A stretch of DNA of 34,511 nucleotides from Bacteroidia bacterium (GTDB taxonomy: Bacteria; Bacteroidota; Bacteroidia; Flavobacteriales; Flavobacteriaceae). Of the stretch, positions 1-34,511 are shown piece by piece (position 1 is the first letter of the stretch; every line of letters begins with the position of its first letter). Where the stretch lies: assembly GCA_030429455.1 (NCBI GenBank), contig JAUIFC010000020.1, positions 1 through 34,511 on the forward strand, read 5' to 3'. The notes below the pieces were generated by a model, which had not been told where the DNA came from, ran no database searches, and saw only the letters and a program-made list of their open reading frames with translations. A program made the translations under genes and the position numbers.

Positions 1-534
1 GGTTTCAAGTTTGGCTATCATCCCTAGTCCAGTCAGTCTCAAACTTTTCCCCGATTGGTTCCCAGGCCCTTCCATAAGAATAGGACCGGGGGCTTCCAAT
101 TGCCTTATACCTGATGAGTAAAAAGCCTTATCTGTATGAAACTCATACTTGTTGGAAGATAGAATTTTAACATTTCCGTCTATTACCATATCCTTTTTTT
201 CAACAAATACCCGTCCCCTGTCACCTGACACATCATACCTCGCTTCAGATTCTCCAAAGAGAGTCGAACTCACTTCAGTGAGTTTCCAAACTCCTTGTGT
301 TGAGAAAAGCGCGGCTTCTTTTGAAGTCAATTCCCATTCCTTTCCTTTCTCATTGGACTCCATAAGATGGATATCTGAGAGCTGCTGAACTGGAATTTCA
401 TCCTCTACATCCTGAACAATTTCAGCCACCTCAATTGGTTTTGCCCGATTCACATCACGAGGAGAAAACAGTAAGATTTCTACCACAAGGACAAATAACA
501 ATAGGGCCACAAAGGCGAGAATAATTTTTTTCAT
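1..534 (-). CDS. lptC: LptC-like LPS-export periplasmic protein, C-terminus cut by window edge
   Basis: The reverse strand reads from an ATG at 534 without a stop to base 1, giving 178 residues. LptC is the bitopic inner-membrane protein that passes lipopolysaccharide from LptBFG to LptA. Seen: a start followed by one hydrophobic segment (MKKIILAFVALLLFVL), a linker, then the LptC beta-jellyroll pattern: 'EWELTSKEAALF', a 'GDRGRVFVEKKDMVIDGNV' stretch and a 'YEFHTDKAFYSSGIRQLEAP' stretch. There is no lipobox Cys, whereas Flavobacteriia usually make LptC as a lipoprotein with a different repeat pattern. CAG and GAG codons are more frequent than in nearby genes. A TATAAT-like box lies about 20 bases before the ATG, which is a sigma70-type signal rather than the Bacteroidota type. 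The family call is fairly sure; a non-flavobacterial origin is inference. Confidence 0.75.
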   Translation of the reverse strand, partial: MKKIILAFVALLLFVLVVEILLFSPRDVNRAKPIEVAEIVQDVEDEIPVQQLSDIHLMESNEKGKEWELTSKEAALFSTQGVWKLTEVSSTLFGESEARYDVSGDRGRVFVEKKDMVIDGNVKILSSNKYEFHTDKAFYSSGIRQLEAPGPILMEGPGNQSGKSLRLTGLGMIAKLET

Positions 535-548
535 TTTGAGACAGTTTC

Positions 549-560
549 TCTAGATTATAT
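549..560 (-). promoter_or_regulatory. Possible sigma70-type -10 region for lptC
   Basis: Read on the minus strand the 41-base gap before lptC contains TATATAAT, and a hexamer TCGGCA lies 17 bases upstream of the TATAAT part (4 of 6 matches to TTGACA). This layout is usual for Proteobacteria-like sigma70 promoters, not for the TAnnTTTG promoters of Bacteroidota seen elsewhere in the window. It is a short match, so weak evidence by itself. Confidence 0.3.
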
Positions 561-575
561 ACCATCTCATCCCAT

Positions 576-2036
576 TTGCCGAAGCCTGACTTTAGTTTTC
601 CCCTCAGAAACCGATTTATTGGGGTATGGAAAGACTATGGTTTGTCTATTTCAATAATCGATGACTTTAATTGTCCAAATGACGATATTCTCCAAATACC
701 ATTCAAAGTAATATCGCCTGTTAACAATTTCTGCCAGTCCGCTCGGGAAGTTTGTTTTGATACACCAACTATTACCCTTTCAAACTTTAACAGCGCAAAC
801 GGAGGTTTACCATCCGCTGAAAATGGACCAGACTATGGATGCCTGGGTCAGCAGCCCTTTCCAAGTTGGTTTTATTTTAAAGTGCAAAATTCTGGAGACT
901 TAACGTTTACAATAGCACAAAATACAACTGAAGACTTTAATGGGGTGGCAATAGATATCGACTTTAAAATCTGGGGACCATTTTCTAGTCCTATTGGTAA
1001 TTGTGACAACCTAAATGGCAGTACAGAAGTTCCGGATTTGCCAAATGGTAATGTATTTGACGGCTGCAGTTATTCGGCAACTCCTGTTGAAAATATGGGA
1101 GTACAAAATGCACAAGCTGGAGATTTTTACATCTTTGTAACTACAAATTTTAGTCAGAATCAAGGATTTATAAAAATTGAACAAACCAATTTTAACGCTC
1201 AAAATTCTGGCACCATCGGTTGCTTCGATGACCTGTTAGGAGACAACATTCAAAGTTGTGGGTCAGACCCTATTACGCTTAACTCTAATGTTACAAATGC
1301 TGTGTCTTATGTGTGGGAATTGTTTGATCCAATATCAGGAATTTATAATCTCCTTACCAACGAAACTTCATCGAGCCTTGTTGTTACTCCTCCAGGAGGT
1401 TTATACAGACTAACCGCAGATATTGGCACCGAAATTTTGCAAGACGAAGTGACCATAGACTTTTTGAATACACCTGCAACGAGCAGTCCTAGCTCCTTAC
1501 TTATTTGTGATGAAGATTCGGACTTTGGTGTCTTCGACCTCACTGTAACTTTGCCAGAAATTTTTGCAGGTTCTGTTGAACCTTTAATTGTTACATATTA
1601 TGAAACCCAAGCTGATGCCGATGCCGAAGTTAATCCTATAGCAAATCCTATAAGCTATTCAAATATTGTTAATCCTCAAACCATATTTTTTAGAGTAGAA
1701 AATTCTGCTACCGGCTGCTTTTATGTCGGAAATTTTGATCTCATAGTTGATCCGTGTTTTAGCATAAATGCTAATGACTTTGCTTTAAATGATATTAAAA
1801 TCTACCCTAATCCTTCCACAGATAAAATCATCTATATTGAAAACACATCTCAACGACTTCAATTGGAAATCATTCGTGTGTTTGACATCAATGGAAAATT
1901 AGTCTTTAATCAAATCATGAATTCAACACAAGACTCTACATTTAAATTGAATTTAAATCAACATATCAAAGGTCTTTATTTTTTGCATATTGAAAGCAAC
2001 CTTGGTTCGGTAGTTAAGAAAATTATAGTTGACTAA
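576..2036 (+). CDS. T9SS cargo protein with C-terminal sorting domain, 5' end probably missing
   Basis: A secreted or surface protein carried by the type IX secretion system. The last ~80 residues form a type A sorting domain: 'IKIYPNPSTDKIIYIE', then 'VFDINGKLVF', then a final 'GLYFLHIES...KKIIVD'. An N-terminal module (about residues 53-205) starts with a paired-Cys segment, runs through 'GPDYGCLGQQPFPSWFYF' and 'IDFKIWGPF', and resembles modules common in flavobacterial adhesin-like proteins. A later segment (about 310-395: 'ICDEDSDFGVFDL', 'YYETQADADAEVNPI', 'FFRVENSATGCF') is another common flavobacterial module. The frame is open from 540, begins here at a TTG, and has no ATG until about residue 174. 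There is no signal peptide, although cargo of this kind must cross the inner membrane by Sec. The true start is therefore probably lost at a junction near 540-700. Function of the cargo is unknown. Confidence 0.75.
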   Translation: MPKPDFSFPLRNRFIGVWKDYGLSISIIDDFNCPNDDILQIPFKVISPVNNFCQSAREVCFDTPTITLSNFNSANGGLPSAENGPDYGCLGQQPFPSWFYFKVQNSGDLTFTIAQNTTEDFNGVAIDIDFKIWGPFSSPIGNCDNLNGSTEVPDLPNGNVFDGCSYSATPVENMGVQNAQAGDFYIFVTTNFSQNQGFIKIEQTNFNAQNSGTIGCFDDLLGDNIQSCGSDPITLNSNVTNAVSYVWELFDPISGIYNLLTNETSSSLVVTPPGGLYRLTADIGTEILQDEVTIDFLNTPATSSPSSLLICDEDSDFGVFDLTVTLPEIFAGSVEPLIVTYYETQADADAEVNPIANPISYSNIVNPQTIFFRVENSATGCFYVGNFDLIVDPCFSINANDFALNDIKIYPNPSTDKIIYIENTSQRLQLEIIRVFDINGKLVFNQIMNSTQDSTFKLNLNQHIKGLYFLHIESNLGSVVKKIIVD

Positions 2037-2400
2037 AAACCAAAATTAGTTTAATTCTTAATAAACTTCTGACTGCTATTGTGACCTTGAGCATTGGTGA
2101 GTTGAAGGATCTAAACCCCATTTTCAAGCAGACTTACATCAATGCCATTTTGATTAGAAAATTCTCTTTTAATACCACTTATAACTTGAAATTACCGTAA
2201 TAAATCGCCCTTTTTTCCTTTCTGCTGTAACATAAAAAGAAACCTTAGCTATGGCCTGTGCATTATTTAATTGTTCAGTTTTATTATTTTTGATTACATT
2301 CTAAAATGTAAAATTCAATTTTTTAATCTTTTGCATCAATGTTTTTGTATCAAACATCATTTTTTAGGAAATCTAGAATATAGATCAAAAGTATAAACAG
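2037..2400. other. 364-base AT-rich intergenic region
   Basis: No open frame worth calling. It holds an extragenic-repeat-like segment (2081-2112, listed separately) and the leader of the biosynthetic operon that starts at 2401. A weak hairpin (ACTAA...TTAGT) follows the stop of the upstream gene. I could not find a convincing TAnnTTTG box; the nearest candidates around 2320-2335 match only partly. Confidence 0.5.
2081..2112. repeat. Degenerate extragenic repeat of the 'CCTTGAGC...GAAGGATCT' kind
   Basis: The segment resembles the widespread flavobacterial intergenic element of the form TGTCA(t/c)CTTGAGCnnagTCGAAGGATCT. Here the core CCTTGAGC and GAAGGATCT blocks are kept and the middle has drifted. 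It suggests an old intergenic repeat copy, not a gene. Recognition is from memory of the element and needs a genome-wide repeat count. Confidence 0.35.
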
Positions 2401-3444
2401 ATGAAAATCATGAAAGAGACTTATTTTTTACCTGTATTACATGATGATTTTAGCAAGGAACTATATGACAAAACCGATAAAGAACTTAGATTGTTAGTTT
2501 CTGAATATATAAATGCTCGCATCCAATTTATTCAAGAAGTGTGGTCTCATCATATAAAGCCTAGTGATGATTATATTTCAAACAATCCAGAAGAATTAGC
2601 AGATAGAATTATCAAAGTGTTAACTAATCGACTCTTTAATTACAAATCGAAGCGAAGTATTAACCAAATTGTTTTTAAAGTTCGTAAAAACTTACTAAAA
2701 CAAATAAAGAATGGCTCTACAATACATTTTTATCTTTTATACAATGGTGGATACAGGGCTTCACCACTAAGTAACGAACCATCTCTTATTTTTGAACCTG
2801 ATCAAACAGAATTAATGCTGCTATATCAAATTTCATTGTTGAGAAAAGAAATTTCTAAGATATGTAGCTTTGATATAGATTTTTCTGTTGTAGTAAATAA
2901 TGGTGTAGCGAAGTGGGTGAATGATATTCCAATTAGTGCTACGGATAATTATTCTAATAAAATTAGAAAAATGATTAGGTTTTTTGGTGCTGAAAAAAAT
3001 ATACATATACTGCTGCAGTCAGAGCTTAATGGTTTCGAACCAAATCTTACATTCAAAAATTTAGAAAATCATTCCACAATTTCAGATAATGAGCATCTTA
3101 TCGTAGAACGTTTTCTAGGTCGATCATGCAGTCGAGAGGAAGCTATATACAGGTCAGGGATTTACAAATTAGCTGAATCTAAGTGGGCCGAGGATATCGC
3201 TCCAATAATTAAAAGTACACAAGGAATAGTAATGAGGCAAGTGGCACATCCCGAAATGCTTTCTTTTCGACCATTTCCTGGTGGTGCAATTCGTATTCAA
3301 AATGGAAGTTTTGGTTTTCACTACCTAAAAAATAAACTTAGACCAAAACTTATCACTTCAAAATTGATTGATACGTGTAATGTAAAATGGATCGAGTGTC
3401 ATTTTTCATTAGACATAGACAGGCCAAATTATAGCAAAAGTTAA
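2401..3444 (+). CDS. Divergent isocyanide-synthase-like protein (DIT1/PvcA superfamily, tentative)
   Basis: 347 residues, no signal peptide or membrane segment, so cytosolic. Known PvcA/IsnA enzymes convert the amine of Tyr or Trp to an isonitrile using ribulose-5-phosphate. Seen: a spacing of motifs that follows PvcA: 'STIHFYLLYNGGY' (106-118) where PvcA has its 'IHFVLPAFP' strand; 'PDQTELMLLYQISLL' (133-147) matching the 'PD.aE..AL..L' helix; 'FSVVVNNGVAKWVND' (161-175) matching the 'itI.sDGrvF.D' strand; 'YSNKIRKMI' (184-192); and 'VAHPE' (281-285) in the place of 'SIHPQ', followed by a C-terminal strand region 'GGAIRIQNGSFGFHYL'. Identity is low and this is a hand comparison. Only 7 bases separate it from the next gene, a synthetase, so the two are probably co-translated. 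Alternative: an uncharacterised tailoring enzyme of another fold. The operon context is much surer than the family. Confidence 0.45.
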   Translation: MKIMKETYFLPVLHDDFSKELYDKTDKELRLLVSEYINARIQFIQEVWSHHIKPSDDYISNNPEELADRIIKVLTNRLFNYKSKRSINQIVFKVRKNLLKQIKNGSTIHFYLLYNGGYRASPLSNEPSLIFEPDQTELMLLYQISLLRKEISKICSFDIDFSVVVNNGVAKWVNDIPISATDNYSNKIRKMIRFFGAEKNIHILLQSELNGFEPNLTFKNLENHSTISDNEHLIVERFLGRSCSREEAIYRSGIYKLAESKWAEDIAPIIKSTQGIVMRQVAHPEMLSFRPFPGGAIRIQNGSFGFHYLKNKLRPKLITSKLIDTCNVKWIECHFSLDIDRPNYSKS

Positions 3445-3451
3445 TGATGCT

Positions 3452-6349
3452 ATGAATAAAAATTTAGTCTGGCAAGAGTCTATTTTTTCGCCTCCTGAAA
3501 AGCATAAAACCCATAAATCATTACCTGAATCTCTCTTAGAAGTAGTTACAAAATGGCCAAATTCGGCAGCTTTGGTTTCTGAAGGTATTACCTATAATTA
3601 TATTGACTTGGCTAATCGTGCAGCAGGTTTAGCTGAGGAAATAAATCAATTTAGCCATCTCCCTGGACCATTAGCTTTGTTGCAAAAACCTGGAATAGAC
3701 GCGATTGCTGCGTGGTTCGCCTGTACCATTTCAGGTAGACCCTTCCTTTTATTGGAGCCTGATCATCCTCCTGCACGACTAATTGAACTTATCAAAAGTT
3801 CAGGTAGTAGATTAGCATTAGTTGATCATTCGACCTCACACCTTCTTTTAAATTTGCCTAGCGTGACTCAGCTTATCTCTGACGGTCGTTCAATACAATT
3901 GCAAAAAATCGAAGGACTGTTTGCAGACGATCCCGCAATAATATTTCCTACTTCTGGCTCAACAGGCAGTCCCAAATTAATCACTTATTCGTCCATAACA
4001 ATCCAGATTAAAGTCCAAAGTTCAATTAAACTGATGTGTGTACCAGAAAAAACTAAGGTCCTCATCGCTGGATCACATAGCAATTATGGATTTCTACATC
4101 ACGCTTTGGTGTTTTTGTTTTCTGGAAGCACGATATATCTAACTGACATTAAGACCTTAGGCTTTAATTCTATTCTAGATGCCATTTTAAAAAACGATGT
4201 ACGCCACGTTAGATTTACACCGTCTTTGTTTAGAAAACTTGCCATATTGCCAAAAGCTAAAAAAGCATTAAGGCTTTTAGACGCAGTGCGATTTTCAGGC
4301 GAACCATTACTAAAAAGTGATTTAGAACTAGCACAATCTACATTAAGAGCAGATTGCTTAATTCAAAATGTTTATGGCAGTACAGAAAGTTCACTTTTTA
4401 TTTGGAGCAGTACCAATAATAATACTCAAAATATAAAGTCGACAGTTCCTATTGGTAAAATATACCCTCTCTCCAGTTATGTAATTAGAATAATAAATGG
4501 ACATGATAAAAACACTAAAATAGGAGAGCTTTTACTACGATCAAAATACCATGCTATCGGAGATTTTGAAGAAGGGTTTATATCCAAAACCCGTTTTCCT
4601 CTCTTAGATGAAAGTACAGGAGAACGCCTATATGCAACTGGAGACATCGTAGAACAATTGGATGACGGAAACCTAATTCACCTTGGACGGCTTGGACGAA
4701 TGGTTAAAATTAGAGGGAATCGAGTCTTCCTTTCTGAAGTAGAACAGCAACTACGTTCTTTTAAGGGAATAACGGCTGCAGTAGTTTTAGATAAAATGGA
4801 GAAAAGTGATACTGTCCTTTATGGTTTTATCACAACAAAGAATAAATATTTGACAACTCATAATTTACGCCAAGAACTTTCTACAAAGTTGCCTGATTTT
4901 ATGATTCCTAAAAGCATCTTAATCATAGATAAGATACCTTTAATGGCTGGTGGTAAAACAGATTACTTAAAGCTTAAAAAGTTAATTTCAACTCCAGATA
5001 CATTTACAAAAACAGATGAGCCTAAGGATGATTACGACCAGCTTATCCAAATTTGGGATTCTGTTCTTTGGAAAGGAGCACATAAGTATCACTCAGACTT
5101 CTTTTCCCTTGGAGGTGATTCTTTAAGTTACATGATATTATTGGCTGATCTTGAGCAGAAATTTAAGAAAACTATTCGTGTAGAAGAATTTAGAGCCAAT
5201 AGTACCATGGAGCATCTTGCACAGCTTTTGGGAGTATGTCGATCTCCTCATGAAGATGTAATAAAGTACAAATCTTTGCAAATCAGGCTTTTTTCGGCAA
5301 GTTCTAACTCCTCCAAAGGCGTAGCAATGTCTGTACCTGGATATTATGGATTATCTAATGCCTACCCCTATTATAAGGCTGGATTTTTTCACGATTATGA
5401 CATCTGGGTTGTGGAATTTCCTATTGAAAATGGCAACATGCTACATGAAAACAGGTGGTGGAGAGCTACTCAAGAAATAGTACTAGGTGTAAAGGAAGGT
5501 ATTATTCCCAGACCACATATTGTTTTCGGTTTCTCATTTGGTGGAGGCTTAGCGTGGTTGCTTGGTCGTCTCTTGGCAGGCTCGCAATTGGGTGCTAAAT
5601 TCGTAGTTATTGTTGATGCACCACCGTTACACAAACGATGGAGAACTCGAAACAAGGCAGTGAAAAAAGCATTAAAAAATCTACTACCTAACAAATTGCC
5701 TAAAGTACTTCATATACAACGAGCTATCGTAAGCAAATTTGAGACGAACTGGAAATTTAGACAAAAATGGAATGTAAAAGATAATATACACAAATTCATA
5801 GAACTCCCAACGGTAACTCACTTAGAAATGATTAATGTTCAAATGCTCTCTCTTGTTAAAGATGCTGTTCTAGCGTTTCTTAATGAAAAACAAAGTGACT
5901 TTGATTGGAATTCGGTCTTACCACCACCAAACTTGATAGGTTGTCAGATTTTTTATGCAATCAACGGAAACGATATTGCATTTCAATACGTAATGACTGA
6001 GCTAAAAAATGGCATTGATAAATTCAACCATGAAGAATTAATAAATATTGCAATTCTATTGTATAATATTGATGAACTTAAATCAAATGAAATAGTACAA
6101 TATGTGCAAAAAAAATGGTCACACTATCCATCTGTACATTTTTTACACCGTCGTATTAAACGTAATAATAACCTACTTTTCTTTGGTGATATCCCTAAAT
6201 TAATTCCTTTTACTATGGTTTCAATCGAAAACAATTTAGCCGCATTAAAAAAAATAGAAAAAACACCTAAACCGTATCTAGTAAGACTTTTATATTTAAC
6301 TCATGATGTTGCATATGCTTTATTTACTTCTAGGTATAATAACAGGTAA
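3452..6349 (+). CDS. Single-module NRPS-like synthetase: adenylation, thiolation, thioesterase
   Basis: 965 residues. Adenylation domain about 20-510: A3 'PTSGSTGSPK' (166-175), A5 'NVYGSTES' (306-313, with Ser where Pro is usual), 'YATGD' (394-398), A8 'GRLGRMVKIRGNRV' (412-425), catalytic Lys502 in 'GGKTD'. Carrier domain about 525-598 with phosphopantetheine Ser557 in 'LGGDSL'. Thioesterase about 610-810 with Ser695 in 'GFSFGG', Asp722 in 'VIVDAPP', His790. A tail of some 150 residues (811-965) has no match I know. There is no condensation domain. The position of the amine-binding Asp (Asp235 of GrsA) falls on Asn211 or Tyr212, as in aryl- or keto-acid-activating domains. The protein should activate one carboxylic acid, tether it, and release or join it by the thioesterase, as known A-T-TE furanone and quinone synthetases do. 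Pairing with the gene 7 bases upstream suggests that its product is the substrate. Product unknown. Confidence 0.85.
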   Translation: MNKNLVWQESIFSPPEKHKTHKSLPESLLEVVTKWPNSAALVSEGITYNYIDLANRAAGLAEEINQFSHLPGPLALLQKPGIDAIAAWFACTISGRPFLLLEPDHPPARLIELIKSSGSRLALVDHSTSHLLLNLPSVTQLISDGRSIQLQKIEGLFADDPAIIFPTSGSTGSPKLITYSSITIQIKVQSSIKLMCVPEKTKVLIAGSHSNYGFLHHALVFLFSGSTIYLTDIKTLGFNSILDAILKNDVRHVRFTPSLFRKLAILPKAKKALRLLDAVRFSGEPLLKSDLELAQSTLRADCLIQNVYGSTESSLFIWSSTNNNTQNIKSTVPIGKIYPLSSYVIRIINGHDKNTKIGELLLRSKYHAIGDFEEGFISKTRFPLLDESTGERLYATGDIVEQLDDGNLIHLGRLGRMVKIRGNRVFLSEVEQQLRSFKGITAAVVLDKMEKSDTVLYGFITTKNKYLTTHNLRQELSTKLPDFMIPKSILIIDKIPLMAGGKTDYLKLKKLISTPDTFTKTDEPKDDYDQLIQIWDSVLWKGAHKYHSDFFSLGGDSLSYMILLADLEQKFKKTIRVEEFRANSTMEHLAQLLGVCRSPHEDVIKYKSLQIRLFSASSNSSKGVAMSVPGYYGLSNAYPYYKAGFFHDYDIWVVEFPIENGNMLHENRWWRATQEIVLGVKEGIIPRPHIVFGFSFGGGLAWLLGRLLAGSQLGAKFVVIVDAPPLHKRWRTRNKAVKKALKNLLPNKLPKVLHIQRAIVSKFETNWKFRQKWNVKDNIHKFIELPTVTHLEMINVQMLSLVKDAVLAFLNEKQSDFDWNSVLPPPNLIGCQIFYAINGNDIAFQYVMTELKNGIDKFNHEELINIAILLYNIDELKSNEIVQYVQKKWSHYPSVHFLHRRIKRNNNLLFFGDIPKLIPFTMVSIENNLAALKKIEKTPKPYLVRLLYLTHDVAYALFTSRYNNR

Positions 6350-6545
6350 ATGATCAAAATCTACAAAAAGGTATACTTTATAAACATATTTTTATTTCAA
6401 CTATAACATAAACCTAATAAAACTGATGAAAATACCTTTAAATAAAGCAACAGATACTCGATTTTAGTAAAATTTAGAAATTCTAAATCCTATATTCCTA
6501 ACAGTCAAATTTTCAAATTATTACATATGCATATTATCACATTAA

Positions 6546-9389
6546 TCAATGCGCCTCTAACCAATTTTGCCCGACACCAACTTCCACTTCTAGTGGCACT
6601 TCTAATTCGTAGGCGCTTTCCATCTCTGTTTTGATCAATGTTTTTAACTCTTCTAGTTCAGTTTTATGCACATCGAAAATCAATTCGTCATGAATCTGTA
6701 GGAGCATTTTAGATTTATAATTGCCCTCTTCCAGTTTCTTATGAATGTTTATCATGGCCAGTTTAATGATATCTGCGGCACTTCCTTGAATTGGCGCATT
6801 TACGGCATTTCGTTCTGCACCGCTGCGCACCATGCCATTACTCGCATTGATGTCTTTTAAATAGCGACGACGACCCATCACTGTTTTGACATATTCGTTT
6901 TCTCTGGCAAACTCGATTTGCTCATTGATATATGCTCGTAATTTTGGGTAGGTTTTATAATACGTTTCTATAAGCTCTTTAGACTCCGAACGCGTCAATG
7001 TGGTTTGGTTGCTCAACCCAAAAGCAGAAACCCCATAGATGATTCCGAAGTTAACCGTCTTTGCCTGACTACGTTGTTCTCGAGTGACATCTTCCAAAGC
7101 AATATCAAAAATTTTAGCTGTCGTGGACGCGTGAATGTCTTCGCCATTTTGAAAGGCTTTAATCATGGTTTCTTCTTGGCTCAAAGCAGCAATTATTCTT
7201 AATTCGATTTGAGAATAATCTGCGGCAATCAATACATAATTTTCATCACGAGGGACGAAAGCGGTTCGCACTTGTCGTCCACGCTCCGTTCGAATAGGGA
7301 TATTTTGTAAATTCGGATTTGTCGAACTCAATCGACCTGTTGCCGCGACAGTTTGCATAAATTCGGTATGGATACGACCTGTCTTTTTTTGAATTTGCTT
7401 TGGTAAGGCATCGACATAAGTACTTTTCAATTTAGAAAGCCCACGCCAATCCAACACATCTTGAGCAATTTTGTGTTCTTTAGCATGAAAGGACAATACG
7501 TCTTCGGCTGTAGAAAATTGACCAGATTTGGTTTTTTTAGGTTTTTTAGCAATTTGAAGTTTTCCAAACAAAATTTCACCCAACTGTTTTGGCGATCCTA
7601 TCTTAAACTCTTCACCTGCTTGTTCGTAAATGTTTTTTTCAAGTTCAGCAATGTCGGTTTCTAAGGATTTTGAGATTTCTTTTAAAACCTCAGCATTAAG
7701 ATGAATACCCTCGGTTTCCATATCGGCTAATACGCGGACTAATGGAATTTCAAGGGTTTCAAATAAAGGCTTGTTATGGGCTTGTTTCAATTCTTCTTCA
7801 AAAAATTGCTTGAGTTGCAAGGTGATATCTGCGTCTTCAACGGCATATTCTGTTATTCGATCTAGCTCAACATCCCGCATATTGCCTTGATTTTTACCCT
7901 TTTTCCCTATCAAATCTTCAATAGATTTAGGCGAATAATTGAGATAGGTTTCAGACAACACATCCATGTTATGGCGCATATCAGGGTTGATGATGTAGTG
8001 TGCCAACATGGTATCGAAGAGCTTGCCTTTTACAGAAATCCCATGCTGCTTGAGTACTTTGATGTCGTACTTTAAATTCTGACCTACTTTTTCTATATCC
8101 TCATTTTCAAAAAATGGTTGTAAAAGCTCCAGTCTCTGTTTTACTTGTGCTTCATCTTCTGGAAATGGCACATAAAACCCTTTATGACTTTGCCAAGAAA
8201 AGGCGATTCCAACCAACTTTGCATCTAGTGTGTTAAGACTTGTGGTTTCGGTATCAAAACACACGGAAGCTTGTTTGAGCATATTTTTAACCAATAGTTG
8301 GATCGAAATCGTCGTGTTTGCAAACTGGTAATGATGATCTGTATTTTTAAGAGACTTATAGCCCTGAAAATCTTCAGCCTTTAAGTCGGGTTTTGACAAA
8401 TCATTCCCAAATAAAGAATATTGTCCTGAACCTGGTGTTTGTTTGACTTCGTTGGTTTGAGTCGTTCTGTTTGAAGAAATGTTCTCCGGTTGATCATCCG
8501 TTCCTTGATTAAACAGCTTTAGAAATTGGTCTGTGAGTCTTCTAAATTCCAACTCTTTAAATATCTCAATAACCTTTTCGACATCAGGTTTGCTCAACTC
8601 ATAATCTACCGCATCAAATTGGACATCACAATCGGTTATGATTGTAGCTAGTTTTTTAGACAATAATCCTAATTCGGCATTAGCTTCGACCTTTTCTTTC
8701 ATTTTTCCTTTAAGTTGGTCGATGTTTTCCAACAGGCCTTCTAAACTTCCAAACTGTTGAATAAATTTTTTAGCCGTTTTATCACCTACCCCTGGTAATC
8801 CAGGAATATTATCAGAAGCATCGCCCATCATTCCCAAATAATCGATGACTTGCTCAGGACGTTCGACGCCAAATCGTTTTTGGACTTCTGGAATTCCCCA
8901 AATTTCAATGGCATTTCCCATTCTTGCAGGTCTGTACATAAAAATATTGTCGCTCACCAATTGTCCAAAATCTTTATCTGGTGTAACCATGAACACTTTG
9001 TAGTTTTCCTTTTCAGCTTGTTTAGCTAGGGTTCCAATGATATCATCCGCCTCTAAACCAGACAATTCTACAACAGGTATGTGCATAGCTTTCAGTACAT
9101 TTTTAATTATTGGAACAGATTGCCGAATTACATCAGGCGTTTCATCTCTATTAGCCTTGTATTCAGCATATAACTCTGTACGTTCTGCACTACCATCTTT
9201 ATCAAAACAAACGGCCAGATGGTCAGGATTTTCTCGTTTGATGACATCAAAAAGCGAATTGGTAAAACCCAAAATTGCCGATGTATCTTGCCCTTTGGAA
9301 TTTATTCTAGGATTTTTGATTAAAGCGTAATAGCCTCTAAAGATTAAGGCATAAGCATCTAAAAGGAAGAGTCGTTTTTGTTTGGACAT
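6546..9389 (-). CDS. polA: DNA polymerase I
   Basis: 947 residues, full length for PolA. It fills gaps and removes RNA primers during replication and repair. 5'-3' exonuclease about 1-290: 'GLEADDIIGTLA' (111-122) and 'GDASDNIPGLPGVGDKTAKK' (189-208). Proofreading exonuclease about 340-540: Asp379 and Glu381 in 'FDTET', 'NLKYDIKVL' (438-446), 'VEDADIT' (517-523), so the proofreading site is intact. Polymerase about 555-947: motif A 'DYSQIELR' (Asp724), O-helix 'KTVNFGIIYG' with Lys777 and Phe781 (Phe is the ddNTP-discriminating form), motif C 'QIHDELIF' (His900-Asp901). Convergent with the synthetase gene, with a 196-base gap holding no clear terminator. Its leader contains one arm of the inverted repeat that frames the neighbouring four-helix gene. 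Confidence 0.98.
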   Translation of the reverse strand: MSKQKRLFLLDAYALIFRGYYALIKNPRINSKGQDTSAILGFTNSLFDVIKRENPDHLAVCFDKDGSAERTELYAEYKANRDETPDVIRQSVPIIKNVLKAMHIPVVELSGLEADDIIGTLAKQAEKENYKVFMVTPDKDFGQLVSDNIFMYRPARMGNAIEIWGIPEVQKRFGVERPEQVIDYLGMMGDASDNIPGLPGVGDKTAKKFIQQFGSLEGLLENIDQLKGKMKEKVEANAELGLLSKKLATIITDCDVQFDAVDYELSKPDVEKVIEIFKELEFRRLTDQFLKLFNQGTDDQPENISSNRTTQTNEVKQTPGSGQYSLFGNDLSKPDLKAEDFQGYKSLKNTDHHYQFANTTISIQLLVKNMLKQASVCFDTETTSLNTLDAKLVGIAFSWQSHKGFYVPFPEDEAQVKQRLELLQPFFENEDIEKVGQNLKYDIKVLKQHGISVKGKLFDTMLAHYIINPDMRHNMDVLSETYLNYSPKSIEDLIGKKGKNQGNMRDVELDRITEYAVEDADITLQLKQFFEEELKQAHNKPLFETLEIPLVRVLADMETEGIHLNAEVLKEISKSLETDIAELEKNIYEQAGEEFKIGSPKQLGEILFGKLQIAKKPKKTKSGQFSTAEDVLSFHAKEHKIAQDVLDWRGLSKLKSTYVDALPKQIQKKTGRIHTEFMQTVAATGRLSSTNPNLQNIPIRTERGRQVRTAFVPRDENYVLIAADYSQIELRIIAALSQEETMIKAFQNGEDIHASTTAKIFDIALEDVTREQRSQAKTVNFGIIYGVSAFGLSNQTTLTRSESKELIETYYKTYPKLRAYINEQIEFARENEYVKTVMGRRRYLKDINASNGMVRSGAERNAVNAPIQGSAADIIKLAMINIHKKLEEGNYKSKMLLQIHDELIFDVHKTELEELKTLIKTEMESAYELEVPLEVEVGVGQNWLEAH

Positions 9390-9396
9390 ATGATAT

Positions 9397-9411
9397 TTAT
9401 GATTTGAGATT
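9397..9411. repeat. Left arm of imperfect inverted repeat around the four-helix gene
   Basis: TTATGATTTGAGATT on the plus strand. The reverse complement of 9892-9906 is TTATGATTTCAGATT, a 14 of 15 match. The arms enclose 510 bases with one gene. The arm sits 8 bases before the polA start, inside its leader. Confidence 0.5.
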
Positions 9412-9438
9412 GAGGAATTAGGATTGGGGATTAAGTTA

Positions 9439-9807
9439 TTAAGACTTGTGATTTGTTCGTTTTTTTACAGTTTTAATACTAGCTACAAAAATAGCAACTA
9501 GTTCATCTGCTTCTTTGAATAAATACAGGATTTCTGATGTTTCTCTTATCAAATTTAATTCATGAATCATCTCAAGCCAAAATAGGCTTTCGTCTGCTTC
9601 TTCCAAAACAGTACCCATTTTATGAATAAAATCTCTGTCACTTTTGGCTCTGCAAACAGCTCTATAATTAGACGCTACAGATGTACCTGACCTCATAATT
9701 TGATCTGCAATGATCCAACCTACTCTATTATTTGGTAGTTTTTCAGCTAATCTTATTATAGCTTTTGCAAATTCCTTGGTTCTATTTTTTAATTCGTTAC
9801 TAGTCAT
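9439..9807 (-). CDS. Four-helix bundle protein, 23S rRNA intervening-sequence (IVS) type
   Basis: 122 residues, entirely helical by eye, matching the four-helix bundle / 'S23' family: 'ELKNRTKEFAKAIIRLAEKL', 'IADQIMRSGTSVASNYRAV', 'DFIHKMGTVLEEADESLFWL', 'LIRETSEILYLFKEADELVAI'. Members were first found encoded in intervening sequences of bacterial 23S rRNA and also occur as stand-alone genes; the biochemical role is unsettled, with RNA or nucleic-acid binding proposed. Here the gene stands outside any rRNA operon, 49 bases before polA on the same strand, between imperfect inverted repeats. It could be co-transcribed with polA. I see no catalytic motif. Start ATG at 9807 is the only sensible one because the first helix follows at once. 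Confidence 0.9.
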   Translation of the reverse strand: MTSNELKNRTKEFAKAIIRLAEKLPNNRVGWIIADQIMRSGTSVASNYRAVCRAKSDRDFIHKMGTVLEEADESLFWLEMIHELNLIRETSEILYLFKEADELVAIFVASIKTVKKRTNHKS

Positions 9808-9891
9808 AAAGTTAAAATAAGAGTTAATAAATCTATATATAAGTAATATTTATAATTTCAACTGTGAACAAAATGACTTGTTACAATCAAA

Positions 9892-9906
9892 AATCTGAAA
9901 TCATAA
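9892..9906. repeat. Right arm of imperfect inverted repeat around the four-helix gene
   Basis: AATCTGAAATCATAA on the plus strand, the imperfect reverse complement (14 of 15) of 9397-9411. It lies in the divergent gap between the four-helix gene and menC. Confidence 0.5.
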
Positions 9907-10000
9907 GTCAAAAATGTTGAGTTTAAAAATACAAAATTGAAGTTAACTCTAGGATAAATGAAGTGCCTATTGTTTATTTTTCGCAACCAAATAAACCTGA

Positions 10001-11053
10001 ATGAGAGCATTTTTTAAATCGTATTTACTCAACTTTAAAACGCCAAGTGGAACCTCAAGAGGGATTTTAAAACAGAAAAAAACATACTTTCTTGTTATTC
10101 AGAACGATGAAAAAATTGGCATAGGAGAATGTGGTCTTTTTGAAGGCTTAAGCTATGACGATTCTCCTATTTATGAAGATAAATTGTATTGGGTTTGCGC
10201 AAACATTCATTTGGGTTTGGACAAGCTACTTCAGGAAACGATTGAATTTCCTTCCATCCAATTTGGCTTGGAAATGGCATTTCTTTCATTAAATGCCAAG
10301 GACAATTTTGATCTCATTCCATCCAAATTTACGAAAGGAGAAGACAGTATTCAAATTAATGGTTTGATATGGATGGGTGAAAAAGCCTTCATGAAATCTC
10401 AAATTGAAGAAAAAATAAAACAAGGCTTTAGTTGTGTAAAGCTTAAAATCGGCGCAATCCATTTTGATGAGGAACTAGAGCTTTTAAGGTATATCAGAAA
10501 GCAGTTTACAAGCAGAGATATAGAATTGCGTGTCGATGCCAACGGCGCATTTTCTCCAGAAAAGGCTTTGGACAAACTTAAGAAACTTAGTGAATTTGAT
10601 TTACATAGTATTGAGCAACCCATAAAACAAGGCCAATGGCAGGAGATGGCAAAGCTATGCGAAAAGACGCCTTTGCCCATTGCTTTAGACGAGGAGTTAA
10701 TCGGCATTACAGATGTAACAAATCGCGAGAAGTGCTTACAAACCATAAAACCTCAATTTATCATTTTGAAACCAAGTTTAGTAGGCGGTATGATGAATTC
10801 AAAACAATGGATGCAATTGGCAGATAAGTTCCACATCGGATATTGGATAACAAGTGCTCTGGAAAGTAATATTGGCCTTAATGCCATAGCTCAGTTTACC
10901 TACGATTTGGGGCTAAAATTACCTCAAGGCCTTGGTACTGGTGGATTATTTACAAATAATTTTGAAAGTCCATTAGAAGTTATTGGTGAGCGATTGCATT
11001 ATATTGCAAAACGAAAATGGACAAATCTTGAAACTTTAACAGATCAAATCTGA
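10001..11053 (+). CDS. menC: o-Succinylbenzoate synthase (enolase superfamily)
   Basis: 350 residues. Dehydrates SHCHC to o-succinylbenzoate in menaquinone synthesis, the quinone used by Flavobacteriia. The enolase-superfamily barrel has its acid-base and metal residues: 'VKLKIG' with Lys147 and Lys149, Asp179 in 'RVDANG', Glu205 in 'SIEQPI', Asp230 in 'ALDEEL' and Lys257 in 'ILKPSLVGG'. The second metal-ligand motifs and paired lysines are complete, so it should be active. Dipeptide epimerases share this fold, but linkage to menE 1.2 kb downstream favours MenC. It starts an operon with the CPBP protease gene (66-base gap). Start ATG 10001 leads straight into the capping domain. Confidence 0.93.
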   Translation: MRAFFKSYLLNFKTPSGTSRGILKQKKTYFLVIQNDEKIGIGECGLFEGLSYDDSPIYEDKLYWVCANIHLGLDKLLQETIEFPSIQFGLEMAFLSLNAKDNFDLIPSKFTKGEDSIQINGLIWMGEKAFMKSQIEEKIKQGFSCVKLKIGAIHFDEELELLRYIRKQFTSRDIELRVDANGAFSPEKALDKLKKLSEFDLHSIEQPIKQGQWQEMAKLCEKTPLPIALDEELIGITDVTNREKCLQTIKPQFIILKPSLVGGMMNSKQWMQLADKFHIGYWITSALESNIGLNAIAQFTYDLGLKLPQGLGTGGLFTNNFESPLEVIGERLHYIAKRKWTNLETLTDQI

Positions 11054-11119
11054 TAAACGAAGAAGAAATAAAATAGAAATTGTCAATGAAACTTAAAACA
11101 TATAACAAAAGAATAGATA

Positions 11120-12082
11120 ATGAAAGGATATATAGAACAGGCGTTTAATGGTTATACGGATTGGTGGAGATACCTTTTAGGTTTTTTATTTATATTCATT
11201 ATATGGCAATTTGGCGCTTTAATACAAGTTGCAGTTGTTGCGTCCGAATTGGCAAATCAAGGCTATACATTCCAAGAGGCCATGTTTAAAATAGGAAACA
11301 TGGAAGTCCTTATGAACACACTAGAATCCAATCTCAATTTCTTTTTACTCCTGTTAGGATTTGTATTTGGCTTTGGCGCGATTTACGTCGTTGTCAAGTT
11401 TTTTCATAGCTTGGATTTTAAATACATCATAACCTCTAGAGCAAAATTGGACTGGAAACGTGTATGGTTCGGAGCTTTTTTAATTGGTGTTGTAATTGTT
11501 GGTTCAACACTTTTAGATTACTGGTTGTATCCAGAGGATTATTTACTTAATTTTCAATTTGATAAATTTATTATTCTGGCCATTATAGGAGTCATAATGG
11601 TTCCAATACAAACCACTTTCGAGGAACTTTTGTTTAGAGGGTATTTTATGCAAGGTTTAGGAACCGTATTAAAAAGCAGAGCTGTTGCACTTATTCTATC
11701 TTCAGCAGTTTTTGGTCTATTGCATATTGCAAATCCAGAAGTTGCAAAATTAGGCTACCAAGCATTGGTTGTTTACATAGGAACGGGATTTTTCTTTGGG
11801 CTTATGACCCTCATGGACGAAGGCATGGAACTCGCTATAGGATTTCATGCGGCAAACAACTTATTAACAGCACTTTTGGTTACAGCCGACTGGACAGCTT
11901 TTAAAACACATTCGATTTTTACTTATCTTGGAGAACCAACAGTACTAGGAAATATTTATATACCTGTATTTGTCATTTATCCAATTCTCATCCTTATTCT
12001 CGCTAAAAAATACAAATGGAACAATTGGAAACAGCGTCTATTTGGAAAAGTTGAGCGTCCACAAGTAGAAGTTGAATCATAA
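11120..12082 (+). CDS. CPBP-family intramembrane glutamic protease
   Basis: 320 residues with about eight hydrophobic segments, an inner-membrane protein. The CPBP (Abi/Rce1-type) motifs are complete: 'EELLFRG' (168-174, paired Glu then Arg173), 'FGLLHIANP' with His202, and 'GFHAANNL' (241-248) with His243 and Asn247. Relatives are Rce1 CAAX protease and bacteriocin-immunity proteins; the substrate here is unknown. The gene sits between menC and menE. I take that as a common flavobacterial arrangement rather than proof of a role in quinone synthesis. A terminator-like hairpin follows its stop. Confidence 0.88.
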   Translation: MKGYIEQAFNGYTDWWRYLLGFLFIFIIWQFGALIQVAVVASELANQGYTFQEAMFKIGNMEVLMNTLESNLNFFLLLLGFVFGFGAIYVVVKFFHSLDFKYIITSRAKLDWKRVWFGAFLIGVVIVGSTLLDYWLYPEDYLLNFQFDKFIILAIIGVIMVPIQTTFEELLFRGYFMQGLGTVLKSRAVALILSSAVFGLLHIANPEVAKLGYQALVVYIGTGFFFGLMTLMDEGMELAIGFHAANNLLTALLVTADWTAFKTHSIFTYLGEPTVLGNIYIPVFVIYPILILILAKKYKWNNWKQRLFGKVERPQVEVES

Positions 12083-12109
12083 CCATTATTTAATAAGGTA
12101 TTTACATAT

Positions 12110-12135
12110 CCTAATGCCATTATTAGGTTATTTTT
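12110..12135 (+). terminator. Probable intrinsic terminator after menC-CPBP
   Basis: Stem CCTAAT (12110-12115) and ATTAGG (12122-12127), loop GCCATT, then TTATTTTT. A short stem, 28 bases past the stop, so termination may be partial and menE may be read through. Confidence 0.45.
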
Positions 12136-12238
12136 GATATTTTTACGATTAAGTTTTATTTATATTTTTAAAATAAAACCTTAAATCAATTGAGATCTAA
12201 TAAATCGATTGTTGTATTAATTGAAATTTTCCTAGGAG

Positions 12239-13336
12239 ATGAAAAAAGACAGCTACGAAGTACACCCTAATTTTAAGTTGAATGGAACGCATTATTCTGC
12301 TAAAGAAATGCATGATGTAGCGTACAGCTTTATAAAGGAAGGTGAACCCTATGAAGAACGCATTGGGAATTTTCTGATGGATTGGCTTAATGAGAACTAT
12401 TCTGACATAAAGGTAAGAACCTCTGGATCGACAAGTGAGCCAAAAATCATTTTTATAGACAAAGAAAAAATGATTAATTCTGCTCTTTCTACTGGCAAAC
12501 ATCTGAAAGTAAACGAAAATACAAAAGCGCTTCTTTGCATCCCAGCCAAACAAATAGGTGGCATGATGATGCTAGTTCGTGCCATGACCTTGGGATGGCA
12601 TTTGGATTTGGTCGAACCGAAGTCCAATCCACTTGACAGGTTGTACAAAACTTATGACTTTTGTGCCATGACGCCATTCCAACTGGACAATTCTTTGAAC
12701 AGACTACATCTTATTAAAACACTCATTGTTGGTGGTGGAAGAGTTTCAGAAAATCTTAAAATGATGGTCCAAGGGATACCAACTGTGATTTACGAAACCT
12801 TTGGAATGACGGAGACCATCTCTCATATCGCCACACGAAAAGTAAATAACAGAAAATCGGGCAGTACAGAAAGTAAAGCATTCAAGACCTTACCACATGT
12901 TACCGTTTCTGCCGATGAAAATAATAGATTAATCATCAAGGCTCCTAAAATTCTTAACGAAACTCTAGTGACCAACGATATTGTCGAAATAGAAACCTAT
13001 AAAAAATTCCATTGGAAAGGCAGATACGATAACGTTATCAATTCTGGAGGCGTTAAGATTCATCCCGAAGAAGTTGAAAAAAAACTACAACAGCTTATAA
13101 CAAGCAGATTTTTTATAAGTTCGATAGAAGATGATGCCTTAGGTGATAAAGTTGTTCTTTTTGTTGAACTGCCTTATTCCGAAGAATTGCAAAGTGACCT
13201 GAAACATGCCATTGACACTTTACCTGGTCTTAAAAAATTTGAAAAACCAAAACACATCTATATGGTTGAAAAATTTGAAGAGACTGAAAGTGGAAAACTG
13301 AATAGAAATAGAACAGTTAAGGCACAGATGGTTTAA
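12239..13336 (+). CDS. menE: o-Succinylbenzoate-CoA ligase, short form
   Basis: 365 residues. Forms OSB-CoA from o-succinylbenzoate, ATP and CoA, the step after MenC. Adenylate-forming motifs: 'TSGSTSEPK' (61-69), 'ETFGMTET' (186-193), 'GRYDNVINSGGVKIHPEEVE' (261-280) and the catalytic Lys353 in 'ESGKLNR'. It is about 100 residues shorter than the E. coli type because most of the first N-terminal subdomain is absent; the P-loop-like motif begins already at residue 61. Short MenE of this size is usual in Flavobacteriia, so this is not a truncation. A long AT-rich leader (156 bases) containing two hairpins precedes it, which may give separate control from menC. Confidence 0.93.
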   Translation: MKKDSYEVHPNFKLNGTHYSAKEMHDVAYSFIKEGEPYEERIGNFLMDWLNENYSDIKVRTSGSTSEPKIIFIDKEKMINSALSTGKHLKVNENTKALLCIPAKQIGGMMMLVRAMTLGWHLDLVEPKSNPLDRLYKTYDFCAMTPFQLDNSLNRLHLIKTLIVGGGRVSENLKMMVQGIPTVIYETFGMTETISHIATRKVNNRKSGSTESKAFKTLPHVTVSADENNRLIIKAPKILNETLVTNDIVEIETYKKFHWKGRYDNVINSGGVKIHPEEVEKKLQQLITSRFFISSIEDDALGDKVVLFVELPYSEELQSDLKHAIDTLPGLKKFEKPKHIYMVEKFEETESGKLNRNRTVKAQMV

Positions 13337-13379
13337 GAGTTTTACTCAAACGGTTTAATCTATAAAAGCTCCAAAAGGT

Positions 13380-15008
13380 TTATTGAAATAAAATATCGAT
13401 AAGAAATAGTCTTTTATCAATACTAAACTCTTTCTTAGTTTTTATTCTTAATTTTTTCCATGTATTGGATTTGGGGAAGACCCATTTTTCTTTGCCCTTT
13501 ACTTCTACTTTGATAGGCATATCAAAATCCTTTACATCAGTTTGCCATTTGTATTGGTAGTTTTTACCATTTTTCTTGAAAAGTAACTTAGGGATTTTAG
13601 ACTGTTTTAAATACTGATTGAAAAAAGCCGTCAAATCTTTACCTAAAGCATTGCTAAAATAGGCTACAACTTCATCGGTATCGGTGGTTTTGAAACGAAA
13701 GTCTTTATTAAAATCTTTTAATGTTTTCCACCATAACTCATCATCTTCAACTAGAGTTCTCAATGTATTGATCATGTTGCTGCCTTTATAATACATATCA
13801 GAAGAGCCTTCTTTATTTACACCATACGGACCTTGTATTGGCGAAAAGTTTCTCACCCTTCGGCGTTGACCATAGATGTAATCGAGTGCTGCTTCTTTGC
13901 CATATTCACATTCGACATAAACAGACTCGGCATAGGTTGTAAAGCTTTCATGAATCCATAAATCGGCATTGTCTTTGGCAGAAATATTATTACCAAACCA
14001 CTCATGCGCCGTTTCGTGAACAATGATGTAATCAAATTTTTTACCTAAACCTGTTCCAGATAAATCGCTTCCTAAATAGCCATTCATGTATTTATTTCCA
14101 TAGGCAACCGCACTTTGGTGCTCCATGCCAAGATATGGCGTTTCTACCAATTTAAAATCGTCTCTTGCAAAAGGATATTCTCCAAATTTTTCATAAAAGC
14201 AAGCCATCATGGGTTTTACTTGTTCAAACTGAGATTTGGCCTTTTCAAGATTGTAAGACAATACCCAATATTCCAATCTCAAATCTTCGTATTGATCAGA
14301 GAAATTAACATAATCCCCAATATTAACTGTGATATTATAGTTGTTTATAGGATAAGAGACTTTCCAGGAATATGTCGTGTAGTCCTTATTTTTCCTGTGG
14401 GTTTGAATCAACTTTCCATTGGAAACCGCAATTAAATCCTTTGGTACAGATAAGCTAATCACCGCAGAATCTGGTTCATCGCTTTGATGATCTTTGTTTG
14501 GATACCATAAACTAGCGCCTGTGCCTTGAACGGCCACCGCTATCCAAGGTTTTCCGTTTTTATCTTTCTTAAACACAAAACCACCATCCCAAGGTGGATT
14601 CTTAGCAATAATTGGATTACCGTGGTAATAAAATTTAAGCTGCTTTTCCGAACCTTTGATGAGTTCTTTACCAAAATAGATAAAAACTGCGTTGTACTCT
14701 CTTTTGTAGTTTAGTTGTTTACCTTCAAAAACTATGGAGTCGACAATCATGTTTTCAAACAAATCCAATTGCATCACATGTTGCCGTTCTTTAACTTCAA
14801 AATCGATTGCATTATAACCTGAAATGGATTTGTCATCAGGATTTACTTCTATATTCAAATCGTATTTAAGCATATCGAAGGCCGTGCGTTCTGGTCTTAA
14901 ACTTCCTCTTAAACTGTCTGCTCTTGTAAAATTTGTTTTCTTATTTAACATTTGAGCATAAACGCTACAACTCATACATAAACACAAGAGACAACCAATT
15001 AATCGCAT
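13380..15008 (-). CDS. Exported M1-family metallopeptidase (aminopeptidase)
   Basis: 542 residues. Signal peptide about 1-18 (hydrophobic run ending 'SVYA', then Gln19). The gluzincin zinc site is complete: 'HETAHEWFGN' (331-340) with Glu354 in 'WIHESFTTY', the HExxH-18-E pattern. The substrate-binding motif reads 'GMEHQS' (294-299) instead of GAMEN, a variant seen in exported bacterial M1 enzymes. The family trims N-terminal residues from peptides; location should be periplasm, or outside if carried further. It lacks the long C-terminal helical domain of PepN-type enzymes and ends about 190 residues after the zinc site. No partner gene: menE is convergent and katG lies upstream with its own terminator. 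Confidence 0.93.
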   Translation of the reverse strand: MRLIGCLLCLCMSCSVYAQMLNKKTNFTRADSLRGSLRPERTAFDMLKYDLNIEVNPDDKSISGYNAIDFEVKERQHVMQLDLFENMIVDSIVFEGKQLNYKREYNAVFIYFGKELIKGSEKQLKFYYHGNPIIAKNPPWDGGFVFKKDKNGKPWIAVAVQGTGASLWYPNKDHQSDEPDSAVISLSVPKDLIAVSNGKLIQTHRKNKDYTTYSWKVSYPINNYNITVNIGDYVNFSDQYEDLRLEYWVLSYNLEKAKSQFEQVKPMMACFYEKFGEYPFARDDFKLVETPYLGMEHQSAVAYGNKYMNGYLGSDLSGTGLGKKFDYIIVHETAHEWFGNNISAKDNADLWIHESFTTYAESVYVECEYGKEAALDYIYGQRRRVRNFSPIQGPYGVNKEGSSDMYYKGSNMINTLRTLVEDDELWWKTLKDFNKDFRFKTTDTDEVVAYFSNALGKDLTAFFNQYLKQSKIPKLLFKKNGKNYQYKWQTDVKDFDMPIKVEVKGKEKWVFPKSNTWKKLRIKTKKEFSIDKRLFLIDILFQ

Positions 15009-15167
15009 AAATACATATTTTAATAAAAGTTGAATATAATCAATAATTATTCCTTTTTCAAATGCACCTAGAGTGAGACTATATTAAACCATGAAATAAC
15101 AACCTTATTCAGTATAAATTTAGAATAAATAAACTAATCTCATAACTACCTACACTTCTATACCACT

Positions 15168-15203
15168 AAAAAAAGAAAACCTGCAAATACAAAACTTGCA
15201 GGT
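15168..15203 (-). terminator. Intrinsic terminator of katG
   Basis: On the minus strand: ACCTGCAA (15203-15196), a 9-base loop, TTGCAGGT (15186-15179), then a run of T broken by a single C (15178-15168). A perfect 8-bp stem plus U-tract, 33 bases past the katG stop. It separates katG from the M1 peptidase gene. Confidence 0.85.
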
Positions 15204-15236
15204 GAAGAATTGGACAACATAAATGATGTTATGTCA

Positions 15237-17522
15237 TTAATTATACTTCAAATCAAAGCGATCTAAATGCATCACTTTGGCCCAGGCCTCTACAAAGTCG
15301 TTTACAAATCTTTCTTTGTAATCGTCTGATGCATATACTTCGGCAATCGCTCTTAATTCCGAGTTAGATCCAAAAATTAAATCGACTCGAGAGGCTGTCC
15401 ATTTTTTATTATTTGTTCCTCTTTCAAACCCTTCAAACTCTTTTTTCATTTCCGAAGTGGCCTTCCACTCGTAATCCATGCTCAATAGATTTCTAAAGAA
15501 ATTATTATTTAATTGTCCAGGTGTATCGGTCAATATTCCTATATCAGATCCATCATAGTTGGCATCCAAGGCTCTCATTCCTCCAACTAAAACCGTTAAT
15601 TCTGGCGGTGTTAAAGTTAATAGCTGAGCTTTATCCACTAATAATTGCTCTGGGGAAAGGGTATAATCTTTGTCACTGTAGTTTCTAAAACCATCGGACA
15701 TTGGCTCTAACAAAGCCATGCTTGCTTTGTCCGTCTGGTCCTGATTGGCATCTGTTCGACCCGCACTAAAAGGCACATTGACAGAGTAGCCTGCTTTTTT
15801 AGCAGCATCTTCAATCGCAGCATTACCACCTAAAACAATAAGGTCGGCAAGAGAGACTTTTCTTGAAGAATTAGCATTGAAACTAGATTGAATGCCCTTG
15901 TAGACTTTAAGTACTTTTTGTAATACTTCAGGATTATTAGAATTCCAACTTACCTGTGGTTCTAGAGCTATTCTGGCACCATTGGCACCACCTTTTCGAT
16001 CCGAATCTCTAAAAGTTGCTGCAGATGCCCAGGCCGTACTTACCATTTGTCCAGTAGTTAATCCTGATGCCAAAATCTCTACTTTTAACGCCTTAATATC
16101 GCTTGAATTTATCATGCTATAATCTGCTACTGGAATTGGATCTTGCCATAGAAAATCCTCCGTAGGCGCTTCTGGTCCAAGATAGGTGGATTTCGGGCCC
16201 ATATCTCTGTGTGTTAATTTGAACCAAGCTCTAGCAAAAGCTTTGTCAAATTCTTCTGGATTTTCATAAAATCGTTTAGAAATTTCTTTGTAAATAGGGT
16301 CTTTTATCATCGAAATATCGGTCACGAGCATGGTAGGTTTAACCTCTATATTTTCATCGAATGCATCTGGATACATTTTCTCAGGATTCACTGCCTCGAA
16401 CTGATGTGCGCCTGCTGGGCTTTTAACTAATTTCCATTCGTTTTCAAATAAACTTTTAAAGTAGCCATGATTCCATTTTGTTGGTGTTAATGTCCAAGTG
16501 ACTTCCAATCCTGAAGTGATAGCGTCTGGACCTTTCCCACTTTTGTAATCGCTTTTCCATCCAAAACCCTGTTCTTCAATAGACGCGCCTTCAGGACTTT
16601 TTCCCATATGAGAACCTGGTGCTTTTCCATGTGTTTTGCCAAGGGTATGACCACCAGCAATCAAAGCGACTGTTTCTTCATCATTCATCCCCATTCTTCC
16701 AAAGGTTTCTCTTATATCTTTTGCTGCCAATACTGGATCAGGATTTCCATTAGGGCCTTCAGGATTCACATAGATTAGCCCCATTTGTACAGCGGCTAAA
16801 GGAATTTCTAAATCACCATTTTTGCTGTATCTTCTGTCATTGGCCAGAAATTCGGTTTCTGCACCCCAATACACATCGCTTTCTGGCTCCCATACGTCTT
16901 CTCGACCTGCCGAAAAACCTAAGGTTTCAAACCCCATATTTTCAAAAGCGACGTTACCAGCTAGAATCATCAAATCTGCCCAGGATATTTTCTGACCGTA
17001 TTTCTGTTTAACAGGCCATAATAATCGTCTTGCTTTGTCTAGATTGGCATTGTCAGGCCAAGAATTTAATGGCGCAAAACGCTGTTGCCCAGCTCTCGAA
17101 CCACCTCGACCATCTCCCGTTCGATAAGTTCCGGCACTATGCCAAGCCATTCTGATAAACAAACCGCCATAGTTTCCAAAATCGGCTGGCCACCAGTCTT
17201 TAGAATCGGTTAAAGTCTTTTCGATATCCCGTTTAAGCTCTTCATAATTTAGCTTTGAAAACTCTTCTCTGTAATTAAAATCGTCGCCTAAGGGATTTGA
17301 TTTTTGAGAATTCTGTCTTAAGACATCGAGATCAAGGCTGTTAGGCCAAAAAAACTTGTTGGTTGGCCCTTCGTTGGCTACTACAGATCCACTTGAACCA
17401 TTTCCAAATCCAAAAGGGCATTCGCCTTTGGCTTCGCTGTTTTCTGCAAAACTATCGTTACTTTTCTCACTACAACTCAGGATAAAGAATCCTAAGAACA
17501 GGACTAATAATTTAGATTTCAT
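15237..17522 (-). CDS. katG: Catalase-peroxidase with lipoprotein signal peptide
   Basis: 761 residues, bifunctional haem catalase-peroxidase that removes hydrogen peroxide. Distal site 'IRMAWHSAG' (Arg124, Trp127, His128), Tyr251 in '[10 protein letters not shown]' and Met277 in 'GRMGMND' supply the Trp-Tyr-Met adduct needed for catalase activity. The proximal haem ligand is His292 in '[10 protein letters not shown]'. The C-terminal, haem-free half is also present and full length. Unusual: the N-terminus '[17 protein letters not shown]' is a lipoprotein signal with lipobox ILSC and Cys17. No other Met lies before residue 125, so the signal cannot be a start-site error. The enzyme is thus predicted to sit on a membrane facing the periplasm or beyond, while most KatG are cytosolic. 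Divergent from oxyR, with its own promoter and terminator. Confidence 0.97.
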
Positions 17523-17545
17523 AGTATTTATTTTTTTGAGTTAGA

Positions 17546-17574
17546 CAAATTTACGATAACGTTATCATTTACAA
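17546..17574 (-). promoter_or_regulatory. katG promoter, Bacteroidota type
   Basis: On the minus strand TTG (17574-17572), an 18-base spacer, then TAAATTTG (17553-17546), a full match to the -7 consensus TAnnTTTG. The predicted transcript start leaves a leader of roughly 15 bases before the katG ATG. The spacer is almost filled by the palindrome at 17555-17566. Confidence 0.7.
17555..17566. promoter_or_regulatory. Perfect 12-bp palindrome in the katG promoter, probable operator
   Basis: GATAACGTTATC, lying between the -33 and -7 boxes of katG. A regulator bound there would block polymerase. It lies in the shared oxyR-katG gap, so reduced OxyR is one candidate; another repressor is possible since it does not look like the ATAG-spaced OxyR site of E. 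coli. Confidence 0.5.
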
Positions 17575-17618
17575 AAACTATATTATCTATATTAATATCT
17601 ATTTTATAAATAATATTT

Positions 17619-17626
17619 TATATTTG
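17619..17626 (+). promoter_or_regulatory. oxyR -7 box
   Basis: TATATTTG, a full TAnnTTTG match, ending 5 bases before the oxyR ATG. Transcription from it would start at or next to the ATG, giving a leaderless or nearly leaderless message. No clear -33 TTG at the expected distance. Confidence 0.45.
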
Positions 17627-17631
17627 CATTT

Positions 17632-18567
17632 ATGAATATACAGCAGATAGAATATGTGCTCGCCGTCGTAGATTTAAAAAATTTTCAATTGGCAGCAGAA
17701 AAGTGTTTTGTCACCCAATCGACCTTAAGCACGATGATTGGAAAATTTGAAAACGAAATAGACTTAAGGATTTTTAACCGAAAAACCAAACCTGTAACCA
17801 TTACTAAAGAAGGCAAGGTAATTGTTGAACATATGCGCAAGGCTAAATATGAAATTGACGCCTTAAAAAATGTAGTTTCTGATTTAAAAGGCAAATTAGA
17901 AGGCGAAATTCAAATTGGTATTATTCCTACTATAGCTCCTTACCTATTGCCTTTAGTTTATCAGGATTTTGAAAATACAATTCCTCATGTAAAGGTCAAA
18001 ATTAGAGAAATGACGACTCCTGACATAAGAAAGGCATTAAAAAGCAGAACCATAGATATTGGTATTTTAGCACTTCCTTTGGAAGACAAAGAGCTTGTGG
18101 AAACCGAAATATATAACGAACCATTTTTAGTCTATGATTGTACCGGGAACATTTCTTCTTTTGAAGCCACATTAAATGATTTAGATTACGACAAACTATG
18201 CCTGCTTGAGGAAGGCCATTGCCTGCGCACCCAAGTATTAAAAATATGCGAAAAATCTTTGATGCATTCTAAAGCCAGAAACACATTTGACTTTCAATCA
18301 GGCTCAATGGATAGTTTGATTAACATCACGAAAATCCGAAAAGGCATAACCCTCATACCACAACTGGCTATAAATAGTCTGGTATTGTCCGACGGCGAAA
18401 CTATAAAACCGTTTACAAAATCACCACCTGCAAGAACGATAGGATTTGCCACGCACAAATATTTTGTAAAAAGAAAATTGAAAGAGCAACTTATTGCCAT
18501 CATCAAAAAAAATGTGAAAGACATGTTGCCTCAATCTCACCAAAATGAAATTATAAATCCCTTATGA
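17632..18567 (+). CDS. oxyR: Hydrogen-peroxide-sensing LysR-type regulator OxyR
   Basis: 311 residues. N-terminal winged helix-turn-helix (about 1-60: 'FQLAAEKCFVTQSTLSTMIGK'), linker helix, then the periplasmic-binding-like sensor domain. The decisive feature is 'GHCLRTQVLKIC': Cys197 and Cys206, nine apart in the same frame as Cys199 and Cys208 of E. coli OxyR, which form the peroxide-driven disulfide. It should therefore sense peroxide directly. It is divergent from katG over a 109-base gap, the classic arrangement for a regulator and its target. The next gene starts inside its stop codon, so that lipoprotein is made from the same message. Confidence 0.95.
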   Translation: MNIQQIEYVLAVVDLKNFQLAAEKCFVTQSTLSTMIGKFENEIDLRIFNRKTKPVTITKEGKVIVEHMRKAKYEIDALKNVVSDLKGKLEGEIQIGIIPTIAPYLLPLVYQDFENTIPHVKVKIREMTTPDIRKALKSRTIDIGILALPLEDKELVETEIYNEPFLVYDCTGNISSFEATLNDLDYDKLCLLEEGHCLRTQVLKICEKSLMHSKARNTFDFQSGSMDSLINITKIRKGITLIPQLAINSLVLSDGETIKPFTKSPPARTIGFATHKYFVKRKLKEQLIAIIKKNVKDMLPQSHQNEIINPL

Positions 18568-18860
18568 AAACGCTTTGTTTAATTTTTCTTTTTGTTGTCT
18601 CTATATCTTGTCAGGATGACACATTAGTAAAAGGTTTTGTTTACGATAGCAAGGCTAAGCCAATAACGGACGTAAAGGTCATAGTCTTTAGCTCTGATAT
18701 TTTTACTGAAACAAATGAAGAAGGATATTTTGAAATAGACCCCAATGGCAAAAGTGACGAACTTCTTTTTGATAAACAAGGTTTTGAATTGAAGTTTGTA
18801 AAAATTGAGAATACTAATGAGCCTTTAAAGGTTGTTCTCTTGAAAAAACAAATTGAATAG
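18564..18860 (+). CDS. Small lipoprotein with carboxypeptidase-regulatory-like fold
   Basis: 98 residues. Lipoprotein signal 'MKTLCLIFLFVVSISC' with Cys16. The mature part looks like one CarboxypepD_reg-type beta-sandwich: 'VKGFVYDSKAKPITDVKVIVF', 'TNEEGYFEID', 'LLFDKQGFELKFVKI'. Such domains occur at the N-terminus of SusC/TonB receptors but also alone. It overlaps the oxyR stop by 4 bases (ATGA), so it is translationally coupled to oxyR, which suggests an envelope role in the same response, though that is inference. Confidence 0.8.
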   Translation: MKTLCLIFLFVVSISCQDDTLVKGFVYDSKAKPITDVKVIVFSSDIFTETNEEGYFEIDPNGKSDELLFDKQGFELKFVKIENTNEPLKVVLLKKQIE

Positions 18861-18922
18861 CTTTCAACTATACTTAATCTTCATTACATTCGTTTTTTAA
18901 ATTAGATTCAAAATCGTATTAC

Positions 18923-21900
18923 ATGAAGTATATAGTCCTTATTTGTTTCAGTATAATTTTTTTATCCTCAAAAGCCCAACAATCGTTTGCTTATCAATCT
19001 GATTTAGCCACCTACCAACAAGCTGTTCAATTGTATGAGAATAATCAATACAAAGCTGCGAAAGCTCTTTTTGAACATGTAAAATCCAGCGATAACAAAA
19101 CCATAGAAACCAATGCCTCCTATTATTTGGCCAACACTGCCGTTCGCCTCAATGAGCCTGGCGCTCAGCAATTGGTTGAAAATTTTGTAAGCGATTATCC
19201 TACTAGTCCTAAACGCAACAATGCCTTTATGGATGTTGCAGAATATCATTACAATACAGGGAATTATAGAGAAGCAAAAAAATGGTTTAAACAAGTCAAT
19301 ACTTCTGGGTTTACCTATGGCGAAAAGGAAAAATTTCAATTTCAGTACGGCTACACCTTATACAAAACCAAAAACTATAAAGGCGCAAAACGCTATCTCG
19401 AAAAACTAAGAACCTCTGCAAAATATGGTGCCGATGCCAAATATTACATCGGTTACATGGCGTACAAAGAAGACAAGTACGAAGAAGCTACGGCCAATTT
19501 TGAAGAAGCCCAACAACAAGGCTCCAACAAAGAGTTGTCTTATTTCATGAGTGACATGAATTTCAAATTAGGAAATTTTAAAAAAGCCATTCAACTTGGG
19601 CTTGAAAAACTGGATAAATCCAATCGTGTTGAAAAATCCCAACTTAATAAAATTATTGGTGAGAGTTATTTCAACTTAAAGCAATACGACAAAGCTATTC
19701 CATACCTTCAAAATTATGAAGGCACTAGAGGAAAATGGAACAATACCGATTATTACCAATTGGGATATGCCTTTTACAAACAAAACGATTTCGAAAATGC
19801 CATTTCTGAGTTTAACAAAATCATTGATGGCGAAAATGCTGTTGCACAAAACGCGTATTACCACCTCGCACAGTCTTACATTAAAACGGACAAAAAAGCT
19901 CAAGCCTTAAATGCCTTTAAAAATGCCATGGAAATGGATTTTGACAATACCATTCAAAAGGATGCGTTTTTAAACTATGCTAAATTAAGCTATGACATAG
20001 GCAACAGTTACGAAAGCGTTCCCGTGGTATTGAACAGGTTTATAGAAACTTATCCGAATAGCGAGGAATCGTCTAACATCAAAGGGCTATTAATAGACTC
20101 CTATTTAACCTCCAAAAACTACAAAGAAGCGATAGCTTTCTTAGAAAAGAGTAAAGATTATAACGACAAAATTATTTGGCAAAAAGCAAACTACTTGTAT
20201 GCCATCGAGTTTTTTGAAGCTTTTGATTACAAAAATGCTATAAAATACTTTGACGAAAGCTTGTCTAAAGCCTTGGACAACAGCATAATTTGTAAAGCAA
20301 CGTATTGGAAAGCAGAGTCTCAATTCATTCTAGGAAAATACGATGAGGCGCTTTTAGGTTTTAAGACATTTAAAGGCATGGCGAATGCAAAAACTACCGA
20401 AGAATATAAGACCATCGATTACGACATTGGTTATGCCTATTTTAAAACTAAAGATTATGAGCAGGCCAAAAATCATTTTGATAAAGCTGCCAAAACACTT
20501 AAAAACAAAGACAAAACCTTTGATGCCCTTGTAAGACTTGGAGATACTTATTACGTGACAAACGATTATTGGAGTGCCATGGAAGAGTACAATAAAGCAT
20601 TGAAAATGCCAGGATATTCTAAAGACTATGTGGCTTATCAAAAGGCTGTGAGTTATGGCTATGTTGGAAAAAACAACACAAAAATCGCTGAGCTGGAAAA
20701 CTACGTATCTTCCTATAAATCTTCGGTGTATTTGGACGATGCTTACTACCAATTAGGAAACACTTATATTGCTGAAAATCAAACCTCAAATGGACTTCAA
20801 TCTTACCAAAGTTTGATGAATTCCAGACCACAAAGCCCATTTGTTCCAAAGACATTATCCAAAATTGGCTTAACGTATTACAACACAAATCAATACGATA
20901 GCGCCTTAAAAAGTTTAAAAAAATTGGTCGACAAATATCCTGCAACTGAGGAAGCTAAACAAGCGGTGCAAACGGTAAAACTAATTTATATCGATCAACA
21001 AAAAACTGACGAATATGCGGCTTGGGTAAGGAGTTTGGACTTTGTAAATATTTCTGAATCTGATATCGAAAACACAGCATACGAAGCAGCTGAAAATAAG
21101 TTTATAGAAAATAACCAAACTGCTGCCATCAAAGGTTTTGAAAGCTACCTGAAACAGTTTCCTAATGGCTCTCATGCTTTAAAGTCCAATTTCTATCTCG
21201 CTCAATTGTATTACAACAAGGGAAGAACAGATGAAAGTATTCCACACTATAGCTTTGTAGCAGAGGCTTCAAAATCTGAATTTCTAGAAGAATCTTTACG
21301 TAAATTATCTCAACTGTATTTGGAGAAAAAGGACTTTGAAAACGCCATCACCTACTTATCACAGTTAGAAACCGAAGCCAATTTTACAGAAAACAAAACC
21401 TTTGCCCAATCCAATTTGATGAAAGCCAATTATGAATTGGAGAATTATCAAGAAGCGATCAATTATGCCAATATAGTTTTGGCTTTAGCAGACCTGCCTG
21501 AAAATGTAAAAAGCGATGCTTACATTTTTACAGCTCGTGCAGCCGTACAAACTAAAAATATGGAATTGGCAAAATCTGCCTATCAAAATGTCGAGACAAT
21601 TGCCGAAGGAAAACAAATGGCGGAAGCCATGTATTATAAAGCCTATTTTTTGAATCAAGATGGTAATCATCAAGAATCTAATGACATCATTCAAAACGAA
21701 TTGGCAAAAAAATATTCGAGATATAGAGAATTTGGCGTGAAAGCTTTGGTCATCATGGCAAAGAATTATTATGCCTTAGAAGATGCTTTTCAAGCCAACT
21801 ATATTTTGGAATCTATTGTAAAGAATTATGCAGAGGCTTATCCAACTGTAGCCGAAGAGGCTCAAAAAGAACTAGATATCATAAAAGAAAAAGAGGCTAA

Positions 21901-21928
21901 GACAAATTCTTCTGTGGATAAAGAGTAA
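18923..21928 (+). CDS. Large exported tetratricopeptide-repeat protein
   Basis: 1001 residues. Signal peptide about 1-18 ('MKYIVLICFSIIFLSSKAQ'). The rest is TPR repeats from end to end, with units such as 'AVQLYENNQYKAAKALFE', 'YGYTLYKTKNYKGAKRYLE', 'AYFKTKDYEQAKNHFDKA' and 'GLTYYNTNQYDSALKSLKK'. No catalytic domain or membrane anchor beyond the signal. TPR arrays are docking surfaces for other proteins; this size and an exported location are frequent in Flavobacteriia, where partners are often outer-membrane proteins. The C-terminus is Lys/Glu rich and Ser/Asn tailed. Own transcription unit. Partner unknown. Confidence 0.9.
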   Translation: MKYIVLICFSIIFLSSKAQQSFAYQSDLATYQQAVQLYENNQYKAAKALFEHVKSSDNKTIETNASYYLANTAVRLNEPGAQQLVENFVSDYPTSPKRNNAFMDVAEYHYNTGNYREAKKWFKQVNTSGFTYGEKEKFQFQYGYTLYKTKNYKGAKRYLEKLRTSAKYGADAKYYIGYMAYKEDKYEEATANFEEAQQQGSNKELSYFMSDMNFKLGNFKKAIQLGLEKLDKSNRVEKSQLNKIIGESYFNLKQYDKAIPYLQNYEGTRGKWNNTDYYQLGYAFYKQNDFENAISEFNKIIDGENAVAQNAYYHLAQSYIKTDKKAQALNAFKNAMEMDFDNTIQKDAFLNYAKLSYDIGNSYESVPVVLNRFIETYPNSEESSNIKGLLIDSYLTSKNYKEAIAFLEKSKDYNDKIIWQKANYLYAIEFFEAFDYKNAIKYFDESLSKALDNSIICKATYWKAESQFILGKYDEALLGFKTFKGMANAKTTEEYKTIDYDIGYAYFKTKDYEQAKNHFDKAAKTLKNKDKTFDALVRLGDTYYVTNDYWSAMEEYNKALKMPGYSKDYVAYQKAVSYGYVGKNNTKIAELENYVSSYKSSVYLDDAYYQLGNTYIAENQTSNGLQSYQSLMNSRPQSPFVPKTLSKIGLTYYNTNQYDSALKSLKKLVDKYPATEEAKQAVQTVKLIYIDQQKTDEYAAWVRSLDFVNISESDIENTAYEAAENKFIENNQTAAIKGFESYLKQFPNGSHALKSNFYLAQLYYNKGRTDESIPHYSFVAEASKSEFLEESLRKLSQLYLEKKDFENAITYLSQLETEANFTENKTFAQSNLMKANYELENYQEAINYANIVLALADLPENVKSDAYIFTARAAVQTKNMELAKSAYQNVETIAEGKQMAEAMYYKAYFLNQDGNHQESNDIIQNELAKKYSRYREFGVKALVIMAKNYYALEDAFQANYILESIVKNYAEAYPTVAEEAQKELDIIKEKEAKTNSSVDKE

Positions 21929-22061
21929 ATGTTGATTTAGGGATTTAGATTGAATATTAACCCGTCGCATGTTGATTCTAATCATTTCATATCCTGTAAT
22001 CTTGTAAGCATTTTTCAAAAAAACATGTACCTTTAAACAACAAACATCAAACGCTATCAAA

Positions 22062-22502
22062 ATGACCATCCAAGAATACCTTGACCATGTACCGGAAGAC
22101 AAAAAAGAGGCTTTTCATCAATTACGACACACCATTAAAGAGCACATTCCAAAAGGCTTTGAGGAATGCATGAGTTATAATATGATTGGATATGTCGTGC
22201 CGCATTCCACTTTTCCAGAAGGTTACCACTGCGACCCTAAACAACCTTTGCCATTTGTAAGCATAGCCGTTCAGAAAAACCACATTAGCCTGTATCACAT
22301 GGGAATTTACGCCAACAAACCGATTGAAGATTGGTTTAGGGCAGAATACCCAAACCATGTTAAAACCAAATTGGACATGGGCAAAAGCTGCATACGTTTT
22401 AAAAACCCTAAAAAAATTCCATTTGATTTAATAGCACAATTAATGACCAAAATATCTGTTGAAGAATGGATTGAAACCTACAAAAAAGCCATTAAAAGAT
22501 AA
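22062..22502 (+). CDS. DUF1801 (YdhG-like) protein
   Basis: 146 residues, cytosolic, single-domain. The DUF1801 pattern is clear: 'VPEDKKEAFHQLRHTIKEHIPKGFEECMSYNMIGYVVP' at 10-47, 'LPFVSIAVQKNHISLYHMGIY' in the middle and 'DMGKSCIRFKNPKKIPFDLIAQL' near the end. The fold resembles bacterial frataxin/IscX-like small proteins in some annotations, but no biochemical role is settled. Stand-alone, with 133 bases before and 302 after. No metal or catalytic cluster is evident beyond scattered Cys and His. Confidence 0.85.
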   Translation: MTIQEYLDHVPEDKKEAFHQLRHTIKEHIPKGFEECMSYNMIGYVVPHSTFPEGYHCDPKQPLPFVSIAVQKNHISLYHMGIYANKPIEDWFRAEYPNHVKTKLDMGKSCIRFKNPKKIPFDLIAQLMTKISVEEWIETYKKAIKR

Positions 22503-22804
22503 GTTCTTTTTTGAAAACGGCTTAGGATTCTTATCGTCTTAGTTAGCATTTGGCAAAAATGTATTGCTAGAGATTCATCATTCAAGACCAACTTTTGATG
22601 AATAATACATCTTTCTATTCTGTTTGCAACATATCGCAAACCCCTTATTTGACTGCATTTTTCTTTTTAGCTTAGTTTTGTCTATTTAATAATTTGACAA
22701 TCTAAGCATTAGCATTATACATTGTCTTGATAAGCATAATAGTTTCTGACAATCTTTTCATGAGTTTTTCATAAATTTATGCAAAAAATTTAGTATTTTT
22801 ATCT
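22503..22804. other. 302-base intergenic region before the histidine kinase gene
   Basis: AT-rich, with no open frame of note. Close to the kinase start lies a perfect 12-bp palindrome CATAAATTTATG (22770-22781), 23 bases before the ATG. Its interior TAAATTTA is one base off the TAnnTTTG box, so the palindrome may overlap the kinase promoter. No clear -33 element was found. Confidence 0.4.
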
Positions 22805-24208
22805 ATGCTAAATACAAGTTTGTCAAATATTGAATTTACTGATTTACTTGACCTTAAAACCATCCAAAAGTTTCAAGACACCTTCTCTGATGCTACTGGA
22901 ATAGCATCTGTAATCACGAAAGTAGACGGAACACCAATCACCAAACCAACAAATTTCTGTACTTTTTGTTCCTTAATACGTCAAACGGAAAAAGGGCTTG
23001 AAAACTGCTCAAAATCTGCCACTGCCATAGGCAAACAACTTAAAGGAGGACCTATGTTCCATAAATGCCTGAGTGGCGGTTTATGGGATGCTGGCGCAAA
23101 TATTTCTGTAAAAGGCCAGAATATTGCCATTTGGTTGATTGGACAAGTGTATGCTGAAGAAACCGATGAAAATGAAATATTGGAATACGCCAGAGACATA
23201 GGAGCTGACGAAAATGAATTAATGGAAGAATTGAAGAAGGTCACGAGAATGCCTTTGAAACAATTTGAAAAAATATTGAACTTGTTGCACATTTTTGCCA
23301 ATGAACTTTCCAACAAAGCCTATCAGAATCTACAATTAAAAATTCACAAAGAACATTTAGAGATTTTGGTAAATGAAAAAACGCAAAAAATTGAAGCCAC
23401 AATTCAGGAATTAAAGATAGCTAACGAACAATTGAAGGATAAAAATAACATTATTAATCAAAGAAATATTTCATTGAACACTGCTTTACAACAATTGAAA
23501 GAAGCTCAGGCACAAATAATTCAATCGGAAAAATTAGTTTCCTTAGGCATCTTGACAGAAGGTGTAGCACACGAAATCAATAATCCATTAAACTTTATAA
23601 TGGGTGCTTATTATGGTCTAGAAAAAATTCATTCACAAAAGTCTTATGAGCAAAATTCTGAGAAACTTTCAGTTTTAATAGATGCGTTAAAAACAGGTGT
23701 AGATAGGATAACAACTATAGTTTCCGGTCTAAATGAATTTAGCCATGACAGTACATCACACAATGAAAAGTGTGATTTACATGCCATAATTGACAACTGC
23801 CTAGCGATGCTTTACAACCAGACAAAACATCGGATAAGCATAAACAAGAACTACGAAGAAAACAACTTAATAATAAATGGCAATTCGAGTAATCTGCATC
23901 AGGTGTTTTTAAATATCTTGCTCAACTCGATTCAAGCAATACCTAAAAAAGGAGAAATTACTATCAAAACCATTTCACAAGACAGCAATGTTGAAATTCT
24001 TTTTGCTGATGACGGCGAAGGTATAAGTTCCGAAAATTTGAAAAAAATAACCGATCCTTTTTTTACGACCAAAGAACCTGGAAAAGGAACAGGGTTGGGA
24101 TTATCAATTTCGTACAAGATTATCAAAGAACATAATGGCATCCTTCTGTTCTATTCGGAATTAGGAAAAGGAACGCTGGTGACTATCAAATTGCCAAAAA
24201 TGAATTAA
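22805..24208 (+). CDS. Cytosolic histidine kinase with PocR sensory domain
   Basis: 467 residues, no membrane segment. PocR-type domain about 10-170 with its conserved Cys set: 'CTFCSLI' (Cys52, Cys55), Cys68 in 'ENCSKS', Cys88 in 'HKCLSGG', and 'IAIWLIGQVYAE'. These Cys suggest a metal-, thiol- or redox-linked ligand; PocR itself controls propanediol use with a small-molecule signal. A coiled coil (about 180-240) leads to the dimer/phospho-acceptor helix with His256 in 'VAHEINNP' and an ATPase domain with N-box 'NILLNSIQAI', G1 'DDGEGIS' and G2 'GKGTGLGLSISYK'. All catalytic motifs are intact. The stop shares a base with the start of the receiver gene, so kinase and receiver are made together. 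Signal unknown. Confidence 0.92.
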   Translation: MLNTSLSNIEFTDLLDLKTIQKFQDTFSDATGIASVITKVDGTPITKPTNFCTFCSLIRQTEKGLENCSKSATAIGKQLKGGPMFHKCLSGGLWDAGANISVKGQNIAIWLIGQVYAEETDENEILEYARDIGADENELMEELKKVTRMPLKQFEKILNLLHIFANELSNKAYQNLQLKIHKEHLEILVNEKTQKIEATIQELKIANEQLKDKNNIINQRNISLNTALQQLKEAQAQIIQSEKLVSLGILTEGVAHEINNPLNFIMGAYYGLEKIHSQKSYEQNSEKLSVLIDALKTGVDRITTIVSGLNEFSHDSTSHNEKCDLHAIIDNCLAMLYNQTKHRISINKNYEENNLIINGNSSNLHQVFLNILLNSIQAIPKKGEITIKTISQDSNVEILFADDGEGISSENLKKITDPFFTTKEPGKGTGLGLSISYKIIKEHNGILLFYSELGKGTLVTIKLPKMN

Positions 24209-24570
24209 TGATGAAAGAAAAATCAAAAATAATATATGTCGATGATGAAGACATCAACTTGCTCATGTTCGAATTTAACTTTTCTGACCATCATGAAGTC
24301 ATTACTGGCCATAATGGTGCCGAAGGTTTGGAGTTATTACACAAAAATCCCGATGCCGATATTATTATTAGCGACATGAATATGCCGAATATGACAGGCA
24401 TAGAATTTATTAGAAGAGCAAAAGCAAAATACCCCGATAAAAGCTTTTTTATCCTTACAGGTTATGAAATAACCGAAGAGATAAGGGAAGCATTGGACTC
24501 TGGTTTAATTCATAAGTATTTTAAAAAACCTTTTAATGTTAAAGAAATTAAAGCCGAATTAAATAAATAG
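24208..24570 (+). CDS. Single-domain response regulator (receiver only)
   Basis: 120 residues, one CheY-like receiver domain. Acidic pair in 'YVDDEDINL' (11-14), phospho-acceptor Asp56 in 'IIISDMNMPNMTG', Thr84 in 'ILTG' and Lys107 in 'FKKPF' complete the active site. No DNA-binding or enzyme output, so it must act by protein contact, as CheY or Spo0F do. It overlaps the kinase gene by one base (TAATG). A terminator hairpin begins within its last codons. Confidence 0.93.
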   Translation: MMKEKSKIIYVDDEDINLLMFEFNFSDHHEVITGHNGAEGLELLHKNPDADIIISDMNMPNMTGIEFIRRAKAKYPDKSFFILTGYEITEEIREALDSGLIHKYFKKPFNVKEIKAELNK

Positions 24571-24584
24571 TTCGGCTGTTCTTT
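24552..24584 (+). terminator. Probable terminator of the kinase-receiver operon
   Basis: AGCCGAA (24552-24558) and TTCGGCT (24571-24577) form a 7-bp stem with a 12-base loop that holds the receiver stop codon, followed by GTTCTTTT. Confidence 0.55.
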
Positions 24585-24827
24585 TATCTACATCGCTTAT
24601 GATGAGCACTTAGTGTACAAATCAAGAAACTTTCGAAGCATATTTATCAAACTTTAAGAGCCAATGTGATGGCTGAATCCTTTTCAATTTTACCCTGTAC
24701 ACTGGTATAAAATTATTGACTACAAAAAACAATGAGAATTTCAAATGAAAATCAAATTTTTAATTATATTCACATGATATAAAGGTTTTAGATTGTAGCC
24801 TACATTTTTTGTAAAATATTTTAAACT

Positions 24828-25946
24828 ATGGATCCAGAATTAATTAATTTATTAGGAACTTATGCGCCAACTGCCGTAATATTTTTAATCAGCCTCTTAA
24901 TACTTTCTATTGTTAGAAAAAATCGTGATCGCCAACAGGATTTCGAAAATAAAAGGAAAGAGAATGAAAAAGTAATCGCTCAACAATTAAAGGTTATTCA
25001 AGAACAAGCTAAAAAGATTAATAAAAAACAAAGCTATATTCAAGAAAAGTCTAATTCTAATTTGCTCAATAAGATACAGCAGACATTATCCCATGCTAAA
25101 ATTCAGGAAACAACTGGAAATGATTACGGAGGATACATCGCCTTAGACTTAGCAAACCAACAGAGAGGAATATTCCAAGATTTATTTAAAGGCTTTGAAG
25201 ATTTTGCAGAATTGCGAGGCTATTCAATTTCGTTTTCTGTAGACAATTCGATACCAAATAAGGTGTCTTTCAAGTTTACAATTCAGGATACTGGCGTTAT
25301 CTTTAGTCCTCAAACCGTTTGGGACGACCTCAAGGACTACTTGGAAAGAATTAAAAATGGCGATGATCTTGATAATTTGCCCATTTTCATTCCAACAGAA
25401 AAACATAAGATCGTTCTGACCACTTTGAAAAACAGAATCAATTTTTTAAAATCTAACTATCATCTCCAAAAAAACGTCACCGAGTTTTATGACGGTCTAA
25501 TTGATAAATTTAATACTCCAAATACGGGAATAGCGACTTTACCACCTGTATTTTTAGAATCTGATAAGGCAAACGCTGATCAAGTTCTGTTACACAACAC
25601 ACCTAAGGACATTGAATTCGAAGACATTACTGCCTTAGAAAACAGGATTGACATTGGCAAATCTTTTGTTGAAAGAAAAAAACAACTTGACAATCTAGAA
25701 GAGCTTATTAACAGCATTAAACTGGATGATAGCGTTGGAGAAAAAAAGAAAGAGAAGCTTGTCTTGAACCTGACAAAGGTAAAAACTGAAATTGAGGAAG
25801 AGAATGAACCCGACAAAACCAAAATAAAGAAATGGTTAGAAAAAGCAAAATCTATTTTGGATGAAGAGACTTTTCAAGAAGAAGTCATGAAATTAAAGGA
25901 TGCTGTTTACGAATCATTCAATTTTGAATTATCCGATGAATCATAA
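24828..25946 (+). CDS. Membrane-anchored coiled-coil protein of unknown function
   Basis: 372 residues. I do not recognise a named family. Seen: one N-terminal transmembrane helix (about 14-29) followed by Arg/Lys, so the bulk should be cytosolic; a coiled coil (about 33-75, rich in Lys, Gln and Glu); a globular middle part (about 95-235) with 'YGGYIALDLANQQRGIFQDL', 'SFSVDNSIPNKVSFKFTIQ' and 'TLKNRINFLKSNYHL'; and a highly charged helical C-terminus (265-360). No enzyme motif. Between 257 and 179 bases of non-coding DNA lie on its two sides, so it is transcribed alone. Its place next to a signalling pair may be chance. Scaffold or sensor-type roles would fit the layout, but nothing in the sequence proves one. 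Confidence 0.75.
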   Translation: MDPELINLLGTYAPTAVIFLISLLILSIVRKNRDRQQDFENKRKENEKVIAQQLKVIQEQAKKINKKQSYIQEKSNSNLLNKIQQTLSHAKIQETTGNDYGGYIALDLANQQRGIFQDLFKGFEDFAELRGYSISFSVDNSIPNKVSFKFTIQDTGVIFSPQTVWDDLKDYLERIKNGDDLDNLPIFIPTEKHKIVLTTLKNRINFLKSNYHLQKNVTEFYDGLIDKFNTPNTGIATLPPVFLESDKANADQVLLHNTPKDIEFEDITALENRIDIGKSFVERKKQLDNLEELINSIKLDDSVGEKKKEKLVLNLTKVKTEIEEENEPDKTKIKKWLEKAKSILDEETFQEEVMKLKDAVYESFNFELSDES

Positions 25947-26125
25947 TGCAATTATTTCTTAGACCTAGTAGTGTTTGATTGATGTTTGCATATAACCAAC
26001 TTTGCCAAAATCTTGAATAAAGATATTTTGTATAAGCAAAATCAATCCGTACACTAAATCAAGGTTGCCGAAATTTGCATTAGCTTTTGCCAAAGCCAAA
26101 ACAACTAAACTAAAAAAATCAATAC

Positions 26126-26401
26126 CTAAATAATCTCAGCATTTATGCCTGCTTCAAGGATTCTGGTGCAGCGCGGTTTTAAATCTTTATATTCGCCTGT
26201 TTTTACGGCACACTTTCCGTTATAGTGAATAATTAGGGTGCACTGTTCAGCTTGATGCGGATTATGGTCACAAGTGTCTATCAAGGTATCTATAACGTGG
26301 TCAAATGTATTGTGATCGTCATTATATACTATAATCTCATGTTCGCGAGATACCATTTCATCTACTACTACATCTTCTTTAACTTGTTCTTTATAAGCCA
26401 T
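26126..26401 (-). CDS. clpS: ClpS adaptor of the Clp protease
   Basis: 91 residues. ClpS delivers N-degron proteins to ClpAP/ClpCP. The signature is present: 'IIVYNDDHNTFDHVIDTL' (23-40), with the Asn-Asp-Asp that grips the substrate's N-terminus, and 'HYNGKCAVKTG'. Flavobacterial ClpS often carries a short acidic N-terminal extension like this one, which contacts the Clp ATPase. It is the last gene of the operon, 23 bases after prmA. Confidence 0.95.
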   Translation of the reverse strand: MAYKEQVKEDVVVDEMVSREHEIIVYNDDHNTFDHVIDTLIDTCDHNPHQAEQCTLIIHYNGKCAVKTGEYKDLKPRCTRILEAGINAEII

Positions 26402-26424
26402 AAAACAAATATATAATAGAATTT

Positions 26425-27252
26425 TTATAATCTTACATACTTAGAACAAATCCAATTATTTTTTAATTGGTGTTTAACAAATTTCAAATCATGTTGTTCC
26501 GCGACTTGATTTATGAGGTCCAAATCTTCTTGGTAGAATCCGCTAAGAAACAACAAGCCTTCGGATTGAAGATGTTTGGAATATGTAGAAATATGTTCTA
26601 ATAATATATTCCTATTGATGTTTGCCAAAATAATATCAAAATCTCCTTCAATTTGCTCTGCACTTCCTAGTTTTGGTGTAATGCATGAGCAATTGTTTCG
26701 GTCTATATTTTCAGAAGTATTTTCAAAACACCATTGGTCATAGTCGATTGCGCTGATTTGTGTTGCGCCTCGCATTTCGGCAAGAATTGCCAAAACACCT
26801 GTACCACAACCCATATCCAACACATTTTTATGGATTAAGTTTTCCTCAAGTAAGGCCAACATCATCATATGAGTTGTGGCATGATGTCCAGTACCAAAAG
26901 ACATTTTTGGTTCTATTACAATTTCAAAATCAACATGAAAAGGCTCATGAAATGGTGCTCTTATCACACATTGTTCAGATATTATTACAGGTTTGAAGTT
27001 GTCTTCCCAAGTCTGATTCCAGTTTTGATCTGGCAAGTCCTTTGAACTAAATGTAACAGAAAACGCCTCGTTTTCAAATATTTGACAGGCTTTTACATCA
27101 TCTAAATTAAAAAGTTCTGTTTTGATGTAAGCTTTAAGAACATTATCTTCTTCAGAAAAACTTTCGAAATCAAGCTCGCCTAACTGAGCAACTAAAATCT
27201 GTTGCCCAATTTCTCGCGGTTCAACTGTAAAACAAACTTCTGTGTAAGACAT
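26425..27252 (-). CDS. prmA: Ribosomal protein L11 methyltransferase
   Basis: 275 residues. PrmA trimethylates ribosomal protein L11 with S-adenosylmethionine. N-terminal substrate-recognition domain about 1-95; Rossmann methyltransferase domain after that, with motif I 'VLDMGCGTGVLAIL', the acidic 'AIDYD' and motif 'ILANINRNILLEHI' (NPxY-like region). 'SFGTGHHATTHMMM' is the typical PrmA stretch before motif I. It starts 5 bases after tpiA stops, so the genes are translationally linked. Confidence 0.95.
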   Translation of the reverse strand: MSYTEVCFTVEPREIGQQILVAQLGELDFESFSEEDNVLKAYIKTELFNLDDVKACQIFENEAFSVTFSSKDLPDQNWNQTWEDNFKPVIISEQCVIRAPFHEPFHVDFEIVIEPKMSFGTGHHATTHMMMLALLEENLIHKNVLDMGCGTGVLAILAEMRGATQISAIDYDQWCFENTSENIDRNNCSCITPKLGSAEQIEGDFDIILANINRNILLEHISTYSKHLQSEGLLFLSGFYQEDLDLINQVAEQHDLKFVKHQLKNNWICSKYVRL

Positions 27253-27257
27253 GAGGC

Positions 27258-28013
27258 TTAAAAACCGTTTACGATAGCTAAGAAATCATCTGCTTTTAAG
27301 GACGCTCCTCCAATCAAACCGCCATCAACATCTGGTTTAGAGAAGATCTCTTTGGCATTATTAGGCTTTACACTACCACCATATAAAATGGAGATATCAT
27401 CAGCCAATTCGTCTGTGTACTTTTTACTTACAATTCTACGAACAAATTTATGCATTTCTTGAGCTTGTTCTGGCGTAGCTGTTTCTCCAGTACCGATGGC
27501 CCAAACTGGTTCATAAGCCAACACAATGTTTTTCCAAGCCTCTGCTGGCAAATGGAATAAGGATTTCTTAATTTGACTCCCAACTTCCAAAAGCTGATTA
27601 TCAAGCTTTCTATCTTTTAGCGTTTCGCCAAAACAAAATATAACTTCCATTCCATTGGCAAGAACAGCATCGACTTTAGAGGCCAACAGCTCATCTGACT
27701 CCTTAAAATACTCACGGCGTTCAGAATGCCCAATGATAACAGTATTTACACCGGCACTTTTAAGCATTTCCGCAGAGACTTCTCCCGTGTATGCTCCGTT
27801 GGCTTCTTGGTGCATGTTTTGTGCAGCAACCTCTATTTCACTGCCTTTGACAGCAGTAACGGCTGTGGTCAAACTTACAAAAGATGGTGCAATAATGACT
27901 CTTGCGCCATTATCAACATCTTGCAATTTCGATTTTAAATCGGCTACAAGTTGTTCTGTTTCTGCGACAGTTTTGTTCATTTTCCAGTTTCCAGCAACAA
28001 TATTTTTTCTCAT
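27258..28013 (-). CDS. tpiA: Triosephosphate isomerase
   Basis: 251 residues, normal length. Interconverts dihydroxyacetone phosphate and glyceraldehyde 3-phosphate in glycolysis and gluconeogenesis. Asn9 and Lys11 in 'GNWKMNKT', His96 in 'IIGHSERR', Glu168 in 'AYEPVWAIGTG', and the phosphate-binding 'YGGSVKPNN' and 'DGGLIGGASL' are all present, so it should be active. It lies in the middle of the five-gene minus-strand operon, 12 bases after the permease gene. Confidence 0.98.
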   Translation of the reverse strand: MRKNIVAGNWKMNKTVAETEQLVADLKSKLQDVDNGARVIIAPSFVSLTTAVTAVKGSEIEVAAQNMHQEANGAYTGEVSAEMLKSAGVNTVIIGHSERREYFKESDELLASKVDAVLANGMEVIFCFGETLKDRKLDNQLLEVGSQIKKSLFHLPAEAWKNIVLAYEPVWAIGTGETATPEQAQEMHKFVRRIVSKKYTDELADDISILYGGSVKPNNAKEIFSKPDVDGGLIGGASLKADDFLAIVNGF

Positions 28014-28025
28014 GGTTTAATTATT

Positions 28026-29105
28026 TTAAGATTGGTATCTCACTCTTGGATCTAACCAAGTATAAATTATATCTACAAATATATTGATTAAGATAAACAT
28101 AAGCGCAATGATAAGTACTGCGCCCATGATTATTGGTAAATCTAGTGTCTCCAAAGCGTTTACAATTTCCTTCCCTAAGCCATTCCATCCAAAAATGTAC
28201 TCGACAAAAACAGCTCCAGCAAGCATGGAAGCAAACCAACCAGAAATTGCTGTAATGACGGGATTAAGTGCGTTTTTTAAGGCGTGTTTGTAAATTACAT
28301 TAAATTCTGAAAGTCCTTTGGCCCTCGCTGTACGGATATAATCTTCGGCCAATTGTTCCAATAAAGCATTTCTCATTAATTGGGATACAACAGCTAATGG
28401 CCTAATGCCTAGAACTATAGCAGGAAGCAACAAATTTTTAAGGATAAGTCGCCTTTCTTCACCAAAGTCATCCAATTCGTAGAGATTACCTGTCATGTTC
28501 AAACCAGTGATATCCCTTAAGACAAATGCAAAAAACCATGCAAATAAAATAGCGCTAAAAAATGAAGGCACACTCATGCCTAAAGTACTTAAAATCTGAA
28601 TGCTTCGATCTATAAATGAATTTTGAAAAATTGCCGATATGATCCCTAATAAAATCCCAATCAGCAATGCAAAGCTAATAGCACTTATTGCCAAAATAGC
28701 CGTATTGGGTAATGTTTTACTGATAATTGAAGCTACCGAAAGACCATTTTGCTGAAAAGATTCTCTCAAATACGGAAGCTTTAAAGCCACATCAAAATCT
28801 GAAAATGAAAATAATGTTACACTCGTATATTTTCCTGAATTTAAACTCGTGTAATGGCTATCACTATTTTTATGAAAAGAAATAGGAGCCAAATCATTTA
28901 AATAGTACAAGTATTGAATGCTGACGGGTTTATCGAACCCGTATTTTTTTTGAACTTGTAAAATTTGTTTCTCAGATTGATTATCGCCCAACATCATTTG
29001 TGCTGGATCACCTGGAAGTACTGAAAACAAAAAGAAAATAACAGTTGTCACCCCAAACAAAGTTAAAAGGGCGTAGCCTATTTTTCTTAATACTACTTTT
29101 ATCAA
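28026..29105 (-). CDS. OppB/DppB-type ABC permease, orphan
   Basis: 359 residues, about six transmembrane helices, the first at about 9-31. The DppB pattern is clear: 'LPGDPAQMMLG' after helix 1, the EAA loop 'EDYIRTARAKGLSEFNVIYKHALKNA' near the ATPase contact (split here by eye around the 'ARAKGLS' core), and 'FVEYIFGWNGLGKEIV' near the end. The loop after helix 1 is long, about 85 residues on the periplasmic side. It belongs to transporters of peptides, nickel or microcins that need a second permease, two ATPases and a binding protein, none of which is in this window. Those partners may be elsewhere in the genome. Confidence 0.93.
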   Translation of the reverse strand: MIKVVLRKIGYALLTLFGVTTVIFFLFSVLPGDPAQMMLGDNQSEKQILQVQKKYGFDKPVSIQYLYYLNDLAPISFHKNSDSHYTSLNSGKYTSVTLFSFSDFDVALKLPYLRESFQQNGLSVASIISKTLPNTAILAISAISFALLIGILLGIISAIFQNSFIDRSIQILSTLGMSVPSFFSAILFAWFFAFVLRDITGLNMTGNLYELDDFGEERRLILKNLLLPAIVLGIRPLAVVSQLMRNALLEQLAEDYIRTARAKGLSEFNVIYKHALKNALNPVITAISGWFASMLAGAVFVEYIFGWNGLGKEIVNALETLDLPIIMGAVLIIALMFILINIFVDIIYTWLDPRVRYQS

Positions 29106-29139
29106 ACCAGTTTAATACTTTGCGTCAAAGGTAAACATT

Positions 29140-29919
29140 TTAAGAACGTTGCCTAACGGCTTCATAGGTCAAAATTGCTGTGGAAACCGAAAGATTTAGT
29201 GAGTCTAATTTGCCTTTCATAGGAATGTTTACTGCACATATGTCGGACTTATCTCTCCAAAACTCACTTAAGCCATGCGCTTCACTGCCCATAATGAATG
29301 CTGTAGGCTTGGAATAATCTTCGTTTAAATAATCATTTGAGTTTTGAAGTGTGGCAGAGAAGATATTTATGTTGTTATGTTTTAAAAATTCATAAACCTT
29401 TTTGTTACTGCCAGTAGCGATGCTATTTGTAAATATAGCTCCTAAACTTGATCGTATAGTGTTCGGGTTATACAAATCCGTTCGTGGTTCTGCGATGATC
29501 ACAGCATCTATTTGAGTAGCATCTGCCGTTCGAAGTATTGCTCCAATATTACCGGGTTTTTCAGGAGATTCCAATACTAAAATTAAAGGATTTGTTGCCT
29601 TTAATTTGAGATTTTCAACAGCATGAGATGGTGAGCTAAAAATCCCAATAATACCTTCTGTTCCAGACCTATACGCAACCTGTTCATAAACTTGGTCTGA
29701 AATTTCAACGACTTCGGTAGTATTATTCAGATTTAGATTGCCTTTGTAAATAGTGGTATTGATAAATATTTTTAAAGCCTGAAAACCTGCTGAAATGGCG
29801 ATATTTACTTCTCTGTAACCTTCAACAACAAAACAATTATCTTTTATCCTGATTTTGGATTTGCTTTGTAGTAATTTCAGATATTTTATCTGCTCATTTT
29901 TAGTGCTACTGATCTTCAT
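29140..29919 (-). CDS. TrmH/SpoU-family RNA 2'-O-methyltransferase
   Basis: 259 residues. N-terminal RNA-binding-like part (about 1-95) followed by the trefoil-knot SPOUT domain: motif 1 'PGNIGAILRTADA', motif 2 'FIMGSEAHGLSEFW', motif 3 'NIPMKGKLDSLNLSVSTAIL'. The family methylates ribose in rRNA or tRNA; the domain layout resembles RlmB and its relatives more than TrmL, but the target cannot be read from sequence. Lead gene of the operon; the permease gene starts 34 bases after its stop. Confidence 0.92.
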   Translation of the reverse strand: MKISSTKNEQIKYLKLLQSKSKIRIKDNCFVVEGYREVNIAISAGFQALKIFINTTIYKGNLNLNNTTEVVEISDQVYEQVAYRSGTEGIIGIFSSPSHAVENLKLKATNPLILVLESPEKPGNIGAILRTADATQIDAVIIAEPRTDLYNPNTIRSSLGAIFTNSIATGSNKKVYEFLKHNNINIFSATLQNSNDYLNEDYSKPTAFIMGSEAHGLSEFWRDKSDICAVNIPMKGKLDSLNLSVSTAILTYEAVRQRS

Positions 29920-30258
29920 TTTCAGAATTTAATTGTTAAATATATTTTAATATTTTAAAAATAACAGGACTTCAACTTTCTTAAAAACAATACGTTATCA
30001 TTTATAATAAAAATAAAATTTATTTATGGCATCGTAATTGTTTAACGTGAAAGTATAAATCAAAACACGATTTAGACATTGATTTTCAAAAGTACTGGTT
30101 TTTTTATTTAGGAATTAAAAAGTCATAAAGTAAAGTACAAATGAATCATACTAAAGAGTTTTTGAAAAGACAATTAAACGATATTTATTTAAAACCAAAA
30201 TTTAGTTTTAACAGAAAATAGCTAGTAATAAATTGTTACTTTAACCTAAAAATTAAAT
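29920..30258. other. 339-base divergent intergenic region (trmH-like operon and msrB operon)
   Basis: AT-rich, no gene. It must hold promoters for both flanking operons. A 12-base block CGTTATCATTTA at 29993-30004 is identical to 17560-17571 in the katG promoter and has the same orientation relative to the minus-strand genes. A 26-codon open frame (30141-30221) is too short to call. Confidence 0.4.
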
Positions 30259-30735
30259 ATGAGACATATATTTCCACTTTTAGTAGTCCTTTTTCTTTGG
30301 AGTTGTCAATCCAATGCGCAACAGAATAAAACAAAGAAAGCGTATGAAGTTACAAAGACAGATGCAGAATGGAAGGCAGAATTGACTGAGTTAGAGTATT
30401 TGGTGCTCAGAAAAGAGGCCACAGAAAGACCATTTACCAGTGAGTTATTAGATGTTAAGAACGAAGGCACATTTGTTTGTGCAGCATGCCAAAACCCACT
30501 TTACGAAACCAAACATAAATACGATAGTGGTTCAGGTTGGCCAAGTTTTGACAGGGCAATAGAAGGTAGTTTAGATTATTCTTCGGATCGAAAGTTAGGA
30601 TACAAGAGAGTCGAACTCCTTTGTGGTAAATGTGGTGGACATTTAGGACATATGTTTAACGATGGGCCGAAACAAACGACGGGAAAGAGACATTGTATTA
30701 ATGGTATAGCCTTAGATTTTATTCCAAAACAATAG
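30259..30735 (+). CDS. msrB: Peptide methionine-R-sulfoxide reductase, lipoprotein form
   Basis: 158 residues. Repairs Met-R-sulfoxide in proteins. Lipoprotein signal with lipobox ending at Cys16 ('LFLWSC'), so it acts in the periplasm on a membrane. MsrB domain: structural zinc pairs 'CAAC' (74-77) and 'CGKC' (122-125), catalytic Cys146 in 'RHCINGIALDF', and 'GHLGHMFNDGP'. The site that usually holds the resolving Cys ('SGCGWPSF' in the neighbour) is 'SGSGWPSF' here, Ser91. It therefore needs a different way of being re-reduced. Followed after 2 bases by the cytosolic paralogue. Confidence 0.95.
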   Translation: MRHIFPLLVVLFLWSCQSNAQQNKTKKAYEVTKTDAEWKAELTELEYLVLRKEATERPFTSELLDVKNEGTFVCAACQNPLYETKHKYDSGSGWPSFDRAIEGSLDYSSDRKLGYKRVELLCGKCGGHLGHMFNDGPKQTTGKRHCINGIALDFIPKQ

Positions 30736-30737
30736 AT

Positions 30738-31133
30738 ATGAGCAAAGAAAAAAATTTAGATTGGAAATCAAAATTATCTCCTGAGGAGTATCATGTGCTG
30801 AGGGAAAAAGGCACAGAACGGCCTTTTACAGGTAAGTACAATTTGCATTTTGCCAAAGGAACTTATGTATGCAGAGGTTGCGGAACACCTTTGTTTAAAA
30901 GCAATTCTAAGTTTGACAGTGGTTGTGGATGGCCAAGCTTTGACGAAGCTATTGAAGGTGCCGTGAGATACGAGCCAGATCATTCCTTAGGCATGCGTCG
31001 CATCGAAATTTTATGCAATAATTGCGATGGTCATCTCGGACATGTATTCGACGATGGACCAACAGAAACCGGACAACGGTATTGTGTTAATTCACTAAGT
31101 ATAGATTTTAACCCTAAAAACAATGAGTTATGA
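30738..31133 (+). CDS. msrB: Peptide methionine-R-sulfoxide reductase, cytosolic form
   Basis: 131 residues, no signal. Same fold as the gene before it. Zinc pairs 'CRGC' (45-48) and 'CNNC' (93-96), resolving Cys63 in 'SGCGWPSF', catalytic Cys116 in 'RYCVNSLSIDF'. A classic thioredoxin-recycled MsrB. A tandem duplicate of the lipoprotein form (2-base gap), giving one enzyme per compartment. Its stop is overlapped by the start of the next gene (ATGA). Confidence 0.97.
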   Translation: MSKEKNLDWKSKLSPEEYHVLREKGTERPFTGKYNLHFAKGTYVCRGCGTPLFKSNSKFDSGCGWPSFDEAIEGAVRYEPDHSLGMRRIEILCNNCDGHLGHVFDDGPTETGQRYCVNSLSIDFNPKNNEL

Positions 31134-31660
31134 AAAAGTATTTATTAATGATTTTAAGTGTAGCATTTTTAAGCTGCGAAGGCCCAGTTGGCCCACCAGG
31201 ACCTCCAGGATTTGATGGCGTGAATATATTAGGAAATGTATTTGATGTTGTTGTCGATTTTTCGCCAGCAAATGCATATTCTAGCCTGATTCCTTTTCCG
31301 AATAATATCGAGGTGTTCGAAAGCGATGTGGTGATGGTGTATCTGTTAGAACAGCAACTAAACGACCCTACAGGACCAATAGATGTTTGGACACCGCTCC
31401 CGCAAACATTTTTTGTAGATGGCGGATTGCAGATGGTCTATAACTTTAACTATACATTCTTGGATGTCAATTTATTTTTGGATGGCAACGTGAATTTAGA
31501 CACTTTGGGTTCGGCTTTCACAAACAATCAAGTGTTTAGAATTGCGGTGTTACCGGCAGATTTTTCAGAAGTATTTAATGTGGATATTAATAACTACAAC
31601 GACGTTATCAATGTCTTACAATCTCAAAACCCTGATTTCGAGATACAAAGTCTTCGTTAG
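31130..31660 (+). CDS. Lipoprotein with short collagen-like triplets
   Basis: 176 residues. Signal 'MKKYLLMILSVAFLSC' with Cys16. Right after the Cys come five Gly-X-Y triplets, 'GPVGPPGPPGFDGVN', then a beta-rich part of about 140 residues ('VFDVVVDFSPANAYSSLIPF', 'YLLEQQLNDPTGPIDVWTPL', 'FRIAVLPADFSEVFNVDI'). The triplet stretch is too short for a stable triple helix and probably works as a spacer. Similar lipoproteins with a collagen-like start occur in Flavobacteriia, of unknown role. It overlaps the cytosolic MsrB gene by 4 bases, so the three genes form one operon. Confidence 0.85.
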   Translation: MKKYLLMILSVAFLSCEGPVGPPGPPGFDGVNILGNVFDVVVDFSPANAYSSLIPFPNNIEVFESDVVMVYLLEQQLNDPTGPIDVWTPLPQTFFVDGGLQMVYNFNYTFLDVNLFLDGNVNLDTLGSAFTNNQVFRIAVLPADFSEVFNVDINNYNDVINVLQSQNPDFEIQSLR

Positions 31661-31666
31661 GTGTCA

Positions 31667-31709
31667 TAATGGCATTATGTTTTGAAGTAAAAAAGACATA
31701 ATGTCATTA
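31667..31709 (+). other. Inverted repeat upstream of hsp20
   Basis: The left arm 31667-31680 and right arm 31696-31709 pair over 14 positions with one G-U wobble, loop of 15 bases. A smaller hairpin, CATAAT (31665-31670) with ATTATG (31674-31679) followed by TTTT, overlaps the left arm, so the two structures exclude each other. It may end the msrB operon or act in the hsp20 leader. Confidence 0.4.
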
Positions 31710-31772
31710 AAAAACTAATGGTATAGGATTTGACTATTTGTTATTGAATTTAAACTTAAAAAATTAAACGTT

Positions 31773-32207
31773 ATGAATGCAATGACAAAAACAAATAGAG
31801 GATGGTTACCAAATATATTGGATGATATATTTGAAGAAAGATTAACCGATTCACGTTTTAAAAATTTAAGCACCTTACCAGCGGTAAATATTCAAGAAAG
31901 TAAAGACCGATTTACAATAGAATTAGCTGCTCCTGGAAAGGCTAAAGAAGATTTTAATATCGAATTGGACAACGATTTATTGACTATCTCTTCAGAAAAG
32001 AAAACAGAACAAACAACAGCAGATAAAGCTAAGAATTACACCAGAAAAGAATTTAGTTACCAAAGCTTTAAACGCAGTTTTACACTTCCAGAATCCATTG
32101 ATGTTTCTGCTATAAAAGCCAACTATGAAAATGGGGTTTTAAATGTAGAATTACCAAAAAGAGAAGAAGCCAAAACACAACCAAAACGGCTGATAGACAT
32201 TAGTTAA
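31773..32207 (+). CDS. hsp20: Small heat-shock protein, Hsp20/alpha-crystallin family
   Basis: 144 residues. ATP-independent holdase chaperone that binds unfolding proteins. Alpha-crystallin domain about 36-130: 'PAVNIQESKDRFTIELAAPG', 'FNIELDNDLLTISSE', 'FKRSFTLPESIDVSAIKANYENGVLNVELPK', the last being the family's most conserved block. C-terminal 'LIDIS' supplies the I-x-I motif for oligomer assembly. The N-terminal arm is short, as in many bacterial forms. Single gene with a strong terminator behind it. Confidence 0.96.
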   Translation: MNAMTKTNRGWLPNILDDIFEERLTDSRFKNLSTLPAVNIQESKDRFTIELAAPGKAKEDFNIELDNDLLTISSEKKTEQTTADKAKNYTRKEFSYQSFKRSFTLPESIDVSAIKANYENGVLNVELPKREEAKTQPKRLIDIS

Positions 32208-32232
32208 TGACAATATGAATTAGGTTTTTTTG

Positions 32233-32290
32233 CCCTAAACTTTCTTATGTTCTCATAAAATAAATTAGAAAGTTTAGGGTAATTTTTTTT
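32233..32290 (+). terminator. Strong intrinsic terminator of hsp20
   Basis: CCCTAAACTTTCT (32233-32245) pairs perfectly over 13 bases with AGAAAGTTTAGGG (32267-32279); loop of 21 bases; then TAA and eight T (32283-32290). The stop codons of hsp20 and purE (convergent) flank it. On the minus strand the hairpin is not followed by a T-run, so purE probably ends differently. Confidence 0.9.
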
Positions 32291-32291
32291 C

Positions 32292-32783
32292 CTAAAATGA
32301 GTTTTTAACCGTTTTAGCACCTGCAATGACTTTGGTTTTAAGTGCTTCTTTAAAATCTACTACTTTATTATAAATCACATCGTTGCTTGCTCCCAATATC
32401 TGAGCTGCTAAAATGCCTGCATTTTTGGCACCATCTAGTGCCACTGTTGCCACAGGAACGCCACCAGGCATTTGCAAAATTGACAAAACCGAATCCCAAC
32501 CATCTATCGAATTTCTAGATTTTACAGGAACTCCAATGACAGGAAGCGCTGATACCGATGCAATCATTCCCGGCAAATGTGCTGCACCACCAGCTCCCGC
32601 AATGATGACTCCAATATTTCTACTTGCTGCCGTCTTGCTGTAATCCATCAATTTTTCAGGTGTACGATGTGCAGATACAATATCTACTTCCACAGGAATA
32701 TCAAAGGATTTTAAGATGTCGATAGCGTCTTGCATGACTGGCAAATCGCTTGTGCTTCCCATTATTACTGCTACTGTTTTCAT
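32292..32783 (-). CDS. purE: N5-carboxyaminoimidazole ribonucleotide mutase
   Basis: 163 residues, class I PurE. Moves the carboxyl of N5-CAIR to C4 in purine synthesis, acting with PurK, which is not in this window. 'VIMGSTSDLP' (7-16), 'SAHRTPEKL' (37-45) and 'GAGGAAHLPGM' carry the nucleotide-binding and catalytic His residues. Length and motifs are complete. It lies 39 bases after lnt on the same strand, with a palindromic repeat in the gap. Confidence 0.97.
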   Translation of the reverse strand: MKTVAVIMGSTSDLPVMQDAIDILKSFDIPVEVDIVSAHRTPEKLMDYSKTAASRNIGVIIAGAGGAAHLPGMIASVSALPVIGVPVKSRNSIDGWDSVLSILQMPGGVPVATVALDGAKNAGILAAQILGASNDVIYNKVVDFKEALKTKVIAGAKTVKNSF

Positions 32784-32797
32784 GTATTTCTTTTGTC

Positions 32798-32818
32798 ATG
32801 CTGAACTGGTTTCAGCAT
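32798..32818. repeat. Palindromic extragenic repeat
   Basis: ATGCTGAA and TTCAGCAT with a CTGGT loop: a perfect 8-bp stem between purE and lnt. The form TCATGCTGAACnnGTTTCAGCATCTC is a common intergenic element in flavobacterial genomes, recognised from memory. Read on the minus strand it lies just after the lnt stop, so it could also slow or end transcription. Confidence 0.6.
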
Positions 32819-32822
32819 CTCG

Positions 32823-34421
32823 TTAACGTTTTACTTTTCTTTTATGCTTAATTATGGCAAAAATACCGATAAACAGGATAAAAAAATAGGCTATTCTTGC
32901 AATATAATCACCATGCTTCACATAGAAGGTCATTTTTGATGATACTGGAACAGCAGATTTTAAACTCGTTCGCTCGTCATAATTACTCTTTTCAATCACT
33001 TCTCCAAGAGGATCTATAAAACCAGAAATTCCAGTATTCGCACTTCTGGCAACACTTCGGCGTGTCTCAACTGCTCTAAGCTTGGCATAACTGAAATGTT
33101 GCTTATGGCCTTGTGTATTATACCACCATGCATCGTTTGTCACGATGCCCAAAACCGTCGCCCCATTGCTAACGTACCCCGTTACAAATTCTCCATAAAC
33201 AGATTCGTAACAGATGATTGGCGCCACTTTTAGGTTGTCATTTACTTGAAAAACATATCTTTCGTCTTGAGTTGTTTTCATCGCTACTGTTCCTCCTAAG
33301 TCAAGCATGACATTTCCTAGAATAGGTTCCAAAATCTCTTTGTATGGAAAGTTTTCGACACCTACTACCAATTTCGATTTATGATAAAACTCTACAGGTT
33401 GATTTCTTTTTTGGAAAAAGGCTGAATTATAATCGTTATACCATAGCCCTTCACGAAGCAGGTTGGATACTGGGGTCGTTAATTCAGGGCTTCTGATGAG
33501 TTCGTACATCGAAACACCACTCACTAAGGCTATTTTAGGATAAGCAAACAACAGTTGTGAAGAAAACCGATTTGCTTCGCTTATTTGAAATCTATCTAAA
33601 TCGATACTTTTGGCATAAACTGTTTCTGGCGCCAGAACCAAGGCGGCGTCTTCTGGCTCTTGATTTCTGATTAATTCAAATAGATTGTCAGAAATCATTT
33701 TGTTCGATGTATTGTACTTTTCTGTGTAGGGATCGATGTTGGGTTGCAATACAATAATTTCAGAAGATTGATCAAAGGTGTCGTACTGCGATTTTACAAG
33801 AAAGGATATAAAAATAGGAATTACAATTGCCGACACAACGGATACTGGCTGCACCAGATTAGAAAAGGTATTTGCTTTCCATTTCAAATACCCATTATAT
33901 ATCAACACGTTTACCACCCAAACCCAAAGTGTTCCGCCAAAAGTGCCTGTATATTCATACCACTGTACCCAGTTGATGTTTTCAGAAAAGGCGTTTCCCA
34001 AATTTAACCAAGGCCACGCCAATTCCCAATGCAGATGCATTTTTTCAAAACCAATCCATAAGGCTATTAAAAATACTAATGCATTTCTGTTTGTGGTTCG
34101 AACAGCGATAACTTGATAGATTAAAAACACTAAAGCCATCAATGCAGAATTGGCCAATACGGCGAACCACATGCCAAATGAACTTGCAAAATACAGCCAG
34201 TTTGTCGTTATGATGTTAAAAATGAAAAAACTTAAATACGCCCATCCAAATGAGTTTAACATGTATAGTTTTGGCTTTTCTTTACGCAGTGTTTGGAAAA
34301 CGATGAGCAGCGGAACAAATCCAAAAAATATCAGCCCCACATAGCCATAAGTTGGCCAAGCGATGCTTAATAAGAGACCAGAAAAAATAGAAAATCCAAA
34401 TTTTTTTTGCTTTGCCGTCAT
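32823..34421 (-). CDS. lnt: Apolipoprotein N-acyltransferase
   Basis: 532 residues. Adds the third acyl chain to lipoproteins at the inner membrane. N-terminal membrane half with about seven helices (to about residue 210), then a nitrilase-type periplasmic domain, then a last helix (about 508-525) and a basic tail. The catalytic triad is Glu266 in 'APETVYA', Lys348 in 'YHKSKLVVG' and Cys404 in 'IICYESVYG'. The window contains several lipoproteins (KatG, MsrB, the oxyR-linked lipoprotein, the collagen-like lipoprotein) that would be its substrates. Confidence 0.96.
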   Translation of the reverse strand: MTAKQKKFGFSIFSGLLLSIAWPTYGYVGLIFFGFVPLLIVFQTLRKEKPKLYMLNSFGWAYLSFFIFNIITTNWLYFASSFGMWFAVLANSALMALVFLIYQVIAVRTTNRNALVFLIALWIGFEKMHLHWELAWPWLNLGNAFSENINWVQWYEYTGTFGGTLWVWVVNVLIYNGYLKWKANTFSNLVQPVSVVSAIVIPIFISFLVKSQYDTFDQSSEIIVLQPNIDPYTEKYNTSNKMISDNLFELIRNQEPEDAALVLAPETVYAKSIDLDRFQISEANRFSSQLLFAYPKIALVSGVSMYELIRSPELTTPVSNLLREGLWYNDYNSAFFQKRNQPVEFYHKSKLVVGVENFPYKEILEPILGNVMLDLGGTVAMKTTQDERYVFQVNDNLKVAPIICYESVYGEFVTGYVSNGATVLGIVTNDAWWYNTQGHKQHFSYAKLRAVETRRSVARSANTGISGFIDPLGEVIEKSNYDERTSLKSAVPVSSKMTFYVKHGDYIARIAYFFILFIGIFAIIKHKRKVKR

Positions 34422-34470
34422 TTAAAGTTGATTTATTGTTTAGATGCTAACTAAATTTTTCAAAAGAAAT

Positions 34471-34511
34471 TCAGCTCAATAGCCTCACCACATCCTTCGC
34501 AAAATAACTAG
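34471..34511 (-). CDS. 3' end of an unidentified gene upstream of lnt
   Basis: Reading in from the right edge, one frame gives twelve codons ending ...AKDVVRLLS and a TGA at 34473-34471. The composition is protein-like and the stop lies 49 bases before the lnt start, a spacing usual for an operon. Twelve residues are too few to name a family. Confidence 0.3.
   Translation of the reverse strand, partial: SYFAKDVVRLLS

Follow-up and report, generated by a model that had tools for sequence, protein, structure and literature searches.

A rare bacterial gene pair predicted to encode a divergent PvcA-superfamily protein and an A-T-TE synthetase without a condensation domain

Isonitriles are difficult to predict from genomes, and the locus described here raises the question of what a bacterium would make with a protein resembling isonitrile makers when the next gene encodes a single-module NRPS-like protein. 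The window, the whole stretch of 34,511 nucleotides that was analysed, is the entire contig C36 of the source genome (310 contigs, 86% complete), and its base 1 is the contig start. On the forward strand, as are all features given below, it contains ORF1 (2401..3444, 347 aa), predicted as a divergent PvcA/DIT1-superfamily protein, and ORF2 (3452..6349, 965 aa), a predicted single-module NRPS-like protein of A-T-TE order that is extended at its C terminus. The genes lie 7 bases apart (3445..3451; junction TAA-TGATGCT-ATG), and the coordinates and spacing given in the initial annotation were confirmed. A promoter/terminator scan was uninformative (25 against 18.3 (sd 4.7) in shuffles; 1 against 2.0 in shuffles). 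A composition island was also considered, and the GC content of 0.28-0.38 over the pair as compared to 0.32-0.40 elsewhere in the first 16 kb was not decisive. Two ORFs for a phosphopantetheinyl transferase (PF01648) are present in the same genome.

Standard profiles overlook the ORF1 of the window. Searched alone against PF05141 (DIT1_PvcA, curated cut-off 26.4 bits) it gave no match at E<=10, a PF05141 search of its own genome did not recover it, and no NCBIfam model matched it at E<=0.01. Among its four relatives, one scored above the PF05141 cut-off (27.2 bits) and three below (23.0, 20.3 and 21.9 bits); two matched the NCBIfam model TyIsonSynPvcA only weakly (E 0.04 and 0.13), one had no NCBIfam match and one matched unrelated models only. 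Sequence searches of the PDB with ORF1 alone returned nothing meaningful, PvcA included, and a three-row ORF1 profile did not pick out PvcA among the PDB sequences at E<=10. Alignment of the five-row ORF1 family with nine canonical PvcA-type proteins in hhalign gave a score of 54.3 (probability 91.8, 101 columns), as compared to 18.8 for the reversed control and 26.3 for the best of 200 column shuffles. This alignment covers the N-terminal halves, and the C-terminal half of ORF1 was aligned without confidence.

A structure model of ORF1 built from three sequences was of moderate confidence (pLDDT 65, pTM 0.68), with the low-confidence part being mostly the C-terminal half; a single-sequence prediction was discarded (pLDDT 39). 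When the model was used in a fold search of the PDB (library of 350,542 chains), eight chains were found at E<=0.001 and all of them were PvcA/IsnA (PIsnA) structures, with E values from 4e-6 to 6.5e-4 and TM-scores of 0.34-0.50 by query length. Comparison of a predicted structure with PvcA had been suggested in the initial annotation, and no confident match to an unrelated fold emerged from it. The tRNA-synthetase and cyclodipeptide-synthase folds ranked after PvcA (E 3.6e-3 and 0.08) and were rejected, and no entry of the viral fold library reached E<=0.001. The model predicts a PvcA fold for ORF1, and fold and homology together indicate a divergent member of the PvcA superfamily, probably a remote cousin of the isonitrile makers.

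ORF1 shares with PvcA/IsnA (PF05141; PDB 3e59, the Tyr complex 9dh4, and 9dhm) the fold and the N-terminal sequence profile, whereas SDG, RLSIHP and TPWH, each present in 9/9 canonical proteins, are missing: SDG occurs in none of the five ORF1-type proteins, and RLSIHP and TPWH occur in none of the four full-length ones. We chose these three motifs as activity markers from their invariance in the canonical proteins. PDxxE was present in all 14 proteins compared; in ORF1 it reads PDQTE (residues 133-137, 2797..2811) and was aligned by hhalign with the canonical PDxxE. LYNGGYRAS (residues 113-121, 2737..2763) was found in 5/5 rows of the family alignment, and NNGVAKWVND (residues 166-175, 2896..2925) lies near the site of the canonical SDGxVFxD, where the hhalign and by-eye registers are one residue apart. 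The earlier view that ORF1 follows PvcA/DIT1 is borne out by the PF05141 matches of its relatives, the hhalign result, the fold and PDxxE, but not by a PF05141 match of its own or by the canonical C-terminal motifs; likewise, its description as isonitrile-synthase-like agrees with fold and homology but not with the motif content. As SDG, RLSIHP and TPWH are missing, isonitrile formation by ORF1 is only proposed, and N-formylation or other chemistry is possible.

The adenylation domain of ORF2 (3542..4957; Pfam AMP-binding, residues 31-365, E 5.2e-30, and AMP-binding_C, residues 429-502) is followed by a thiolation domain (5039..5230; Pfam PP-binding, residues 530-593) with the carrier Ser557 at 5120-5122. 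The thioesterase domain (5252..5887, about residues 601-812), with Ser695, Asp722 and His790, and the C-terminal extension (5888..6346, about residues 813-965), which is little conserved, with 17-20% identity to two orthologues, were bounded by eye. The Pfam thioesterase match scored 20.2 bits for the ORF2 of the window, below the cut-off of 26.4, and 26.7 and 27.1 for two full orthologues, above it; the thioesterase region had no sequence relative in the PDB. At E<=0.01 no condensation domain was found in ORF2 by Pfam, and the transferase domain PF02458 was absent from the ORF2 families. Carrier Ser557, adenylation-domain Lys502 and the thioesterase triad are kept in 3/3 full-length ORF2 proteins, the window included, and the earlier description of a complete A-T-TE protein without a condensation domain was upheld, with the thioesterase match of the window being sub-threshold.

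The ORF2 pocket code, read by alignment only, is YGHRRSVLFK, and all ten residues are identical in the three full-length copies, which come from two lineages with 43-44% whole-protein identity between them. Alignments to LgrA and SrfA-C put Tyr212 (4085..4087) where GrsA has its amine-binding Asp (D235). This Asp is tied to the alpha-amine, and hydroxy- and keto-acid adenylation domains are described as lacking it, McyG excepted (PMC11253843, excerpt). Judged from its sequence, ORF2 is an A-T-TE protein without a condensation domain in which the amine-binding Asp is absent. The amine-free substrate put forward in the initial annotation would agree with this absence. An aryl-acid (DhbE-like) reading of the SNY residues of ORF2 was set aside because ORF2 keeps YGxTE and the A5 motif of aryl-acid adenylation domains is another one (PMC11253843, excerpt).

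Two genomes from the family to which a Comamonadaceae MAG belongs each have a complete orthologous pair; a Paludibacter MAG carries a partial pair that is interrupted by a contig end, its ORF1 being about 90 residues short. The possibility raised earlier that the two genes never occur together in another genome was thereby not realised. In each of the four pairs (window, L003, L019, L020) ORF1 precedes ORF2, and the two are separate ORFs. Between L019 and L020 the dN/dS was 0.19 for ORF1 and 0.22 for ORF2; chance ORFs were set aside in view of this range (0.19-0.22) and by conservation in two phyla. The pair is under purifying selection and the pairing is conserved. When 199 genomes from the window's own family were searched, ORF1 was detected at E<=0.001 only in the genome of the window. 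Since only 1/199 of these genomes has ORF1 and complete pairs occur in the family of the Comamonadaceae MAG, the earlier label of a flavobacterial system was too narrow. In L002, two genes downstream of a different ORF1 relative, an AMP-binding ligase is encoded that stands alone. Searches of plasmids and of viral contigs returned no ORF1 relatives, and the thioesterase-plus-extension region of ORF2 had no plasmid match; a search with ORF2 in full hit 950 plasmid records, none of which covered >80% of its length. The pair is a rare, new variation on known enzyme types.

In pvc/isn clusters a TauD-type oxygenase adjoins the synthase, as seen at L013 and L022, whereas no TauD-type Fe/2OG oxygenase (PF02668) was found among the 28 of 41 listed window ORFs that were scanned, the other 13 overlapping these in other frames and the window starting at a contig end. 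CrmA of Aspergillus fumigatus contains ICS, adenylation, thiolation and transferase domains, and the products of its pathway are isocyanoisovaleric acid, N-formylvaline and mannitol esters of both (PMC9381783, excerpt). CrmA and its homologues combine an ICS-type enzyme with adenylation and thiolation, as does the pair, but CrmA is a single fungal protein with a transferase domain and the pair consists of two bacterial genes with a thioesterase. ICS-NRPS proteins are reported only in fungi in an excerpt of PMC5974471. In Fusarium GCF 8 a single-domain ICS lies beside an NRPS gene, as separate genes in one cluster like here, but this family is fungal, and among ICS clusters in which NRPS-like and terpene synthase genes are present as well, the majority belong to it (PMC10153163, excerpt). 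By analogy, the pair would best be read as a bacterial counterpart to fungal CrmA that is divided over two genes.

That ORF1 and ORF2 form a two-enzyme pathway for a specialised metabolite, in which ORF1 alters the amine and ORF2 loads and releases the acid, is in our view about evenly poised. ORF1 would act on an amino acid and turn its free alpha-amine into another group, either an isonitrile, as for PvcA and CrmA, or, following the proposal for Dit1, a formamide. The ORF2 adenylation domain, with Tyr for the amine-binding Asp, may then adenylate the acid from ORF1 and load it onto Ser557, and the Ser-Asp-His thioesterase would hand it to an acceptor, giving an ester, a ring or a dimer.

It is unlikely that ORF1 is instead an N-formylating, Dit1-like enzyme and no isonitrile synthase, with ORF2 loading an N-formyl amino acid. 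The canonical motifs missing from ORF1 would agree with this, and yeast Dit1, a PvcA-like protein argued to produce N-formyl tyrosine (PMC7345447, excerpt), may like ORF1 not produce an isonitrile. However, the likeness is one of description and not of compared Dit1 sequence, the partner of Dit1 is a P450 (Dit2) and not an A-T-TE protein, the donor for Dit1 is left unknown in the same excerpt, and Dit1 is still filed as an ICS in an excerpt of PMC10153163. A PvcA fold with a wholly different reaction, such as one on a substrate that carries another anionic group besides its carboxylate, seems improbable. Neither RLSIHP nor TPWH being kept in the full-length ORF1-type proteins speaks for it, and Arg254 and Arg280, present in the pocket of 3/3 full-length ORF2 proteins, would suit such an acid, but their positions come from alignment only, and both the PDxxE kept in all proteins compared and the N-terminal alignment with PvcA speak against this reading.

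RalA and the atromentin synthases are A-T-TE proteins of the furanone/quinone type that condense two aryl-keto acids, and we know of no PvcA-like partner for such synthases. It is very doubtful that ORF2 belongs to this type and that ORF1 acts on its product. Compared by description only, and not with RalA-type sequences, they have the same domain order without a condensation domain and have lost the amine-binding Asp, the last as in keto-acid adenylation domains; however, the 235 position is Tyr in ORF2 versus Ala, Gly, Val or Ile in the examples excerpted from PMC11253843, and a first position of ORF1 in every pair fits poorly with its acting last.

Extending the reading of an amine-modifying ORF1 followed by loading on ORF2, we tentatively consider it possible, though short of probable, that a motif-lacking PvcA branch makes a new amine-modified acid which a dedicated A-T-TE protein turns into a small ester, an oxazole-like ring or a dimer. 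This would be the first bacterial ICS-NRPS-type pathway, consisting of just two genes, and gene transfer would have carried it between Bacteroidota and Pseudomonadota. As it consists of two genes and lends itself to expression in a laboratory host, the pair could show whether enzymes of the PvcA fold retain isonitrile synthesis when the canonical motifs are missing, and could tell whether bacteria own a version of the fungal ICS-NRPS logic.

The ORF listing of the window placed ORF1 (347 aa) at 2401..3444 (+) and ORF2 (965 aa) at 3452..6349 (+), two genes on the same strand with a gap of 7 bases, as the initial annotation had described. Pfam assigned adenylation, thiolation and thioesterase (A-T-TE) domains to ORF2, and a condensation domain was not among its matches at E≤0.01, in agreement with the layout proposed for it; the thioesterase was below the Pfam cut-off in the window protein and above it in two orthologues. 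A C-terminal extension of about 150 residues behind the thioesterase was 17-20% identical to the orthologues and gave no match in a PDB sequence search.

ORF1 had been described as PvcA/DIT1-like. Alone, it matched no family in Pfam or NCBIfam; its sole Pfam match at E≤10 was unrelated (0.032), and a PF05141 (DIT1_PvcA) search of its own genome did not recover it. Its relatives from other genomes scored 23.0 (L002), 20.3 (L003), 21.9 (L019) and 27.2 (L020) bits with PF05141, for which the cut-off is 26.4 bits. A profile of these four proteins and ORF1 aligned with a profile of nine canonical PvcA-type proteins over 101 columns in the N-terminal half, with a probability of 91.8 and a score of 54.3, as compared to 18.8 for the reversed control and 26.3 for the best of 200 column-shuffled profiles, and the C-terminal halves gave no confident alignment. 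A structure model of ORF1 from three sequences (pLDDT 65, pTM 0.68; pLDDT below 50 for residues 282-322 and 325-347) was searched against a library of 350,542 PDB chains. In this comparison, which had been suggested as a check, the predicted fold was closest to PvcA (3e59) or PIsnA (9dh4, 9dhm) in all of the eight best chains, the only ones at E≤0.001, with modest TM-scores of 0.34-0.50 by query length; tyrosyl-tRNA synthetases came next, from E = 3.6e-3. However, PvcA was not among the matches of a 3-row ORF1 profile to PDB sequences at E≤10, which counts against the kinship. The motifs RLSIHP, TPWH and [CA][SA]DG occurred in all nine canonical proteins, whereas the four full-length ORF1-type proteins all lack RLSIHP and TPWH, and all five ORF1-type proteins lack the SDG pattern; PDxxE was present in all 14. 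The PvcA/DIT1-like description held for the predicted fold, the N-terminal profile and PDxxE, but not for the other motifs or a PF05141 match of ORF1 itself. Judged by its sequence, ORF1 falls outside the canonical isonitrile synthases. Because the canonical motifs are absent and the C-terminal halves lack a confident alignment, we place it in the PvcA superfamily only and claim no reaction for it. The PvcA-like Dit1 is argued in PMC7345447 to produce N-formyl tyrosine.

Within the window's family, one genome in a set of 100 (G072, loci L013/L017) carries a canonical PvcA, with 258 bits to PF05141 and a TauD-type neighbour. A Hymenobacter plasmid carries an annotated isonitrile synthase of 544 aa, longer than PvcA (L022:2323-3957), with TauD-type and FAD-dependent genes downstream.

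A scan by pattern through 84,980 species genomes, reaching close relatives only, yielded two ORF1 relatives, one in a Comamonadaceae MAG (L002, 40% in the best segment) and one in a Paludibacter MAG (L003, 53%). Among 250 genomes from the family of the L002 genome, a profile search gave three with a match, namely the L002 genome itself, G850 (L015, L019) and G772 (L016, L020). The two genes occurred together in further genomes, completely in L019 (ORF1 6431-7441, ORF2 7481-10405) and, on the other strand, L020 (ORF1 9634-8621, ORF2 8575-5651), in both with genes for a DEAD/Helicase_C_2 helicase and for a hybrid sensor kinase on either side, and partially in L003, where the contig end cuts ORF2 after its first 119 codons, which are 60% identical. 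Thus, ORF2 follows four of the five ORF1-type genes, including the window's. The exception is L002 (8640-14142), where the ORF1 relative is preceded by transposase and integrase-core frames and its downstream neighbours are a TctC-type receptor, an AMP-binding ligase and a 199-aa ORF; with the ligase, an adenylating enzyme again lies in the vicinity of an ORF1-type gene. The Paludibacter ORF1 relative (L003:3174-3944) lacks about 90 internal residues with the reading frame kept, by eye roughly residues 220-308 of the window's ORF1, and this gap may be a real deletion or an assembly error. Between L019 and L020, dN/dS was 0.19 for ORF1 and 0.22 for ORF2, as against 0.15 and 0.21 in the genes on either side of the pair, and a looser 0.48 in the ORF2 C-terminal extension. 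The pair is conserved.

At E≤0.001, and in genome samples that overlap in part, ORF1 alone matched a single genome among 27 from the window's genus and a single one among 199 from its family, and the 3-row profile a single one among 395 from its phylum, in each case its own genome; the suggested search of other Flavobacteriaceae for the pair was thus negative for ORF1. Likewise, one of 150 genomes of the L003 family matched (the L003 genome itself), as did one of 300 of the L002 order and one of 398 of the L002 phylum (the L002 genome itself). All five genus relatives examined have polA, and no ORF1, no ORF2 and no counterpart of the T9SS-type gene upstream of them were found in the 8.5-9.3 kb retrieved on the corresponding side of it. 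The ORF1-type family is rare and scattered. Since it occurs in two phyla, Bacteroidota (L003) and Pseudomonadota (the L002 group), and is missing from close kin, its distribution points to horizontal transfer.

The T9SS-type gene upstream of ORF1 (576-2036) encodes a protein with a sorting domain (Por_Secre_tail), from which the window itself is probably also of Bacteroidota origin. The 3' side of polA (left of it in the window, before 6546) looks like a variable spot, as by eye two of the five relatives (L057 and L060) share an arrangement and the three others differ. Directly behind polA in sequence order lies a 23S rRNA IVP-family ORF (PF05635; 9439-9807, -), matched in two of the five. The window also contains a catalase-peroxidase-like peroxidase-family protein with two PF00141-matched stretches (15237-17522, -), an adjoining LysR-type regulator (17632-18567), and two adjoining genes with SelR domains of the methionine sulfoxide reductase B type (30259-31130).

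The ten pocket positions of ORF2 were set in part with known A-domain codes. They follow GrsA numbering (PMC11253843), transferred by alignment, and read YGHRRSVLFK in all three full-length ORF2 proteins, which count as two lineages because L019 and L020 are close kin; the A domain of the window protein shares 54-55% identity with those of L019 and L020. Tyr212 stands at the place of the amine-binding Asp of amino-acid A domains, on which the LgrA and SrfA-C alignments concur, and the two pocket Arg may indicate an anionic group on the substrate. Two ORFs exceeded the PF01648 cut-off in the own genome, and therefore the carrier domain could be armed there.

As described in PMC9381783, the fungal CrmA combines isonitrile synthase (ICS), adenylation, thiolation and transferase domains, its pathway yields isocyanoisovaleric acid, N-formylvaline and mannitol esters, and the ester-forming enzyme is termed as yet unknown. 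In the account of PMC5974471, ICS-NRPS proteins are assigned to fungi only, and separate ICS and NRPS genes are reported for Fusarium in PMC10153163. No bacterial counterpart of ICS-NRPS was found in the literature searched, which covered few subscription journals. The interpretation as a small isonitrile-type pathway was partly supported, by the PvcA-superfamily kinship, the A-T-TE layout and the recurring pair, but not by the canonical ICS motifs, which are absent. Release from ORF2 by the thioesterase as an ester, ring or dimer is a guess; conversion of an isocyano-acyl thioester to an oxazole is chemically attractive and may be one route. The economical reading is that ORF1 would mask the amino group of an amino acid, and the resulting acid would then be activated and transferred onward by ORF2.
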